DNA of 64,000 nucleotides from an uncultured Lachnospiraceae bacterium (GTDB lineage Bacteria; Bacillota; Clostridia; Lachnospirales; Lachnospiraceae): the NCBI GenBank assembly GCA_949471785.1, contig CASWRE010000012.1, positions 1 to 64,000 on the forward strand. Direction: 5' to 3'. How positions within the stretch are numbered: position 1 is the stretch's first letter; the number at the start of each line of letters is the position of its first letter. The notes under the pieces were generated by a model. That model had not been told where the DNA came from and searched no databases. It was given only the letters and a program-made list of their open reading frames with translations. Shown piece by piece: positions 1-64,000 of this stretch. The translations under genes and the position numbers were made by a program.

Positions 1-83
1 GACTATTCCTACATTTCCTTATAAAATCCTTGAAAATATAGGGATTCTTTGATTACATAATATTTTAATTAAGTAAAAAAACT

Positions 84-112
84 TTGTACACGGGTGATAT
101 TCATGATATAAT
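84..112 (+). promoter_or_regulatory. sigma-A-type promoter for cysD
   Basis: A TTGTAC -35 box and a perfect TATAAT -10 box are separated by exactly 17 bases. They lie about 70 bases upstream of the cysD start in AT-rich DNA. The promoter would drive the sulfate-activation pair, and possibly the glycan genes behind it. It was identified by eye, with no transcription data. Confidence 0.65.
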
Positions 113-180
113 CCATAAACGACAGAAACAGACCTGCTCTGTGAGAGACAGGTATATCAATGGAGAAGGAGGTTGTACAT

Positions 181-1080
181 TTGTTTGATCAGGAACATCT
201 GGATGTCCTTGAAGCAGAGGCAATCTACATTATGCGTGAAGTGGCTGCAGAATGTGAGAGACCAGTTATGCTCTATTCCATAGGTAAGGACAGTTCAGTA
301 ATGCTACATTTAGCTTTGAAAGCATTTTATCCGGAGAAACCGCCGTTTCCTTTTCTGCATATTGATACCACCTGGAAGTTCAAAGAAATGATAGCGTTTC
401 GTGACCGTATTTCCAGGGAAAACGGGATTGAGATGTTGGTTTACACGAATGAAGAAGGAGTACGGCAGGGGATAAATCCTTTTGATCATGGTGCGGCATA
501 TACAGATATCATGAAGACGCAGGCATTGAAACAGGCTCTTGCTTTGTATGGATTTACGGCGGCTTTTGGTGGTGGACGCAGGGATGAGGAAAAATCCAGG
601 GCTAAAGAACGGATATTTTCTTTCCGGAATACAGAGCAGGCGTGGGAGCCTAAAAACCAGCGGCCGGAAATGTGGAAACAGTATAATACGAAAATTCATA
701 AAGGCGAGAGTATCCGTGTGTTTCCCATATCAAATTGGACGGAAAAAGATATCTGGCAGTATATTGCCAGGGAGCATATAGAAATTGTCCCTTTGTATTT
801 TGCGAAGGTACGTCCGGTAGTATACCGGGAGGGAAATATCATTCTGGTGGATGATGATAGAATGCGCTTAGATCCGGGCGAGAAAATTGTGTATAAGAGC
901 GTGCGCTTTCGGACTCTGGGATGCTATCCTCTGACAGGAGGCGTAGAATCATCTGCAGATACTTTAGATGCGATTGTGAAGGAGACTCTGGGGGCGGTCA
1001 CTTCGGAAAGAACAAGCCGTGTCATTGACCATGAATCTGCCGGAAGTATGGAGCGGCGTAAACGGGAAGGATATTTTTAA
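181..1080 (+). CDS. cysD: sulfate adenylyltransferase small subunit (CysD/NodP)
   Basis: This is the catalytic subunit of ATP sulfurylase, which makes adenosine 5'-phosphosulfate (APS) from ATP and sulfate in the cytoplasm. It has the PP-loop motif [10 protein letters not shown] about 35 residues in, the [18 protein letters not shown]-type substrate segment and the C-terminal TLGCYPLTG and GYF end typical of the family. The ORF track starts at the ATG at 160. I prefer the TTG at 181 because an AAGGAGG site lies 8 bases before it and the protein then begins [14 protein letters not shown], like other CysD proteins; the ATG at 160 remains possible. It is 2 bases from the CysN-CysC fusion, so the two form a NodPQ-like pair. 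No cysH (APS or PAPS reductase) is visible, which makes a role in sulfate transfer plausible. Confidence 0.93.
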
Positions 1081-1082
1081 AT

Positions 1083-2915
1083 ATGAAGGGATTATTGAAG
1101 TTTATTACGTGCGGCAGCGTGGACGACGGTAAATCAACGCTTATTGGGCATATGCTCTATGATGCCAAACTTCTTTATGCAGATCAGGAACGTGCATTGG
1201 AACTTGACAGTAAAGTGGGCAGTCGCGAGGGTAAAATAGATTATTCTCTTTTGTTGGACGGCCTTATGGCAGAACGCGAACAGGGGATCACGATTGATGT
1301 GGCATATCGCTATTTTACAACAGAGAGAAGAAGTTTTATCGTTGCGGACACGCCGGGTCATGAAGAGTACACCAGAAATATGGCGGTGGGTGCGTCTTTT
1401 GCGGAACTGGCAGTGATTCTGGTCGATGCGTCCCGGGGAATTATGACGCAGACGAGACGTCATGCCAGAATATGCGCATTGATGGGAATTCGGTATTTTC
1501 TGTTTGCAGTGAATAAAATGGATATCGTCCGTTATGATCGAAATATTTATCAGAAATTGGATAAAGAGATCCGGAAGCTGGCAGTGGATCTGGAATTAGA
1601 AGAGGTGCATGTGATTCCGGTTTCTGCTACTGAGGGCGATAATGTTACGCGCGTGTCGCCGCATATGCATTGGTATGAAGGAAAAACGTTACTTGAGTAT
1701 CTGGAAACCATCGACATCGAAGATGGGGCAAAGGAGCAGGGATTTGTTTTTCCTGTGCAGCGTGTTTGCAGACCCAGTCATTCTTTTCGGGGATTTCAGG
1801 GTGAGGTGGAATCCGGCAAGATCATGGTGGGTGAAGAACTGACGGCGCTTCCCAGCCGGGAAAAGGCGGTGGTGAAGTCTGTTTTAGTAACCGATCAGGA
1901 TAAAATGCAGGCTCGAAAAGGACAGGCAGTGACGCTTTCTCTGAATCGGGAGATTGATATATCCCGTGGATGTGTTCTTGTAAAAGATACGGATCTGGCT
2001 GTCTGCAGTATGTTTACATCGACCATATTATGGATGGATGACCGGGAATTGACCCAGGGAAAGAATTTTCTGCTTAAAATTGGCACAAAGATTGTTCCGG
2101 CATCTGTTATGGATATCAAATATCAGGTCGATATTCATACGGGAGAGCATTTGGCTGTCACCAGATTATATAAAAATGAAATTGCGGTCTGCGATATTTC
2201 TATGGCTGAAGAAATCGTATTTGATTCTTTTAAAAAGCATAAAAGCATCGGATGCTTCATTTTGATAGACCGCATGACAAATATGACGTCTGCCTGTGGT
2301 GTGGTGGAGCATCCCTTGAGAAGGTCGGAGAATCTTGTGTGGCAGAAATTGGATCTCACACGGGAGATCCGTGCAAAGAAAATGGGGCAGAAGCCCCTGA
2401 CCTTATGGTTTACCGGACTTTCTGGTTCAGGAAAGTCTGCGCTGGCGAATGAAATTGAGAAACGTCTGAGCGTCAGCGGACGATATACGATGCTCTTGGA
2501 TGGCGACAATGTTCGTTTGGGATTGAATAAAAATTTGGGTTTTGAACCGGAAGACCGCATTGAGAATATCAGGAGAGTTGCAGAAGTGGCAAAGCTGATG
2601 AATGATGCGGGGCTGATCGTTCTTACCGCGTTCATTTCTCCTTTTGAAGATGACAGAAAAAGGGCAAGAACCATTATCGGAACGGAGAATTTTGTAGAAA
2701 TATATGTGAGCACACCTTTGGAGGAATGTGAGCGCAGAGATGTGAAAGGGCTATATCGGAAAGCCAGAGAAGGAAAGATACCTAATTTTACGGGGATTTC
2801 AAGCCCTTATGAGGCGCCGGACCATGCAGATATAATAATTGATACTAGTAAGTATTCGTTGGATTTGTCTGTAGAAATAGTGTTAAAGAAGTTGGAAAAA
2901 TTTTCGGGACTATAA
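1083..2915 (+). CDS. cysNC: bifunctional sulfate adenylyltransferase GTPase subunit / APS kinase (CysN-CysC, NodQ-like)
   Basis: The N-terminal ~430 residues are a CysN GTPase that couples GTP hydrolysis to APS formation with CysD. It shows G1 GSVDDGKST at residue 11, G3 DTPGHEEY and G4 NKMD. The C-terminal ~170 residues are an APS kinase (CysC) that phosphorylates APS to PAPS, with a second P-loop GLSGSGKS near residue 444, DGDNVRLGLNKNLGF and the ISPFEDDR segment. The fused order is the one known from rhizobial NodQ. It follows cysD by 2 bases, so the two products probably form one complex. PAPS is the donor for sulfotransferases. No sulfotransferase is seen inside the window, but a glycan locus follows directly. 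All catalytic motifs look intact. Confidence 0.93.
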   Translation: MKGLLKFITCGSVDDGKSTLIGHMLYDAKLLYADQERALELDSKVGSREGKIDYSLLLDGLMAEREQGITIDVAYRYFTTERRSFIVADTPGHEEYTRNMAVGASFAELAVILVDASRGIMTQTRRHARICALMGIRYFLFAVNKMDIVRYDRNIYQKLDKEIRKLAVDLELEEVHVIPVSATEGDNVTRVSPHMHWYEGKTLLEYLETIDIEDGAKEQGFVFPVQRVCRPSHSFRGFQGEVESGKIMVGEELTALPSREKAVVKSVLVTDQDKMQARKGQAVTLSLNREIDISRGCVLVKDTDLAVCSMFTSTILWMDDRELTQGKNFLLKIGTKIVPASVMDIKYQVDIHTGEHLAVTRLYKNEIAVCDISMAEEIVFDSFKKHKSIGCFILIDRMTNMTSACGVVEHPLRRSENLVWQKLDLTREIRAKKMGQKPLTLWFTGLSGSGKSALANEIEKRLSVSGRYTMLLDGDNVRLGLNKNLGFEPEDRIENIRRVAEVAKLMNDAGLIVLTAFISPFEDDRKRARTIIGTENFVEIYVSTPLEECERRDVKGLYRKAREGKIPNFTGISSPYEAPDHADIIIDTSKYSLDLSVEIVLKKLEKFSGL

Positions 2916-3036
2916 GTATATATATTATATTAAATATATCTGCGGAAAGTTATTATGTTCAAGATTACAGAATGATAGAAAACTAATATGAAAGATATTG
3001 GCAGTGTAGTTATATGGAGGTAGTTTAAAACATTCA

Positions 3037-4209
3037 ATGAGAACAATCAAAGAAAAAAGAATTTTATTCAACTCCTGTGTGCAAGTGAAAAATACATTAT
3101 ATGCATTTACAAGTTTTGCCCATTTTATTGTTAAATTTGATTTGAAAACTAAAAAATTAGAGTTAGTTAAAGGATTGAAGAATTATAAACCATTTATCAC
3201 GCAGGACATAAAAAATGATGAGGAATCTATTTATGCTTTAGAATTGAATGGAAAGCGTATGTTGCAATATCATATTAGCAGCCATGAATGTTTCTATTTT
3301 AATATAGATTGTGATAAAAAAGGTTGGGGAAATTATGCCGCATTTGCAAAACGGGGAAATTATATTTATATTTTTCCTAAATACACGAATGCGTTAGTAA
3401 GGATTGATATGCAGGAGAATGCGGTATACAAGGAAACACAATTATACACGGAATCAAAGTATGCCGGGGAGGCTTTCCAAAAAGATGAGGATGCCTGTTT
3501 TGTCTGTGGGTGCCAGTGTATGGATACCGTCTGGCTTTTTCAGGATTGGAGCAATACACTCGTTGCGTATGATTTGAGTACATCCACATGGCAAAAATAT
3601 GAGATCCCCATGAAAGTAAGAAACTGTGTACATATCATACACTATAATGACGTGTTATATATTTTGAGCTCAGAAGGCCGTGTGTACACTTGGAATATAA
3701 ATGATTGTTCCATGGAGTTAATTACAGATTGTACCTCAGAGGAAGAAGAGAAGAATAAATTTTCAAGAATTGCTGTCACAGACAAAATGATAGTTATGCT
3801 TCCGGGGAGCGGAAAAGATATTGTTTGCATATCGCCGGATACTAAATGTACATGGATATATAGGGACTATCCCAAACAATTTCACTATTGTGCTCCCGAC
3901 TTTTGGAGTAAATATTGCGGATTTTGTGAAAATGAAGAAAAGTATTATTTTGCAATGCGGTCAGCAAATTATATTTTATGTATCGATAAACGAAATAGTG
4001 TGTTGCAATGGATAAAGCCGATTCCCTTTCCGAATGAAGAGGAATTTTTGATGTTTACTAAATATTATAAAAATAAATTGTTGTCAGAAGAAGATTGGGC
4101 ACTTAGAGATTTACTCGAATGTATAAATAGTGAAGATGATAAGGAAAAGAATAGTATTGACCGAATCTGCGGGGAAGAAAAAATATGGGGAGTACTGAAA
4201 AAATCATAA
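3037..4209 (+). CDS. uncharacterised beta-propeller-like protein
   Basis: I do not recognise a named family. The 390-residue protein is soluble, with no signal peptide or membrane segment. It repeatedly shows the pattern of a hydrophobic beta strand, a turn and a second strand ending in a basic or aromatic residue (YIYIFPKYTNALVRID, LYILSSEGRVYTWN, YYFAMRSANYILCIDK), as in kelch- or WD-like propellers with roughly 50-residue blades. It is AT-rich like its neighbours, and its 3' end overlaps the next glycosyltransferase by 25 bases, so it is probably co-transcribed with the glycan genes. A GGAGG lies about 14 bases before the ATG. The propeller fold is an inference from strand pattern; a binding or scaffolding role would be a guess. 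Confidence 0.6.
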   Translation: MRTIKEKRILFNSCVQVKNTLYAFTSFAHFIVKFDLKTKKLELVKGLKNYKPFITQDIKNDEESIYALELNGKRMLQYHISSHECFYFNIDCDKKGWGNYAAFAKRGNYIYIFPKYTNALVRIDMQENAVYKETQLYTESKYAGEAFQKDEDACFVCGCQCMDTVWLFQDWSNTLVAYDLSTSTWQKYEIPMKVRNCVHIIHYNDVLYILSSEGRVYTWNINDCSMELITDCTSEEEEKNKFSRIAVTDKMIVMLPGSGKDIVCISPDTKCTWIYRDYPKQFHYCAPDFWSKYCGFCENEEKYYFAMRSANYILCIDKRNSVLQWIKPIPFPNEEEFLMFTKYYKNKLLSEEDWALRDLLECINSEDDKEKNSIDRICGEEKIWGVLKKS

Positions 4210-5531
4210 AGGAAAGAGGATATAATAAGGAACAAGAGAAAGAAAAAATATATGTTTCAATATGGTGTATGGCCTATAATCACGAGCCGTATATAAAGGA
4301 TGCGATAGAAGGTTTCTTAGCACAAAAAACGGCTTTTAAATATGAAATAATTATCCACGATGATGCATCTACGGATAGAACAGTAGAAATTATAAAAGAA
4401 TATGAACAGAGATATCCATCAGTGATACGTGGAATTTATCAGGAAAAAAATCAGTATCAAAGTAATCCACAGAATTTAAAATGGCTCAGCAGCCTTAAAA
4501 TGAAGCATTGTAAGGGAAAGTATATTGCATTATGCGAAGGCGATGATTTTTGGATTGACTGTCATAAATTGCAAATTCAAGTGGACTATATGGAAGAACA
4601 TGCGGATTGCTCTTTATATATTCATAATGGAATAAAGTTAAATTGTCAAAATGGAACGGTGCAGGCAATTGAACCTTATGATGGAAAAAAAGAAAAAAAT
4701 ATTAGCGCAGAAGAGGCAATTATGCAATATAGAGGGCATCCGCCAACAGCGTCCATGCTTTTTAAAGCAGGATTGCTGAAAAGCCCGGATTTCTTTATGA
4801 CCACGCCAGTGGGTGATTATCCAACACAATTATTTTGTCTGACGCAGGGGAAGATCCACTATAGTAGTCGTATTATGTCGGTTTATCGATGGCTGAGTAA
4901 GGATAGTTATAATAGTGAAATGCTTAAAAGTAAGAAAAAGAAGTTCACGTTCAATTTGGGGATGGTTCGTTTTTTGGACCAATATGATCAATATACCAAT
5001 TATGAGTATCATGTATGGCTTGTTAGCAAAATTATGACTCATGTTTGTGGAGCTATAGCGGCTGCTGATTCTCAGATACCCTTGGCGGAATACTATAATA
5101 TATGTGAACAGCAGGGATTAGTAATGACGCCGGAATATAAGGTGTATTTAAAAGAAATGGAATGTCTGCGAAAACAACTGTTTGATGAAGAATATTGTTC
5201 AGATAAATTAAAAAAATTCACTGAAAAATACAAGAATATTGTTGTTATGGGAGCCGGCGTATATGGGGCAAAGCTGGCTGCTCAATTGGAAAATAATCAT
5301 ATAGATTTTCAGGGGTTTGCAGTGTCTCAAAAAGGAAAAAATGAAGAAATGTTAAAAGGTAAACAGATTTGGCAGCTTTCCGAGTTACCATTTACACAGG
5401 ATGACACAGGTGTAGTAGTGGGAATACTTCCATTTCATTGGGATAATATTATGCGTTCATTAAAAAAAGCAAAAATTAAACATTATATATGTCCATTTTT
5501 TTTAGAATATGAAAAGCAGGAGAAAATGTAA
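4185..5531 (+). CDS. family 2 glycosyltransferase with C-terminal Rossmann-like module
   Basis: The N-terminal ~240 residues are a GT-A fold glycosyltransferase of family GT2. The nucleotide-sugar binding start is VSIWCMAYNHEPYIKDAIEG, followed by HDDASTDRT and the acidic CEGDDFW motif near residue 118. After an alpha-helical middle, residues ~350-445 form a small nucleotide-binding-like module (VVMGAGVYGAKLAAQL, later GVVVGILPF) that recurs through this locus. It probably adds one sugar to a lipid-linked surface glycan at the inner face of the membrane; donor and acceptor cannot be read from sequence. The start overlaps the previous gene by 25 bases, and the next reading frame begins directly after the stop. 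Confidence 0.85.
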   Translation: MGSTEKIIKERGYNKEQEKEKIYVSIWCMAYNHEPYIKDAIEGFLAQKTAFKYEIIIHDDASTDRTVEIIKEYEQRYPSVIRGIYQEKNQYQSNPQNLKWLSSLKMKHCKGKYIALCEGDDFWIDCHKLQIQVDYMEEHADCSLYIHNGIKLNCQNGTVQAIEPYDGKKEKNISAEEAIMQYRGHPPTASMLFKAGLLKSPDFFMTTPVGDYPTQLFCLTQGKIHYSSRIMSVYRWLSKDSYNSEMLKSKKKKFTFNLGMVRFLDQYDQYTNYEYHVWLVSKIMTHVCGAIAAADSQIPLAEYYNICEQQGLVMTPEYKVYLKEMECLRKQLFDEEYCSDKLKKFTEKYKNIVVMGAGVYGAKLAAQLENNHIDFQGFAVSQKGKNEEMLKGKQIWQLSELPFTQDDTGVVVGILPFHWDNIMRSLKKAKIKHYICPFFLEYEKQEKM

Positions 5532-5532
5532 A

Positions 5533-6244
5533 ATGATATTTCGATACAATTATCATAAAATAGAAGAGGATTACAATGTATTATTGAATAAAGATGTCAC
5601 TATATATTGTCGATCGGTTACCGCATTACAGGCGTATAGAAAATTCTCTAATCTCAATATTAATGTTATTGGATTTACGGATTCATATACGAATAAAGAG
5701 GGAGAAAAGTTTGCTGGTCTTCCGCTTTATACATTGGATTCATGACGGAGCTACAAGTCGTGATTTCTGCGCTTGGACAAATAGTATATATTCAAAAATA
5801 TACATGATGGAACCGGATTCATTAATGTATGAAATCATGAAAGAATACATAAATATTAATTCAATAAAAAATGCAATACCAATTAATTGCGGTGCATATT
5901 CCCGTACAGGGAAATTAAGATTTACAGAAGATTCTGAAACTGGATCATCCAAAATATCCGCAGATGGAGAAATAATTGTAGATGTAGTTTCGATAGATGA
6001 TATGTTGGAAGGTGGGGAAGCTACATTTATCAAAATGGATATTGAAGGTGCAGAAATGGAGGCATTAAAAGGCGCTGAGAAAACCATTAAATAATATAGA
6101 CCCAAACTGGCCATTTCTGTCTATCATAAAGAAGATGATTTGTGGGAAATACCGTATTATATTTTATCCAACTATCCATGGTATAAAATATATTTTCGCC
6201 ATTATGCGCTAACTACTAATGAAATGGTGATGTATGCTGTATAA
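5533..6244 (+). pseudogene. FkbM-family methyltransferase, broken by internal deletion and a stop codon
   Basis: The first 70 codons encode the YGAG-type module (IYCRSVTALQAYRKF, then VIGFTDSY and FAGLPLYTLDS) and stop at 5745. Reading one frame over from about 5742 gives DGATSRDFCAWTNS, MMEPDSLMYEIM and IKMDIEGAEMEALKGAE, which are SAM-binding and FkbM core motifs. This frame hits a TAA at 6092-6094, then continues in the same frame as YRPKLAISVYHKEDDLWEIP to 6244, the usual FkbM end. The segment that should carry the first part of the SAM motif is missing at the junction, so roughly 100 residues appear deleted, and a sense codon became TAA. Intact relatives are usually more than 300 residues. 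An O-methyltransferase for a glycan is the likely ancestral function. Confidence 0.8.
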
Positions 6245-6302
6245 TATTTCTTGTTTGTGCTAATTATATTCTGATTGAAATTCGCCAAGGGAGTATATTT
6301 AC

Positions 6303-7402
6303 ATGTTTAGATTTTCTATTATAATTGTATGTCGTAACGCTGAAAAAATAATAAAAAGGACAATAGAAAGTGTTTTAGTCAAATATACCCATTTGTTGAA
6401 GTAATTGTTATTGACGGTGCGTCAGTAGATAAAACATTAGATATTCTAAATAAATATTCTGATGATAAAAGACTGTTAGTCTTCAGTGAAAAGGATTCAG
6501 GTATCTACAACGCTATGAATCGGGGTATTACAAAGGCCTCGGGCGATTATATCTATTTTTTAAATGCCGGTGATGTGTTTTATGATAAGGATGTATTATA
6601 TAAAGCCTCTGAATACATTATTACAGCAGATAAACCGGATATCCTTATCGGCAATTATATAGAAAAACGGCATGAAATATCAAAAATAGTGCATATGGAA
6701 GAGGGATGGGATTTGCGTGAAATCCTTCCTAAAGGAAGAGGGGTATGTCATCAGGCAGTTTTTGCGAAAGCGGCTTGCCTGCAGGGGGGGTTTAATGAAG
6801 AATATAGAATTGTTGCGGATTATGACTGGTTATGCAGGAAATTTTTAAGCGGATGCAGGATTGAATGGATTGACTTGATTATTTCGGAATATGACATATA
6901 TGGCGTGAGCAGTCTGGCGAAAAACTGGGTAGAAACAAAAGAGGAACGTCGCCGGATTGTTAAAGCATACTTTCCTGATATGGAAGAAAAAATTGATGAC
7001 GAGCTGGCGTTTCAATATGGACAGGCCAAGAATCAAAAAATGCAGGAATATTTGAGCGATATTTTGGCTTTGAAGCAAAGACATATCAGTCTGAGACAAT
7101 TTTTTAAAGAGCATTCTCTGTACGAGATATCTATTTATGGATTTCAATATCTGGGACAGAGGCTTTTGGAGGAACTGGAGGTTTCTGATATAAAAGTCAC
7201 TTGTGTGATTGACAGAGATCATTCGTTTCAGAATATGAAAGTTCCTTTGAAACATGCAGAGGATGAATTAGATGCCGTGGATGCTATTGTGGTCACACCG
7301 ATATTTGAATTTTACAGCATTAAGCAGGAGCTGCAGGATCGGACGCAAGCGGAAATTATATCAATAGAAGACATCATTAATAGCATGTATTCAGATATAT
7401 AA
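6303..7402 (+). pseudogene. family 2 glycosyltransferase with a one-base frameshift and C-terminal Rossmann-like module
   Basis: From the ATG at 6303 (AAGGGAG upstream) the frame reads a GT2 start (FSIIIVCRNAEKIIKRTIESVL), then runs into a stop. From about 6380 the correct continuation lies in another frame: QIYPFVEVIVIDGAS, GIYNAMNRGI, YFLNAGD. One missing base near 6378-6379 explains the break. The track lists only the part from 6515. The rest is intact and ends in the locus-wide YGAG-type module (ISIYGFQYLGQRLLEEL, VIDRDHSF, AIVVTPIFEF). The gene may be dead, phase-variable or a sequencing error; no long homopolymer sits at the break, which argues weakly against slippage. Confidence 0.78.
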
Positions 7403-7459
7403 GATTCTTGGCAGAGTTGTAGAGAAATGCAAGTTTGTGGCTGCAGAAGGAGATAATGG

Positions 7460-8701
7460 ATGGAAAGGAATACACCGGTTGTTTCGGTGATTGTGCCTGT
7501 ATATTCAGTAGAAAGATATTTACAACAATGTATTGATAGTATATGCAAACAGACATACGAGAATCTGGAGGTTATCTTGGTTAATGACGGCTCTCCGGAT
7601 AACTGTGGAGAAATCTGTGATAGAAATGCTGTTTTAGATTCAAGAATCGTTGTCATTCATAAAGAGAATGGAGGATTATCCAGCGCTAGAAATGTCGGGT
7701 TGGATATTGCGAAGGGTGAGTATATAGCTTTTGTGGATGCTGACGATACTATACATCCTTGTTTTATCGAAAAATTACTTGAGATGTGTTTGCGGTATAA
7801 TTGTGATATTGCGCAGTGCGACTACTTAGCAGTTTCAGAGGATTCTCTTTCGTTACCGCTGAATCCATGGCAGGAAATATCGTTTTATGATGGCAGACAG
7901 GCTTTGCATGAATTGTGCAGAGGGGGCGTGAATGCTATTAAATATACGGTGGCTTGGAATAAAATATACAAAAGAAAATTGTTTAGGTATATCCGGTATC
8001 CGGTTGGTAGAATCCACGAAGATGAATTTACGACATACCAGGTATTTTGGAAAGCAAAGAAGATAGCCATAACCAGGCAATATTTGTATTACTATCTCCA
8101 ACGCAACACAAGTATTATGGGAAGTGGTTTTTCCATAAAAAGGCTGGATATTTTGGATGCCTTCAGAGAACGCCTGGCTTTTCTCCAAAAAAAGAAACTT
8201 AAGGAAAATTATTTTCAAACTTTGCAGGGGCTCGTTGGGCTGTTAGAAAAAAATTATTATTTATTACAAGAAAATGGCAAAGAGAATGAAGCGATATGCG
8301 CCCGATTGTTACAGGAAAAAGAAAGTTTGGAGAAATTTCTTCCGGCATCCCCGATGGAAAAAGAAGATAAAGTGATTCCATGGCCGTTACAGAAGGGGCG
8401 TTGTCCCCATTGTGTCAATGCAAAGATATTGTTATATGGTGCAGGAAAATGGGGACAGAGATATTACCGGTGGATCAAAGAGCATAGACAAGGGGTAATG
8501 GTTGGTTGGGTAGATAATGCCTGGTATAGTTTGCAGCAGGAGGGGCTGCCGGTATCTCCATTAGATGCATTGCTGAGGCTGTCGTATGATTATATTCTGA
8601 TAGCGATTACGAATAAGGCGGTACAGGAGGAGATTGTCCAAAACTTTCTATACTGGGGAATTCCGAAAGAGAAAATATTGTCTATTCCGTCAGATGAATG
8701 A
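7460..8701 (+). CDS. family 2 glycosyltransferase with C-terminal Rossmann-like module
   Basis: This is a GT-A glycosyltransferase of the EpsH/WcaA kind. VSVIVPVYSVERYLQQCIDS near residue 8, VILVNDGSPDNC and the metal-binding FVDADD near residue 93 are all present, and KIYKRKLF with HEDEF around residue 190 is the family's second acidic motif. Residues ~320-413 form the recurrent module (ILLYGAGKWGQRYY, VGWVDNAW, YILIAITNKA). It probably transfers a sugar to the growing surface glycan. AAGGAG lies 9 bases before the ATG. It follows two broken genes and precedes the GT10 gene in the same direction. The sugar specificity is unknown. Confidence 0.88.
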   Translation: MERNTPVVSVIVPVYSVERYLQQCIDSICKQTYENLEVILVNDGSPDNCGEICDRNAVLDSRIVVIHKENGGLSSARNVGLDIAKGEYIAFVDADDTIHPCFIEKLLEMCLRYNCDIAQCDYLAVSEDSLSLPLNPWQEISFYDGRQALHELCRGGVNAIKYTVAWNKIYKRKLFRYIRYPVGRIHEDEFTTYQVFWKAKKIAITRQYLYYYLQRNTSIMGSGFSIKRLDILDAFRERLAFLQKKKLKENYFQTLQGLVGLLEKNYYLLQENGKENEAICARLLQEKESLEKFLPASPMEKEDKVIPWPLQKGRCPHCVNAKILLYGAGKWGQRYYRWIKEHRQGVMVGWVDNAWYSLQQEGLPVSPLDALLRLSYDYILIAITNKAVQEEIVQNFLYWGIPKEKILSIPSDE

Positions 8702-8739
8702 TGAAATAATAGAGGAAGATATATAGGACAATGTAAAAA

Positions 8740-9645
8740 ATGAAAACAATAAAAGTTAAATATGTTGATTTCTGGCCTGATTTTGATTATACCAAAGATG
8801 CGATTTACGAGGCATTGCTTTTAAGTAATCAATATAGTGTAGAAATATCGGATGAACCCGATTATATCATATATTCTACTTTTGGACATGAACATTTATT
8901 TTATGATTGCATCAAAATATTTTATTCAGGAGAAGATCAAAGTCCGGATTTTAACATTTGCGATTATGCTGTCAGTTTCGAATATATTCATTTTCTGGAC
9001 AGACATTTTCGGCTGCCGCTAATGTATCAACCCGGTTATCGTGTAGATTATAATAGAATGATACAGAAAGAGAAGAATTTTTTGCGCAAAAATAAATTTT
9101 GCTCTTTTGTATATTCGAATGCTAAAGCCGACGCATTCCGGGGAGAGTTTTGTGATCAGCTGGCTTTGTATAAGAAAGTGGACAGCGGTGGGAAATATAA
9201 AAATAATATAGGTGGAGCGGTTGTGAGCAAATATAAGTTCGAAAAGGAGTATAAGTTTTCCATCGCTTTTGAAAATGTCTCCCATCCGGGGTATATGACT
9301 GAAAAACTTATGCAGTCATTTGCTGCCGGATGTATACCGATTTATTGGGGTGATCCGCTGATTGGAGAGAGTTTTAATACGGACGCTTTTGTGAATGTTA
9401 TGGATTTTCCCAATGTACAGAAAGCTATTGAATATATCGTTTATCTGGATCAGGATGAGAAGGCGTATAATGCCATGATTGGAAAACCGGCGTTGAGAGA
9501 AAATAAGAAAATAGAAGTAGTGCAAAAGGAATTAATCCGGTTTGTAAATCATATTTTCGGACAGCCACTAAATGAGGCAAAGAGAACAACAGGGCAATAT
9601 TGGAATCGTAATTATGTAGAGTCAAAGCGGCGACAGGAGAAATGA
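8740..9645 (+). CDS. family 10 (alpha-1,3-fucosyltransferase-like) glycosyltransferase
   Basis: The C-terminal half carries the GT10 signature: FSIAFENVSHPGYMTEKLM, then AAGCIPIYWGDPLI, the GDP-fucose-binding alpha-1,3/1,4-fucosyltransferase motif. A GT-B fold with 301 residues fits short bacterial members such as those of Helicobacter and Bacteroides. The N-terminal half (VKYVDFWPDFDY, YIIYSTFGHEHLFYD) is the acceptor-side domain of the family. It would place fucose, or a related deoxy-sugar, on the glycan from GDP-fucose. No GDP-fucose synthesis genes lie in the window. The gene is AT-rich like those before it and overlaps the next glycosyltransferase by 4 bases (ATGA), so translation is probably coupled. 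Confidence 0.87.
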   Translation: MKTIKVKYVDFWPDFDYTKDAIYEALLLSNQYSVEISDEPDYIIYSTFGHEHLFYDCIKIFYSGEDQSPDFNICDYAVSFEYIHFLDRHFRLPLMYQPGYRVDYNRMIQKEKNFLRKNKFCSFVYSNAKADAFRGEFCDQLALYKKVDSGGKYKNNIGGAVVSKYKFEKEYKFSIAFENVSHPGYMTEKLMQSFAAGCIPIYWGDPLIGESFNTDAFVNVMDFPNVQKAIEYIVYLDQDEKAYNAMIGKPALRENKKIEVVQKELIRFVNHIFGQPLNEAKRTTGQYWNRNYVESKRRQEK

Positions 9646-10853
9646 AAATGGTTGAAAAGTTTTCGCCGGATCAAAAGTTCAGCGCCTCGCTGATTAGCGT
9701 AATTATTCCCGTATATAATCTGGCCCCTTATATTCGTGATTGTATAGAGAGCATTCGAAATCAGACCTATGCCCAATGGGAAATGATTCTTGTCGACGAC
9801 GGCTCCACGGATGATTCTGGTATAATTTGTGATGAAGCGGCTTCTTGGGACTCCAGAATCCAGGTGATCCATCAAAAGAATGGGGGAGTCGTTGCGGCCA
9901 GGGGCAGAGGCCTTCAGGCCGCTTCCGGGAAATATATTTCTTTTGTGGACGGGGACGACCGGATAGAACCGAATATGATTGAAATGATGGCAGCGCATAT
10001 CGGCGGGGTCGATTTAGTTACGGTGGGAGTTTTTGAGCAGCTTTCACCGGATCAGACAGTGGAAAGATATGATGAGTTTCCGGAGGGACGCTACTCAGGA
10101 AATGAGCAACTTGGCGAGTTGTTAAAAAAGATGCTATATGATTCGGATAAGGAACGTCTGCAGCGCTTTACGCCCTGGTGCCATAACAAACTGTGGCGAA
10201 GGGAATTGCTGCGAAATGTGTATAAGGAAATCGATCCGCAGATAACTTTCGCGGAAGACGCCGTTCTCGTATACAAATACTTATTAAAATGCCGTTCTGT
10301 GGTTATCCTGCATCAATGTTTTTACCACTATCGCTATCGAAAAGAATCCGCTCTGCATAGGATGAATAACCGTATGCTGATGAATATCAACCGCGTATAT
10401 CTGGCGTTGGAAGCAGATTTCAGAGCGCACAGCCTCGCGGATTCCCTGCTTTTGCAGCTCCAAAAGTGGATTTTGATTATGGATATCTGGGCGATCAACG
10501 GTTATATGGGGTTTGACGAGCGGATTGGTATTCCGGAGTTTGTGATTGACACTTCCGGCCTGGAGAATAAAAGGCTGATTTTGTACGGCGCCGGGAGAGT
10601 AGGCAGAATGGCCTGTGGACAATTTAAGAAGTTCGGTTTTTCTGTAGTTTTATGGGTGGATCAAAATTATAGGCATTATCAGCGTATGGATATGCAGGTT
10701 GCTGCGCCTGAGGATATTTTGGACCGGGAATATGACGTCCTGTATATTGCGGTCAGTGAACGGACTGTGGCAGAAAAAATTAAAGCAGATTTACAGCAGA
10801 TGGGAATATCGCCCGGTAAAATCATTTGGAAAGAGCCTATGCGCATTTTTTGA
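9642..10853 (+). CDS. family 2 glycosyltransferase with C-terminal Rossmann-like module
   Basis: GT2 features are clear: ISVIIPVYNLAPYIRDCIES near residue 19, ILVDDGSTDDSG, VVAARGRGLQAASGKYISF and FVDGDD near residue 106, then NKLWRRELL and FAEDAVLVYKY. Residues ~305-400 form the recurring module (LILYGAGRVGRMACGQF, VLWVDQNY, YIAVSERTVAEKI). It starts with an ATGA overlap on the GT10 gene. Base composition becomes clearly richer in G and C from this gene on. It probably acts in the same glycan assembly pathway; the linkage it makes is unknown. Confidence 0.88.
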   Translation: MKMVEKFSPDQKFSASLISVIIPVYNLAPYIRDCIESIRNQTYAQWEMILVDDGSTDDSGIICDEAASWDSRIQVIHQKNGGVVAARGRGLQAASGKYISFVDGDDRIEPNMIEMMAAHIGGVDLVTVGVFEQLSPDQTVERYDEFPEGRYSGNEQLGELLKKMLYDSDKERLQRFTPWCHNKLWRRELLRNVYKEIDPQITFAEDAVLVYKYLLKCRSVVILHQCFYHYRYRKESALHRMNNRMLMNINRVYLALEADFRAHSLADSLLLQLQKWILIMDIWAINGYMGFDERIGIPEFVIDTSGLENKRLILYGAGRVGRMACGQFKKFGFSVVLWVDQNYRHYQRMDMQVAAPEDILDREYDVLYIAVSERTVAEKIKADLQQMGISPGKIIWKEPMRIF

Positions 10854-10905
10854 TGAAGGATCGTATTTTTGCCGGAACGATTGAGAAGAATTATGGAGAC
10901 AAATT

Positions 10906-12420
10906 ATGCCGGAAATGGGTTTAAAAATTAATGATAAAAATATCGTAATCTGGGGCGTGGGGGTTCTGCAGACGGATCTGGAAGGTCTGTATTCTTTCCC
11001 CAGCCTGTTATACTATGTGGACGACGACCTTCGGGAAGAAAATATGATCAGTGTGTCGCCGGATGAAATTTTTCCGTCTTCAAGACTGGAGAGGGAAGAA
11101 AGGGATCGCCTTCTGGTCATTGTATGCACACCGGATCAGGATGATGCGGTGGCCGGATTGAAGCGTATGGGGTATGGAGAAGAGAACTATATTCTGGGAG
11201 AGGAGCTTCTGGCTGCTCCATCCCTATATCATCGGATTTGCGCCCGGGAGATTTCTGTCTGGGGAACAGGTTATCTGTACGCCTCGTACGAGGATGAACT
11301 CCGCCGGTATGTACCGGATGTGACACGGTTTATCGTGACGGAAAAGAGAGAAGAATCGTTCCGTGGAAAAGAGGTCGTTTCTCTGAAAGAACTGCAGGAC
11401 GGCGCATTTGACTCGTATATCCTCGTCTCCACGATTTACTATAAGGAAATTTATAAAAGCCTGACGGCGCTGGGACTGCGTCCGGGAAAAGATTTTCTGC
11501 ACATAGAGACCATGCTTGCCATGGGGGCTCTGGCCGGCGGTGTGGACGGCACATTCCTGTTTGATGATCGGAAAAAGGACAGAGAGGACCTTCTGGTGGT
11601 TCTTGCGGGTTACAAAGAGTTTGTGTGGGACAGTGTTTTTGGCCGCTTAGAGGCTTTTGTGCCGGAACATGTGGATGTGTGCATTGTGACAAGCGGCTTG
11701 GTCAATCCGCGGCTTAGGAAAATGTGTGAGACGTATCAGTGGTCTTATATGAGTACGGATCGAAATCATGTATCTCTGGCGGTAAATCTGGCGATCTGGC
11801 ATCATCCGGAAGCGAGATATATTTATAAGATGGATGAAGACATCTTCCTGACGAAGGGAGTATTTGAGACGCTGAAAGCGACCTATGAAAAGGTGCAGCA
11901 GGAGAGCCGGTATGAGGTGGGCTTTGTCACGCCTCTGATTCCGGTGAACGGCTATGGCTATGTCCGGCTGCTGGAAATCTTTGGAGCGGATCAATTGTGG
12001 AAAGAACGATTCGGGGAACTCAAGTATACGATTGCCCTTCAGCACCACCGGACAATCCAGAAAAATCCGGAGGCAGCCCGGTTTATGTGGGGAGAAGGGA
12101 ATCCAGCCATGGAGAATCTGGACAGGGTGCAGGAGCGTTTGCAGGCAAGGGCATTTCAGTATTCGGTTTGTCCGGTGCGTTACAGTATTGGATTTATTTT
12201 ATTTCACCGGGAGAACTGGATTCGCCTGCGGGGATTTCCCGTGACAGTCAGGAATCTGGGGATGGATGAGACGGCTTTATGTGAATTCTGCATGATGCAG
12301 TCACGGGCCATGGTCGTGGCGGAGAATGCCGTGGTGGGGCATCTGGCTTATAATCCTCAGAATGAAGCCATGAAAGAGTACTATTATGCTCATAAAGAAA
12401 AGTTTCAGCTGTCTGTGTGA
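10906..12420 (+). CDS. putative glycosyltransferase with two N-terminal Rossmann-like modules
   Basis: The protein has three parts. Residues ~1-105 (IVIWGVGVLQTDLEGLY, YYVDDDLREE) and ~110-205 (ISVWGTGYLYASYEDELRRY, FIVTEKREE, YILVSTIYYKEI) are two tandem copies of the module that other proteins of the locus carry once. Residues ~225-504 resemble a GT-A glycosyltransferase: LLVVLAGYKEFVWDSVF, VCIVTSGLVN and the acidic YKMDEDIF with a metal-binding look. The C-terminal part does not match a family I can name with certainty. The position between GT2 genes and the small stand-alone module supports a glycan role. TGGAGA lies 7 bases before the ATG. Confidence 0.65.
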   Translation: MPEMGLKINDKNIVIWGVGVLQTDLEGLYSFPSLLYYVDDDLREENMISVSPDEIFPSSRLEREERDRLLVIVCTPDQDDAVAGLKRMGYGEENYILGEELLAAPSLYHRICAREISVWGTGYLYASYEDELRRYVPDVTRFIVTEKREESFRGKEVVSLKELQDGAFDSYILVSTIYYKEIYKSLTALGLRPGKDFLHIETMLAMGALAGGVDGTFLFDDRKKDREDLLVVLAGYKEFVWDSVFGRLEAFVPEHVDVCIVTSGLVNPRLRKMCETYQWSYMSTDRNHVSLAVNLAIWHHPEARYIYKMDEDIFLTKGVFETLKATYEKVQQESRYEVGFVTPLIPVNGYGYVRLLEIFGADQLWKERFGELKYTIALQHHRTIQKNPEAARFMWGEGNPAMENLDRVQERLQARAFQYSVCPVRYSIGFILFHRENWIRLRGFPVTVRNLGMDETALCEFCMMQSRAMVVAENAVVGHLAYNPQNEAMKEYYYAHKEKFQLSV

Positions 12421-12478
12421 GGGAAAGAAAAGGTAATAGTTCAGATAAGCAGATCTGTTACAGGAAAGGAGTGCGTTA

Positions 12479-12877
12479 ATGAATCTGGAGAATAAAAACC
12501 TTAACCGTGACGGTTTCATCACGTTAAAGAGGTGGCTGGAGAACCGGAATGCAGGAAAGACATTTGTGGATTATTTCCATGAATATGGCTATCAGACCAT
12601 AGCGATCTATGACGCCGGGGAGCTGGGACAGATTTTGTACGGGGAGATCACAGGCTCCGATATAGCGGTGAAATATTTCGTAGACAGAAATGCGGAAGGC
12701 CTGCAAAATATCGACGGCATCCCCGTCATCCTTTTATCGCAGATCAAAGAGATGGATGAAGTGGACGCCTTGCTGGTCAGCCCCGTGGCTGATTATGATG
12801 CTGTGTGCCGGGTATTGAGCGAACTGTCGCCCCGGCTCCGTGTACTGGCATTCAAAGACGCTGTATATGAATTTTAG
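12479..12877 (+). CDS. stand-alone Rossmann-like module protein
   Basis: These 132 residues consist almost entirely of the module that tails the glycosyltransferases here: IAIYDAGELGQILYGEI near residue 40, YFVDRNAEG near residue 64, IDGIPVILLSQI, then DALLVSPVADYD and a closing beta strand. It lacks a glycosyltransferase domain, a signal peptide and membrane segments. AAAGGAG sits 7 bases before the ATG. It lies 17 bases before the glycyl radical enzyme gene, so it may work with that enzyme or serve as a free binding or adaptor unit. The motif is YDAG rather than YGAG. Function unknown. Confidence 0.7.
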   Translation: MNLENKNLNRDGFITLKRWLENRNAGKTFVDYFHEYGYQTIAIYDAGELGQILYGEITGSDIAVKYFVDRNAEGLQNIDGIPVILLSQIKEMDEVDALLVSPVADYDAVCRVLSELSPRLRVLAFKDAVYEF

Positions 12878-12894
12878 ACAGGAGGTATGGTGGG

Positions 12895-14823
12895 ATGATT
12901 ACAACAGCCAGAACGACTTCCGGGGATTTTTTGGAAAACGGGATAGATAAGAGCTATGACGAAACTTTCGCCCTGATTTGTAAAAATATAGAATTTCAGA
13001 TCACAGACCGAAGGTTTGTCTATTTCATAGATGAAAATTATGTGATGGACACCACAAAGGGCACGCGTTATGAGAATCTGACGCCGGCCTATCAGAAGAT
13101 ATTGCATCAGGGTCTCGAACAGCTCAAGTATCGGGAGAAAGAGGTTACGAACAGATTCTGTCAAAGCTGTAACGCCCTTCTGGATGATTGGATGCTTTTG
13201 GCGGATCGGATCATGGATGCGCTGAGACAGTGTGATTTTGAGACAAAGAGGCAGGAGCAGTGGTTCAGGCGGCTGAAAGATTCTCCGGCGGAGGGGTTTG
13301 AGGAGGCTATCCAGAGAATGCTCTTTGTCAACCAGATGTTCTGGCAGACCGACCACAGACTGACGGGATTGGGCGCCTGGGATTCCTGGCTGCAGCCCTA
13401 TTATGAGGCGGACGTAGCCGCAGGCAGACTGGACAGGGCGGGGGCTCTGGAAATTCTGGAGGATCTGTACCGCATTTTGCATGAAAATTACCGGTATAAA
13501 AGTAACGTGCTGATGGGAGATACGGGGCAGATTTTCGTATTGGGCAGATCCGATGCGGAGGGAGGGTATTTTTGTAATGATCTGACGTATTTGTTTATAG
13601 AGGCCATGAAGAACGTGCAGCAGTCAGAACCGAAATGTCTGCTGAGGGTGAACAGGCATACGCCTAGGGATCTGGTGGAGCTTTCCCTTGAGTCCATTGC
13701 TACCGGTATCGGCGCGCCGCTGCTGGCCAATGACGACATGGTGATTCCCTGTCTGCTGGAGTTTGGCATTGAGGAGCAGGATGCCCGTGAGTATATGACT
13801 TCGGCTTGCTGGGAACCATTGATCGGGGGAAAGAGCGCGAGCCAGAACAACATGACGGCGCTGAATTATATGAAGGCCCTTGATAATCTGCTGAAAAGGG
13901 ATCGACTGGAAGAAATTCATTCTTTTGATGAGCTGCTGGAGCGTTACTTTATTTATTTGGAAAGGAATCTGCATGCCGTGAAACGGGTGCTGGCGGCCCG
14001 CCGTTTTCAGTATGATCCGCTGCTGTCTGTTTTTACGGAGGACTGCCTGGAAAAGAAAACGGATGTTTCCTGGGGAGGGGCGCGCTATCATGATGTGGGC
14101 GTCACGTCTGTGGCCATGGGAAATCTGGTGGACGTACTTTTGAATATAAAAGAATATGTGTTTGAACGGCAGGTCTATACGCTGTACGATGTGAAGAAAA
14201 TGTTGATTCGGAATTTTGAGGGGGAGGATGAACTGCTTGAGCGCCTGAGGGCAAGGTCTTCCCGGTACGGAACGGATGAGGAGGAGATCCTGAATCTGGT
14301 GAACCGTATCACGGCTTTTGTGTCGAAAGAAGTGGCAGGATACCGTTCTTACCAGGGCGGACGGATGAAGGCAGGACTCAGCGGTTCTGCCTATCTGGAT
14401 GCGGCAAAAGGATTTGGCGCGTCTTTTGACGGCAGGAAAGCCGGAGAGCCTTTTACCACCCATATCTCCAATGAAGATAATGACGGGTTTACGGAAATCA
14501 TGAATTTTGCTTCTCGGCTGGCATATGGCGCCGGAAGATTTAACGGCAATGTGGTGGATTTTATGGTCAATCCGGATTTTATCCATAACAATTGGGATAA
14601 ATTTGTGGATTTTCTTATGTTATGTATAAAAAAAGGCTTTTTTGAGCTGCAGATGAACGTGGTCAGCAGTAAGACTTTGCTGGAGGCCCGCAGATATCCT
14701 GAGGATTTTCCGAATTTGATCGTCCGGGTATGGGGATTCAGCGCCTATTTTAAAGATTTACCGGAAGATTACAAGGATGTGTTGATCGCCAGGGCTCTGA
14801 GGAACGAGGCCGTGTCGTCCTGA
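12895..14823 (+). CDS. glycyl radical enzyme, PFL-like superfamily, not pyruvate formate-lyase
   Basis: The enzyme has both hallmarks of the superfamily: the C-terminal glycyl-radical loop RVWGFSAYF with Gly614, and a candidate thiyl-radical cysteine Cys305 in SACWEP. Pyruvate formate-lyase needs two adjacent cysteines; here Cys305 is followed by Trp, so that reaction is unlikely. The C-x-E-P arrangement recalls the GCVEP motif of diol and glycerol dehydratases, although Ala and Trp replace the usual Gly and Val. At 642 residues it is shorter than most relatives (roughly 760-850). AGGAGG lies 9 bases upstream. It sits amid glycosyltransferases and directly before a glycosyltransferase-activase fusion. 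It would be a strictly anaerobic cytoplasmic enzyme; its substrate is unknown. Confidence 0.88.
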   Translation: MITTARTTSGDFLENGIDKSYDETFALICKNIEFQITDRRFVYFIDENYVMDTTKGTRYENLTPAYQKILHQGLEQLKYREKEVTNRFCQSCNALLDDWMLLADRIMDALRQCDFETKRQEQWFRRLKDSPAEGFEEAIQRMLFVNQMFWQTDHRLTGLGAWDSWLQPYYEADVAAGRLDRAGALEILEDLYRILHENYRYKSNVLMGDTGQIFVLGRSDAEGGYFCNDLTYLFIEAMKNVQQSEPKCLLRVNRHTPRDLVELSLESIATGIGAPLLANDDMVIPCLLEFGIEEQDAREYMTSACWEPLIGGKSASQNNMTALNYMKALDNLLKRDRLEEIHSFDELLERYFIYLERNLHAVKRVLAARRFQYDPLLSVFTEDCLEKKTDVSWGGARYHDVGVTSVAMGNLVDVLLNIKEYVFERQVYTLYDVKKMLIRNFEGEDELLERLRARSSRYGTDEEEILNLVNRITAFVSKEVAGYRSYQGGRMKAGLSGSAYLDAAKGFGASFDGRKAGEPFTTHISNEDNDGFTEIMNFASRLAYGAGRFNGNVVDFMVNPDFIHNNWDKFVDFLMLCIKKGFFELQMNVVSSKTLLEARRYPEDFPNLIVRVWGFSAYFKDLPEDYKDVLIARALRNEAVSS

Positions 14824-14909
14824 GAGCGGAACAGACAGGGGTATCGGGATCAGAAACGCATGACAGAGGCCTGCAGGAAAAAAGCGCAGGACCTTGATGG
14901 GGAGATTTC

Positions 14910-17150
14910 ATGAAAAGAATAGGGGTTTATATCTGCAATTACAATGGAAAAGAATATTTGTTGAACTGTCTGGATTCACTTTTTCGGCAAACCCTGCAGG
15001 ATTTTGATGTCTGTGTGGTGGACAATGCGTCCACGGACGGATCGGCGGACGCGGTGCGGGCGTCATTCGGCAGCAGAGTTGAAGTGCTCTGTAACAGCGA
15101 GAACCTGGGAGGCTCCGGAGGCTTTGACAGAGGGCTTCGGACGGGGCTGGCCAGAGGGTACAGGTATATTGCCCTGCTTGACAATGACATTATTCTGGAC
15201 GATGGCGTGCTGGAACATATGACGGCTTATCTGGATGCCCGCGGGGATGTGGGCCTTGTCGGCTCTAAGGTCATGATTATGGATCGGCCGGATGTTCTCC
15301 AGGATTACGGGGATTATCTGGATTTTGGGGTGTACAGGGAAAAGTTCGGCTATGGCGGGCACAAAGACGACGGAAGTCTGCCGCTGGAAAACCTGTGCGA
15401 TTATGTGCCCAGCTGTGCGGTCATGGTCCGGGGAGATATTTTGCGGAGATCCGGGACGATGCCTGCGGACAATTTTATCTATTATGATGATATTGAGCTG
15501 TGTCATAAGATCCGGCTGGCGGGAGGGAAGATTGTCGCGCTGGGAAATGCGAAAGTCTGGCATAAGGGCGGTTTTCGTAAGGAGGAAGTGAGTACTTTCA
15601 GCAGATACTATTTTCTGCGCAACCGGCTTCATTTTTTTGCAAAGTATATAGCAGAAGAGGATATCGGGCGATTCATAGATACTATTTTGCAGGAAGTGTT
15701 TTCTCAACTGGCGGGATTTTATGGCAAAGGAATGGAAGAAATGTTTCACACAGCCATGTATGCCTTTGATGATTTCCTGCATCTGGTTCGGGGAAAAGCG
15801 GCGGAAGGAAAAATTTTACCGATCCGCCCCCGGAAGACGCCTTTGATGAGGGCTGTCGGGAAAAAACGGCCGGTTGTCATCAAATTCCGGGATAAAGATT
15901 CCGGCCGAGATACTCTGGACGCCTGGTTTGATCTGCTCAGGATACTCGCTGTCATTCAGAAAAGCGGGCCGCGGGATGAGATCGGGATATCGCTGGAGCA
16001 GTGCGGCTGTACGCCGGAAGAGTTTGAACAAAAGTTCCGTGAGGCCACAGGACAAAAAGAACAGGATTATCCGCTGCCGAAAATTTGCCTGGCAGAAGAG
16101 TGGGATGTTCTGCGGCGAATGACGCCGGGAACCGGGGACGATATAAATTCTGCAGTGACGTTGCGGATGTGCGGCCATGTAAAAAATGTAACTGTCCCGG
16201 TTCTTCCGGAGATTTATGTGGATAAATATGGTAATTGTATTACCAGTGGGGAAGAGTACCGGTTTTTTACGAATTTGGATACAAACGCACGCTTTTTTGC
16301 GGAAACTTATCGTCCGATCATGCTGCGGGCCGTGAGGAGCATAAGGAAAGATCCGGACGCCGGTGCAAAGATAAAAAATGGCGGTACTAAGCCGTTGATG
16401 ATTACCAATATCCAGCGTATGTGCTTTCATGACGGGCCGGGTATCCGGACGACGGTTTTTGCCAAAGGGTGCAGCCTGCACTGTCCCTGGTGTTCCAACC
16501 CGGAAAATCTGAGTTTTGCCGCGGAGCGTTATGAGAAGGACGGCGTCTGCGGCGTATACGGAAAAGCTTTCACTGCGGAGGAATTGGTAAAAGTTCTGAT
16601 CAAGGACCGGGATTTCTGGGGGGCGCAAGGGGGCGTGACCTTTTCCGGCGGCGAGGCTCTGATGCAGGCGGAGGCTCTGGAGGCAGTTCTTCGGGAGTTG
16701 AAAGGGATGGGCGTGCATACGGCTCTGGAAACGGCGCTTTTTGTGCCACAGGGGAATGTACGGCGGGTGCTGCCGTATCTGGATACTGTGATTGCCGATG
16801 TAAAGATTTTGGAGCCGGATGTGTGCAGAGAGATTCTCGGGGGAGATGTGGCGCGGTACAGAGAGAACGTGGATACCGTATATCGGAGCGGCAGGCTTGG
16901 CGTGTTCCGTGTTCCCTGCTGCGGGGAGTATACGCTTACCTCTGCCAATAAAGATTTGCTGAAAGAGTTTTTGAGGCAGTATCCCGATGTTCCGGTACAG
17001 ATTTTTGCCATCCATGGTCTGGGAGAGAAGAAATATCAGTCCCTGGGCCGTACCATGTGGCGTGGACAGGCCCTGGATCGGCGTGTTTTGGAGGAGTTTA
17101 GTTATGAGCTTATGGATGCAGGAATCAGGGCGGAAATTATACAGATTTAA
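14910..17150 (+). CDS. fusion of family 2 glycosyltransferase and radical-SAM glycyl-radical activase
   Basis: Residues 1-~280 are a GT2 domain (RIGVYICNYNGKEYLLNC, VVDNASTDGSADAV, LLDNDIILDD, DDIELCHKIR). Residues ~280-490 are a mixed region without a recognised domain, probably the glycosyltransferase tail. Residues ~496-746 are a glycyl-radical-enzyme activase: ITNIQRMCFHDGPGIRTT, the iron-sulfur/SAM motif C521-x3-C525-x2-C528, GGVTFSGGEALMQ and ADVKILEP. The activase would install the radical on Gly614 of the preceding enzyme. It has only one extra cysteine, not the two-cluster ferredoxin insert of many activases. The ORF is continuous with no strong internal ribosome site before the activase, so the fusion looks real. 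It lies 86 bases after the glycyl radical enzyme. Confidence 0.88.
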   Translation: MKRIGVYICNYNGKEYLLNCLDSLFRQTLQDFDVCVVDNASTDGSADAVRASFGSRVEVLCNSENLGGSGGFDRGLRTGLARGYRYIALLDNDIILDDGVLEHMTAYLDARGDVGLVGSKVMIMDRPDVLQDYGDYLDFGVYREKFGYGGHKDDGSLPLENLCDYVPSCAVMVRGDILRRSGTMPADNFIYYDDIELCHKIRLAGGKIVALGNAKVWHKGGFRKEEVSTFSRYYFLRNRLHFFAKYIAEEDIGRFIDTILQEVFSQLAGFYGKGMEEMFHTAMYAFDDFLHLVRGKAAEGKILPIRPRKTPLMRAVGKKRPVVIKFRDKDSGRDTLDAWFDLLRILAVIQKSGPRDEIGISLEQCGCTPEEFEQKFREATGQKEQDYPLPKICLAEEWDVLRRMTPGTGDDINSAVTLRMCGHVKNVTVPVLPEIYVDKYGNCITSGEEYRFFTNLDTNARFFAETYRPIMLRAVRSIRKDPDAGAKIKNGGTKPLMITNIQRMCFHDGPGIRTTVFAKGCSLHCPWCSNPENLSFAAERYEKDGVCGVYGKAFTAEELVKVLIKDRDFWGAQGGVTFSGGEALMQAEALEAVLRELKGMGVHTALETALFVPQGNVRRVLPYLDTVIADVKILEPDVCREILGGDVARYRENVDTVYRSGRLGVFRVPCCGEYTLTSANKDLLKEFLRQYPDVPVQIFAIHGLGEKKYQSLGRTMWRGQALDRRVLEEFSYELMDAGIRAEIIQI

Positions 17151-17161
17151 AAGGATATATT

Positions 17162-17236
17162 ATATGATTTAGGTGTCAAAAGCTCCTATCGTCAAAAGGA
17201 TAAAATACAAATATCCTTTTGGCTCCCTAATCATAT
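17162..17236. repeat. nested inverted repeats after the fusion gene
   Basis: An outer pair (ATATGATT at 17162 and AATCATAT at 17229) encloses an inner hairpin of nine perfect pairs, AAAAGGATA at 17194 and TATCCTTTT at 17212, which ends in a short T run. The inner hairpin could be a weak terminator on the + strand. The whole could instead be a structured RNA or a miniature element. Confidence 0.5.
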
Positions 17237-17274
17237 TATTAAATGAATTCCACATCCACCCCAACAAATTTTGA

Positions 17275-18444
17275 TTGGAGATTTTTATGCAGGACGCCGT
17301 ATTTTACCAACAGGAATATAAGAAACTACAACAATTAAGAACATCTCTTCAGCAGTACAAAACCCTCTATTTCTACGGAGCGGGTCTCAGGGGCGAGGAA
17401 ATGCTGGAAAGACAGAAGGAGGGCATCCCCTTCTGGCGCAGGCCAAAGGCCTTTCTGGTAACGGACAAAAAAGATGCTGCCATTGTAGATCCCGGCCGGC
17501 TGGATGGGATTCCAATTCTTGGCATTGACGAGATAGAAGAATTTCCGGACGATTCGGCGGTCCTGGTGGTTGCCATGAGCTTTTATCATAAGGAGATCAA
17601 GGAACGGCTGGCGCGTATGTCCTCTTGTTCTCATGTTTATTATCTGACAGACGCCATGGAGCAGCTGCTTACAAGGGAATTTTTGTCGGCCTATCTTTCC
17701 AGGTATCAGCTGCCTTTCGGATTTCTCCCCTTTGGGGAGAGGGAGTCTGTGGAACCGCATCTGTATGCGAACCGGCTGCATATTTACAGTGTGATGTGCG
17801 AGCGGGATGCAAAAACAGCGGCACATTTTTCGGCGGTTCCGTGGATATCTGATTTGCAGGGCGGAGCCTCCAAGGCAAACAAAAGGTTTGCTGCAATGGG
17901 GGACGATACAGGCGAAAATATTTCCGATCAGAATGCTTACTATAATGAGCTGACCGGACTGTATTGGGTGTGGAAGAATACAAACCATGAATTTTCCGGG
18001 ATCTGTCATTATAGAAGGCGATTTGAATCGGAGGCGGCGATGTTGCCACTTTTGCGGGGGGAGGCCGACGTGATTCTGCCCCTTCCCGTTGTAGTGGGAC
18101 AGAATCTTCGGAGTTATTACCAGCATTGGGGAGAGGCTGCTTATTATGAGACGATGCTTCGGATGATAGAGGAAAAATATCCCGCTTATTACAATACGGC
18201 CTGCTGGTGTGCCGCCCATCCCGTATTTCTGCCCAACAATATCTGTATTGTCCGGAGAGAGATTTTGGAGGAGTACTGTTCCTTCTTATTTGACATAGTC
18301 TTTTCTGTGGAAAAGGAAATGGCCGCCTGCCCTGGGAAGAAGCAAAGCAGGTGCTGGCTGTCGGAGCATGTGTCTACCATTTATTTTCTTCAGCACTGCA
18401 GAGACTATCGAATGCTTTTTTCTAAGATTGAGAGGTGCTGGTAA
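17275..18444 (+). CDS. DUF4422 glycosyltransferase with N-terminal Rossmann-like module
   Basis: Residues ~20-125 form the locus-wide module, here at the N-terminus (LYFYGAGLRGEEMLERQ, FLVTDKKD, AVLVVAMSFYHKEI). Residues ~160-385 match DUF4422, a family of capsule-type glycosyltransferases: VMCERDAKTAAHFSAVPWI, QNAYYNELTGLYWVWKN, ICHYRRRFE and a C-terminal LSEHVSTIYFLQH. The 389 residues show no signal peptide or membrane segment. It is preceded by a structured intergenic gap and TTGGAG before the ATG, and is followed immediately by the next glycosyltransferase, whose ATG begins at the base after its stop codon. It probably adds a hexose to the surface glycan. Confidence 0.85.
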   Translation: MEIFMQDAVFYQQEYKKLQQLRTSLQQYKTLYFYGAGLRGEEMLERQKEGIPFWRRPKAFLVTDKKDAAIVDPGRLDGIPILGIDEIEEFPDDSAVLVVAMSFYHKEIKERLARMSSCSHVYYLTDAMEQLLTREFLSAYLSRYQLPFGFLPFGERESVEPHLYANRLHIYSVMCERDAKTAAHFSAVPWISDLQGGASKANKRFAAMGDDTGENISDQNAYYNELTGLYWVWKNTNHEFSGICHYRRRFESEAAMLPLLRGEADVILPLPVVVGQNLRSYYQHWGEAAYYETMLRMIEEKYPAYYNTACWCAAHPVFLPNNICIVRREILEEYCSFLFDIVFSVEKEMAACPGKKQSRCWLSEHVSTIYFLQHCRDYRMLFSKIERCW

Positions 18445-19635
18445 ATGGACGATCGGATAAGTATTATTGTCCCTGTTTACAACGCGGACAGGTTTTTGGA
18501 TAAATGCATTGAGAGTATCCGTAAGCAGACCTATAAAAACCTTGAAATTATCCTTATCAATGACGGCTCCACGGATCATTCCCTGGAAATATGCGAGAAA
18601 TACGCGGCAAGGGATGAGAGGATTGTGCTTCAAAGCCAGAGGAACCAGGGGATTGTAAAGGCCCGGCAGGCAGGAGTAAGGATAGCTGCGGGAAATTTTA
18701 TTGGGTGGGCGGATGCGGACGACTGGATGGAGCCTGACTACATAGAAAATCTGCTGCGGCTGCAAAGAGAGTCCGGAGCGGATATTGTGGCTGTCGCCCA
18801 TTTCTGTGATATCGGGAAGGACTGCACCCTGATAAAGAACAATCTGGAACCGGGGATATATGACCGGGAGCAGCTGGCGCCGGTTATGCTTTGCGCAGGG
18901 GAGTTTTTTGAATACGGGATTAATCCCCATCTGTATACAAAGTTTTTCCGGGCTTCGATTCTGAAGAAGACACAGCCTATGGTTGACTCTTATGTTATCG
19001 CGGGGGATGATGCCGCAGTCGTGTATCCCAGCCTGCTGATGGCGGAAAGCGTGTGCGTGTCGGAGCTGTCAGGCTACCATTACGTCCAGCATCCGGGCTC
19101 CATAACGAAGACCGGATTCTCAGACGAGCAGGGGAGAGTTAAGGCGCTGATCGCTTTTTTGGAAAAGGTTTTTCGGGAGGCTGGGGTGATTTCAGAGACC
19201 TTTTGGCAGCTCGTGGCATATGAAAACTATCTGCTTTCCTTACGGAAGATAGAAGTCTTTGATGCGCCTGGCGAAGATCGCATTCTTGCACCTTTTGGAG
19301 GCCTTCGGGCGGGGGAGCGGATTGTGCTCTATGGAGCGGGCGCACTGGGGCAGGGGCTCTATGCTTATCTTAAGAGGGATGGGCGGACAGAGATAGCCGG
19401 ATGGCTGGACAGGAGCTGCGAGGCCTACCGGGAGCAGGGCTTCCCCGTCGACTGCCCGGAGCGGTTAAGAGATAGAGATTGGACATATGATTACATATTA
19501 ATAGCCAATGCCACGGAAAGTACGGCGATGTCTATCAGGAATTTTTTACTGTCTGTGGGTGTGAAGGAAGAAAAGATAAGGTGGTTTACAGAGGAGTTCC
19601 GGGGAAAGACGCGATTCGGGAAGCTGCGTTTGTAA
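18445..19635 (+). CDS. family 2 glycosyltransferase with C-terminal Rossmann-like module
   Basis: This is the last gene of the glycan locus. GT2 motifs are ISIIVPVYNADRFLDKCIES near residue 5, IILINDGSTDHS and WADADDWMEPDY near residue 91. Trp replaces the usual Phe-Val before the acidic motif, which is conservative. Residues ~290-385 form the recurrent module (IVLYGAGALGQGLYAYL, GWLDRSCE, YILIANATESTAMSI). Its ATG directly abuts the stop of the DUF4422 gene, and AGAGGTGC precedes it, so the two are translated from one message. A terminator-like hairpin follows at 19712. Sugar and linkage are unknown. Confidence 0.88.
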   Translation: MDDRISIIVPVYNADRFLDKCIESIRKQTYKNLEIILINDGSTDHSLEICEKYAARDERIVLQSQRNQGIVKARQAGVRIAAGNFIGWADADDWMEPDYIENLLRLQRESGADIVAVAHFCDIGKDCTLIKNNLEPGIYDREQLAPVMLCAGEFFEYGINPHLYTKFFRASILKKTQPMVDSYVIAGDDAAVVYPSLLMAESVCVSELSGYHYVQHPGSITKTGFSDEQGRVKALIAFLEKVFREAGVISETFWQLVAYENYLLSLRKIEVFDAPGEDRILAPFGGLRAGERIVLYGAGALGQGLYAYLKRDGRTEIAGWLDRSCEAYREQGFPVDCPERLRDRDWTYDYILIANATESTAMSIRNFLLSVGVKEEKIRWFTEEFRGKTRFGKLRL

Positions 19636-19711
19636 GTTTCAGCTTTCGGAAGAGACAGTGGACGAGCTCACAACAGTTATTGAACCTCCAGCCCAAAGTT
19701 GTTATACTAAT

Positions 19712-19732
19712 AACAGCAGAGGGCTGTTTTTT
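19712..19732 (+). terminator. terminator of the glycan locus
   Basis: AACAGC and GCTGTT pair around a five-base loop and run into a TTTTTT tract. It lies 77 bases after the last glycosyltransferase. The stem is short, so strength is uncertain. Confidence 0.55.
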
Positions 19733-19744
19733 CTGATATTTTGA

Positions 19745-19926
19745 AACTGTTCAGTACAGGCCGAAGCACTTGTTGCTGAGGCCGTAAAACATGATTCAAG
19801 TGTGCAAAATCCCATCGCCGCAGGGCGCTGAACGTCCAGTGGACGTTCGCTTAGCGCCGGTCGAAGCGAAGCGTAGACATTTTAATTGGATTTTGCATCG
19901 TAACTGTGAAGGTACTGAACAGTTAC
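19745..19926. repeat. 182-bp palindromic intergenic element
   Basis: Perfect 13-base inverted ends (AACTGTTCAGTAC and its complement) bound the element. Inside are a second pair (TGCAAAATCC and GGATTTTGCA) and a third (AACGTCC and GGACGTT). There is no open reading frame. The right end contains a 27-base segment found again, identical, at 40098-40124. It resembles a MITE or a long structured RNA. Together with the terminator before it and the decayed gene after it, it accounts for the 349-base gene-free stretch 19636-19984. Confidence 0.65.
19900..19926. repeat. GTAAC-type hairpin, copy 1
   Basis: GTAACTGT and ACAGTTAC form a perfect eight-pair stem around an 11-base loop at the right end of the 182-bp element. 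The same 27 bases recur exactly at 40098. Related hairpins with a GTTCAG/CTGAAC core occur at 54184, 58805, 59893 and 60036. Confidence 0.7.
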
Positions 19927-19984
19927 GATATTTTTAAGAAATATCGGCGGGCTGTAAAAGAGGCCATGAAAAGACGGTGCGGAT

Positions 19985-20718
19985 ATGGCAAGAACCGTGG
20001 GAATTGGGCATCAGGATTTCGAGCAACTGATTACGAATGATTATTTTTATATTGATAAAACGATGTTTATCAAAGAATGGTGGGAAAGAGGGGATTCTGT
20101 CACCTTGATTACCCGTCCAAGGCGTTTTGGAAAGATCCTTTTATCTGTCCCGCTATTATAAGAAAAAAGTGATCATCCTTTTGGATGAGTATGACACACC
20201 GATGCAGGAGGCCTATGTGAACGGCTATTGGGAGGAGCCGGTATGACGGATTTACATTCGGAAACAGAAGAGACATCTACAATCCATGGTCTATCTCAAA
20301 TTATCTGGACAAGAGGAAGCTTTCCGCCTACTGGGCCAACACCAGCAGCAACAGTCTGATAGAAAAGCTGGTGCGGGAGGGAAATCCGGATATCAAAATA
20401 GCTATGGAGGATCTTTTGCACGGGGGCTGCCTCTCTGCAAAACTAGATGAACAGGTCGTGTTTAACCAACTTGGTTATAGAGAAAGCGCTGTCTGGAGCC
20501 TTCTTCTGGCAAGCGGCTATCTGAAGTTGAAAAGCTATAGGATTCAGGCAGGAAGAACACAATGTGAGCTTGCCCTGACCAACGGAGAGGTCCGTGTGAT
20601 GTTTGAGGAAATGATAGCGGATTGGTTTTCTGAGTTTACGCCGGCGTATAACGCGTTTATCAAGAGTTCAAACAGGATATTTTTTGGAAATACCATCGTA
20701 TCGGAAAATGGGCCATAA
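19985..20718 (+). pseudogene. remnant of an AAA-ATPase / PD-(D/E)XK nuclease-like protein
   Basis: From the ATG at 19985 the text reads MARTVGIGHQDFEQLI, YFYIDKTMFIKEWW and VTLITRPRRFGK, the conserved start and Walker A region of the DUF1703-associated AAA-ATPase family common in Clostridia and Bacteroidetes. In other frames it continues as VIILLDEYDTPMQEAY (Walker B), then IYNPWSISNYLDKRKL and the 115-residue ORF at 20371 with YRESAVWSLLLASGYLKL. Large internal segments are missing and frames change at least twice. Full-length relatives are around 500-600 residues. Their function is unknown; this copy is dead. Confidence 0.8.
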
Positions 20719-20831
20719 TTGTTTTTAAAAAACAAAATTTTTTACTCCTGAAACGATGCATTTCTTTCTCCATAAATGGACACGCTATATAAAACGGATG
20801 GTAAAGATTTTGGGAAAGGAAGGCATAACGT

Positions 20832-22163
20832 ATGAAGAAAAGAATGAATCGGATGACGCTTCTGTGTACTGCGCTGTGTATCCTTTTATCCTGTGCGGGA
20901 TGCGGGAAAAAGGAAGATAAGGGTTCTGTCTATTATCTGAATTTCAAGCCGGAAAGTGCGACGGTCTGGGAGACGATTGCCGCGCAGTATACGGAAGAGA
21001 CGGGTGTGAAGGTCAAGGTGGTGACGGCCGCCGCCGGAACCTATGAGCAGACGCTGAAATCGGAGATTGCCAAGAAGGAAGCGCCCACCCTTTTCCAGAT
21101 CAACGGTCCGGTGGGGTATCAGGCCTGGAAGGATTACTGCAGCGATCTCAGGGACACGGAACTCTATAGCTGGATGATCGATCAGGAGCAGGCGATCAGG
21201 GACGGAGAGGGCGTATACGGTATTCCTTTCGCTCAGGAGGGGTATGGTATTATTTACAATGACGCGATTATGCAGCAATATTTCGCCCTGCCGGACAAGG
21301 CCGTGGATATCAGCTCTGCCCAGGATATTAAAAGCTTTGCCACGCTGAAAGCGGTAGTGGAGGATATGACGGCGAAAAAGGAAGCTCTGGGGATCGACGG
21401 CGTATTTGCTTCCACATCCTTAAAGCCCGGCGAGGACTGGCGCTGGCAGACACATCTGGCTAATGTGGCGTTGACCGCCGAGTACAGAGAGGACAATCTG
21501 ACGGCCCCCGACGAAATTAAATTTACCTACAGCGATAATTTTAAGCAGATGTTCGACCTGTACCTGAATAATTCCTGCACCGAACCTCAGATGCTGAGCT
21601 CCAAGTCGGTCAATGATTCCATGGCGGAGTTTGCTCTGGGCCGGGTGGCCATGGTACAGAACGGCAACTGGGGATGGAGCCAGCTCCAGGAGGTGAGCGG
21701 CAATACTGTATCTGAGGAAAATATCAAATTTCTTCCCATTTATATAGGGCTGGAAGGCGAGGAAAACCAGGGCCTTTGTATAGGTACGGAAAATTTTATG
21801 TGTGTAAATGCAAAGGCCAGTGAAGCCGACAGGCAGGCCACGATTGATTTTATGGAATGGCTGTTCAGCTCTGATGAGGGCAAGGTCCATGTGATCAATA
21901 ATCTGGGTTTCATCACTCCTTTCAACACTTTTACGGAGGAGGAGCGGCCCACGGACCCGCTGGCCCAGGAAGTGCTGCGCTATATGGGCGATGCGGACGT
22001 CAAAAATATCCCCTGGAATTTCACCACCATGCCCAGCCAGACCTGGAAAGATAATTTCGGCGCATCCCTGCTGGAATATGCCCAGGGCACGAAGAGCTGG
22101 GATCAGGTAGTGAGCGATATGACGGCAGACTGGAAGACGGAGAAAGCCCACGGGGCACAGTAG
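20832..22163 (+). CDS. ABC transporter sugar-binding lipoprotein
   Basis: This is an extracellular solute-binding protein of family 1 (MalE/UgpB-like), tethered to the membrane. The signal peptide ends in a lipobox, LSCAGC, with the lipidated cysteine near residue 24 followed by a charged linker. The body shows the family pattern: VWETIAAQYTEETGVKVKV, TLFQINGPVGYQAW, YGIPFAQEGYGIIYND and a late WGWSQL segment lining the ligand pocket. At 443 residues it is of normal length. It begins a three-gene importer with the two permeases that follow. GGAAAGGAAGG lies before the ATG. The ligand is probably an oligosaccharide, but it cannot be named. Confidence 0.92.
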   Translation: MKKRMNRMTLLCTALCILLSCAGCGKKEDKGSVYYLNFKPESATVWETIAAQYTEETGVKVKVVTAAAGTYEQTLKSEIAKKEAPTLFQINGPVGYQAWKDYCSDLRDTELYSWMIDQEQAIRDGEGVYGIPFAQEGYGIIYNDAIMQQYFALPDKAVDISSAQDIKSFATLKAVVEDMTAKKEALGIDGVFASTSLKPGEDWRWQTHLANVALTAEYREDNLTAPDEIKFTYSDNFKQMFDLYLNNSCTEPQMLSSKSVNDSMAEFALGRVAMVQNGNWGWSQLQEVSGNTVSEENIKFLPIYIGLEGEENQGLCIGTENFMCVNAKASEADRQATIDFMEWLFSSDEGKVHVINNLGFITPFNTFTEEERPTDPLAQEVLRYMGDADVKNIPWNFTTMPSQTWKDNFGASLLEYAQGTKSWDQVVSDMTADWKTEKAHGAQ

Positions 22164-22171
22164 GAGAGGAC

Positions 22172-23014
22172 ATGCAAAAATCTTATAAACGATATTTCCC
22201 GGTCTTTGTCCTGCCCACGCTGGCCGCCTTTTTAATTGCTTTCCTGGCGCCTTTTCTCATGGGGATTGTCCTGTCATTCTGCCGGTTTACCACAGTGGTG
22301 GACGCCCGGTTTGTGGGCCTGGACAATTATCTGCGGGCCTTTGGGGACGGCGAGTTCCTCCATGCTTTCTGGTTTACGGTGTTGTTTACGGTGGCGGCGG
22401 TGGTGACGATCAACGTGCTGGCCTTTGCGCTGGCTTATATCCTGACCCGGGGCATACGGGGTACGAACCTGTTCCGCACGGTATTTTTTATGCCCAACCT
22501 TATAGGCGGTATTGTACTGGGCTATATCTGGCAGCTTCTGCTGAACGGCGTGCTGGCCAGGTTTGGCGTTACGATCACTGCAGATCCGAAATATGGCTTT
22601 ATGGGGCTGGTGGTTCTGATGAACTGGCAGATGATCGGCTATATGATGATTATTTATATTGCGGGTATCCAGAATATTCCCGGAGATGTCATCGAGGCGG
22701 CCAGGATCGACGGAGCAAACCGCGCACAGACGCTGTTTCGCGTTACGATTCCCATGGTGATGCCCTCTGTCACGATCTGCCTGTTTCTGACGCTGACCAA
22801 TTCTTTTAAACTGTTTGACCAGAATCTGGCGCTGACGGCGGGGGCGCCGGGCAAGTCTACAGAGATGCTGGCTCTCAATATATACAGTACTTTTTACGGC
22901 CGCAACGGCTGGGAGGGCGCCGGCCAGGCCAAGGCCGTGGTATTTTTCCTGGTGGTGGCGCTGATCTCACTGACCCAGCTGTATCTGACCAGAACCAGGG
23001 AGGTGGAGAGCTGA
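22172..23014 (+). CDS. carbohydrate ABC transporter permease (MalF/UgpA-like)
   Basis: This membrane subunit has about six transmembrane helices (first at residues ~10-33, FPVFVLPTLAAFLIAFLAPF). Its cytoplasmic EAA loop EAARIDGANRAQTLFRVTIP near residue 172 docks the transport ATPase. At 280 residues it has the usual length. It follows the binding-protein gene by 8 bases, with GGAGAGG upstream of the ATG. No ATPase gene is present in this cluster, so the importer probably uses a shared MsmK-like ATPase encoded elsewhere, as is common in Firmicutes. Confidence 0.93.
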   Translation: MQKSYKRYFPVFVLPTLAAFLIAFLAPFLMGIVLSFCRFTTVVDARFVGLDNYLRAFGDGEFLHAFWFTVLFTVAAVVTINVLAFALAYILTRGIRGTNLFRTVFFMPNLIGGIVLGYIWQLLLNGVLARFGVTITADPKYGFMGLVVLMNWQMIGYMMIIYIAGIQNIPGDVIEAARIDGANRAQTLFRVTIPMVMPSVTICLFLTLTNSFKLFDQNLALTAGAPGKSTEMLALNIYSTFYGRNGWEGAGQAKAVVFFLVVALISLTQLYLTRTREVES

Positions 23015-23220
23015 TGACGCTTTTTCTTAAGGGCGAAACGGCCGCAAAAAGAGCCGGTACGGATCGGAAACCGGAAGGCGGGGCGGCATCGGCCGTTTAT
23101 ATTGAAATAGAGGAGCCTTTGCAAAAAACTGCATGGAGCGGAAACGGCGAGGAGGGAGCAGGGTGGCTGTTTATGCAGAAATGGAGAAATGAGCAGAGGA
23201 CGGCAGTGGAACAGAAATGA
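23014..23220 (+). CDS. possible small ORF between the two permeases
   Basis: A 68-codon frame starts with an ATGA overlap on the first permease and ends just before a strong AAAGGAGGAGG site. The predicted peptide is hydrophilic, without recognisable motifs. That ribosome site serves a second frame of 29 codons (23238-23327, MAVSTVKKAFSG) which ends in an ATGA overlap with an in-frame ATG of the next permease. Such a chain could couple translation of the two permeases. I see no evidence of conservation and treat both as doubtful. Confidence 0.2.
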   Translation: MTLFLKGETAAKRAGTDRKPEGGAASAVYIEIEEPLQKTAWSGNGEEGAGWLFMQKWRNEQRTAVEQK

Positions 23221-23311
23221 AAAGGAGGAGGCAAAAAATGGCGGTCTCTACTGTAAAAAAGGCATTTTCGGGGAAGCCGGAGCGGAAGGATGGCAGGGAG
23301 GGAGGGATTGG

Positions 23312-24184
23312 ATGGCGGCTCGCATGAAGACAGAGGAACGATCCCGGGAGTCGGAAGTGTCCCGGGGGACGGGGATTGTACTAACCGTGATTCTGACGAT
23401 CCTGGCGGTATTCTTTCTAATCCCGGTACTCCTGGTACTGATGAATTCCTTCAAAGGGAAATTTTACATCAGCGACGCTCCCTTTGTCCTGCCCGGGTCT
23501 GATACCTTCGTGGGACTGGAAAATTATATCGGAGGTATTGCTAAAACGCAATTTCTTTCGGCTATTGGTTATTCCCTGTGGATTACGGTTGCTTCGGTGG
23601 CGGTAATCGTGCTGTTTACGTCCATGACGGCCTGGTGGATTACCCGGGTGAAGGGGCTCTTCTCCAGCCTGCTCTTTTATCTGTTTGTGTTTGCGATGAT
23701 TGTCCCCTTTCAGATGGTAATGTTCCCCATGGTTAAGGTGGCCAATATGCTGTATCTGGATAATCCTGCAGGCATCATCCTGATTTATCTGGGGTTCGGC
23801 GCCGGGATGTCGGTATTTATGTTCTGCGGTTTTGTCAAAGCCATCCCTCTTTCCCTGGAGGAGGCGGCCATGATTGACGGCTGTGGTCCGATACAGATCT
23901 TTTTCCGGGTAGTCTGGCCGATCCTGCAGCCCACTGCCGTCACCGTGGCGATCTTAAATGCCATGTGGATCTGGAACGACTATCTGCTGCCCTATCTGAT
24001 ACTGGGAACCGATTACAAAACGATCCCCATAGCCGTTCAGTACCTTCAGGGTGGTTACGGTTCTATCGACATGGGCGCTATGATGGCTGTGTTAGTACTG
24101 GCTATCATCCCGATTATTCTGTTCTATTTGTTCTGCCAGAAGTATATCATCAGTGGAGTGGCCGCGGGAGCAGTGAAGGGGTAG
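23312..24184 (+). CDS. carbohydrate ABC transporter permease (MalG/UgpE-like)
   Basis: This is the second membrane subunit of the sugar importer. It has six predicted helices, the first VLTVILTILAVFFLIPVLLVLM, and the EAA loop EEAAMIDGCGPIQIFFRVVWP. The C-terminus YIISGVAAGAVKG is the standard MalG-family ending. The track begins the frame at 23189, but the upstream part is low-complexity and unlike the family. I choose the ATG at 23312 (or 23324), giving about 290 residues, the normal size. An AAGGAGGAGG at 23222 feeds a 29-codon leader frame that overlaps the ATG at 23324, suggesting translational coupling. Confidence 0.9.
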   Translation: MAARMKTEERSRESEVSRGTGIVLTVILTILAVFFLIPVLLVLMNSFKGKFYISDAPFVLPGSDTFVGLENYIGGIAKTQFLSAIGYSLWITVASVAVIVLFTSMTAWWITRVKGLFSSLLFYLFVFAMIVPFQMVMFPMVKVANMLYLDNPAGIILIYLGFGAGMSVFMFCGFVKAIPLSLEEAAMIDGCGPIQIFFRVVWPILQPTAVTVAILNAMWIWNDYLLPYLILGTDYKTIPIAVQYLQGGYGSIDMGAMMAVLVLAIIPIILFYLFCQKYIISGVAAGAVKG

Positions 24185-24262
24185 AAAGGGCATTCGTTTT
24201 CATTCCTCCGCAATATAGTGCAAGAACCTGCCAATCTAAGTATAGCCCTCTACTTTTATCCA

Positions 24263-24271
24263 TGCTATAAT
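24263..24271 (+). promoter_or_regulatory. extended -10 promoter before the FMN dehydrogenase gene
   Basis: TGC followed by a perfect TATAAT forms an extended -10 element 26 bases before the start codon. It lies inside a small inverted repeat, CCATGC and GCATGG, which could be an operator. No good -35 box is visible. Confidence 0.5.
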
Positions 24272-24296
24272 ACAAAAAAGCATGGAGGAGGGTAAT

Positions 24297-25340
24297 ATGG
24301 ATTATCAGGATATTTTACAGGGGGCAAAGGACAATATGGGCCCCTGCAAAGCCTGTCCGGTCTGCAACGGCATGGCGTGCAGGAACCATATTCCCGGACC
24401 CGGAGCCAAGGGTGTGGGCGATGTGGCGATACGCAATTACCAGAAATGGCAGGAGATCCGCGTGAATATGGACACGATCTGCGAGAATCTTCCGGTGGAC
24501 GCTTCTTTTGAACTGTTCGGGGAGAGGTACCGTTATCCCATTTTTGCCGCTCCGGTGGGAGCCATGAAAATGCATTACGGCGACAAGTATGACGATCTGG
24601 AGTACAACCAGATCCTGGTATCCGCCTGCCGGGACGCGGGTATCGCCGCTTTCACCGGCGACGGGCTGAATGCCGAGGTGGTGCGTTCGGCGGCGAAGGC
24701 CATCGGGGCAAACGGCGGCCGGGGCATACCCACGATCAAGCCGTGGCACAGGCAGATGGTTTTTGAGAAAATTGATCTGGTCAAGGCGGCGGGAGCGAAG
24801 GTTATAGCCATGGATATCGATGCGGCCGGCCTGCCGTTTCTTAAAAACATGGACCCGCCTGCCGGCAGCAAGTCGGTGGAAGAGATGCGGGAGATTATTT
24901 CCTATGCGGGGCTGCCGTTTATTGTGAAGGGTATTATGACCGTGCGCGGAGCTGTGAAGGCCATGGAAGCCGGGGCTTCCGGTATTGTGGTGTCCAATCA
25001 CGGCGGCCGGGTATTGGATCAGACGCCGGCCACGGCGGAGGTACTCGCGGAGATTGCCCTGGCGGTGAAGAGCAAGATGAAGATTTTTGTGGACGGCGGA
25101 CTGCGTTCCGGCGTGGATATCTTCAAAGCCCTGGCGCTGGGCGCGGACGCGGTGCTGGTCGGACGGCCCTATGTGACGGCGGTTTACGGCGGCGGCGCCG
25201 AGGGTGTAAAGGTATTTACAGAGAAACTGGGCGTTGAACTTATGGATACCATGGCCATGTGCGGCGTCCATAAGCTGTCCGGGATCGACAGGACGATGAT
25301 TCATGGAGACGGGAACATGTTCGAAAAAAGCAGAATCTGA
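24297..25340 (+). CDS. FMN-dependent alpha-hydroxy-acid oxidising protein
   Basis: A TIM-barrel flavoprotein of the lactate oxidase / glycolate oxidase / L-lactate dehydrogenase family, which oxidises 2-hydroxy acids to 2-oxo acids. It shows the catalytic [16 protein letters not shown], with the active-site His and Arg near residue 235, and the phosphate-binding [26 protein letters not shown] region. The N-terminus carries a cysteine-rich stretch ([12 protein letters not shown]) absent from the classical oxidases but frequent in clostridial members, suggesting a different electron acceptor. I use the ATG at 24297, with GGAGGAGGG 4 bases upstream, rather than 24282. It has its own extended -10 promoter and lies just upstream of galE. 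The natural substrate is uncertain. Confidence 0.87.
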
Positions 25341-25357
25341 TGAGAGGAGAAGATGAC

Positions 25358-26374
25358 ATGAAAATTCTGGTTACAGGCGGCGCCGGTTATATCGGCAGCC
25401 ATACGTGTGTGGAGCTTTTGAACAACGGCTATGAGGTGGTGGTGCTGGACAACCTGAGCAACGCCAGCGAGGAAGCGCTGAAACGGGTAGAGAAGATCAC
25501 GGGAAAGAGCCTGGCTTTTTACAAAGGGGATATGCTGGACCGTACATACTGCGAGAAGATTTTTGCCGAGCATAAGATCGACGCGGTGATCCATTTTGCG
25601 GGCTTAAAAGCCGTGGGCGAGTCGGTGCAGAAGCCCTGGGAGTATTATTATAACAATATTGCGGGAACGCTGGTGCTCTGCGACGTAATGCGCAAAGCCG
25701 GGTGTAAGAACATCGTGTTCAGTTCCTCTGCCACGGTATACGGCGATCCCGCTTTTGTGCCCATCACCGAGGAATGCCCCAAGGGACAGATCACCAATCC
25801 CTATGGTCAGACGAAGGGTATGCTGGAGCAGGTGCTGACAGACCTCCATGTGGGCGATCCAGAGTGGAACGTGGTGCTGCTGCGCTATTTCAATCCCATC
25901 GGCGCCCATGAGAGCGGCCTGATCGGCGAAGATCCCAAGGGAATCCCCAATAATCTGGTGCCCTATATTGCCCAGGTAGCCGTGGGTAAACGGGAATGCC
26001 TCCATGTGTTCGGCGACGACTATCCCACGCCGGACGGTACCGGTGTGCGCGATTACATCCATGTGGTGGATCTGGCCGTGGGCCATGTGCGGGCCCTGGA
26101 AAAGATGCAGGATACGAAGGGCGTGCTGGTCTATAATCTGGGCACCGGCAAGGGCTACAGTGTGCTGGATGTGCTCCATGCTTACGAGAAAGCCTGCGGC
26201 AAGACCCTGCCCTATCAGGTGGAGCCGAGACGCGCCGGGGATATCCCCACCTGCTATTCCGACCCCTCTAAGGCTGAGAAGGAGCTTGGCTGGACGGCGA
26301 AACGCGGTATTGAGGAAATGTGCGCCGATTCCTGGAAATGGCAGTCGATGAATCCGGACGGGTACGGGAAATAA
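25358..26374 (+). CDS. galE: UDP-glucose 4-epimerase
   Basis: An NAD-dependent extended short-chain dehydrogenase interconverting UDP-glucose and UDP-galactose (or the N-acetyl forms). It has the NAD-binding [10 protein letters not shown] at residue 7, the catalytic SSSATVYG and YGQTK (Tyr-x-x-x-Lys), and the closing [21 protein letters not shown]. At 338 residues it has the expected length. The track start at 25340 adds six residues; the ATG at 25358 gives MKILVTGG, the family start, with GAGAGGAGA 9 bases upstream. It lies 17 bases after the dehydrogenase gene. It could feed galactose units to the glycan locus upstream or serve use of imported galactosides. Confidence 0.96.
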
Positions 26375-26439
26375 AAAACAGCCGATAGTCTTCTCTGCGA
26401 GTATGGAGAAACAGAGAACAGGGTCGTGCCCTGACAACA

Positions 26440-26469
26440 CAAAAGCCAGTCATTGTTGACTGGCTTTTG
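26440..26469. terminator. bidirectional terminator between galE and the secreted-protein gene
   Basis: A perfect 13-pair stem (CAAAAGCCAGTCA and its complement) has a TTGT loop, with A residues on the left arm and T residues on the right. It serves the convergent genes on both sides. Confidence 0.85.
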
Positions 26470-26517
26470 TTGCGGCGCACTGCCGGGCGCCCCATTTTTG
26501 GCTTCGCCGAACTCACG

Positions 26518-29500
26518 TTACCTTACTCTTTTAAGTGTTTTCCATTTTCCATATTTTCCATAGTAAGTCACACCATTTACCTTTTTATAAGCGCGCATCC
26601 TTACTTTGAAAGTCTTGCCGGATCTCAGGCTTTTGAATGTTTTTGTTACAGATTTTTTGCCTTTGACGCTGACTTTCCTGGTCTTCCCGTTATGCTTATA
26701 TTGGATCTGGTATCCCGTGTTGTCTTTTGCCCCATTGCTGCCTTTGATGGTCACCCGTCCTTTTTTGCTGGATTTTAGTGATTTTACACTGGCGGTTCTG
26801 GGGATTACATAAAAGGTTGTTTTTTTGCTTGCTGCTTTATATTTGCTGGTCTCGGCAGCTTTTGCAGTAATGACTACTTTTCCGGCTCCGACAAACCTGA
26901 TCACGCCGGTGGTCTTTCCAACTTTTGCTATTTTTGAATTGGAGGAGCTGAAAGTAACGTTTGTCTTAGCTCCGGTGATCACCTGTGTCAGCTTGGAACC
27001 GGCGATTACTTGCAGCCGTTTCTTTTTTGAGTCGTATTTGCTTTTGAGTTTCTGAGATGCTTTGGGCTGTACTACAGGTGCAGGCGTTTTCGACGGCGTA
27101 TCGGCAGGTGTCGTCGGTGGTGTGACGGGGGTATCGCCTGCTTTTTTTACAGTTACGGTTATATTTTGGGTTATATTTTTGATCACATAGGTTCCGTTTC
27201 CATCGGGAGTCAATACAGTGTCTCCGGCTTTTACGATCAGCTTGCTGCTGTCAGTGCCTGTGTTTTTGATATAGCGGAAGGTGTAACTTTCCCCGTACCC
27301 GGCCCTTCCCGGCGCTGCATTTTGGCTTTCATCCAGCGTATACCCTTCTGCCTGAGGGATCGTGATCTGGAACTGGGTATAGGATGGGAACGTATAGCAA
27401 ATTGTCAGATCTCCATCACTGCCGATAGATTTTTCTGTAACCGTTTTTCCATTCACCGTAACTTCGGTGGAAGCTGTAAACTGATAGGCGACTTCGGCCC
27501 GCAGCACAGCCTTGAACTGGTGTTTTTTACCAAAGTCAGCAATCTTGTCGCCCTTTTCATCATTCAGCCAGCTGCAGCTGATGATATAGTATTGACCGGA
27601 TTTTATTTCTGTAAGATCCGGCAGGGCGTTTCCGGCAGACGGCTCATCCATCGAAAGAGCGATCTCAGAAACATCTTTTTTGTGAGCGTCGGCATGTCTG
27701 CTGATGGAACAGGTAATGTTCTGTTTGTATTCGCTGTCATTGATCAGGGCAATATAATAAATCCTGCCCCCAATCATTTCATAATCCAGATTTCCGTCCC
27801 ATGAATAGGCGTCGGCCAGTTTTTCGTTTGCAGCATTATAAATCCTTGCAATACTCCAGGTTTCACCTTTCCAGATGAATCGGTAGGCTGCGAACTCAGA
27901 AGGTGTAAACGAGAAGATCTGATAGGTCAGACCTTCGCTTAAAACAGTCTGTTTTTCTTCTTCTGCCGTCAGTTGTATGGAATCCTCCGCTGTAAAGTTC
28001 CGTTTTGCGCCAAATGCGCCCTCCACAGTATATCCCATATAGCTGACCGACACGGTCTTTGAATCGCTTAAGGAAGAAGTCAGTTCTTCGCCATAGCCTT
28101 CTGTATCAGGCACTGTAAGCGCGTCTGTATGTTCCGTTGCTTCCGCTGTCTGCGTTTTTCCATTCTTGTAAGCGATCTGAACCTTCATGCCATATAGATC
28201 AGCAGATTCTTCAAAGGGGTAGTATTCTGTCTTTTCCGGTTTTTGGAGGATCTGTATGGATGCTACGGGGTTTTCTTTGATTGTAATGGGGATCTCGGCG
28301 TTTTTCCCCATATAATGGATGACGATCGCATTCCCTGCTCCCGGCTGGATATTGCCGCCGTTTTTCAGTTTTACCCGAATCCAGTATCCGTTATATTCTT
28401 CGTCATAGTTATACCCATACTCTGTATACCATGTAACGGTTTCTTCCGTTCCATCGCTATACAGGATTTTTACGGAAACCCGTCCCTTTGGAAACTTCTC
28501 TGCCTGATATTGATAAGGCTCCCAGCCTTCCCATGGGTTCTCTTCGATGCTTATGGATTCCACGGGGCTGGGGCTATTAAATGTGACCGGAAATTCGGTC
28601 GTCTGCTCACCCCACGTATAGATGAGGGCATTATCATTTCTGCCTTTGTCTGCCCACCTTTTGCCAGATTCATCTGTGGTCGTATACTTCCAGCTGGCAG
28701 ACAGGGTTTTACCGAAGATCTCCGTTTTATATCCACCCTCTTCGACTGTTCCCGGGCGTTCCCAACCATTACTATAGATGGTCTTATATTCAGTACCTTT
28801 GATGTCCAACGCATTGACAGGTATCGGATCCGTTTCAAAATCGAACCATGTATTTTTCGAGGCTTTGGTCACCTCCAGCTTTCGCACTTCCAGTTCGGAA
28901 AGTGAAGATATGGTGGAACTCAGGCAACAGGTAAATTTTCCCGCAGTTCCCCAGTTAGCATGGGACACAACGAAATAATAAGTCGTGCCCGCCTGCAATT
29001 CCTGGGAAAGAAGAAAATTCCTTTTTTCGCCGCCGCTATTGCTTCCATCGATCGGTTTAGTAGCGTCCGCTGTATAAAGTTCGGCATAACTATCCACACT
29101 GGTGTCGCTGAAGCCGAAGAAATGGTAGGTTTTCGTTTCAGATGGACGAAAAGAATATATGCGGTATGGCTGAGCTGTTGTCAGCTCCGTGGGCTGATTT
29201 TCCTCATTCTCCATGGGAATAGCTTCTGTTTCCCAGTCTGGCTGATCAAGAGTGATCCTACAGAATGCATTTTGGTATTCAATTAGCAGGTCACGGCTGT
29301 TATCCCCAGAATCAACCAAGGATGCAACAACGGTCCCGCCCAGATCTTTCACTTCAAATTTGTCGGTGTGCTCGTTGATAGAAATTGTCGTTGTATCGCT
29401 ATTCGTATATGTAACGGAAAGTTCCATGCCGCAGAGGTCGATCTTTTCGCGGCCGCTGAAATACATGATTTTATCTGGGTTTTTCGTGACTGCTATTGAT

Positions 29501-29781
29501 TTTATGGAATCTACCGTACGCCCGGATAAGTTCTTCTGTTCGGAAAAATTTATCTGGGCATTGTTTTTTTCATATTCTGCATCCGTAGGTGAAAGATCTT
29601 CTGGATCCCCAGGGGGAATATCATCTGAGGCCGCCCCATTTCCGGAATCCTGCTTGGCGTCTTGCTTTATTTCCGACGCATAGCCGGTATCCGACGCAAG
29701 TATGTCAGGCGCTGCCGCTGTGGCAGACAACGATACCACAAGTGAGACGGCAAGTATTTTTTTTAAAATGCTCTTTTTCAT
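26518..29781 (-). CDS. large secreted protein with bacterial Ig-like and fibronectin-like domains
   Basis: The 1087-residue protein starts with a signal peptide (KKILAVSLVVSLSATAAAPDILAS). Two Big-type Ig-like units are recognisable: IAVTKNPDKIMYFSGREKIDLCGMELSVTYTN near residue 95 and IQILQKPEKTEYYPFEE near residue 505. Between and after them are pre-peptidase-like beta regions (YRIYSFRPSETKTYHFFGF, YQIFSFTPSEFAAYRF). A Pro/Thr linker near residue 920 leads to a lysine-rich C-terminus with a Big_2-like unit (VTFSSSNSKIAKVGKTTG) and a fibronectin-III-like ending (GYQIQYKHNGK, GKYGKWKTL). There is no LPXTG signal, so attachment is probably non-covalent or absent. It looks like an adhesin or matrix protein. 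Its upstream region carries one of two copies of a 58-bp repeat. Confidence 0.8.
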   Translation of the reverse strand: MKKSILKKILAVSLVVSLSATAAAPDILASDTGYASEIKQDAKQDSGNGAASDDIPPGDPEDLSPTDAEYEKNNAQINFSEQKNLSGRTVDSIKSIAVTKNPDKIMYFSGREKIDLCGMELSVTYTNSDTTTISINEHTDKFEVKDLGGTVVASLVDSGDNSRDLLIEYQNAFCRITLDQPDWETEAIPMENEENQPTELTTAQPYRIYSFRPSETKTYHFFGFSDTSVDSYAELYTADATKPIDGSNSGGEKRNFLLSQELQAGTTYYFVVSHANWGTAGKFTCCLSSTISSLSELEVRKLEVTKASKNTWFDFETDPIPVNALDIKGTEYKTIYSNGWERPGTVEEGGYKTEIFGKTLSASWKYTTTDESGKRWADKGRNDNALIYTWGEQTTEFPVTFNSPSPVESISIEENPWEGWEPYQYQAEKFPKGRVSVKILYSDGTEETVTWYTEYGYNYDEEYNGYWIRVKLKNGGNIQPGAGNAIVIHYMGKNAEIPITIKENPVASIQILQKPEKTEYYPFEESADLYGMKVQIAYKNGKTQTAEATEHTDALTVPDTEGYGEELTSSLSDSKTVSVSYMGYTVEGAFGAKRNFTAEDSIQLTAEEEKQTVLSEGLTYQIFSFTPSEFAAYRFIWKGETWSIARIYNAANEKLADAYSWDGNLDYEMIGGRIYYIALINDSEYKQNITCSISRHADAHKKDVSEIALSMDEPSAGNALPDLTEIKSGQYYIISCSWLNDEKGDKIADFGKKHQFKAVLRAEVAYQFTASTEVTVNGKTVTEKSIGSDGDLTICYTFPSYTQFQITIPQAEGYTLDESQNAAPGRAGYGESYTFRYIKNTGTDSSKLIVKAGDTVLTPDGNGTYVIKNITQNITVTVKKAGDTPVTPPTTPADTPSKTPAPVVQPKASQKLKSKYDSKKKRLQVIAGSKLTQVITGAKTNVTFSSSNSKIAKVGKTTGVIRFVGAGKVVITAKAAETSKYKAASKKTTFYVIPRTASVKSLKSSKKGRVTIKGSNGAKDNTGYQIQYKHNGKTRKVSVKGKKSVTKTFKSLRSGKTFKVRMRAYKKVNGVTYYGKYGKWKTLKRVR

Positions 29782-29961
29782 ATATCGCTCCTTTCTTTTT
29801 TGGCCTTCCTTTCCATTCGGCTTTTTTCGTACGTCCCGGAAATCAGAGTAATATGACTGGTTCTGGCGTGATTTTTCTTATGGTCCGTATGTTTTTTCTT
29901 TATTCTATATCAGCAGAATATAGAATTAAAGTTAATTAAATTAATTAAGAAGGTATATCAT

Positions 29962-30019
29962 GCCCAGGGTGGTGCGCAGTTGCATCATCTGTCTGACAGT
30001 ACACTACAGACAGGAGGGA
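29962..30019. repeat. 58-bp repeat, copy 1 (before the secreted-protein gene)
   Basis: Fifty-five of 58 bases match 32145-32202 in the same orientation, 2183 bases apart. It contains the palindromic CTGTCTGACAG and a promoter-like TGTACT on the minus strand. Both copies lie upstream of minus-strand genes, so it may be a shared promoter or operator. Confidence 0.75.
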
Positions 30020-30032
30020 GGAGAAGAGTGAT

Positions 30033-30106
30033 AAAAACTTCCGTTTCCTTGATTTGTGGCTAAATTTAGAATAAAATAAAGCCATAAAAAGGAGGCGGAA
30101 GTTTTT
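30033..30106 (+). promoter_or_regulatory. promoter framed by inverted arms before the antitoxin gene
   Basis: TTGATT at 30049 and TAAAAT at 30072 are spaced by 17 bases. They lie between AAAAACTTCCG (30033) and CGGAAGTTTTT (30096); the pairing extends through two G-T pairs to cover the GGAGG ribosome site. As DNA the arms could be an operator; in a longer RNA they would hide the ribosome site. Confidence 0.5.
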
Positions 30107-30391
30107 ATGCAGATTATTCCTATGCGTGATTTGAAAAATACAGTCGAGGTAGAGCGGCGCTGTGCTGAAGAAAACGGACCGGTCTATGTGACAAAAAACG
30201 GTTATGGACGTTTGGTTGTCATGGATATTGAGTATTATGAACGGACTATGCAGAAAATGTATGAAGCAAAGGCTGTCATGGAAGGCCTGAAAGATGTAAA
30301 AGCCGGACGGATTGTGGATGGAGAAAAGGCGATCAGCGATATAAGAAGAAAATACCATGGTGTAAGCAGGCGGAATTTCCCGGATGTATGA
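30107..30391 (+). CDS. Phd/YefM-like antitoxin, apparently without its toxin
   Basis: These 94 residues match the Phd/YefM fold: IIPMRDLKNTVEVERRC, then VYVTKNGYGRLVVMDIEYYERT, followed by a long acidic helix that would bind a RelE/ParE-type toxin. Such proteins repress their own promoter and neutralise a ribonuclease or gyrase toxin. Downstream there is only a hairpin and the convergent pyrG gene. After the stop, ATGTATGAGAAATTC could begin a toxin (MYEKF) but it ends after nine codons. A GGAGG lies 11 bases before the ATG, inside the right arm of the inverted repeat. It may be a solitary regulator or the remainder of a lost toxin-antitoxin pair. Confidence 0.8.
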   Translation: MQIIPMRDLKNTVEVERRCAEENGPVYVTKNGYGRLVVMDIEYYERTMQKMYEAKAVMEGLKDVKAGRIVDGEKAISDIRRKYHGVSRRNFPDV

Positions 30392-30409
30392 GAAATTCCT
30401 CCTGCTTAC
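30362..30409 (+). terminator. long hairpin overlapping the antitoxin stop codon
   Basis: An 18-base arm ending GGAATTTC pairs with GAAATTCCTCCTGCTTAC with a single mismatch across a 12-base loop. The stop codon of the antitoxin lies at the end of the loop. No T run follows, so it could act as an RNA stabiliser or a convergent-gene barrier rather than a simple terminator. Confidence 0.5.
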
Positions 30410-30427
30410 ATAGACGGTATAGATAGA

Positions 30428-32062
30428 TCAGTGCAGACCCGTATCGGGTATCCCCCGGCTTTTCTGATGTTCCAGCGCCGCGCCCACGAAACCGCCGAAC
30501 AGCGGATGGGGCCTGTTGGGTCGTGATTTCAGCTCCGGGTGGGCCTGGGTGCCGATGAAGAAGGGATGGCCTTTTAACTCGATCATCTCCACGATACGCC
30601 CGTCGGGGGACAGGCCGGCCAGGGTCATACCTTTTTTTTCCAGCACATGGCGGTAGGCGTTGTTCACCTCATAGCGGTGTCTGTGGCGCTCGTGGATTTC
30701 CTCTGTGCCGTAGAGCTGATAAGCCAGGGAATCCCTGTCCAGGATACAGGGGTAGGAGCCCAGGCGCAGGGTGCCGCCGATATCCTCCACGCCGTCCTGA
30801 TCGGGCATCAGGTCGATCATGGGATGGACGGTGCGTGGATCGATCTCGGCGCTGTGGGCGTCCGTGTAGCCGATGACATGGCGGGCAAATTCCACGATGG
30901 AAAGCTGCATGCCCAGGCACAGTCCCAGGAAAGGTACCCGATGTTCCCGGGCATAGCGGATGGCCGAGATCTTCCCCTCGATGCCCCGGTCTCCGAAACC
31001 GCCGGGAACGAGAATGCCGTCCACATCCCCGAGGAGTTCTGCGGCGTTTTCGTCGGTGACGGTCTCGGAATCCACCCATTTGATGGTGACGGAGACATGG
31101 CGGGAGATACCGCCGTGTTTTAAGGCTTCTACCACGCTGATATAGGCGTCATGGAGGGAGATATATTTGCCCACCAGGGCGACGGACACATTGCCGGTGG
31201 GATGGCGCAGGGCTTTGATCATGGCTTTCCAGTCTTCCAAATCGGGTTTCGGGCAGTCCAGGCGGAGGCATTCGCAGGCCGCCTCGGCCAGATGCTCTTC
31301 CTCCATGGCCAGGGGCGCTTCATAAAGATATTCCACGTCCAGGTTTTGCAGCACGTGATGGCTGGGCACGTTACAGAAGAGGGCGATCTTGTCCCGGATG
31401 GACTGGTCCACCGGCAGCTCTGAGCGGCAGACGATGATATCCGGCTGGATGCCGATGCCCTGCAGTTCTTTGACGCTGGCCTGGGTGGGTTTGGTCTTCA
31501 TTTCTCCGGAGGCCCGCAGGTAGGGCAGCAGGGTGACATGGATCAGAATAGCGTTTTCATGGCCCACATCGTGCTGGAACTGACGGATGGCCTCCAGGAA
31601 GGGCTGGCTTTCGATATCGCCCACCGTGCCGCCCACCTCGATGATGGCGATATGGGTATCGTCGGAGGAAAAATTGCGGTAGAAACGGCTCTTGATCTCA
31701 TTGGTGATGTGAGGGATCACCTGCACCGTGCCGCCGCCGAAATCGCCCCGCCGTTCTTTCTGCAGCACGGACCAGTAGACCTTTCCGGAGGTTACGTTGG
31801 AATATTTCCCCAGATTTTCGTCGATGAAACGCTCATAATGGCCCAGATCCAGATCCGTCTCGCAGCCGTCCTCGGTGACAAATACCTCGCCGTGCTGGAT
31901 CGGGTTCATGGTTCCCGGATCAATATTGATATAGGGATCGAATTTCTGCATGGTGACTTTGTAGCCCCGGGCTTTCAGAAGCCTTCCCAGGGATGCGGCG
32001 GTGATGCCCTTCCCCAGGCCCGATACCACGCCACCGGTGACGAATACATATTTGACTGACAT
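30428..32062 (-). CDS. pyrG: CTP synthase
   Basis: It makes CTP from UTP, ATP and glutamine, the last step of pyrimidine nucleotide synthesis. The N-terminal amidoligase domain has [17 protein letters not shown] and [11 protein letters not shown]. The C-terminal glutamine amidotransferase domain has the nucleophile in [10 protein letters not shown] and the His-Glu pair in GTQAHPEL. Residues total 544, the usual length. The track start at 32116 adds 18 residues; the ATG at 32062 is preceded by AGGAGG at 6 bases and gives [11 protein letters not shown], the family start. A terminator-like hairpin lies within its leader (32127-32169), suggesting attenuation. The gene stands alone on the minus strand. 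Confidence 0.97.
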
Positions 32063-32126
32063 AGAAACCTCCTGCTTATCTTTAGCAAATTTGTTCATGT
32101 ATGGCATAAATGCCATGTTTTAACCC

Positions 32127-32169
32127 AAAAAAAGATGCGACTGCGCCCATGGTGGTGCGCAGTTGCATC
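32127..32169 (-). terminator. terminator-like hairpin in the pyrG leader
   Basis: On the minus strand GATGCAACTGCGC pairs with GCGCAGTCGCATC (one mismatch) and is followed by seven T residues. The only gene downstream on that strand is pyrG, 65 bases on, so it may be an attenuator. The GGG-starting leader used for CTP-dependent reiterative control in Bacillus is not evident. Confidence 0.65.
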
Positions 32170-32202
32170 ATCTGTCTGACAGTATACTACAGTCAGGAGG
32201 GA
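32145..32202. repeat. 58-bp repeat, copy 2 (before pyrG)
   Basis: It matches 29962-30019 except at three positions. On the minus strand it contains TATACT with TGGCAT 17 bases upstream, a possible pyrG promoter. Its end provides the first arm of the leader terminator. Confidence 0.75.
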
Positions 32203-32239
32203 AATGCCAGTATTTTTTTCTGATTCGGGAATGGAGAAA

Positions 32240-32277
32240 GGGCCGCACAGTTTGTTTGGAGGAATGCTGTGCGGCCC
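32240..32277. repeat. 11-pair hairpin upstream of pyrG
   Basis: GGGCCGCACAG and CTGTGCGGCCC pair perfectly around a 16-base loop that contains TTGGAGGAATG. It lies between the divergent pyrG and acetyltransferase genes. It could be an operator or a weak minus-strand terminator (TTTCTCC follows on that strand). Confidence 0.45.
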
Positions 32278-32436
32278 CAAATGAGTGTCCTGACTTGCTT
32301 TTTGATGTCATTACTGATATTCTAGCAACGGATCGTTCCGCCCGCAAGCCACCCCGGGGGATATTTTTTATGAAAATTTGTCTGTATCTGGCAGGCGGGG
32401 TGATCGGACATACAGTGATGGAGGAGTATAATTAAG

Positions 32437-32919
32437 ATGAATATAGAAATCATTCCCGCCTATGGCTATCCGCAGGAGGTTGGCGTGTTATTTTCTGAAT
32501 ATACGAAGATGTTGATTGACGGCGACAGTTCGTTCCGTGATTATCTGGCCGTCCAGCATTATGACGAGGAGCTGGCTCATCTGGAAATGAAATACGGACT
32601 GCCCTGGGGAAGGCTGTATCTGGCCCGCTGCGGAAAAGAGTGGGCGGGCTGTATCGGGCTGAGAAAAATAGACAGACAGAGCTGCGAGATGAAGCGTCTC
32701 TATGTCCGGCCGCGGTTTCGCGGACAACGGATCGGAAAAATCCTGGTCGAAAGGATCATCGCGGATGGGCGGGAGATCGGTTATGATCATATGCTGCTGG
32801 ATACGCTGCCTTTTTTGGAGAGGGCGGTTCATATGTATGAGGCGTATGGGTTTTATGAGATTGAGAGCTATAATGACAGCCCTATGGAGAAGGCTATATA
32901 TATGAAGCTGGATCTGTGA
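32437..32919 (+). CDS. GNAT-family N-acetyltransferase
   Basis: A 160-residue acetyltransferase that transfers the acetyl group of acetyl-CoA to an unidentified amine. The acetyl-CoA loop is CEMKRLYVRPRFRGQRIGKILVERI near residue 83, where RFRGQRIG corresponds to the R/Q-x-x-G-x-G/A motif. The closing helix and strand MYEAYGFYEIESYND are also typical. Most similar proteins are annotated only by family. The start at 32437 gives a complete N-terminal strand (IEIIPAYGYPQEV); the upstream ribosome site is weak (GGAGGAG 13 bases away). It stands alone, 155 bases before the Bce-type ATPase gene. Confidence 0.88.
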   Translation: MNIEIIPAYGYPQEVGVLFSEYTKMLIDGDSSFRDYLAVQHYDEELAHLEMKYGLPWGRLYLARCGKEWAGCIGLRKIDRQSCEMKRLYVRPRFRGQRIGKILVERIIADGREIGYDHMLLDTLPFLERAVHMYEAYGFYEIESYNDSPMEKAIYMKLDL

Positions 32920-33000
32920 CTTTAAGGCGTCGGATAAAATCTGTCATGGAAACGGAAGATAGCAAAGAAGGTGTGTCGTCTGGCCCATTCTTAACGGTTC

Positions 33001-33046
33001 CTTACAAAAGCTGTAAGTGGTTTTTGGCTGCATCCGCTGATATACT
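33001..33046 (+). promoter_or_regulatory. candidate operator and promoter of the Bce-type module
   Basis: CTTACAAAAGCTGTAAG (33001-33017) is a perfect inverted repeat with TTACA and TGTAA half sites, similar to sites of BceR-type regulators. A TATACT -10 box lies at 33041, and the -35 position is poor and directly abuts the repeat. This is what an activator-dependent promoter would look like; the regulator is encoded downstream. Confidence 0.55.
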
Positions 33047-33074
33047 GATGTCAGAAAAGAAGGAGGCACCTTTT

Positions 33075-33857
33075 ATGAATACGCAAAATCAAATTTTACA
33101 GGTGGATGGCCTGACGAAAACCTACGGAAAAGGCGGTAATAGAACAGAGGCGTTGAAAGGAATTACCTTTACCGTACTGGAAGGCGAATTTTTAGGCATT
33201 ATGGGCGCCAGCGGATCGGGAAAAACCACGCTGCTCAACTGCATCGCTACCATGCTGAGGCCCACGTCCGGCAAGATCGTTCTGCAGGGCAGGGATATTT
33301 CCGGCTTTCGCGGCAGTGCTCTTGCCGATTACCGCGGTAAGGAGATCGGTTATCTGTTTCAGGATTTCGAGCTGCTGGACAATCTGACGGCGAGAGAAAA
33401 TATTACCCTGCCCCTGGCTCTGCACGGCGTAACGGCAGAAAAAGCGGAAGCGGATATGGAAGCGCTTGCTGCCATGCTGGATATCGCCGGGACGCTGGAT
33501 AAATTCCCGTCACAGCTGTCCGGCGGGCAAAAACAGCGGGTGGCGGCGGCAAGAGCGCTCATCGGAAATCCGAGTATCGTGTTGGCCGATGAGCCGACGG
33601 GCGCTCTTGACAGCAAAAATTCCAAAATTCTGATGGATAAGCTGTCTGCGATCAACCGCGGGCAGGGCAAAACGATTATGATGGTCACCCATGACGCAGG
33701 CGCCGCAAGTTACTGTTCCCGTATTCTCTTTATCCAGGACGGAGGTATTTTCCATGAACTGCGCCGAAATATGCAGACGGAAACAACGGCGATGTTTTAT
33801 GAGCGCATCGTAGCCGTGATGGCACAGTTGGGAGGAGGCAGCGCAAATGTTCTTTAA
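33075..33857 (+). CDS. bceA: Bce-type ABC transporter ATPase
   Basis: This is the ATP-binding subunit of a peptide-antibiotic sensing and detoxification transporter. It has Walker A GASGSGKTT near residue 47, the signature LSGGQKQR, and Walker B IVLADEPTGALD with D-loop and H-loop MMVTHD. At 260 residues it is of normal length. The track start at 32916 is too early: the ATG at 33075 has AAGGAGG 8 bases upstream and gives the typical start QVDGLTKTYG. It overlaps the permease gene by 11 bases. The four-gene order ATPase, permease, response regulator, kinase marks a self-contained module. The symbol is by family analogy; the antibiotic sensed is unknown. Confidence 0.92.
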   Translation: MNTQNQILQVDGLTKTYGKGGNRTEALKGITFTVLEGEFLGIMGASGSGKTTLLNCIATMLRPTSGKIVLQGRDISGFRGSALADYRGKEIGYLFQDFELLDNLTARENITLPLALHGVTAEKAEADMEALAAMLDIAGTLDKFPSQLSGGQKQRVAAARALIGNPSIVLADEPTGALDSKNSKILMDKLSAINRGQGKTIMMVTHDAGAASYCSRILFIQDGGIFHELRRNMQTETTAMFYERIVAVMAQLGGGSANVL

Positions 33858-35877
33858 ACAGGTACAACGTAATGCCGCCAAAAACCGAAAGGGAAACGGG
33901 CTGTTTTTCAGCTCCCTGATCATTGCCATTGTGGCCTTTTATACGCTGCTCTCCCTCGGAGATCAGGACGTTATGCGTTATCTTGCCACAGTCGAGAGCG
34001 ACGCAGTGGCGAAGCTGATGGCGCTGCTCCCCGTGGTGTACGCCGTTTCCCTGTTCTTTGTATTTTTTCTTGTTTATTTCGCCTGCAAATACCAGACGGA
34101 CAGCCGCAGGCGCGAGCTTGGTATGTATCTGATGCTTGGCATGAAGCGTAGTCGTATGTTTTTGATGCTATTTTGTGAAACGTTGTGGAGCAGCGTCATA
34201 TCCCTTCTTATCGGGCTTCCGGCGGCGTTGTTTTTGACAGAAGGGATCAGCCTTGCCACGGCGAAAGTGGTGGGACTGGGCATTATCGGCCATCATTTTT
34301 CTCTGTCGCTCCAGGCCATTTTCTGGACGGTCTGCGGATATGTCTTTGTGCAGCTTTTATCTATGCTGGTTATCTGCGTCGGCCTTAGCCGAATGGCCCC
34401 TGCAGATTTGCTCTGCTCAGGAGACGTCAAAAAGCAAAAGCTTTTGTCTGGTGGGAAAAGTACGGCGCTGTTTGCCCTCGGCGCCTGCTGTCTGCTTGCC
34501 GCCTATTATCTCGGTATATTTCGTATGCGCGGGCTGGATCTTATGACGCTGCTTGTCCTTGTCATTTTTGGAATTCTCGGTACCTTTCTTTTGTATCGCG
34601 GACTGGGCGGAATGCTCGGCGGGCGTATTCGCAGAAGGAACGCAAAAGCTGTGGGACTTTCTGTTTTTACCGCAAGGCAGGTGCAGGAGAACGTTCTGTC
34701 GCAGCATAAATCGCTGGCGGTGTCCTCATTGCTTCTGCTGATGGCGCTTTCCTGCATTTCCTACGGCATCTCCATGGTGACAGGACGCTCCACAAGCAGC
34801 CGCTCGGTCGATTTTTCGCTATTCGGTGAGGAGGAACAAATTGACGCTGCTCTGGAAAAAGACGGCGTCCGTGAAATGGTGAAGGAGACCTATCCTTTAT
34901 ATCTTTCTTCTGTAAAGGACGGATATTTCCGGGATGAAGAAAAAGCATTTGATACCGGGGAGATGGAAAAAGCCCTTGGCGCCATTGAGGGTTCAGAAAA
35001 TATCATCGAAAATCTTCATATTGAATATGTCATAGCAGAAAGCTCCTATAACCGCATCCTGAAAAATGTGGGCAAGGAGGAGCTGAAGCTTTCGGCGCAT
35101 GAGGCGGCAATCTATACTTCGATAGGCAATGACGGAGATTTCGGATCGATTCTGTCAAAAGCGACCGGATCAAAAATTTCCATCGGTATTGACGGTATTT
35201 CATACGATATCCGCCCCACGCTTTATATGGATAACGTTGTGGCGGATCGGGCAATTACTATTTATATGGCGCTGATCGTACCGGATGAGTTATTCCTGCA
35301 GCTTGCCGGAGAACCGAAAGCATACTGCCGTAACGTTAGCCTGTCCGATACGGTTGTAGAGGATATGGGACTGATGCAGGCGGTACAGAAAACAGACGCG
35401 CTGCTTGCGGATACAGGGATTGAGTACGACAGCTATCTCGGCGGAATCGGAAGAAATCTGTTCTACACGGTGGCGGCAAGCTATCTTTCGATCTATCTGG
35501 GCGTGCTGTTCTGGCTGATTGCCAACACCGTCATCGGACTGAAATATCTGATCGGCCAGCGTCGGACGAAACGCCGCTATGAAACGCTGACAATGCTTGG
35601 AGCCGACGCCCAGTCCATGTGCCATTCGGTGAAAAAGCAGATCGGAACATACTTTTTCCTGGTGCTTTGCACTGCGCTTGTCAGCAGCGCCGCGGCGATA
35701 TTCACCATGTTTACAAGTTTTACCAAACTGCCCGCGGGCGTTTCCGTGCAGACGGTGGCGCTGCTTTCGGCGGTTGCTCTGGTGATTTTTGCAGGCATTG
35801 AAATGCTGTATATCGGTATTGTCAAGCGGACGGCCGTCCGCGAGATATGCCGGATTGAAATAACCGATCGGAGGTGA
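33847..35877 (+). CDS. bceB: Bce-type ABC transporter permease with large extracellular domain
   Basis: A 676-residue membrane protein with the FtsX/MacB-like permease arrangement. There are two helices near residues 20-85 (LFFSSLIIAIVAFYTLL, VVYAVSLFFVFFLVYF), a group of helices to residue ~310, a soluble extracellular domain of about 200 residues (~315-540) that recognises the peptide antibiotic in this family, and a final group of three helices. It is expected to form the sensory complex with the kinase encoded two genes on. The conserved RRRELGMYLMLGMKRSRM cytoplasmic turn is present. It overlaps the ATPase gene and lies 4 bases from the regulator gene. Confidence 0.9.
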   Translation: MFFKQVQRNAAKNRKGNGLFFSSLIIAIVAFYTLLSLGDQDVMRYLATVESDAVAKLMALLPVVYAVSLFFVFFLVYFACKYQTDSRRRELGMYLMLGMKRSRMFLMLFCETLWSSVISLLIGLPAALFLTEGISLATAKVVGLGIIGHHFSLSLQAIFWTVCGYVFVQLLSMLVICVGLSRMAPADLLCSGDVKKQKLLSGGKSTALFALGACCLLAAYYLGIFRMRGLDLMTLLVLVIFGILGTFLLYRGLGGMLGGRIRRRNAKAVGLSVFTARQVQENVLSQHKSLAVSSLLLLMALSCISYGISMVTGRSTSSRSVDFSLFGEEEQIDAALEKDGVREMVKETYPLYLSSVKDGYFRDEEKAFDTGEMEKALGAIEGSENIIENLHIEYVIAESSYNRILKNVGKEELKLSAHEAAIYTSIGNDGDFGSILSKATGSKISIGIDGISYDIRPTLYMDNVVADRAITIYMALIVPDELFLQLAGEPKAYCRNVSLSDTVVEDMGLMQAVQKTDALLADTGIEYDSYLGGIGRNLFYTVAASYLSIYLGVLFWLIANTVIGLKYLIGQRRTKRRYETLTMLGADAQSMCHSVKKQIGTYFFLVLCTALVSSAAAIFTMFTSFTKLPAGVSVQTVALLSAVALVIFAGIEMLYIGIVKRTAVREICRIEITDRR

Positions 35878-35881
35878 TCCT

Positions 35882-36559
35882 GTGCCCGGGATTGTGATTG
35901 TGGAAGATGATATTTATCTGCGTGAGGAGCTGATCCATACACTGAAAAAAGCCGGCTATGACGCGGCGGCGCTCACGACGTTTGACCGCGCAGAGGAACA
36001 GATTGTCTCACTGCGGCCGGAGCTTGTCCTGCTCGACGTGAATCTGCCAGGAAAATCCGGCTATGAGTTGTGCAGACGTCTGAAAATGAAATCTGCCTTC
36101 CCAATTCTGATCCTGACGGCCCGGGATACCCTTTCGGACGAACTGACGGCGCTGGGGCTTGGCGCGGATGATTTTCTCACGAAGCCCTGTCATCCGGATC
36201 GCCTGGCCGCAAGGGCAGGGCGGCTTCTGCAGACTTACAACAGGCAGTTTCGCGCCCTGCTCCGGGTCGGCGCCCTGTCGCTGGATACCGACACTTACAA
36301 GCTGGTTTCGGAGGACGGATTTTTGATCCTTGCCGAGACAGAGGGAAAAATCATGCGGCTTTTGATGGAACAGTATCCGCATATTGTGGACAAAGGCGAG
36401 CTGTTTGCCGCCGTCTGGGGAACGGAGGAATTTGTGGACGAAAATATTCTGCAGGTCAATATGAGCCGCCTGCGCAAGAGCCTGGCGGAGATCGGTCTGA
36501 AGGAGATCGTCCGCAATATCCGGGGAAAGGGTTATGTGTTGGAGGTGGACGGCCTGTGA
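35882..36559 (+). CDS. bceR: OmpR-family response regulator of the Bce module
   Basis: The receiver domain (residues 1-120) has the acidic pair VEDD, the phospho-acceptor aspartate in LVLLDVNLPGKSGYE, and the conserved lysine in LTKPCHPDRL. The C-terminal winged helix (residues ~130-225) has MRLLMEQYPHIVDKGEL, VNMSRLRKSL and IRGKGYVLE. At 225 residues it matches BceR relatives. It would bind the inverted repeat at 33001 and activate the operon on kinase signalling. Start: the GTG at 35882 (AGGTGATCCT upstream) gives PGIVIVEDD. It overlaps the kinase gene by 4 bases. Confidence 0.92.
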   Translation: MPGIVIVEDDIYLREELIHTLKKAGYDAAALTTFDRAEEQIVSLRPELVLLDVNLPGKSGYELCRRLKMKSAFPILILTARDTLSDELTALGLGADDFLTKPCHPDRLAARAGRLLQTYNRQFRALLRVGALSLDTDTYKLVSEDGFLILAETEGKIMRLLMEQYPHIVDKGELFAAVWGTEEFVDENILQVNMSRLRKSLAEIGLKEIVRNIRGKGYVLEVDGL

Positions 36560-37551
36560 GAAAAGTGATCAGACGCTCCCGAAACTGGCTTATCCTGTTG
36601 CTGGCCACAGACGTCGTATTTCTGTTTGCGGCGTGGATCATGCGCCGCGAGGCGCTTCCGTATATGCTGCTGTTTCTCCTTCTGTTTACAGTGTTTGCTT
36701 TTGCGGCCGGGGTTTTTGCGGAGATTTGCCGCCGGCGAAAGGAAGACGCAGCTCTGCTGGACTTTCTCAGTAATCCCGGCGAACAGACAGAGGAAGCACT
36801 TCTGAATCTTTTTGAACATAGCGAGGCTTCCCGTATGCTTTACACGCAGTTCCTTGCCGACCTGTCGCTGATCAATGAGAAGACTGTGGAGCTGGCGGAG
36901 TATCGGGAATATATTGAGGCTTGGGTGCACGAAGCGAAAACGCCCTTATCGCTTTTCGCCTTAGTGCTGGGAAATCATAGAGATGAGATGTCGTCTTATG
37001 TGTACACAAGACTGAATTATACTTGGCGTCAGCTGAATGAGGATGTGGAGCGCATTCTGTACTATGCGCGCCTGCAGGCGGAGCATTCGGATATCAAATT
37101 TACCCGTTTTCGCCTGGATGAGTGTGTGACCGAAGTCCTTGCGGAGTATGGTACATTTACCGAGGAGAGGAAAATTTCCGTAACGGCCGAATTGCCGCCG
37201 ACAGAAGCGATATCCGACCGCAAGGTCGTCGCTTTTATGCTGTCGCAGATTATCGGCAACGCTGTGAAATACGCGGACGGAATTCACGGGGAAGCGTCTG
37301 TTTCCCTGCGGCAGGAAGGGGATAAAATCTATCTCGATGTCTGCAATAACGGCGACGGCGTGCCGCCGGAGGATCTGCCGTTTATTTTCGACAAGGGCTT
37401 TACAGGTAATCATCCGAATCGGCAAAAAGCCACGGGGATGGGGCTGTATCTTGTTCGGAAATATGCCGAGCTGCTGTGCGTGGAGGTACGGACGATTTCC
37501 GATATTCCGTATGACAGCGGATTCGGAATAGAAATGGTTTTTGTTTTATAA
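36556..37551 (+). CDS. bceS: intramembrane-sensing histidine kinase of the Bce module
   Basis: Two N-terminal helices with almost no extracellular loop (WLILLLATDVVFLFAAWIM and LPYMLLFLLLFTVFAFAAG) define the intramembrane-sensing type, which needs its partner transporter to detect antibiotics. The phospho-accepting histidine is in EAWVHEAKTPLSL, the N box in QIIGNAVKYADG, and the G boxes include GMGLYLVRKYAELL. At 331 residues it has the expected size. It overlaps the regulator gene by 4 bases and ends just before a terminator shared with the converging M56 gene. Confidence 0.92.
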   Translation: MRKVIRRSRNWLILLLATDVVFLFAAWIMRREALPYMLLFLLLFTVFAFAAGVFAEICRRRKEDAALLDFLSNPGEQTEEALLNLFEHSEASRMLYTQFLADLSLINEKTVELAEYREYIEAWVHEAKTPLSLFALVLGNHRDEMSSYVYTRLNYTWRQLNEDVERILYYARLQAEHSDIKFTRFRLDECVTEVLAEYGTFTEERKISVTAELPPTEAISDRKVVAFMLSQIIGNAVKYADGIHGEASVSLRQEGDKIYLDVCNNGDGVPPEDLPFIFDKGFTGNHPNRQKATGMGLYLVRKYAELLCVEVRTISDIPYDSGFGIEMVFVL

Positions 37552-37561
37552 ATGAATTCTG

Positions 37562-37584
37562 ACGGGCATAGAATCTATGCCCGT
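37562..37584. terminator. bidirectional terminator between the Bce module and the M56 gene
   Basis: ACGGGCATAGA and TCTATGCCCGT pair perfectly with a minimal loop, followed by TTTGTTC on the + strand. Converging genes lie on both sides. Confidence 0.7.
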
Positions 37585-37617
37585 TTGTTCTGAACAATGT
37601 CGGCGGGATCAGCGGAT

Positions 37618-38946
37618 TTACTGGCCGCCATGATGCCGGAAACGATGGCGTTCCGAATGGTGATTTTCTGAAAGGTCGCCGTATGCTGAAGGGTCTGTGA
37701 TTTCCGAAGCGTTTTCATTCCCTGCAGCCATGGAGGAATCCGCCACATGGGAATAGGATTCATCCTGTAGGAGGCCGTCTGTATCGGAGGCATGGGAATA
37801 GGAGCCGTCTGCAGCGGGCGCATCAGGATAGGAGCCGTCTGTATCGGGTACACCGGAATAGGAGCCGTCCGTATCAGAATAGGCGTCATCTCCTACGTCT
37901 TCGGTTGTATCCGGAAGGTCGCCGTTTTCGGCCGTATCCGGTGAATTGTTGTCTTCGGCTGTATTCGGCAGGTTGCCGCCTTCGACCGTGTCCGGTGAGC
38001 TGTCGTCTTCGGTGGTATTTGTATCGCTCAGCCGGGGATCGGCGGCGATGGGGTTGGCGGCGCAGACGAAAACGACGGCAAGGCAGAGAAGGGCCGAGAG
38101 CAGAGCGGCAACGGGGCGGGGCGGTTTCCAGTGCAGAATGTGCAGGACTCTTTTCTTGATATCGGTTTCTCCGAAGGCCAGAGGGCCGGGGGAGGGGAAA
38201 CGGCCGCGCAGGGCAAAGGAGAGCAGCGCTTCGCTGTAATCACCGGAGGCATGTTCTTCCCGGCCCAGCACATGCTCGTCGCAGCTCATCTCCATATCCT
38301 TGCAGCACAGATGGAAAGCGAGCCAGCATAACGGGTTGAACCAGTGCAGGGACAACAGCAGGTAAGCGGCCATTTTCAGGATATGGTCGCAGCGTTTTAC
38401 ATGATAATTTTCATGGAGCAGGACGTAGTGCAGAGTCTGACTGTCCAGATAGTAGGGGATATAGATTTTCGGACGGACTATTCCCAGGATAAAAGGAGAG
38501 TATACATATTCCGACTGGAACACGTTATCTTCCAGGCGAACGGCCGTGCGTAGTCTGCAGGTCAGACGGATATAAGAGATCAGGCCATAAGCCGCAAGGG
38601 CGGCCGCGCCGGCAAGCCACAGAACAGCCCCCAGGATAAGCCACATCTGTGGAGACGCGGGATTCCGGAGCGCGGCGGGAAGGCCGGACGCGGGGGCAAT
38701 ATCCGCCAGAGCTGCCGACGGATCGGCGGCCAGGGACGGGAATATTCTCGGGAGTCTCAGACGGAACAGGCTGATGGTCGATGAAAAGGACACGGGGCAG
38801 CAGAGCCGGAACGCTACGACGCCCCATAAAAAATAGGAATACTTTTTTGGAGCTTTACGCAGCAGAAGCCGTACGATGAGTACGGCTAAAATGCTGTAAC
38901 CGGCGGTCAGGCTCATAGAGAGCATTGACAGGAACAGATTGCTCAT
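37618..38946 (-). CDS. M56-family (BlaR1/MecR1-like) membrane metalloprotease with acidic repeat tail
   Basis: Membrane helices (MLSMSLTAGYSILAVLIVRLLL and others) surround a zinc-protease motif HENYH (His-Glu-x-x-His) near residue 180. This is the form of sensor that cleaves a partner BlaI repressor on signal. After a last helix (LLSALLCLAVVFVCAANPI, ~residues 290-308) comes an acidic extracellular tail. It is made of nine-residue repeats (such as TAENGDLPD) and ten-residue repeats (PDTDGSY-type), ending in a His-rich HHSERHRFRHHGG. There is no penicillin-binding domain, so the stimulus is not evidently a beta-lactam. It is the last gene of a minus-strand operon with the BlaI-like gene and the Cys/His-repeat gene. 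CAGGAGG lies 10 bases upstream. Confidence 0.86.
   Translation of the reverse strand: MSNLFLSMLSMSLTAGYSILAVLIVRLLLRKAPKKYSYFLWGVVAFRLCCPVSFSSTISLFRLRLPRIFPSLAADPSAALADIAPASGLPAALRNPASPQMWLILGAVLWLAGAAALAAYGLISYIRLTCRLRTAVRLEDNVFQSEYVYSPFILGIVRPKIYIPYYLDSQTLHYVLLHENYHVKRCDHILKMAAYLLLSLHWFNPLCWLAFHLCCKDMEMSCDEHVLGREEHASGDYSEALLSFALRGRFPSPGPLAFGETDIKKRVLHILHWKPPRPVAALLSALLCLAVVFVCAANPIAADPRLSDTNTTEDDSSPDTVEGGNLPNTAEDNNSPDTAENGDLPDTTEDVGDDAYSDTDGSYSGVPDTDGSYPDAPAADGSYSHASDTDGLLQDESYSHVADSSMAAGNENASEITDPSAYGDLSENHHSERHRFRHHGGQ
37771..37890. repeat. four 30-bp tandem repeats inside the M56 gene
   Basis: Units begin at 37771, 37801, 37831 and 37861, built on GGAGCCGTCTGTATCGG. They encode ten-residue units containing DTDGSY. 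Copy number could vary between strains. Confidence 0.75.
37907..38014. repeat. four 27-bp tandem repeats inside the M56 gene
   Basis: Units begin at 37907, 37934, 37961 and 37988, built on GTATCCGG and a CTTCGG end. They encode nine-residue acidic units. They lie beside the 30-bp array in the same extracellular tail. Confidence 0.75.
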
Positions 38947-39058
38947 GGGATGATAGCCTCCTGAAAATTTACGAAAATAATGGCGGCGGGCAGTCCGGGT
39001 GGCCGCGGAAACAATGACAAAACAGGTATTGCCGGGGATGTGCTCCGACCGTCGGACG

Positions 39059-39640
39059 TCAGTAGGATGTTACGGTAGAGTGTCCGTAATAGTATTTGCC
39101 GTTATGCTTGTGCTTCTTTGTTTTTTTGCAGTTGTTCACGGTACACTGGCTGTAGACCTTGCCGCTTCCGGCGTGGCCATAATAGTATATGCCGCTGTGT
39201 TTATGCTTTTTAGTCTTTTTGCAGCCGCTTACGGTGCATTGGCTGTAGGTGATCCGGCAGCTGGAATGACCGTAATAGGTTTTGCCGTGATGCCTGTGTC
39301 TTTTAGTCTTTTCGCATCCGGCCACGGTGCATTGGCGGTAGGCGCTGCCTGAGCCGCAGTGTCCGTAATAGGTTTTGCCGTGATGTCTGTGCAGGCCGGT
39401 TTTCTTACATTTTTCTACGGTACACTGACCGTAGGTGATGCATTTTCCGGTGTGGCCGTAATACTGACGGCCGCTGTGGGTATGCGTTCCTGTCCTCCGG
39501 CAGCTGGACATATTGCATGGATGCTGCGCCGCATGAGATGAGCCATGGTGGCCGCCGCCATGATGCCCGTGGGCGGTAACAGTCACAGGCGCCTGCAAAA
39601 GAAGAAGGATGAGGGCGGTAAAAAGAAGAATTTTTTTCAT
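39059..39640 (-). CDS. secreted Cys/His-repeat protein, candidate metal binder
   Basis: I do not recognise a named family. A signal peptide (KKILLFTALILLLLQAPVTVTA) is followed by a His/Gly stretch (HGHHGGGHHGSSHA) and five copies of a roughly 31-residue unit of the form C-x4-C-(K/R)-(K/R)-T-x2-H-x-H-x3-YYGH, for example CTVSGCKKTKKHKHSG. Regularly spaced Cys and His pairs suggest zinc or copper binding, or disulfide-linked repeats. I take the ATG at 39640 (AGGAGG 10 bases upstream), not 39667. It lies between a BlaI-like repressor gene and an M56 sensor gene in one operon, so it is probably the regulated product or a ligand-presenting partner of the sensor, whose own tail is also His-rich. 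Confidence 0.75.
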   Translation of the reverse strand: MKKILLFTALILLLLQAPVTVTAHGHHGGGHHGSSHAAQHPCNMSSCRRTGTHTHSGRQYYGHTGKCITYGQCTVEKCKKTGLHRHHGKTYYGHCGSGSAYRQCTVAGCEKTKRHRHHGKTYYGHSSCRITYSQCTVSGCKKTKKHKHSGIYYYGHAGSGKVYSQCTVNNCKKTKKHKHNGKYYYGHSTVTSY

Positions 39641-39647
39641 GATACGG

Positions 39648-40007
39648 TTACCTCCTGTGCTGGTCAATCAGTTTTTTAAGTTCCAGGGCTTCCTGCCCGG
39701 AGATGGCTTTCCCGTCAAAAAAGGAAGTGAGAAACTGGGGCAGGGAACCTCCGAAGGTGTGATCCACAAAATGTCTGCTGGCAAAAGCCTGTACCTGCTC
39801 CTTGGGGATGCACGAGGAAACGACGGTGTCCTCATTCCGTGCCAGGCCTTTTGTGCAAAGCTTTTTCAGCGTTGTGTAGGTGGTGGATTTTTTCCATCCC
39901 AGAATTTCGGAACAGTGATCCACCAGACTGCGGGACGTGAGCGGTTCGTAATCCCAGATGACACACATAAAACGGTAATCACTTTCACATAATTTTAGTA
40001 ATTCCAT
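39648..40007 (-). CDS. BlaI/MecI/CopY-type repressor
   Basis: A 119-residue winged-helix repressor: LCESDYRFMCVIWDYEPLTSRSLVDHC, then LGWKKSTTYTTLKKLCTKGLA, the recognition helix region of BlaI-like proteins, and a C-terminal dimerisation helix (ISGQEALELKKLIDQHRR). The canonical protease cleavage site is not evident by eye. I choose the ATG at 40007 with AAAGGAGG 6 bases upstream over the track start at 40040, which lies in the operator. An inverted repeat (GGTCGG-N6-CCGACC) and a TTGACA promoter lie directly upstream, so it probably represses its own operon of Cys/His-repeat protein and M56 sensor. Confidence 0.88.
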   Translation of the reverse strand: MELLKLCESDYRFMCVIWDYEPLTSRSLVDHCSEILGWKKSTTYTTLKKLCTKGLARNEDTVVSSCIPKEQVQAFASRHFVDHTFGGSLPQFLTSFFDGKAISGQEALELKKLIDQHRR

Positions 40008-40020
40008 AGAGTCCTCCTTT

Positions 40021-40038
40021 GGTCGGCGATTACCGACC
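40021..40038. promoter_or_regulatory. candidate operator of the first BlaI-like repressor
   Basis: GGTCGG and CCGACC form a perfect inverted repeat with a six-base spacer, 13 bases before the repressor start codon. A second partial site (CCGACCGG, about 40059) lies inside the promoter spacer. Confidence 0.6.
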
Positions 40039-40046
40039 ACGAGTAT

Positions 40047-40075
40047 AGTCTATAACAACCGACCGGCTTTGTCAA
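40047..40075 (-). promoter_or_regulatory. promoter of the first BlaI/M56 operon
   Basis: On the minus strand a perfect TTGACA (40070-40075) and TAGACT (40047-40052) are 17 bases apart. The operator-like repeats flank and overlap it, fitting repression. Confidence 0.6.
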
Positions 40076-40097
40076 GGGTGAAAAAGTAAAAAATAGG

Positions 40098-40124
40098 GTA
40101 ACTGTGAAGGTACTGAACAGTTAC
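40098..40124. repeat. GTAAC-type hairpin, copy 2
   Basis: All 27 bases are identical to 19900-19926, about 20 kb away. It lies in the gap between the divergent BlaI-like genes. Confidence 0.7.
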
Positions 40125-40289
40125 AAAATCAGAAGTTTGTGATCGGAAAATAAATCCGGCGTCAATCAAAAATCATTTTCTATATAAACTGAGACAATTT
40201 CCTTGTAAAACAGCGAAGGATCTGGTAAGATAAAAACGAACGTGACTACAAAATTAGACAATACGGTGATAAGGGAAAGGATGAAGCAT

Positions 40290-40673
40290 ATGTTTGGGAA
40301 AAGGATTCTCAGCGAGTGCGAAGAAGTAATTATGAAAGCGGTGTGGGACGCGGGGGAAGATATATCCATCCCCGATCTGATCACGGTACTTCGGGAACAG
40401 TACGGGAAAGACTACCAGAGGACGACGGTGGTAACATTTTTGTCCCGGTTGGCCGGTAAGGACTATGTGGAAACATTTCGCAGAGGCCGACTGTCCTATG
40501 CCCGCCCGTTAAAAAGTGAAGAAGAATATAAGTCTTATCTTGCCGGAAGAGAGTTGAATCGGTGGTTCAGGGACGACGCTTCGGATTATGTGTCTTCTCT
40601 TTTGAAAGAAAGAGGGATATCTAAGGAGGAAAAGGAGAAAATCAGGAGGCTGCTGGATGAACTGGACGATTAA
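40290..40673 (+). CDS. second BlaI/MecI-type repressor
   Basis: A winged-helix repressor of the BlaI family: LSECEEVIMKAVWDAGEDISIPDLI, YQRTTVVTFLSRLAGKDYV and a C-terminal helical dimerisation part, NRWFRDDASDYVSSLLKERGISKEE. The track frame starts at a GTG at 40242; I take the ATG at 40290 because it gives the usual family start and has GGGAAAGG about 9 bases before it. It overlaps the following M56 gene by 17 bases, the standard repressor-sensor pairing. It is divergent from the first BlaI-type operon, with 282 bases between the two start codons. No clean operator was found there for this repressor. Confidence 0.88.
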   Translation: MFGKRILSECEEVIMKAVWDAGEDISIPDLITVLREQYGKDYQRTTVVTFLSRLAGKDYVETFRRGRLSYARPLKSEEEYKSYLAGRELNRWFRDDASDYVSSLLKERGISKEEKEKIRRLLDELDD

Positions 40674-42033
40674 TCTGATGGGCTGCATGGCGCTTACCGC
40701 ATTGACCGGCGGCATTTTTCTGGCGGCCTGGCTGTGTCTGAAATGGGCTGCGGAAAAGCGGGGGTATATTGAATTTCTGTACAGGGCTTTATGGCCGGCG
40801 ACGCTTTTTTTCCTGGTCCCGGCCGCCTTCCTCTGCTGTCTGTTCCGGGCCCGGACGGGGGAATATGCGGGGACGGGGGCCTGGCCCGGCTGCTTTTCCC
40901 CGTCTATAAAGATGATGGGAGAAAGGGCCGCGGGGGTCTGGCTCTGCGGAGCGGCTCTGCTGCTGCTTTTGTATGGCGTGGATTTTTTGCGGTACCGCTA
41001 TCAGATCAGGAATAAGATCCGGTGCGGTGGGATGAAATACGCCGTCTTCTGCCGGACGCTGGAAGAACTGGGTCTGTCGGAGGGAAAAGTAGGATTGTAT
41101 GAATCCTATCACGTGAGGACGCCGATGGTCACGGGTCTGTGGCGGCCGAAGGTGCTCCTGCCGGCGGGGGAATATGGAGAAAAGGAGCTGCAGGTCATTT
41201 TTCTCCATGAATTGAGCCATTACAGACAAAAAGACTTGTGGCTGAAAAGCATCCTGCGGATGGCCGTGATTTGGCAGTGGTTTAATCCTGCCGTATGGGT
41301 ATTGAGGATGCTGGTATGGCGTTGGAGCGAGTATGCCTGTGACAGCTGTGTATGCAGGAAAACGGGAAAAGCAGGAGAATATTTTGGTGTGATTCTGTCC
41401 CTTACAGAGCCTGCCAGGGGATGGACAGATGGCGGCAGGTCGCTGCTGCTTGCCCATAAGCATGAATTAACCCGGAGAGTGGAAAAAATGAAAAAATGTT
41501 TCAAAAAGGAATTGCCGAAAATGAGGTGGGTATACGGCTTATGTACGGCCCTGCTGTTGTGCGGCACGGTATCGGTCTATGCGTCTTCGGAGGGGCTGCT
41601 TGCCGGATATGACAGATGGTATGAAGAGACGGATGTGGCTCTTGAGGAGGAAGGGCAGCCCTTTGAGGAGATGACGGAATATGAGGAAACCGGGGACAAC
41701 GGTCTGGTCGAGGAAATGGATGAATCGGCGGCGTTGCAGCCCGGGGCGAGATCCGGGAATATGGAGTGGACGGTAAAGGCCGACAAACGGAAGACCAGCG
41801 CGGGCTTTTCGGCGAAATCGGGACAGACCATCGAAATAACGGTGATACTTTTGCCAACGGATCTATCTACTAATGTCGGTATTATTGAGCCGGACGGAAC
41901 GCGAAGATATGTGACTGGCAAAAGAGCGGTTTCCCATGATTTCAAATTGGACCAAACTGGTACATATAAAATCTTTATTGAAAATAAGAATTCAAAATCG
42001 ATTAAAGCAACTGTTTCATATGCCGTAAAATAG
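40657..42033 (+). CDS. M56-family membrane metalloprotease sensor with extracellular beta domain
   Basis: Helices in the N-terminal ~110 residues (GCMALTALTGGIFLAAWLCL, LWPATLFFLVPAAFLCCLF, AALLLLLYGVDFL) lead to the zinc-protease motif HELSHYRQKDLW near residue 185, and a last helix lies near residue 295 (VYGLCTALLLCGTVSVYAS). Beyond it are an acidic stretch (EEEGQPFEEMTEYEE) and a C-terminal beta-rich unit (MEWTVKADKRKTSAGF, TGTYKIFIENKN) that may be the sensor. It has no penicillin-binding motifs. It overlaps the BlaI-type gene and is followed by a secreted small protein and an ABC transporter, which it may control. Confidence 0.88.
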   Translation: MNWTINLMGCMALTALTGGIFLAAWLCLKWAAEKRGYIEFLYRALWPATLFFLVPAAFLCCLFRARTGEYAGTGAWPGCFSPSIKMMGERAAGVWLCGAALLLLLYGVDFLRYRYQIRNKIRCGGMKYAVFCRTLEELGLSEGKVGLYESYHVRTPMVTGLWRPKVLLPAGEYGEKELQVIFLHELSHYRQKDLWLKSILRMAVIWQWFNPAVWVLRMLVWRWSEYACDSCVCRKTGKAGEYFGVILSLTEPARGWTDGGRSLLLAHKHELTRRVEKMKKCFKKELPKMRWVYGLCTALLLCGTVSVYASSEGLLAGYDRWYEETDVALEEEGQPFEEMTEYEETGDNGLVEEMDESAALQPGARSGNMEWTVKADKRKTSAGFSAKSGQTIEITVILLPTDLSTNVGIIEPDGTRRYVTGKRAVSHDFKLDQTGTYKIFIENKNSKSIKATVSYAVK

Positions 42034-42236
42034 TGGGTTAAAAAAATGTTTTCTATCTTTTTTGGAAACTGAAAAGTTTGTGATATTAGTTATACACGAA
42101 AAGCAGGATTGATCGAATGCTTCGGCCTTTCCCAGTGCGCAATGGGTGATATTGTTCAGACCGGATTCGTTCTTTCAATAAAAAGGGATTCTTGCCGGCT
42201 TTGAGCAATGGCAGAGGCAGGATGCAAAAAACAAAT

Positions 42237-42261
42237 GGCATGTGCGGATAACCCGCATGCC
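42237..42261 (+). promoter_or_regulatory. leader hairpin before the small secreted-protein gene
   Basis: GGCATGTGCGG and CCGCATGCC pair with one bulged base around a short loop, 20 bases before the start codon. The 247 bases between the M56 gene and this gene hold nothing else recognisable. Confidence 0.4.
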
Positions 42262-42280
42262 AAGAAGGGAGAAATAAGAA

Positions 42281-42700
42281 ATGAAAAGAATCATGAGTAA
42301 CATCGCATTGGTTTTGACAATGGCCGTTTTGTTTTCCGTCAATGTGTCGGCTGCCATCAAAGATCCAATAACTAAGACGATTGATCTGCCGAAAAATCAA
42401 AAATGGGTGTCCTGCTCGGCAACGAGAACTGGAGACTATGATTTTTGCTATGCCAAGTGTCAGTCTGTTTATTCAACGACATCATCGGATAATTTTACGC
42501 GGATTCAGGCGCGGGTAGTGAATTCATCAGGAACTCGTATATCAGTAGATAGTAAATACATATTGAGTGAGAAGGACGCAGGAAGCGCGGTAATGAACAT
42601 AAAAAGAGGTTATTTAAGCGCAAAAAGTATTAAATTCCAATTTCGTGGAAACAAACCGGAGTATGCGGCCCGGGCAAAAGTATTCTACAATGTAATGTAA
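42281..42700 (+). CDS. small secreted protein of unknown function
   Basis: A 139-residue protein with a clear signal peptide (MKRIMSNIALVLTMAVLFSVNVSAA, cut near residue 25). The mature ~114 residues are rich in beta strands and Ser/Thr (LPKNQKWVSCSATRTGDYDFCYAKCQSVY) and have three cysteines in the first half. I recognise no family. AAGGGAG lies 11 bases before the ATG. It lies between an M56 sensor and an ABC-2 transporter cluster in the same direction, with a hairpin on either side. It could be the exported cargo or effector of that system; this is inference. Confidence 0.6.
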   Translation: MKRIMSNIALVLTMAVLFSVNVSAAIKDPITKTIDLPKNQKWVSCSATRTGDYDFCYAKCQSVYSTTSSDNFTRIQARVVNSSGTRISVDSKYILSEKDAGSAVMNIKRGYLSAKSIKFQFRGNKPEYAARAKVFYNVM

Positions 42701-42709
42701 AAATGTTTT

Positions 42710-42737
42710 CCGGAGCCGGGGGATTTCCCGGCTCCGG
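42710..42737 (+). terminator. strong hairpin between the secreted-protein gene and the ABC cluster
   Basis: CCGGAGCCGGG and CCCGGCTCCGG pair perfectly over 11 bases with a six-base loop, framed by TTTT and GAAAA. No T run follows on the + strand, so it could attenuate or process the message rather than end it. Confidence 0.55.
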
Positions 42738-42752
42738 AGAAAAGAGGGTAAG

Positions 42753-43601
42753 ATGACGGAAAAAAAATATGGTTTTATATCCATGGTCAGATATCAGTGC
42801 GCTGTTCAGATCAGGCGGAAAGAAACAGTAATTGTATTTTACGTAGTATCTCTTTTTGTTTTTATGAATTTTGTGACAAATGTTTTTTCATTTTGGGGCA
42901 AAGATGTGATGGAAATGTACCACCCAATGAAATTACTGCTGCTGGGCAGCGACAGCGGGGCGGCGGGCTTTTATTTTTTGCAGTGTTATCCGATACTGGT
43001 CTCCATCCCGGCGGGTTTTTCTTTTTGGAAGGACAGGATGTCCGGAGAGGTGGTTCTGCAGGTGGCCCGTACCAATAAAAAGGATTACTTTTTTGGAAAG
43101 GCAGCGGCTGTATTTTTGGTATCTTTCTGTGTGTTTGCCCTTCCTCTGCTTACAGAAATTGCGCTCAACTGCTTGGCTTTCCCGCTGCATGCAACAGGAG
43201 ATACAGTGGGCGAAAGTGTATATGATCCATACTATATAGAAACAGTAAAACAGTATATGTTCAGCGGATTATATATCTGGTCTCCCTATGCGTATGCGAT
43301 AGCTTTTGTCCTGTTATTTGGCATGATATCCGGTGTTCTGGGAGTGTTGACCATGGCGGTATCCACTTTTTCGATTCGGTTTAGGGTCATTTTACTGATG
43401 CCTGCGTATTTTCTGCTGTATGGAACCGGCCATGTGGGAAAGCTTCTGCATCTTCCCTTTGACACGGAATATTTCCTTTACCTGGGTATGTACTCGGGGG
43501 GAAGGCTCAGTGCGGCGGCCATGTTCGGGCTGATGGCCGTGCTGCTTTTGGGTTCTGTCGGGGTGATTCATGTTAGGGCAAAAGAGGATCTGTTGAGATG
43601 A
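42753..43601 (+). CDS. ABC-2-type transporter membrane protein
   Basis: A 282-residue protein with six to seven predicted helices (ETVIVFYVVSLFVFMNFVTNVF, AAAVFLVSFCVFALPLLTEIALN, YAYAIAFVLLFGMISGVLGVL, AAAMFGLMAVLLLGSVGVIHV). The pattern is that of ABC-2 permeases, with the phrase SGEVVLQVARTNKKDYFFGKAA typical of the cytoplasmic turn. No named subfamily was recognised. It begins a four-gene chain joined by short overlaps: this gene, a second membrane protein, an ATPase and a membrane-anchored protein. GAGGGTAAG precedes the ATG. Export or immunity are possible roles. Confidence 0.75.
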   Translation: MTEKKYGFISMVRYQCAVQIRRKETVIVFYVVSLFVFMNFVTNVFSFWGKDVMEMYHPMKLLLLGSDSGAAGFYFLQCYPILVSIPAGFSFWKDRMSGEVVLQVARTNKKDYFFGKAAAVFLVSFCVFALPLLTEIALNCLAFPLHATGDTVGESVYDPYYIETVKQYMFSGLYIWSPYAYAIAFVLLFGMISGVLGVLTMAVSTFSIRFRVILLMPAYFLLYGTGHVGKLLHLPFDTEYFLYLGMYSGGRLSAAAMFGLMAVLLLGSVGVIHVRAKEDLLR

Positions 43602-44431
43602 ACGATATAGGGAAATGCCTTTTGGGGGCGGGAATATGGGGAGGCTATAAAGGGGTCAGTATGCTGGGAAGCGAAATGCTTGCGGAACAGCAGACGGTTC
43701 GTGGCGCGGAGCTTTTGCTTTTCACTAATTTTGGACTGGAACTGCCGGTGCAGCCGGTATATCTGATCATGTTGTCTCTGGAGATGCTGCCTTTTTTTCT
43801 GTTCCAGATGCTGTTTGGCATACGGATTTACAGGCACTATTGTACGGCCAGCGTATACTTTTTTTCCCGTTGTACACATAAAGTCCGTTGGTTTGTAAAA
43901 GAAGCGGCGGCTTTATACGTGCTGGCTGTACTGTATGCGTTTACAATGCTGTCTGTCGGTTGCCTGATTTTCGGCGGGGCAAGGGTCGTCCGATGGGATA
44001 TCGGCGGGGCCGTGATGTTTGTATATGAACTGGCACTGGTGTCACTGTGGCTGTTTTTGACGACCGTAACGGTAAATCTGCTGGCCATCCGATGGGAGAG
44101 CGGTACGGGTTTTGGCGCGGTTGCCTGTATGCAGCTGGGATGTATTGCGCTGTTAAATATTTGGAACACAATTCTGCCTCTGGAAGATGTGGCCGATGCA
44201 GAACGGAACGCGGCATTACTGCGGATCAATCCCATATCCCATTTGGTTCTTTGCTGGCACAGCAGCAGTATGGAAGGAATCAATCAATATATCGATCAAT
44301 ATGGAATTTATTTTGATTTAAATGAATCGGTGATTGTACTTTTCCTGCTTTCTTTAGGAGTGTGTATAGCCGGAGGATATATGGTTAAGAACCAGGAAGT
44401 GATCCTGACCAACCGTGAGGAGGGGAGATAG
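43598..44431 (+). CDS. second membrane protein of the ABC-2 cluster
   Basis: 277 residues with about five to six predicted helices (PVYLIMLSLEMLPFFLFQMLF, AALYVLAVLYAFTMLSVGCLIF, VMFVYELALVSLWLFLTTVTVNLLA, VIVLFLLSLGVCIAGGYMV). It starts with an ATGA overlap on the previous gene and ends three bases before the ATPase gene. Together with the previous protein it probably forms a heterodimeric membrane channel. There is little sequence similarity that I can name, and no catalytic motif. Confidence 0.7.
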   Translation: MNDIGKCLLGAGIWGGYKGVSMLGSEMLAEQQTVRGAELLLFTNFGLELPVQPVYLIMLSLEMLPFFLFQMLFGIRIYRHYCTASVYFFSRCTHKVRWFVKEAAALYVLAVLYAFTMLSVGCLIFGGARVVRWDIGGAVMFVYELALVSLWLFLTTVTVNLLAIRWESGTGFGAVACMQLGCIALLNIWNTILPLEDVADAERNAALLRINPISHLVLCWHSSSMEGINQYIDQYGIYFDLNESVIVLFLLSLGVCIAGGYMVKNQEVILTNREEGR

Positions 44432-44434
44432 ACG

Positions 44435-45076
44435 ATGGAATTAGCAGTGAAAAATATCACGAAGACAATAAAAGGCAGGGAAATCCTTTCGGACATTACC
44501 ATGACGCTGTATTCCGGAAAGGTGTACGGTTTTGTCGGGCGGAACGGGTCGGGAAAGACTATGCTGTTTCGGGCCATTTCAGGATTGATGGGCATTGATG
44601 CGGGTGAAATCTGCCTGGACGGCCGGGTACTGCACAGAGATATGGATATCCTGCCCCATATGGGGATTATTTTGGAAAATGCGGGATTGTATCCCGAATA
44701 TACGGGCGTCCGGAACCTTCAGATCCTGGGGAAGCTTACCGGGGTAACTCCGGAAGCCATACGGGAGGCCATTATACGGGTGGGGCTTGACCCGGACGAT
44801 AAGCGTACCTATCAGAAATATTCACTGGGAATGAAGCAGCGTATCATCATTGCCCAGGCCATCATGGAAAAGCCGGACATCCTGCTTTTGGACGAGCCCA
44901 CCAACGCCCTGGATGAGAGCGGCGTAGAACAGATCCGGAAAGTGGTCGGGGAGGAAAAGGAGAGGGGGGCTCTGGTATTGCTGGCAAGCCATAATAAAGA
45001 GGATATCAGGCTTTTGGCGGATGAAATATTTTTGATGGAAAGCGGCAGGCTTCGGAAAGGAGATGGCGGACAGTGA
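44435..45076 (+). CDS. ABC transporter ATPase
   Basis: A 213-residue ATPase with Walker A GRNGSGKTML near residue 37, signature SLGMKQRIIIAQA (LGMKQR in place of LSGGQ, as in many ABC-2 and drug exporters), Walker B ILLLDEPTNALD and the H-loop LLASHN. It energises the two membrane proteins encoded upstream. The short length and the EYTGVRNLQILGKLTG stretch fit the bacteriocin/lantibiotic-export and immunity type. It overlaps the following gene by 4 bases. Confidence 0.9.
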   Translation: MELAVKNITKTIKGREILSDITMTLYSGKVYGFVGRNGSGKTMLFRAISGLMGIDAGEICLDGRVLHRDMDILPHMGIILENAGLYPEYTGVRNLQILGKLTGVTPEAIREAIIRVGLDPDDKRTYQKYSLGMKQRIIIAQAIMEKPDILLLDEPTNALDESGVEQIRKVVGEEKERGALVLLASHNKEDIRLLADEIFLMESGRLRKGDGGQ

Positions 45077-45753
45077 AAAAATGGAGGGATTTATCTGCGC
45101 TTTTGTATATGCCCCTTGCGATCATGGCTGTCGCGGCAGTCGTTTTGGGATTGGCCGGCCGGCGAAGCCATACGGATTACGGGGCGATGCCCAACTGCAT
45201 AGAAATGTTCCAGCCGGCGGAGATACCGGAAAGTTTTGCGGTTTCTGTATCGGAACGACTGAAAACTGAGCTTCCTGAAAGCAATATCGTTTTAAAAGTG
45301 CGGGCGACGGGAGAACAGAAATATATGTTTCAGATTTTTCAGCAGGGGGCGCAGGTGACGCAGATATTCAAAGGCCCAGAGGATCTGCAGGATCAGGTAA
45401 TCTGGCTGACTGATTCCTCATGGAGGCTGTATCCGGATGGGATGCAGGCAGATACGGGATTTGTGAATTTGATGCGGGAGGGAAAGGAGTATCTTGTTTT
45501 CCTGGACGGGGAAATGGATACGACTGCGGCGCGGCAGGACCGCCCGGTATATAGGGCGCTGGAACATTCTTTAATCGCCCCGGTTTTTTGTTATGAAAAT
45601 TTTGAAAATGTGGCCGTGGAGCCGTCGGACGAGGAATGTACGTATGTGCCGTATGAACCGGTAAAGGATAATGAATTTTTTGCCGTCACAGAAAAAGGGA
45701 TAGAGGCCATGGAGGATTTGAAACACAGTATGCTGGCTTTATACGGCGGGTAA
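45073..45753 (+). CDS. membrane-anchored protein of the ABC-2 cluster, unknown function
   Basis: 226 residues beginning with a single N-terminal helix (LLYMPLAIMAVAAVVLGLAG), then a soluble, probably extracellular, domain (IEMFQPAEIPESFAVSVSERLKTEL, YMFQIFQQGAQVTQIFKGPEDL, YEPVKDNEFFAVTEKGIEAM). I recognise no family. The GTG start overlaps the ATPase stop (GTGA). Being translationally coupled to an ABC exporter, it may be an accessory, such as an immunity or assembly factor. Nothing terminator-like was found in the 160 bases that follow. Confidence 0.6.
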   Translation: MKKWRDLSALLYMPLAIMAVAAVVLGLAGRRSHTDYGAMPNCIEMFQPAEIPESFAVSVSERLKTELPESNIVLKVRATGEQKYMFQIFQQGAQVTQIFKGPEDLQDQVIWLTDSSWRLYPDGMQADTGFVNLMREGKEYLVFLDGEMDTTAARQDRPVYRALEHSLIAPVFCYENFENVAVEPSDEECTYVPYEPVKDNEFFAVTEKGIEAMEDLKHSMLALYGG

Positions 45754-45947
45754 ATCCATGCCCGGCTGCGGTCTTGGCGTGCAGCTATGCGTTTATATTT
45801 GATTCTGCGCTTGACAGAATTTTCCCCACCCTTTAGAATGGAACACAGGTTTTGATAAAGAGAAGGCCGTCAGGCAGAAAGGTTTGAAAAAAACCGGCTG
45901 CCTGGTCGGCTGATTTTGTGTGGAGAGAATTTTGCGGGGTACGGCGG

Positions 45948-48900
45948 ATGAAAAACTGGAAAGAGGCGTTTTCTCCGGCCACATTGAATATGGGGCGGGA
46001 GTTGTATAAAAGCGGCAGCGTGGTGAATCTGGAGCAGACGGATAAAGGCTATGAGGCCTTTGTCCGGGACAGGGCAGGCTATGCGGTGAAGATCGGCATG
46101 AAGGGCGACGTGGTAAAAAGTATGGCCTGCAGCTGTCCGGTGGCCGGCGGAAAGGGAAACTGCAAGCACATTGCCGCGGTGATTTATGCCGTGCAGCAGA
46201 AGCTCCGCAGAGAGCGGAAAGCCCGGTCGGCAGAGGTAGAGGAGCAGACAAATCAATACAGCTATTTCCAGATGGATGAGCTGCAAAATAAGCTGGGCCT
46301 TGCGGCATCGGATCTTAAAAAGGCCCAAAAGCTGGCGGACGGCGGCTTTGTCCATCTGGATTCGGCGGAGCTGGGCTATACGGAATATGAGGACGCGATG
46401 GTCTGTGTGGTCAGGGGAACATTTGTCAAAAAGAATGTTCATTACGGCGTGTCCCTCAGTATGACGGCCGACCGGGTGCTGACGAAATACTGCGACGTGG
46501 CGGGTTGTAAGTGCGGCGCTTATACCTGGTATGGCAAGAACGAGAAAACCTGCGAACATCTGGCGGCGCTGTTTTTTCTTTTTAAGAAGTATGCGGTTGA
46601 AAACCGTCTGGGCGACGCTACAGATAAGGCGGGAACGCTGATTATCCGCTCTTTTCAGGACAGGCGGGCCGTGGGTGTGGCTGCCAGGGCAGAAGCCCGG
46701 GAACTGCCGCTCCTGGTGCGTCCCCGGGTGGTGCAGAAGGCGGATGGATTCTGGCTGTCCTTTAAGGTGGGAGAGAAGGGCGGGCGGCTTTATCTGATCA
46801 AAAAAATGGAAGAATTTACGGAGCTTGTGGCAACGGGCGGCAACGGGCTCTACGGTTCCACGGCGGTATTTAACCACAGCCTGGAGAATTTTTCGGAGGA
46901 CAGCAGGAAATATATTTCTTTTATTCAGGAAATCGTCAGTGATGAGAAGGAATTTATCCGCCGTTATGTGGATAATTACGGCGGGTACAGGGGGAAAAGC
47001 GGAGTCGGCCAGCAGATCCAGCTTTCGGGCCGGCGGCTGGACATTTTTTATGAGCTGTGCGCCAATGGGGAAGCGGAATATGAAGACCGCACGGTAAAGC
47101 CGGTGAAGAAGGGTTCGCTGGTCTGTGCGGAGGGCAATCCCCGGCTGGAGCTGACCATACAGAAGTATGAGCATGCGGCGACCCATGCGTTTCAGGGTAT
47201 CGAGGTGTCCGGAGAAGTGCCGGCGCTGCTCTGCGGGCAGCAGCATCGGTATTATCTGGAAGATCTGCATCTGTACCGGCTGGAGAAGGATTTTGTCGAG
47301 CATGTGGAGCCGCTGCTGTCGGGCGCCAGATCTCATGCCTTGTCCTTTAAGGTGGGGCGGCAGAAGCTGGCCGCTTTTTATTATACGGTGCTGCCGACGC
47401 TGCGGGACTATGTGGAGATCCGGGAGAAGGACGCCGGGGTGGTGGAGCAGTACCTGCAGCCGGATGTGCGGTTTATCTTTTATCTGGACGCGGTGGATCA
47501 GGATGCGGTCTGCCGTGCCGTGGCCGTGTACGGGGAAGAACAGGTTCCTCTTGCCGATCAGAACGGCCGCCTGCAGGCGGATGTTTTTCGCGATTATTAT
47601 CGGGAATCAGAAGCCCGCGATACGGTAGAACAGTATTTTCCGAAGCTGGATGAGAAGAGCGGGGAATACCATTGCGGTGAGGATGAGGAAGCGGTTTATC
47701 GGGTGCTCAGTGAGGGTGTGCAGGCGCTGATGGCTATGGGAGAGGTACAGAGTACAGATCGCTTTAAGCGGCTGAATGTGTCCCGCAGGACGAAGGTGAC
47801 CGTGGGGGTATCCCTGGAGAGTGGCCTCCTGAATTTGGATATTTCTTCTGAGGATATTTCTCATCAAGAGCTTCTGGAGGTGCTGGCCAGTTATCGGATG
47901 AAGCGCCGTTTCCATCGGCTGAGGAATGGAGATTTTCTCTCGCTGGAGGATGACAATCTGGCCATGCTCAGTGAGATGATGGATGCCCTTCATATGACGC
48001 CGAAGGAGTTTGTGAAGGGCAAAATGCAGATTCCTGCTTATCGGGCGCTGTATCTGGACCGGATGCTGGAGGAAAACGATCATGTGTACAGCAACCGGGA
48101 CAGTCGTTTCAAACAGCTGATTAAAGAGTTCAAGGTGGTATCTGATGCGGATTTTGAGGAACCGCCCACACTGCAAAAGGTGCTGCGCAGATATCAGAAA
48201 ACGGGATTTCGATGGATACGCACCCTGGAGGCCTGCCGTTTCGGCGGAATCCTGGCCGATGATATGGGACTGGGTAAGACGCTGCAGGTGATTACGGCCC
48301 TGCTGTCTCTGAAGCTGGAGGGTCATCTGAAAACATCCCTGGTGGTCTGTCCGGCCTCTCTGGTGTATAATTGGGGAGAGGAATTCGCCCGATTCGCGCC
48401 GGAGCTTTCGGTGTGTCTGGTGACGGGCAATCAGGAGGAGCGCGGCAGGAAGCTGTCGGAATATGCGTCCTGCGATGTACTGGTGACCTCCTATGACCTG
48501 CTGAAAAGGGACATTGTCTCCTATGAGGGCATAAACTTCGGTTATGAGATCATTGATGAAGCCCAGTATATTAAGAATCATACGACGGCGGCGGCCAAGG
48601 CGGTGAAATTGATTCACAGCGATACCCGTTTTGCCCTGACCGGCACGCCGATTGAGAACCGGCTGAGCGAACTGTGGAGTATTTTTGATTATCTGATGCC
48701 GGGATTTCTCTATCGCTATGAGACATTTAAAAAGGAGTTTGAGACGCCCATCGTGCGCAGCAGCGACGAAAAGGCGGCCGAGCGGCTGCGGAAGATGACA
48801 GGCCCATTTATTCTGCGGCGTTTAAAAGGAGATGTGCTCAAAGATCTGCCCGACAAGCTGGAGGAGATCCGGTATGCCCGGTTTGAGGAGGAGCAGCAGC

Positions 48901-49568
48901 GGCTGTACGACGCTCAGGTGGTGCATATGCGCCAGACCCTGGCCGAGCAGGCCCCCGAGGAATTCCAGAAAAATAAACTGGAGATTCTGCGGGAGCTCAC
49001 CAGGCTGCGCCAGATCTGCTGCGACCCGTCCCTGTGCTTTGAGGATTATAAGGGAGGCTCCGCCAAGCTTGCGGCATGTCTGGATCTGGTGGAGAGCGCC
49101 GTGGAGGGAGGGCATAAGATCCTGCTGTTTTCCCAGTTTACCACGATGCTGGAGCGGATACGTCGGGCTTTTGAGGACAGAGGAATCACCTACTACGAGA
49201 TTACCGGAAGTACGCCGAAAGAAAAACGGCTTTCCCTGGTGCGTCAGTTTAATAAAGACCAGGTGCAGGTGTTTCTGATTTCTCTGAAGGCCGGCGGCAC
49301 GGGACTGAACTTGACGGGAGCGGATGTGGTGATTCACTATGATCCCTGGTGGAATGTGGCCGTGCAGAATCAGGCTACGGACCGGGCCCACCGGATCGGT
49401 CAGACGAAAGTGGTGTCGGTGTTTAAACTGATTATGAAACATACCATTGAGGAAAAGATCTGCCAGCTGCAGGAGAGCAAACAGAATCTGGCAGATCAGA
49501 TCCTAAGCGGAGACATGGCCGGTATCGGAAGCATGAGCAGGGAGGAATTGCTGGAGCTGCTGATGTAA
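45948..49568 (+). CDS. SNF2-family helicase with SWIM zinc finger
   Basis: A ~1200-residue Swi2/Snf2 ATPase that moves along double-stranded DNA or remodels protein-DNA complexes. The N-terminus has a SWIM zinc motif, CSCPVAGGKGNCKHIAAV near residue 60. A second Cys/His cluster follows near residue 185 (CKCGAYTWYGKNEKTCEH). After a long bacterial SNF2-associated region comes the helicase core from about residue 740: DDMGLGKTLQ (motif I), IDEAQYIKN (motif II, DEAQ), LTGTPIENRLSELWS (motif III), SLKAGGTGLNLTGAD and QATDRAHRIGQ (motifs V and VI). I use the ATG at 45948; the GTG at 45918 is the alternative. It stands alone and converges on a MATE gene. Confidence 0.92.
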   Translation: MKNWKEAFSPATLNMGRELYKSGSVVNLEQTDKGYEAFVRDRAGYAVKIGMKGDVVKSMACSCPVAGGKGNCKHIAAVIYAVQQKLRRERKARSAEVEEQTNQYSYFQMDELQNKLGLAASDLKKAQKLADGGFVHLDSAELGYTEYEDAMVCVVRGTFVKKNVHYGVSLSMTADRVLTKYCDVAGCKCGAYTWYGKNEKTCEHLAALFFLFKKYAVENRLGDATDKAGTLIIRSFQDRRAVGVAARAEARELPLLVRPRVVQKADGFWLSFKVGEKGGRLYLIKKMEEFTELVATGGNGLYGSTAVFNHSLENFSEDSRKYISFIQEIVSDEKEFIRRYVDNYGGYRGKSGVGQQIQLSGRRLDIFYELCANGEAEYEDRTVKPVKKGSLVCAEGNPRLELTIQKYEHAATHAFQGIEVSGEVPALLCGQQHRYYLEDLHLYRLEKDFVEHVEPLLSGARSHALSFKVGRQKLAAFYYTVLPTLRDYVEIREKDAGVVEQYLQPDVRFIFYLDAVDQDAVCRAVAVYGEEQVPLADQNGRLQADVFRDYYRESEARDTVEQYFPKLDEKSGEYHCGEDEEAVYRVLSEGVQALMAMGEVQSTDRFKRLNVSRRTKVTVGVSLESGLLNLDISSEDISHQELLEVLASYRMKRRFHRLRNGDFLSLEDDNLAMLSEMMDALHMTPKEFVKGKMQIPAYRALYLDRMLEENDHVYSNRDSRFKQLIKEFKVVSDADFEEPPTLQKVLRRYQKTGFRWIRTLEACRFGGILADDMGLGKTLQVITALLSLKLEGHLKTSLVVCPASLVYNWGEEFARFAPELSVCLVTGNQEERGRKLSEYASCDVLVTSYDLLKRDIVSYEGINFGYEIIDEAQYIKNHTTAAAKAVKLIHSDTRFALTGTPIENRLSELWSIFDYLMPGFLYRYETFKKEFETPIVRSSDEKAAERLRKMTGPFILRRLKGDVLKDLPDKLEEIRYARFEEEQQRLYDAQVVHMRQTLAEQAPEEFQKNKLEILRELTRLRQICCDPSLCFEDYKGGSAKLAACLDLVESAVEGGHKILLFSQFTTMLERIRRAFEDRGITYYEITGSTPKEKRLSLVRQFNKDQVQVFLISLKAGGTGLNLTGADVVIHYDPWWNVAVQNQATDRAHRIGQTKVVSVFKLIMKHTIEEKICQLQESKQNLADQILSGDMAGIGSMSREELLELLM

Positions 49569-49585
49569 GGGGGCCGCTGCTATAT

Positions 49586-50920
49586 TCAGATATACCGGTA
49601 TTTCTTTCCGTTTTTCATCAGGAAACCAATCGTTACGGTCAGAGACAAAAGTTCCGAGGTAAGGAGGGCCAGCCAGATGCCGTCCAGGCCCAGGAAAACG
49701 GGCAGAAGCAGGACGCAGACAGACTGGAAGACCAGGGAGCGCAGGAAGGAGATCACTGCGGACACGAGGCCGTTGTTCAGCGCGGTAAAAAAGGCGGAGC
49801 CGTAGATGTTGAAACCGCACAGCAAGAAGGCGATAGAGTAGATCCGGAACCCCCGAACGGTCATGGCGTACAGTTCGGCGTCGTAGCCCACGAAGATGCG
49901 GGATACGGGGGCGGAGAGGATCAGGGACAAAAGGGTCATGGCTATGCCGCCCAGGCCCATCAGCGTCAGGCTTTTTCCAAGCAGGCTTTTCAGCTCAGCC
50001 GTGTGGTCGGCGCCGTAGTGGAAACTGACGATGGGGGCGCTGCCCACCGCATAGCCCAGGAAGATGGCGGCGAAGATAAAGCTGATGTAAGCGATGACGC
50101 CGAAAGCGGCTACGCCGTCCTCTCCGGCCAGCCGGAGAAGCTGGAAGTTAAACAGGATGGTGACGATGGAAGAGGCCACGGAGCTCATCAGCTCGGAGGA
50201 GCCGTTGAGGCAGGTATTGGCCAGTATATGTCCATAATATTTTGTCTTACAAAAACGCAGCAGGCTCCTGTTTTCCCTGGAAAAATAGAACAGGGGAATG
50301 ACGCCGCCCACGATCTGGCTGGCAGCTGTAGCCAGGGCGGCTCCGGCCAGGCCCCAGGAAAAGACGGCCACGAACAGGGCGTCCAGGAGGATATTCGCAC
50401 AGCCCGAGGCCACGGTCACGGCCAGACCCAGTTTGGGCTTTTCTGCCGTGACGAAAAAGCTCTGAAACACGTTTTGCAGCATAAAAAAAGGAAGGGCCGT
50501 CAGTGTGATCCGGCCATAGAGGACGCAGTTATCCAGCATTTCTCCGGAGGCGCCCAGGAGTACGGCGATGGCGGGCAGAAAAAGCTGCCCGGCCAGGGTA
50601 ATGATGAATCCGCCGATAATCGTCACCCAGACCAGCATGGTAAAATAGCGGTTAGCTTCCTCGTGCTTTTGCTCGCCCAGTGTCCGGGCCACGATGGCCG
50701 TGCCGCCCGTGCCGATCATGAAGCCCAGCGCCCCGGTAATCATCAGCAGCGGATAAATCAGATTGATGGCGGCGAAGGGAGTCTTTCCCGCATAATTAGA
50801 TACAAACAGTCCGTCCACTACGCTGTAGATGGATGTAAAGATCATCATGGTGATGGATGGCAGGACAAAGCGCAGGAGCTTACTGTAGGTAAAGTGTTCG
50901 GATAAACGGATTTGTTTCAT
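49586..50920 (-). CDS. MATE-family efflux transporter
   Basis: A 444-residue multidrug/toxin exporter with about twelve predicted helices in two halves, driven by Na+ or H+. Family features include the N-terminal LRFVLPSITMMIFTSIYSVVDGLFVSNYAG, GTGGTAIVARTLGEQKHEEANRYF and the second-half FIFAAIFLGYAVGSAPIVSFHYGA. The track start at 51067 adds 49 residues without family character; I choose the ATG at 50920, where AAAGGAGG lies 8 bases upstream and the start reads KQIRLSEHF. The substrate is unknown. It converges with the helicase gene, with 17 bases between them. Confidence 0.92.
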   Translation of the reverse strand: MKQIRLSEHFTYSKLLRFVLPSITMMIFTSIYSVVDGLFVSNYAGKTPFAAINLIYPLLMITGALGFMIGTGGTAIVARTLGEQKHEEANRYFTMLVWVTIIGGFIITLAGQLFLPAIAVLLGASGEMLDNCVLYGRITLTALPFFMLQNVFQSFFVTAEKPKLGLAVTVASGCANILLDALFVAVFSWGLAGAALATAASQIVGGVIPLFYFSRENRSLLRFCKTKYYGHILANTCLNGSSELMSSVASSIVTILFNFQLLRLAGEDGVAAFGVIAYISFIFAAIFLGYAVGSAPIVSFHYGADHTAELKSLLGKSLTLMGLGGIAMTLLSLILSAPVSRIFVGYDAELYAMTVRGFRIYSIAFLLCGFNIYGSAFFTALNNGLVSAVISFLRSLVFQSVCVLLLPVFLGLDGIWLALLTSELLSLTVTIGFLMKNGKKYRYI

Positions 50921-51051
50921 GTTTACGGGTCCTCCTTTCTTTTTTGCATATTTACGGGAAATATGCGGTTTGCCTGTCTGAGGGTATGTCCTATGATTAA
51001 AGCACAGGTGAGGATGATAGTCAAGCGTGAGTTCCGGAAAGGGGTGCGGAT

Positions 51052-51894
51052 GTGGAAAGCTATACAAGGGAAATTCTTTATCACTATACGGACTTTCAGG
51101 CGTTGGACGGTATCCTCCGCTGCGCGCAGCTGCGGGTAAATAATGTCCTGAACATGAATGACGCGGCGGAGATGCGCTTTTTTATGACCGGGTTGTGTCA
51201 CGCGGTGGTGAAACGGCTGGAAGACGAGGGAGATTGTGAATGTGCCCGGAAAGTCCGGGAGCTTTTCCGGGAGGAGCAGGAAAAAGAATTCTTTTATTCC
51301 GCCTATGCGGCCTGTTTTTCCCTGTACCGGGACGACGCGGCCCAGTGGGAACGGTACGGGAATAAGGGGCGGGGCGTGTGCATCGGATTCAGAGGCGAAT
51401 TTCTGGAGAAAATGGCGGAGGGGGAGTTGTCCCTCCAGATGGTTTTCTATCAGGAGGATATGACGGAGCACAGGCTGGTGGATGTATTCTATCTGCTGGT
51501 AAAAGGGGAAAAGAATCTGTCGGTGGACAATCCCCTGATAAAAGGAGCGATGAAAGCGGCCTGGATTCAGTCGGTGGTCTTTAAGCATCCTTCGTTTTCC
51601 TCGGAGAATGAGGTTCGCCTGGTGGTTTTCCCTTTTGAGAAGAGATATTTTGACGTCAGGCCCTGTTATCATGTGACCACAGACCGCATCAAGAAATATT
51701 ATCCCCTGGATCTTCTGGCTATGTGCCGGAGAGCGGGCATCGGTCTGGAGGATCTGGTATCAGAGATCATTATCGGCCCGGAATCCACCCAGTCGGCATT
51801 TATTCTGCAGGATTATCTCCGGGATAACGGGCTGCGGAAGCTTGCGGGAAAGGTGACTTTATCGGAGTGCCCTCTGCGTAAGACGACGATGTAA
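51052..51894 (+). CDS. DUF2971 family protein
   Basis: 280 residues matching the DUF2971 pattern: ILYHYTDFQALDGILRCAQLRVNNVLNMNDAAEM at the start, CFSLYRDDAAQWERYGNKGRGVCIGF near residue 90, VVFKHPSFSSENEVRLVV near residue 185 and ISEIIIGPES late. The family is widespread and uncharacterised, and is often found near mobile or defence genes. The fold resembles ADP-ribosyl-transferase-like folds in some reports, which I cannot test here. The start is a GTG with GAAAGGGG upstream. It is divergent from the MATE gene and converges on blaR1, with 9 bases between them. Confidence 0.75.
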   Translation: MESYTREILYHYTDFQALDGILRCAQLRVNNVLNMNDAAEMRFFMTGLCHAVVKRLEDEGDCECARKVRELFREEQEKEFFYSAYAACFSLYRDDAAQWERYGNKGRGVCIGFRGEFLEKMAEGELSLQMVFYQEDMTEHRLVDVFYLLVKGEKNLSVDNPLIKGAMKAAWIQSVVFKHPSFSSENEVRLVVFPFEKRYFDVRPCYHVTTDRIKKYYPLDLLAMCRRAGIGLEDLVSEIIIGPESTQSAFILQDYLRDNGLRKLAGKVTLSECPLRKTTM

Positions 51895-51903
51895 TTTGAA
51901 AAA

Positions 51904-53691
51904 TTATAAAAGGTCATTCAGAATCTCAACCGCAATTTCCGAAGCCCTGCGGCCGGTGGAATGTTCAGAATTTTGCAGATTGACGGCGAAACAGTAAAGA
52001 TCTTCGTGATTCTCGACAAATCCTATAAACCACCCATTGCGATTCTGCCCGTTAACAAAACCGGTGCCGGTTTTGCCGTAGAGTTTTCCCGCGGGAATGT
52101 CGGAAATAAACAGGGCATTTTTTACGGCCAGAATATTCTGCTCATCAAACTCCCATTTGTTTTCCAGCAGATTCGCCAGCAGCATGACCTGTTCAACCGG
52201 TGAAATTTTCAGAGAGGATTCCGCCCAGTACTGCGTGGCTCCGCCGGTCAGATCACAGTTGCCGTAGGAAATCCGGCGATAATAGGCGTACAGGGCGGAG
52301 AGGCCAAGCCGTCTGTCCAGATTCTGAAAGTACCAGTTCACGGAATCCGCCATGGCGGTGGAAAGCGTCTGATCCCGGTTCCAGGAATCAAAATACTGTC
52401 TGGTTCCGTCCCATGGGATCAGGGAAGAATCGGGGGAGATCACATGCTCCTCCAGGGCAAAGAGCCCACTGTAGATCTTGAAAGTAGAATCCGGGGAAAC
52501 CCGCCGCTCGGCCCCCTCTTTATTATAAATATGATACCGATTGCGGGATACGTCATAGAGGACAAAGGACCCCTCCGCGCTGTCAAAATAGGGGGCGGCG
52601 TCCAGAAATTCCCGGTTTTCGGCGTCCAAATGAAAAGACGCGTTTTGAGACGCATGGGCCGTCAGCAGGGGCGCCAGGCCGTACACGGGCAGTACGGCAA
52701 GAAGGATTATGCCCATGCTCTTGCATTTTTGAAAAAAGGAATCGCTTTTATAGTTTGCGATGGCTGTAATCCTCTGTCGGATCGCGGCTTTTTGGTCTCC
52801 CATGGCGGACAGGGGGGAGAAGAAGCTTCCTTTTTGCATATGCCCGGTATATCTCAGGATGGTGGAGCCGTATTGCAGGCATTTTTCCCTGCCAATGACA
52901 GATATCACGGAATGATCGCAGGCGATCTCCCGGTCTTTTTGCAGCTGGCGAAAACCGTACCAGATCCAAGGATTGAACCAGTACAGGACCCCCAGCAGGC
53001 AGACGAGATCGTTCAAAAGAGCGTCCCTGTGCCGGTAGTGCTGCAGCTCGTGCAGGAAAATATAGCGCACATCTTCATCGGACAGCAGGATATCCAGATC
53101 CTGAGGGATAATCACGGTGGGCCGAATCCAGCCGTAGGAGACCGGGGTGGGGATGTGGCAGGAGGCATACAGCCGGACGTGCCACCGGATGTGCAGCGCC
53201 CGCCGGCAGGATAAAAAATGGCGGTACAGTTCAGGCTCTGTCCGGTCGGTGACGGCGTAAGCATGTTTCCGCAGGAAATAGATTTTCAGGATTGTGCGGA
53301 GGGTGTACAGGGCGGCGGCAGCAATGCCTGCAAGCCATGTGCCCCATAATACAGATGGCAAAACAGTATGGGACGAAGCTATGGCCGTCGAAAGATCCGT
53401 CAGGCCCGCAAGAGACGCCGCCGGGTGGACGGCCGTATTTCCCGCCGGGACAGGGGCGGAAAGACCGGCGCCGTGGCCGAACCATTGCCGTATCCACAGA
53501 AAGAAGTTTCCGGGGGCAAAAATTTGGCAGGGCCAGAAGGGCAGGAGCAGGGAGAAGACAAAAATGTACCATATGCGGTATTGAGCCGTTACGGTCATGT
53601 GCTTTTTAAAAAGACGCTTTCCCGCCAGGATCAGGGCGAGCAGCAGACTGATTAAACCGTTGCAGATTAAAAAATGCAGGGGAAATGTCAT
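51904..53691 (-). CDS. blaR1: BlaR1-type beta-lactam sensor-transducer
   Basis: 595 residues with the full BlaR1 plan. Four membrane segments hold the M56 zinc-protease motif HELQHYRHRDALL near residue 215. After the last helix (GIILLAVLPVYGLAPLLTA) an extracellular class-D beta-lactamase-like sensor domain begins. Its acylation motif is STFK (near residue 395), the second motif is at YGN, and the third is KTGTG (near residue 555). A beta-lactam acylates the serine and activates the protease, which leads to removal of BlaI. It overlaps blaI by 4 bases. No beta-lactamase gene lies next to it, so the regulated target is probably elsewhere or is the operon itself. Confidence 0.93.
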   Translation of the reverse strand: MTFPLHFLICNGLISLLLALILAGKRLFKKHMTVTAQYRIWYIFVFSLLLPFWPCQIFAPGNFFLWIRQWFGHGAGLSAPVPAGNTAVHPAASLAGLTDLSTAIASSHTVLPSVLWGTWLAGIAAAALYTLRTILKIYFLRKHAYAVTDRTEPELYRHFLSCRRALHIRWHVRLYASCHIPTPVSYGWIRPTVIIPQDLDILLSDEDVRYIFLHELQHYRHRDALLNDLVCLLGVLYWFNPWIWYGFRQLQKDREIACDHSVISVIGREKCLQYGSTILRYTGHMQKGSFFSPLSAMGDQKAAIRQRITAIANYKSDSFFQKCKSMGIILLAVLPVYGLAPLLTAHASQNASFHLDAENREFLDAAPYFDSAEGSFVLYDVSRNRYHIYNKEGAERRVSPDSTFKIYSGLFALEEHVISPDSSLIPWDGTRQYFDSWNRDQTLSTAMADSVNWYFQNLDRRLGLSALYAYYRRISYGNCDLTGGATQYWAESSLKISPVEQVMLLANLLENKWEFDEQNILAVKNALFISDIPAGKLYGKTGTGFVNGQNRNGWFIGFVENHEDLYCFAVNLQNSEHSTGRRASEIAVEILNDLL

Positions 53692-54077
53692 GATTCGTCG
53701 TCGCTCCTTGTCCGGGAATTTATGATTTCATGCAGATCTTTCAGGTCCTCGTCGGACAGCTCCGCGTGGGCCAGCAGGGAGGAAAGCATGGGCGCGATTT
53801 CTCCGCCGTAAAATCGGTTGAGAAATGTATGATTTTCCTGCTGCAGATAGCTTTCCCGGGAGATAAGCGGGGAATAGTGGTACATCCGTCCCTGTTTTTC
53901 GTAAGAGATCGCTCCTTTGGCCGCCAGCCTGGACAGCAGCGTGTGAATGGTTTTCTGGTTCCAGCTGTGGGAACGCCGGGCGCGTTCCGTGATTTCGTTG
54001 GTGCTGAGCGGATATTCCGCCCAGAGGATTTTCATGATTTCATATTCGGCTCGGGAAATCTGAGGGATTTTTTTCAT
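53688..54077 (-). CDS. blaI: BlaI repressor
   Basis: A 129-residue winged-helix repressor: ISRAEYEIMKILWAEYPLSTNEITERA, SWNQKTIHTLLSRLAAKGAISYEKQGRMYHY and a C-terminal helix pair FLNRFYGGEIAPMLSSLLAHAELSDEDLKDLHEII. It is the closest of the three repressors here to classical BlaI. The gene is transcribed ahead of blaR1, overlapping it by 4 bases. A perfect TACTAC-N4-GTAGTA operator lies 20 bases upstream of the start codon, just downstream of a strong promoter, so repression by promoter occlusion is expected. Confidence 0.94.
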   Translation of the reverse strand: MKKIPQISRAEYEIMKILWAEYPLSTNEITERARRSHSWNQKTIHTLLSRLAAKGAISYEKQGRMYHYSPLISRESYLQQENHTFLNRFYGGEIAPMLSSLLAHAELSDEDLKDLHEIINSRTRSDDES

Positions 54078-54096
54078 GGTATTTTGTACCTCTTTC

Positions 54097-54112
54097 TACT
54101 ACTTTTGTAGTA
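54097..54112. promoter_or_regulatory. BlaI operator
   Basis: TACTACTTTTGTAGTA is a perfect 16-base palindrome resembling known BlaI/MecI sites (TACTA half sites). It lies between the blaI promoter and the start codon. Confidence 0.8.
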
Positions 54113-54115
54113 TTT

Positions 54116-54144
54116 ATTATAGGACGAAGGATGGTGAGCGTCAA
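54116..54144 (-). promoter_or_regulatory. promoter of blaI-blaR1
   Basis: On the minus strand TTGACG (54139-54144) and a perfect TATAAT (54116-54121) are 17 bases apart. Transcription would begin at or just before the BlaI operator. Confidence 0.75.
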
Positions 54145-54183
54145 GAATTTATCGACGTATAGTTTCCTTCTGTGCTATAATGT

Positions 54184-54214
54184 GGTAACCGTTCAGACAA
54201 GCTGAACGGTTACC
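54184..54214. repeat. GTAAC-type hairpin, copy 3
   Basis: GGTAACCGTTCAG and CTGAACGGTTACC pair perfectly over 13 bases with a five-base loop, upstream of the TetM-like gene. It belongs to the GTAAC-N-GTTCAG group. Confidence 0.75.
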
Positions 54215-54252
54215 TGCGATATTGTAAGAGTTAACAGAAAGGGACGTATTTG

Positions 54253-56958
54253 ATGGAGAATACATCAGAAAATAAACTGGGTGATAAACAGAAAAAGCAT
54301 ATCGTCGCTGGCCTTCTGGCCCATGTAGACGCCGGAAAGACTACCCTGTCCGAGGGGATGCTGTATCTGTCCGGCGCGCTGCGCACTCTGGGCCGGGTAG
54401 ACCACCAGGACGCGTTTCTGGATACGGATGTGATGGAGAGGGAGCGGGGGATTACGATCTTTTCCAAACAGGCCAGGCTGACCTATAAAGATATGGAAGT
54501 GACGCTGCTGGACACGCCGGGCCATGTGGATTTTTCTGCAGAAATGGAGCGGACGCTGCAGGCGCTGGACTATGCCGTCCTGGTAGTAAACGGCAGCGAC
54601 GGCGTACAGGGCCATACGGAGACGGTGTGGCGGCTGTTGAAACGGTACAGGATACCGGTCTTTCTGTTTATCAATAAGATGGATCTGCAGGGAAATGACA
54701 GACAGGCACTACTTTCGCAGCTTACGGAAAGGCTTTCGGACGGCTGCGTGGATTTCGGCGGGGAGAGGGATGAGGCGTTTTATGAAACGGCGGCTATGTG
54801 CGACGAGGAGGCCATGGATACTTATCTGGAAAACGGCAGACTGACGGACGGACAGCTTGCGGCTCTCATTGCGGCCAGGAAACTGTTTCCCTGCTACTTC
54901 GGGTCGGCATTAAAGCTTACGGGAGTAGAGGCGTTTTTAGACGGGCTGGCGGTCTATACGCTGCGCCGGCAATGGCCGGAGGCGTTTGGCGCCAGGGTGT
55001 ACAAGATCGCCCGGGACAGCCAGGGCAGCCGCCTGACTTATATGAAAATCACCGGCGGAAAGCTGCGGGTGAAGCATTTGCTTTCGAACCGTGGGTCAAA
55101 GGGAAGAAACGGCCGTACGCTGTCGGAGGAGGAGATCTGGGAGGAGAAGGTCGATCAGATCCGGCTTTATTCCGGGGCAAAGTATCAGACGGCGGAGGCG
55201 GTTCCGGCGGGTACGGTATGCGTGGTCACGGGCCTGTCTCACACATTTCCGGGGGAAGGGCTGGGTGTGGAGCGGGAGACGGCGTTTCCGGTACTGGAGC
55301 CTGTTCTTACCTATAAGATATTGCTGCCGGAGGGCTGCGATGTCCATAAGACCCTGGCTGATTTGCGGCAGCTGGAGGAGGAAGATCCGCAGCTCCATAT
55401 CGTATGGCGGGAGCGTCTTCAGGAGATTCATATACAGCTTATGGGGGCAGTGCAGCTGGAAATTTTGCAGCGAATGATCGCTGACCGTTTCGGCATTCGG
55501 GTGGGATTTGGAGCCGGGAATATCGTCTATAAGGAAACTATTGAGACTTCCGCGGAGGGTGTGGGACATTTTGAGCCTTTGCGTCATTATGCAGAAGTAC
55601 ACCTCTTGCTGGAGCCGGGGGAGGCGGGCAGCGGTCTGGTATTTGCCACGGCCTGCAGTGAGGATGTCCTGGATTTGAACTGGCAGAGGCTGATTCTGAC
55701 CCATCTGGAGGAGAGAGAACATCCGGGAGTGCTCACGGGCGCTCCCATCACGGATATGCGGATCACGCTGCTGACGGGAAGAGCTCATGTGAAGCATACG
55801 GAGGGCGGCGATTTCCGTCAGGCCACCTATCGGGCCGTGCGGCAGGGGCTGATGCAGGCAAAGAGTGTCCTTTTGGAGCCCTGGTATGATTTTCGTCTGG
55901 AATTGCCCCAGGAACAGGTGGGGCGGGCCATGGCGGATGTACAGCGGATGGGCGGCACGGTCTGTCCGCCGGATATGACCGTGGATACGGCGGTGCTCAC
56001 AGGTTTCGCGCCGGTGGCCGGGATGAGCGGGTATATGGAGGAGATCAATGCCTATACCCGGGGCAGAGGACGGCTTTTCTGTACCATGAAGGGTTATCGG
56101 CCCTGCCACAATGCCGACGAGGTGATCAGGGCCATGGGCTATGATCCCGAGGCGGATACAGAGAATCCGCCGGATTCCGTGTTCTGCTCCCATGGCGCGG
56201 GAACCATCGTCAAATGGAATCGGGTGCGGGAATATATGCATGTGGACAGCGGCTGGAAGCAGCCGCAGGAAAAGAAAGCGGAAGAACGGATTCCGGAAGC
56301 TCCTTCGGCGGCCCGGCCGGCGGGAGGATCGTCCTATTACGGTTCCTGGAAGGAAGACCGGGAGCTGGAGGAGATCTTTCGCCGTACGTTCGGAGAACAG
56401 AAAAAGCGGGTAATGTCTTCGTACGGCGAGGTCGGCTACGGACGGACGAAACCCGCGGCAGAATCGTCCGGCGTCTGTCGCCCTCCCAAGGAGCCCATGA
56501 AAGAATACCTGCTGGTGGACGGCTACAATATCATTTTTGCCTGGGATGAGTTAAAATCAGTGGCCCGGGAGAATCTGGACGGGGCCCGATATAAGCTGAT
56601 GGATCTGCTGTGCAACTATCAGGGATTCCGCCAGTGTACCCTGATCTGCGTGTTTGACGCCTATAAGGTAAAGGGAGGGACGGGCTCTGTGGGGATGTAC
56701 CACAATATTCATGTGGTCTACACTAAGGAGGCGGAGACTGCCGACGCCTATATTGAGAAGACGACCGCCGAGATAGCGAGAAAGAACCGCGTCCGTGTAG
56801 CCACCTCGGATGCTCTGGAGCAGATCATCGTCATGGGACACGGCGCGGTCCGGGTTTCAGCCATGGAACTCCGGGCGGAACTGATCCGCGCCGGAGCGGA
56901 GATGGCGGAATTTTTCATCGATAAGAAAGAAAAGTTCAGTAATCGGCCGTTTGCTTAG
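54253..56958 (+). CDS. TetM-like translational GTPase fused to a YacP/Rae1-like NYN nuclease domain
   Basis: Residues 1-~660 are an EF-G-like GTPase of the tetracycline ribosomal-protection type: AHVDAGKTTLSEGML (G1), ERGITIF (G2), DTPGHVDFSAEMER (G3), NKMDLQG (G4), and later domains ending in YTRGRGRLFCTMKGYRP, the counterpart of TetM domain IV/V. A linker of about 80 residues follows. Residues ~750-901 are an NYN/YacP-type domain: YLLVDGYNIIFAWDEL, CVFDAYKVKGG, DAYIEKTTAEI and VRVATSDALEQIIV, with acidic residues placed as in metal-dependent nucleases. Bacillus Rae1 (YacP) cuts mRNA in the ribosomal A site, so the fusion could join ribosome binding to mRNA cleavage. The ATG at 54253 follows AAAGGGACG. 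Drug resistance is not shown. Confidence 0.85.
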   Translation: MENTSENKLGDKQKKHIVAGLLAHVDAGKTTLSEGMLYLSGALRTLGRVDHQDAFLDTDVMERERGITIFSKQARLTYKDMEVTLLDTPGHVDFSAEMERTLQALDYAVLVVNGSDGVQGHTETVWRLLKRYRIPVFLFINKMDLQGNDRQALLSQLTERLSDGCVDFGGERDEAFYETAAMCDEEAMDTYLENGRLTDGQLAALIAARKLFPCYFGSALKLTGVEAFLDGLAVYTLRRQWPEAFGARVYKIARDSQGSRLTYMKITGGKLRVKHLLSNRGSKGRNGRTLSEEEIWEEKVDQIRLYSGAKYQTAEAVPAGTVCVVTGLSHTFPGEGLGVERETAFPVLEPVLTYKILLPEGCDVHKTLADLRQLEEEDPQLHIVWRERLQEIHIQLMGAVQLEILQRMIADRFGIRVGFGAGNIVYKETIETSAEGVGHFEPLRHYAEVHLLLEPGEAGSGLVFATACSEDVLDLNWQRLILTHLEEREHPGVLTGAPITDMRITLLTGRAHVKHTEGGDFRQATYRAVRQGLMQAKSVLLEPWYDFRLELPQEQVGRAMADVQRMGGTVCPPDMTVDTAVLTGFAPVAGMSGYMEEINAYTRGRGRLFCTMKGYRPCHNADEVIRAMGYDPEADTENPPDSVFCSHGAGTIVKWNRVREYMHVDSGWKQPQEKKAEERIPEAPSAARPAGGSSYYGSWKEDRELEEIFRRTFGEQKKRVMSSYGEVGYGRTKPAAESSGVCRPPKEPMKEYLLVDGYNIIFAWDELKSVARENLDGARYKLMDLLCNYQGFRQCTLICVFDAYKVKGGTGSVGMYHNIHVVYTKEAETADAYIEKTTAEIARKNRVRVATSDALEQIIVMGHGAVRVSAMELRAELIRAGAEMAEFFIDKKEKFSNRPFA

Positions 56959-56988
56959 CGGCCGCCGTCAGCGGTTCATACTGTTTTT

Positions 56989-58452
56989 TTATTGTTTCTT
57001 GGGCTTGGCGAAAACATTGACGCCGATATAGGTCAGGATAGCCAGCGCAATACACATCCACACGCCGAACAGTATCGGCGATTTGCCCGCGAACATATCG
57101 TAATAGCCTTTTAAGTAGATGACTACCACGATAATCGGAAGGATATACACCATATGGAACCGAACGGCAACGGGGAATTTCATGCCTTCGCCGGCGTTGG
57201 CTTCCCGGATAAAGTTGTCCCAGCCCCAGCCGTTTTTGCGCACGCAGAAGAACAGGTACACCAGGCTGCCCAGGGGCAGGAAGTTATTGGAGACGAGGAA
57301 GTCCTCCAAATCCATAATGGTACTGCCCTCGCCAAGAGGCTGTAGGCCGGACAGGACGTTGAATCCCAGCACGCAGGGCATGGATAAAAGGATCATGGCG
57401 ACGATATTTACGGCCACTGCCTTCCGGCGGCTGCAGCCGGTCAGATCCATGGCGAAGGAAGTGATATTCTCAAACACCGCGATTACCGTGGACAGGGCGG
57501 CGAAGGAGAGGAACAGGAAGAACAGTGTTCCCCAGATACGGCCTCCGGCCATATGGATGAATATGTTGGGGAGCGTGATGAAGATCAGGCTGGGTCCGGC
57601 TCCCGGTTCCACTTGGTAGGCGAAGCAGGCCGGAATAATGATGAATCCGGCAATCAGAGCGACCAGGGTATCCAGGGCGCAGATGCTGACAGCTTCACCG
57701 GGAATGGAACGTTTCTTATCCAGATAGCTCCCGAAAATGGCCATGGCGCCGATTCCTAAACTTAAGGTAAAGAATGCCTGGCTCATGGCGGCGAAGACCA
57801 CGTTGCCGATGCCCTGCTCCATCATTCGTCCAAAATCCGGTACGAGATAGAAGTGGAGACCAGCGCCTGCGCCGGGCAGGGTGCAGCTGTGCACGGCCAG
57901 TATGCCCATCAGAAGCAGCAGGGTGATCATCATGATCTTGGTCAGCCGTTCCACGCCCTTCTGCAGCCCGATGGCACAGATGCCGAAGGACAGCAGGATC
58001 ACCAGGACTGTCCAGAAAGTGAGCGTTCCCGGCTGACTGAGCATTTGCGAAAATTCTCCGGCTACGGCGTCGTTATCCATGCCGGCGAAGCGTTCCGTGG
58101 CGGACAGATAGCAGTAGTACAGCATCCAGCCGCCTACCATGGTGTAAAACATCATCAGCATATAGTTGCCGACAAGGCCGATGAGCTTTAAATTGTGCCA
58201 GCGCGTGCCCGCCGGTTCCAGCTTGTCGAAGCTTCTGGCCACGCTTTTCTGGCTGCTGCGGCCTACGCTGAATTCGCAGACCATGATCGGCAGGCCCAGG
58301 ATCACCAGGAAGACCAGATAGATTAAGATGAAAGCGGCGCCGCCGTACTGGCCTGCCAGATACGGGAACTTCCATACATTGCCGATACCTACCGCACATC
58401 CCGCCGACACCAGAATGAAGCCGAGACGGGAAGCAAAATGTTCTCTTTGCAT
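56989..58452 (-). CDS. sodium-dependent (NSS-family) amino-acid-type transporter
   Basis: A 487-residue neurotransmitter:sodium symporter homologue, with Na+-coupled uptake of an amino acid or related small solute and about eleven to twelve predicted helices. Family motifs: SAGCAVGIGNVWKFPYLAGQYGGAAF in helix 1, which carries the Na+ and substrate site, then LVFLVILGLPIMVCEF, SLGIGAMAIFGSYL and LSFAALSTVIAVFENITSF. I use the ATG at 58452, which gives MQREHFASRLGF; the track start at 58584 adds residues unlike the family. GGGGG precedes it. The gene stands alone. Bacterial members include the MhsT and LeuT transporters; the substrate here is unknown. Confidence 0.92.
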   Translation of the reverse strand: MQREHFASRLGFILVSAGCAVGIGNVWKFPYLAGQYGGAAFILIYLVFLVILGLPIMVCEFSVGRSSQKSVARSFDKLEPAGTRWHNLKLIGLVGNYMLMMFYTMVGGWMLYYCYLSATERFAGMDNDAVAGEFSQMLSQPGTLTFWTVLVILLSFGICAIGLQKGVERLTKIMMITLLLLMGILAVHSCTLPGAGAGLHFYLVPDFGRMMEQGIGNVVFAAMSQAFFTLSLGIGAMAIFGSYLDKKRSIPGEAVSICALDTLVALIAGFIIIPACFAYQVEPGAGPSLIFITLPNIFIHMAGGRIWGTLFFLFLSFAALSTVIAVFENITSFAMDLTGCSRRKAVAVNIVAMILLSMPCVLGFNVLSGLQPLGEGSTIMDLEDFLVSNNFLPLGSLVYLFFCVRKNGWGWDNFIREANAGEGMKFPVAVRFHMVYILPIIVVVIYLKGYYDMFAGKSPILFGVWMCIALAILTYIGVNVFAKPKKQ

Positions 58453-58614
58453 ACGTACCCCCTTGGGACAAAACGTCCGTTTTTTCTGTAAAAATGTCCG
58501 CCTGAACAGCAGGAAACCTGCAGATGTACAGGCGGAAATTTTTCTCTCGCAGGTTATGGTATCATATCGGCGGGAATTTTGCATTATTTTTATGAAAAAT
58601 GTTCAGAATTTTAT

Positions 58615-58700
58615 AAAGTCCGTAAGAACGTGTAAATTAGGCCAAGAGGGAATCTGCCCCTCGCCGAAGGCGACTTGGGATGGGCAGATTCCATAACAGT
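58615..58700. repeat. hairpin-forming direct repeat, unit 1
   Basis: About 86 bases that recur 112 bases later with very few differences. Each unit contains a perfect 11-pair inverted repeat, GGAATCTGCCC and GGGCAGATTCC, with a smaller TCGCC/GGCGA hairpin inside the loop. It is REP-like in form. Confidence 0.8.
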
Positions 58701-58726
58701 GAAGCCCAGGACTTTGCACTTGCTGC

Positions 58727-58812
58727 AAAGTCCGTAAGAACGTGTAAATTAGGCCAAGAGGGAATCTGCCCCTCGCCGAAGGCGACTTGGAATGGGCAGA
58801 TTCCGTAACAGT
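58727..58812. repeat. hairpin-forming direct repeat, unit 2
   Basis: Second copy of the preceding unit. Differences include GAATGG for GGATGG and CGTAAC for CATAAC. Its end runs into the GTAAC-type hairpin at 58805. Confidence 0.8.
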
Positions 58813-58836
58813 TCAGCCGGAAGGCTGAACTGTTAC
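58805..58836. repeat. GTAAC-type hairpin, copy 4
   Basis: GTAACAGTTCAGCC and GGCTGAACTGTTAC pair perfectly over 14 bases with a GGAA tetraloop, the most regular of the group. Confidence 0.8.
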
Positions 58837-58972
58837 AGTGGGACAACAAAAATTAGCATTGACTTTTTTATCTCGATTGCATATCTTAAATTAACGCGGT
58901 CTATGGAAGCCTTTTTCTACCTTTTTATGGCAGGAAATTTATTTCCCATGGGGAAACGAGGAGGTTTTGTTT

Positions 58973-59884
58973 ATGAGAGTTCAGGCACAAAATGAACCGA
59001 TACCCGCCGGAACGGTGGAAAAGACGGTGATGCGTATATCCACGGTAAGCATAGTGGTCAATCTGTTACTATCGGCGGGGAAGCTGCTTGCCGGTATTCT
59101 GGCTCGGTCCGGAGCGATGGTTTCCGACGCCGTCCACAGCGCGTCGGATGTGTTCAGTACGATAATAGTGATGGTCGGCGTTCATCTCTCGGAGAAAAAG
59201 GCTGATGAGGAGCATCCTTACGGCCATGAGCGGATGGAGTGTGTAGCCGCCCTTCTGCTGGCCGTGGTGCTGGCTCTGACCGGCGGAGGCATTGGTATTA
59301 GCGGCATAAGAAATATCAGCGCAGGCAGTCATGCCGGGCTGGCGGTTCCCGGCCGCCTGGCTCTGATCGCTGCCGTTTTATCTATCGTTGTGAAAGAGTG
59401 GATGTATCATTACACGGTTCGCGCTGCCCGGAAGATCCGTTCCGCGGCCCTGAAAGCCGACGCCTGGCATCATCGTTCCGACGCCCTTTCTTCCGTGGGC
59501 GCCCTGATCGGTATTGTTTTTGCGCGCCTGGGTTATCCGGTTATGGATTCTGTAGCCAGCGTTGTCATTTGTCTGTTTGTTCTGAAAGCCGCGTATGACA
59601 TTTTCCGGGATGCTGTGGACAAAATGGTGGATCATGCCTGTGATCCCGGCATTATCGATCAAATGAGGGAGACCATCATCGGCACGGAGCAGGTGCAGGG
59701 GGTGCGCTGGATGAAATCCCGTCTTTTCGGTTCGCGGATTTATTTGGATGTGGCCATTGAGGTGGAGGGCGACATGTCCCTGACCGCCGCCCATGAGGTG
59801 GCTGCCGTCGTCCACCACCGGATCGAACAGGAATATCCCGATGTCAAACACTGTATGGTACATGTGGACCCTGTTGGGGAGTAA
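58973..59884 (+). CDS. cation diffusion facilitator (CDF) metal transporter
   Basis: A 303-residue divalent-metal exporter (zinc, iron, manganese or cobalt) acting by proton antiport. Six helices are predicted. The metal sites are visible: SDAVHSASDVFSTI in helix 2 (Asp, His, Asp), EEHPYGHERME after it, and ADAWHHRSDALSSVGALIG in helix 5 (His, Asp). A C-terminal cytoplasmic domain ends in HCMVHVDPVGE with the usual His residues. The ATG at 58973 is preceded by ACGAGGAGG at about 8 bases. It is flanked by hairpin-rich gaps and is a single-gene unit. The HxxxD pattern in helix 5 is typical of Zn/Cd or Fe types, but the metal cannot be fixed. Confidence 0.92.
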   Translation: MRVQAQNEPIPAGTVEKTVMRISTVSIVVNLLLSAGKLLAGILARSGAMVSDAVHSASDVFSTIIVMVGVHLSEKKADEEHPYGHERMECVAALLLAVVLALTGGGIGISGIRNISAGSHAGLAVPGRLALIAAVLSIVVKEWMYHYTVRAARKIRSAALKADAWHHRSDALSSVGALIGIVFARLGYPVMDSVASVVICLFVLKAAYDIFRDAVDKMVDHACDPGIIDQMRETIIGTEQVQGVRWMKSRLFGSRIYLDVAIEVEGDMSLTAAHEVAAVVHHRIEQEYPDVKHCMVHVDPVGE

Positions 59885-59892
59885 ATCATACC

Positions 59893-59912
59893 AGTTCAGT
59901 CTGTCTGAACCG
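59893..59912. repeat. GTTCAG hairpin (weak member of the GTAAC group)
   Basis: GTTCAG and CTGAAC form a six-pair stem right after the CDF gene. GTAAC at the outer ends is absent. It may terminate the CDF transcript weakly. Confidence 0.4.
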
Positions 59913-60035
59913 TTCTATAAAAATCGTAACAGCAGGTTTCTCGCCCCTTTTCTTTCCGGTTGACTTTTCTCCACCCATATGATACTTTAGTGAATAAAAG
60001 AGTCAAAGGATAAAGCGTTAAAAAGAATACAAAAA

Positions 60036-60060
60036 GTAACAGTTCAGACGAAGGCTGAAC
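60036..60060. repeat. GTAAC-type hairpin, partial copy
   Basis: GTAACAGTTCAG is followed by a CTGAAC arm, but the outer GTTAC is missing. It lies 39 bases before the acyl-CoA synthetase gene. Confidence 0.55.
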
Positions 60061-60098
60061 GATAGAAAGATCACGAGGGAAAGAGAGGAACGAAAGAG

Positions 60099-61733
60099 AT
60101 GCCCGTAATGGAATTTCTGGAGAGGAATGCAAGATTATATCCGGAGGAGGTGGCCCTGGTGGAACTGAATCCGGATGAGAAGGATACCAGGAGAACCACA
60201 TGGAAAGAGTCGGAGCTGATGCAGCCCACCGGTTTTACGCCCTATCGCCACGAGATTACCTGGAGCGTATTTGATGAGAAGGCTAACCGCTTTGCCAATC
60301 TGCTGATCAGCCGCGGAATTCGTAAGGGAGATAAAGTTGCCATACTGATGTACAACTGTCTGGAGTGGCTTCCTATTTATTTTGGCGTATTGAAAAGCGG
60401 CGCCATTGCGGTGCCGTTTAATTTCCGCTATGACGCGGAGGAGATCCTGTACTGCGCCGAGCTGGCCGAGGTGGATATGCTGGTGTTCGGTCCGGCTTTT
60501 ACAGAACGTATCCAGTGCCATGCAGAGCGTCTGTGTAAGGGCCGCCTGCTGATCTATGTGGGGGACAACTGTCCGGATTTTGCGGAGAGCTATCATGAAC
60601 TGGTGGCCGACTGCTCCAGCCAGCCCCCCCATGTGGAGATTACCGATGAGGATTACGGCGCTATTTATTTTTCGTCCGGAACGACAGGTTTCCCCAAGGC
60701 CATCCTGCATAAACACCGGAGCCTGACCCAGGCGGCTGAGATGGAGCAGAAGCATCACGGTACGGGCCGGGAGGATACCTTCCTGTGTATTCCGCCTCTT
60801 TATCACACCGGGGCGAAATTTCACTGGATGGGCAGTCTGGTGGCGGGAAGCCGTTCCGTACTGCTGAAGGGAACCAGGCCGGATACCATCCTGTCCGCCG
60901 TTTCCCGGGAACATTGTACGATTGTCTGGCTGTTGGTGCCTTGGGCCCAGGATATTCTGGACGCCCTGGACAGGGGAGAGTTAAAATTATCAGACTATGA
61001 ACTGGATCAGTGGCGGCTGATGCACATCGGCGCACAGCCGGTGCCGCCTTCTCTGATTAAGCGCTGGAAAGAATATTTCCCCGCCCATGACTATGATACC
61101 AATTACGGCCTCTCTGAATCCACCGGACCCGGCTGTGTGCATCTGGGCGTGGAAAATATACATAAGGTGGGGGCTATCGGCGTACCGGGCTACCGCTGGG
61201 AGTGTAAGATCATAGATGAAAACGGCGTTGTCGTAAATCAGGGAGATGTGGGCGAGCTCTGTGTGAAGGGGCCGGGACTGATGACCTGCTATTATAATGA
61301 CGAAAAAGCCACGGAAGAGGTTTTAAAGGACGGGTGGCTTTTGACCGGAGACATGGCCATGCAGGATGAGGACGGTTTCTATTTCCTGGTGGACAGGAAG
61401 AAAGACGTGATCGTAAGCGGCGGAGAGAATATTTATCCGGTACAGATTGAGGATTTTCTTCGGCGCTTTGAAAAGATTAAGGACGCCGCCGTCATCGGCC
61501 TGTCCGACCGCCGGCTGGGTGAGAAAACAGCGGCGATCATCGAGATTAAAGAGGGCATGGACTGTACGAAGGAGGAGATTCAGGAATTTTGCCAGGGTCT
61601 TCCCCGCTACAAACGGCCCAGGGAAATTATTTTTGCGGAAATTCCCCGCAACGCCACCGGGAAAATTGAAAAACCGAAATTGCGCAGGCAGTATGGCGCG
61701 GAGAATCTGGTGGCCAGAGAGAACAGGGCGTGA
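60099..61733 (+). CDS. AMP-forming acyl-CoA synthetase
   Basis: A 544-residue adenylate-forming ligase that activates a carboxylic acid with ATP and joins it to coenzyme A. It has the phosphate-binding IYFSSGTTGFPKAILHKH near residue 192, YGLSESTGPG near residue 347, the hinge and aspartate LLTGDMAMQDEDGFYFLVDRKKDVIVSGGENIYP, and the catalytic lysine in NATGKIEKPKLRR. Length and motifs match the acetyl-/medium-/long-chain fatty acid group. It starts an operon followed by a TrpR-like regulator and iorAB, so aromatic or branched carboxylates such as arylacetates are plausible substrates. Specificity cannot be read. Confidence 0.92.
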   Translation: MPVMEFLERNARLYPEEVALVELNPDEKDTRRTTWKESELMQPTGFTPYRHEITWSVFDEKANRFANLLISRGIRKGDKVAILMYNCLEWLPIYFGVLKSGAIAVPFNFRYDAEEILYCAELAEVDMLVFGPAFTERIQCHAERLCKGRLLIYVGDNCPDFAESYHELVADCSSQPPHVEITDEDYGAIYFSSGTTGFPKAILHKHRSLTQAAEMEQKHHGTGREDTFLCIPPLYHTGAKFHWMGSLVAGSRSVLLKGTRPDTILSAVSREHCTIVWLLVPWAQDILDALDRGELKLSDYELDQWRLMHIGAQPVPPSLIKRWKEYFPAHDYDTNYGLSESTGPGCVHLGVENIHKVGAIGVPGYRWECKIIDENGVVVNQGDVGELCVKGPGLMTCYYNDEKATEEVLKDGWLLTGDMAMQDEDGFYFLVDRKKDVIVSGGENIYPVQIEDFLRRFEKIKDAAVIGLSDRRLGEKTAAIIEIKEGMDCTKEEIQEFCQGLPRYKRPREIIFAEIPRNATGKIEKPKLRRQYGAENLVARENRA

Positions 61734-61786
61734 CAGACGGGATGTACCGCCGGTTTTTGGCCGGTTGAATGTGGAGGGAGGCGTCC

Positions 61787-62083
61787 ATGGCAAAGGTTGT
61801 TAAAAAAGAACATGTGACGGAGATGTATGAAGCGATTATGAAGCTGCAGAGCGCGGAGGAATGTCAGCGTTTTTTTGAGGATCTGTGTTCCCCCACGGAG
61901 CTGTCCGCCATGGAACAGCGGTATGCGGTGGCTTCTTTGCTGCAGCAGGATAAAGTGTATCTGGAAATCCTGGAAGAGACCAGCGCTAGCACGGCTACCA
62001 TAAGCCGTGTGAAACGGATGCTGAATTATGGGACAGGCTGCCTGTCTACGGTAATGGAACGCTTAAAGGAGGATAGGCAATGA
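61787..62083 (+). CDS. TrpR-like YerC/YecD-family DNA-binding protein
   Basis: A 98-residue all-helical protein matching YerC/YecD: VTEMYEAIMKLQSAEECQRFFEDLCSPTELSAMEQR, VASLLQQDKVYLEILEETSASTATISRVKRMLNYG. The ETSASTATISRVKR part is the helix-turn-helix, as in TrpR. Relatives usually sit near purine or tryptophan-related genes. The track start at 61769 adds six residues; I choose the ATG at 61787 with GGAGGGAGG 5 bases upstream. It is inside an operon, 53 bases after the synthetase and overlapping iorA by 4 bases, so it may regulate this indolepyruvate pathway in response to an aromatic ligand. Confidence 0.88.
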   Translation: MAKVVKKEHVTEMYEAIMKLQSAEECQRFFEDLCSPTELSAMEQRYAVASLLQQDKVYLEILEETSASTATISRVKRMLNYGTGCLSTVMERLKEDRQ

Positions 62084-63813
62084 AAGAGTTGATGCTGGGA
62101 AATAAGGCCGTGGCCCGCGGATTGTATGAAGCGGCCTGCGCTGTGATCTCCAGTTATCCCGGGACGCCCAGTACGGAGATAACCGAGGAGGCGGCGCTGT
62201 ATGACGAGATTTACTGCGAATGGGCGCCTAATGAAAAGGTGGCTTTGGAGGTGGCCCATGGGGCCAGTCTCGGGGGCTTAAGGAGCGCCTGCGCGATGAA
62301 ACACGTGGGTCTGAATGTGGCGGCCGACCCGCTGTTTACGATCTCTTATCAGGGCCTGAACGCGGGGCTGGTGATCTGTGTGGCCGATGATCCGGGGATG
62401 CATTCCTCCCAGAATGAGCAGGATTCCCGGCATTACGCCCGGGCGGCTAAAGTTCCGATGCTGGAGCCGGCGGATTCCGAAGAAGCCCGCCTTTTTACGA
62501 TAAAAGCCTATGAGCTTTCCGAGAAATTCAATACGCCTGTCTTTGTGAAGATGTGTACCCGGGTGGCCCACTCTCAGAGTGTGGTGGAGCCGGGACAGCG
62601 GGTCTGTCCGCCTCGGGCGCCTTACGTAAAGGATCAGGGAAAAGTCATGATGACGGTCAATTCCCGCAACGCCCATGTGCGGGTGGAGGAACGGACCAGG
62701 GCTCTCACGGCTTATGCCGAGGATTGTGAGCTGAACCGGGTGGAGATGGGGGATACGGCCCTTGGCATTATTACTTCTTCGACGTCCTATCAGTATGCCA
62801 AAGAGGTATTCGGCGATAAAGCCAGTATCCTGAAACTGGGAATGACTTGGCCTCTTCCCGAAAAGCTGCTTCGCGATTTCGCGGGGAAGGTGGACCGGGT
62901 GGTAGTGCTGGAGGAGCTGGACCCGATCATTGAGGATCACTGCCGCAAGCTGGGCATCGCGGTGTCCGGCAAAGAATTGTTCCCCATTTGCGGTGAGTTT
63001 TCCCAGAATCTGGTGCGGGCCTGTATGGGGCAGGAGGAGCCGAAAACGCTTTCCATTGCCGATGCCATTCCGCCCCGCCCGCCGGTGATGTGCGCCGGGT
63101 GTCCTCACAGGGGTATTTTCTATACCTTGAAGAAACAGAAATGCATGGTTTACGGTGATATCGGCTGCTATACGCTGGGAGCGGTGGCGCCCTTAAACGC
63201 TATGGATCTGAATGTGTGTATGGGAGCTTCCTGTTCCGGTCTTCACGGTTTTAACCTTGCCATGGGCGCGGAGGGAGAACGGCACAGCGTGGGGGTGATC
63301 GGAGATTCCACGTTCATTCATTCCGGCATTACGGGTATTACGGATATTGCTTACAATATGACCAATTCCACGATTATTATTCTGGATAACTCCATCACCG
63401 GCATGACCGGCCATCAGCAGAATCCTACGACCGGGAAGAATCTGCGGGGAGAACCTGCGGGGAAAGTGGATCTGGAGGCTTTGTGCCGTGCCGTCGGATT
63501 CCGTCGGGTGCGGGTAGTCGACCCCTATAATCTGGCCCGGGTGGACGCGGTGTTGAAAGAGGAACTGGCGGCTGCGGAGCCGTCTGTCATCATCAGCCGC
63601 CGTCCCTGCGTCATGATCAAAGGGACAGTACATAAAGCTCCTTTAAAAGTCAACACGGAGAAATGCGCAGGCTGTAAATCCTGTATGCGCATCGGTTGTC
63701 CGGCTATTGCCGTCAGGGACAAAAAAGCCGTGATCGATACGACGCTGTGCGTGGGCTGCGGTGTGTGTACGCAGATGTGCAGGTTTGACGCGTTGGAAAG
63801 CGGGGAGGTGTGA
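62080..63813 (+). CDS. iorA: indolepyruvate:ferredoxin oxidoreductase alpha subunit
   Basis: This enzyme oxidatively decarboxylates aryl-pyruvates, made by transamination of aromatic amino acids, to aryl-acetyl-CoA, passing electrons to ferredoxin. The subunit carries thiamine diphosphate and iron-sulfur clusters. Motifs: [18 protein letters not shown] and [16 protein letters not shown] at the start, [18 protein letters not shown] near residue 341, the TPP-binding [17 protein letters not shown], and two 4Fe-4S motifs near the C-terminus ([15 protein letters not shown] and [11 protein letters not shown]). At 577 residues it is of normal length. It overlaps the YerC-like gene by 4 bases and is followed 4 bases later by iorB. 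Confidence 0.95.
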
Positions 63814-63817
63814 GCGA

Positions 63818-64000
63818 ATGGATACGAAAAATATAATGATCGTGGGCGTGGGCGGTCAGGGAACCCTCCTGGCCAGCAAAGTGCTGGGCCATGTGCTGCT
63901 GGGCCAGGGTTATGACGTGAAGGTATCCGAGGTTCACGGCATGAGCCAGCGGGGCGGCAGCGTAGTGACTTATGTGCGTTATGGCGAAAAAGTATACTCT
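63818..64000 (+). CDS. iorB: indolepyruvate:ferredoxin oxidoreductase beta subunit (partial, cut by window end)
   Basis: The first 61 codons are present. They read [20 protein letters not shown], then [23 protein letters not shown], the conserved start of the beta (gamma-like) subunit of 2-oxoacid:ferredoxin oxidoreductases. The complete protein is normally about 190 residues. It follows iorA by 4 bases with GGGGAGG upstream and completes the two-subunit enzyme. Confidence 0.93.

Follow-up and report, generated by a model that had tools for sequence, protein, structure and literature searches.

The window, that is, the whole analysed stretch of 64,000 nucleotides, contains on its minus strand (40007-37618) three genes which encode, in this order, a BlaI-type repressor, a secreted Cys/His repeat protein, called REP here, and an M56 sensor protease. 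We propose that this locus is a self-contained, extracytoplasmic, metal-responsive circuit built on a BlaI/M56 chassis, in which REP would be the secreted, metal-binding output, a reading that stands about evenly balanced in our judgement. The features read from the window sequence are the following:

40047..40075, minus strand: sigma-A-like promoter, from the sequence (TTGACA at 40075-40070, TAGACT at 40052-40047)
40064-40047, minus strand: dyad O1, GGTCGGTTGTTATAGACT, overlapping the spacer and the -10 element
40021..40038, minus strand: dyad O2, GGTCGGTAATCGCCGACC, 26 bp from O1 and kept in locus L002
39648..40007, minus strand: BlaI-type repressor, 119 aa (PF03965, 1.2e-16)
39059..39640, minus strand: REP, secreted Cys/His repeat protein, 193 aa (signal peptide, His/Gly stretch, five units)
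37618..38946, minus strand: M56 sensor protease P0003, 442 aa (PF05569, 2.6e-47)
37621..38052, minus strand: outer tail predicted for the M56 protein (residues 299-442), acidic with a His-rich end

The genes are tightly spaced, with 7 bp between the repressor and REP and 112 bp between REP and the M56 gene. The repressor matches Pfam Penicillinase_R (PF03965) with 61.5 bits, the cut-off being 22.6. P0003 matches Pfam Peptidase_M56 (PF05569) with 161.9 bits for a cut-off of 31; its HExxH lies at residue 178, and four predicted membrane helices precede the tail. The earlier note had described a sensor devoid of a penicillin domain, with a long acidic tail ending in a His-rich segment, and this description holds: the 144 aa after the last helix contain 34 D/E against 4 K/R and end in His-rich sequence (ENHHSERHRFRHHGGQ; HHSERHRFRHHGGQ), no match to Pfam Transpeptidase was found in P0003, and its 76 bits on the blaR1_generic model, against a cut-off of 400, leave it outside BlaR1. 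By homology to BlaR1, the tail is predicted to lie outside the cell.

REP starts with a signal peptide followed by an AHGHHGGGHHG stretch, and carries exactly five C-x4-C-x5-HxH...GH units, which begin at residues 42, 73, 104, 135 and 166, with a spacing of 31 aa; the signal peptide, His/Gly stretch and five C-x4-C/HxH units announced for the middle gene could thus all be read. When mature REP was shuffled 20,000 times, two or more C-x4-C-x5-HxH units arose once. The mature protein is strongly basic (net +26, K/R minus D/E). According to the AxA rule, mature REP would start with HGH, and the same AxA form followed by HGH is common to L002, L003, L004, L005, L007, L011 and L071. We take this start to resemble amino-terminal Cu/Ni-binding motifs. 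In the REP family, which is defined here by a C-x4-C with an HxH five residues further on (a definition that 5/5 units of REP fit), the HxH stands exactly five residues after the C-x4-C in 69 of the 69 pairs of the readable members. Metal sites typically have Cys and His that are equally invariant at a fixed spacing. With disulfides alone there would be no need for the HxH. We read the repeats as probable metal sites; the C-x4-C could instead form disulfides. AlphaFold (AF2), with five sequences, gave REP a pLDDT of 38.6 and only weak hairpins, and since this model is unusable no metal site could be seen in it. Sequence searches of Pfam, NCBIfam and PDB gave no convincing match to REP, and neither REP nor RsgI/M56 proteins with a His-rich tail turned out to be described in the open-access papers searched. 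REP thus probably represents an undescribed family of secreted proteins, for which metal binding is predicted.

The genome has one REP copy. The earlier note had proposed a search for the same three-gene order; it was found in one other species, of the same genus (L002; L015 and L074 are the same contig), and was not seen elsewhere. There, the neighbours are different, REP is 85% identical and the repressor 96% identical (dN/dS 0.036). Constraint on REP is strong, with a dN/dS of 0.098 overall and 0.084 in the repeats; the M56 protein of L002 has a shorter, diverged linker (dN/dS 0.52) and likewise finishes in a His-rich segment, SHHLESHHSGHHNGE. In two further congeners (85% and 57% complete), neither REP nor the close M56 homologue is present. 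With a two-unit profile, REP-type genes were detected in 15/397 Lachnospiraceae genomes and in 2/399 genomes drawn from the phylum, the own genome being counted in both cases; none was found in plasmids, phages and viral contigs. Outside the genus, no BlaI or M56 gene stands beside REP at any locus examined: in other Lachnospiraceae the relatives of REP are alone, or beside a sigma-I/RsgI pair or an ECF-sigma/RsgI-type pair. As 28 of the 29 nearest BlaI relatives directly precede an M56 gene, REP has apparently been inserted, and the simplest history appears to be that REP entered a BlaI-M56 pair within this genus.

In L002 the block formed by the promoter and the dyads is preserved, and the sequence upstream of this block is diverged. 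Dyads of the same class (GGTCTATAGTTATAGACC-like) occur in the nearest BlaI-M56 pairs from other genera, where O1 lies over the -10; in the window and the relatives measured, the dyad starts are 25-29 bp apart. This supports a BlaI-type autoregulation through two putative operator dyads. Hence the idea that the locus borrows the BlaI/BlaR-type logic for another signal gains ground on two sides: P0003 lacks the transpeptidase domain of a beta-lactam sensor, and the conserved tandem dyads speak for autoregulation. A perfect match to O2 occurs at one site only, that of the operon, in this genome (84.5% complete), which means that the regulon is probably the operon itself. A one-mismatch match, GGCCGGGAAAAGCCGACC, was taken as a chance occurrence, and the regulon search gave no second convincing site.

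About six M56 genes are present in the genome. One of them belongs to a second BlaI/M56 pair, divergent from the operon and directly beside it (40242-42033, plus strand), which has no penicillin domain and whose M56 tail is not His-rich; it is followed by a 139-aa protein with no Pfam match (42281-42700). A canonical BlaI/BlaR1 pair, in which the M56 protein has a transpeptidase domain, lies at 51904-54077 on the minus strand, and its BlaR1 (51904-53691) is likely to be a true beta-lactam sensor. On the other side, at 33847-37551 of the plus strand and convergent with the operon, one can notice genes for an FtsX-type permease, a response regulator and a histidine kinase, an arrangement resembling peptide-antibiotic (Bce-type) modules. 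No recognised metal transporter adjoins the operon.

The regulators which accompany REP in other genera carry His-rich ends too. In L061, L069, L070 and L072 the REP-type genes are divergent from SigI/RsgI, and in L066 the genes after REP encode an ECF sigma factor and an anti-sigma factor that contains an RsgI_M domain; the C-terminal regions of these regulators are all His-rich (KDHHGSGHHIE, SHHSEDSSDGQENHHHE, GHHSQEDSGGKESHHHD, CHSGHDHKNR and THGHMRRGHGKNN). Membrane regulators of the M56 or RsgI type that are adjacent to REP have a His-rich tail in 5/5 genera, with 4-6 His in the last 35 residues, against 0-3 in the non-adjacent controls (n=33: 18 RsgI and 15 M56). Counting one regulator per genus, 5/5 against 0/33 gives a Fisher p of 2e-6, a value to be read as descriptive because the cut-off was set post hoc and relatedness was left uncorrected. 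RsgI_N matches are scarce (25 of 200 genomes, one each), so that chance is an unlikely reason for their position beside REP in three genera; the SigI-type REP loci may share one origin. A further RsgI_N match, in G333, was dismissed, as the frame has no RsgI central motif. In characterised cases the outer C-terminus of RsgI is the sensor (PMC12203970), which means that the His-rich tails occupy the sensor position of unrelated chassis having the same output family. The presence of these His-tailed, unrelated switches beside the REP family suggests that extracellular metal sensing and binding are shared among them. Together with the 69/69 association of C-x4-C and HxH, it gives the metal idea an independent, though circumstantial, support.

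The sigma-I side can also be followed in the promoters. The pattern ACCC[CT]A[CT]-N18/19-CGTA[AT]TC stands before four SigI-side REP-type genes and before a Cys-rich gene of L123, and had no other occurrence in the loci searched (1.57 million bases, both strands counted), a specificity which is partly circular since the pattern was taken from its own five sites. Sigma-I recognises CGWA at -10 (PMC10575876); judged by their sequence, the SigI-adjacent REP-type genes carry sigma-I-type promoters matching this motif. Upstream of REP, L003, L005 and L066 have in common a GAAAGGA(A)TACT...TTCAATCGTATT block resembling a promoter of the ECF type; genes for an ECF sigma factor and an RsgI-type anti-sigma factor adjoin REP in L066 and are missing from the Roseburia loci.

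The proposed circuit would work in the following way. Bound to the two dyads at its own promoter, the BlaI-type repressor would repress repressor, REP and sensor together. The M56 sensor would expose, in place of a penicillin-binding domain, its acidic, His-ended extracellular tail, and the meeting of this tail with its ligand, for which a transition metal (for instance Zn(II), Ni(II) or Cu) is the most likely candidate, would activate the cytoplasmic M56 protease and lead to the inactivation of BlaI. REP would then be secreted, its C-x4-C-x5-HxH units and its predicted N-terminal HGH would bind the same metal near the cell, and metal-bound REP would buffer the metal and lower the signal as a feedback. 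Repression by BlaI, its M56-driven inactivation and the outer location of the tail follow from the families (PMC7593790). We infer that the ligand is a metal, which metal it would be, in which direction the circuit responds, that BlaI is proteolysed and that REP feeds back. We favour a circuit that excess metal induces and in which REP buffers this metal; a circuit induced when metal is lost, REP then acting as a scavenger, is possible by analogy with ZepA (PMC10957091). In favour of the circuit we counted the domains, the conserved dyads, the cassette in a second species, the constraint on REP, the association with His-rich tails, and the joint lack of REP and the close M56 homologue in the two incomplete congeners. 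Against it we counted at least nine REP loci outside the genus, that is, most of the relatives, which have no neighbouring His-tailed regulator. A wider proposal, which we judge a little more apt to fail than to hold, is that a His-tailed sensor and a secreted repeat protein form a transferable outer-surface module controlling extracellular metal on at least three Lachnospiraceae chassis, namely BlaI/M56, sigma-I/RsgI and ECF-sigma/RsgI-type anti-sigma.

The most serious alternative, which we nevertheless consider unlikely, is an envelope-stress circuit: the M56 protein would sense damage to the wall or membrane, or a cationic peptide, and REP would be a cationic coat of the wall or a trap for peptides, its Cys and His being structural or binding metal for folding only. 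BlaI/M56 and SigI/RsgI are indeed systems for envelope signals, the charges (net +26 for mature REP, 34 D/E and 4 K/R in the sensor tail) fit, and the adjoining genes for an FtsX permease and a two-component system resemble a peptide-antibiotic module; but neither the independent His-rich tails of unrelated regulators adjacent to REP nor the predicted His-rich N-terminus of mature REP is explained in this way. The same opposite charges, the His-rich ends of both proteins and a gene pairing that is fixed within the genus would fit another model, in which REP is less an output than a partner of the sensor outside the cell: loaded with metal or another ligand, it would bind the acidic His-ended tail and turn M56 on or off. 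We find this rather improbable, as most relatives of REP have no such sensor nearby. A slim chance is left to an accidental insertion of REP into a BlaI-M56 operon, with no functional tie to the sensor: the order is confined to one genus and REP is alone in most other genomes, yet the cassette is intact in two species in different contexts, REP is constrained, and the sensor happens to have a His-rich tail. Finally, an ordinary beta-lactam-sensing BlaI/BlaR1 system, suggested by the repressor and protease families, is highly improbable, because the operon has no penicillin-binding domain or beta-lactamase and a true BlaR1 lies at 51904-53691.

As to known systems, the metal-responsive circuit that we prefer shares with BlaI/BlaR1 and MecI/MecR1 (S. 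aureus, B. licheniformis) the repressor family, the HExxH M56 protease, a C-terminal outer part and an autoregulated promoter with two dyads. It differs from them by the lack of a penicillin-binding sensor domain and of a beta-lactamase or PBP2a gene in the operon; instead, it has a secreted Cys/His repeat protein as cargo and an acidic, His-ended tail as its outer part. By analogy within the BlaI and M56 families, the system would work like BlaI/BlaR1 with another sensor tip and another cargo. Sigma-I/RsgI (Clostridia, C. thermocellum) resembles it by a transmembrane regulator, a C-terminal outer sensor and proteolysis-based signalling, and relatives encode the REP family divergently behind a CGWA-type promoter; its chassis, however, is an anti-sigma factor and not a repressor with a protease, and the characterised RsgIs of C. 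thermocellum sense polysaccharides, not metals. The copper repressors CopY/TcrY belong to the same winged-helix repressor family and respond to metal, as is predicted here, but CopY detects intracellular copper by a Cys motif of its own and is not known to work with an M56 partner. The CopY/TcrY identity was tried for our repressor and rejected (28.8 bits on NCBIfam TIGR02698, cut-off 121.95). ZepA (PMC10957091), compared with REP by description, is likewise secreted, handles metal outside the cell and has His at a flexible mature N-terminus; it differs by its globular fold, PEP-CTERM signal and Zur control, and no Cys/His repeats are described for it.

Gut Firmicutes often carry several BlaI/M56 pairs of unknown signal. 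In this case the sequence points to a likely output and to a candidate for the sensing element, and the REP family also stands beside sigma-I/RsgI. If the proposal is true, orphan systems of the BlaI/M56 and RsgI kinds gain a class of inducers to be tested, and a so far undescribed family of secreted proteins that probably bind metal receives a name.

We must also mention some loci observed during this comparison. L123:310-2334 has a SigI/RsgI pair with a mildly His-rich RsgI tail (intermediate, with 3 His in the last 35 residues and 5 in the last 60) and a divergent secreted Cys-rich protein (ECPYGCPAECPTDCP), which is unlike REP and possibly another output of the same kind. Among the REP relatives in L061, L062, L065, L066, L069, L071 and L073, several have His/Gly-rich ends (for example GHHGRHHG and RHHGHRGHH) similar to the tails of the regulators. 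The densest array that we saw is that of the REP relative at L062:5829-6659, with 12 tightly packed C-x4-C-x5-HxH units.
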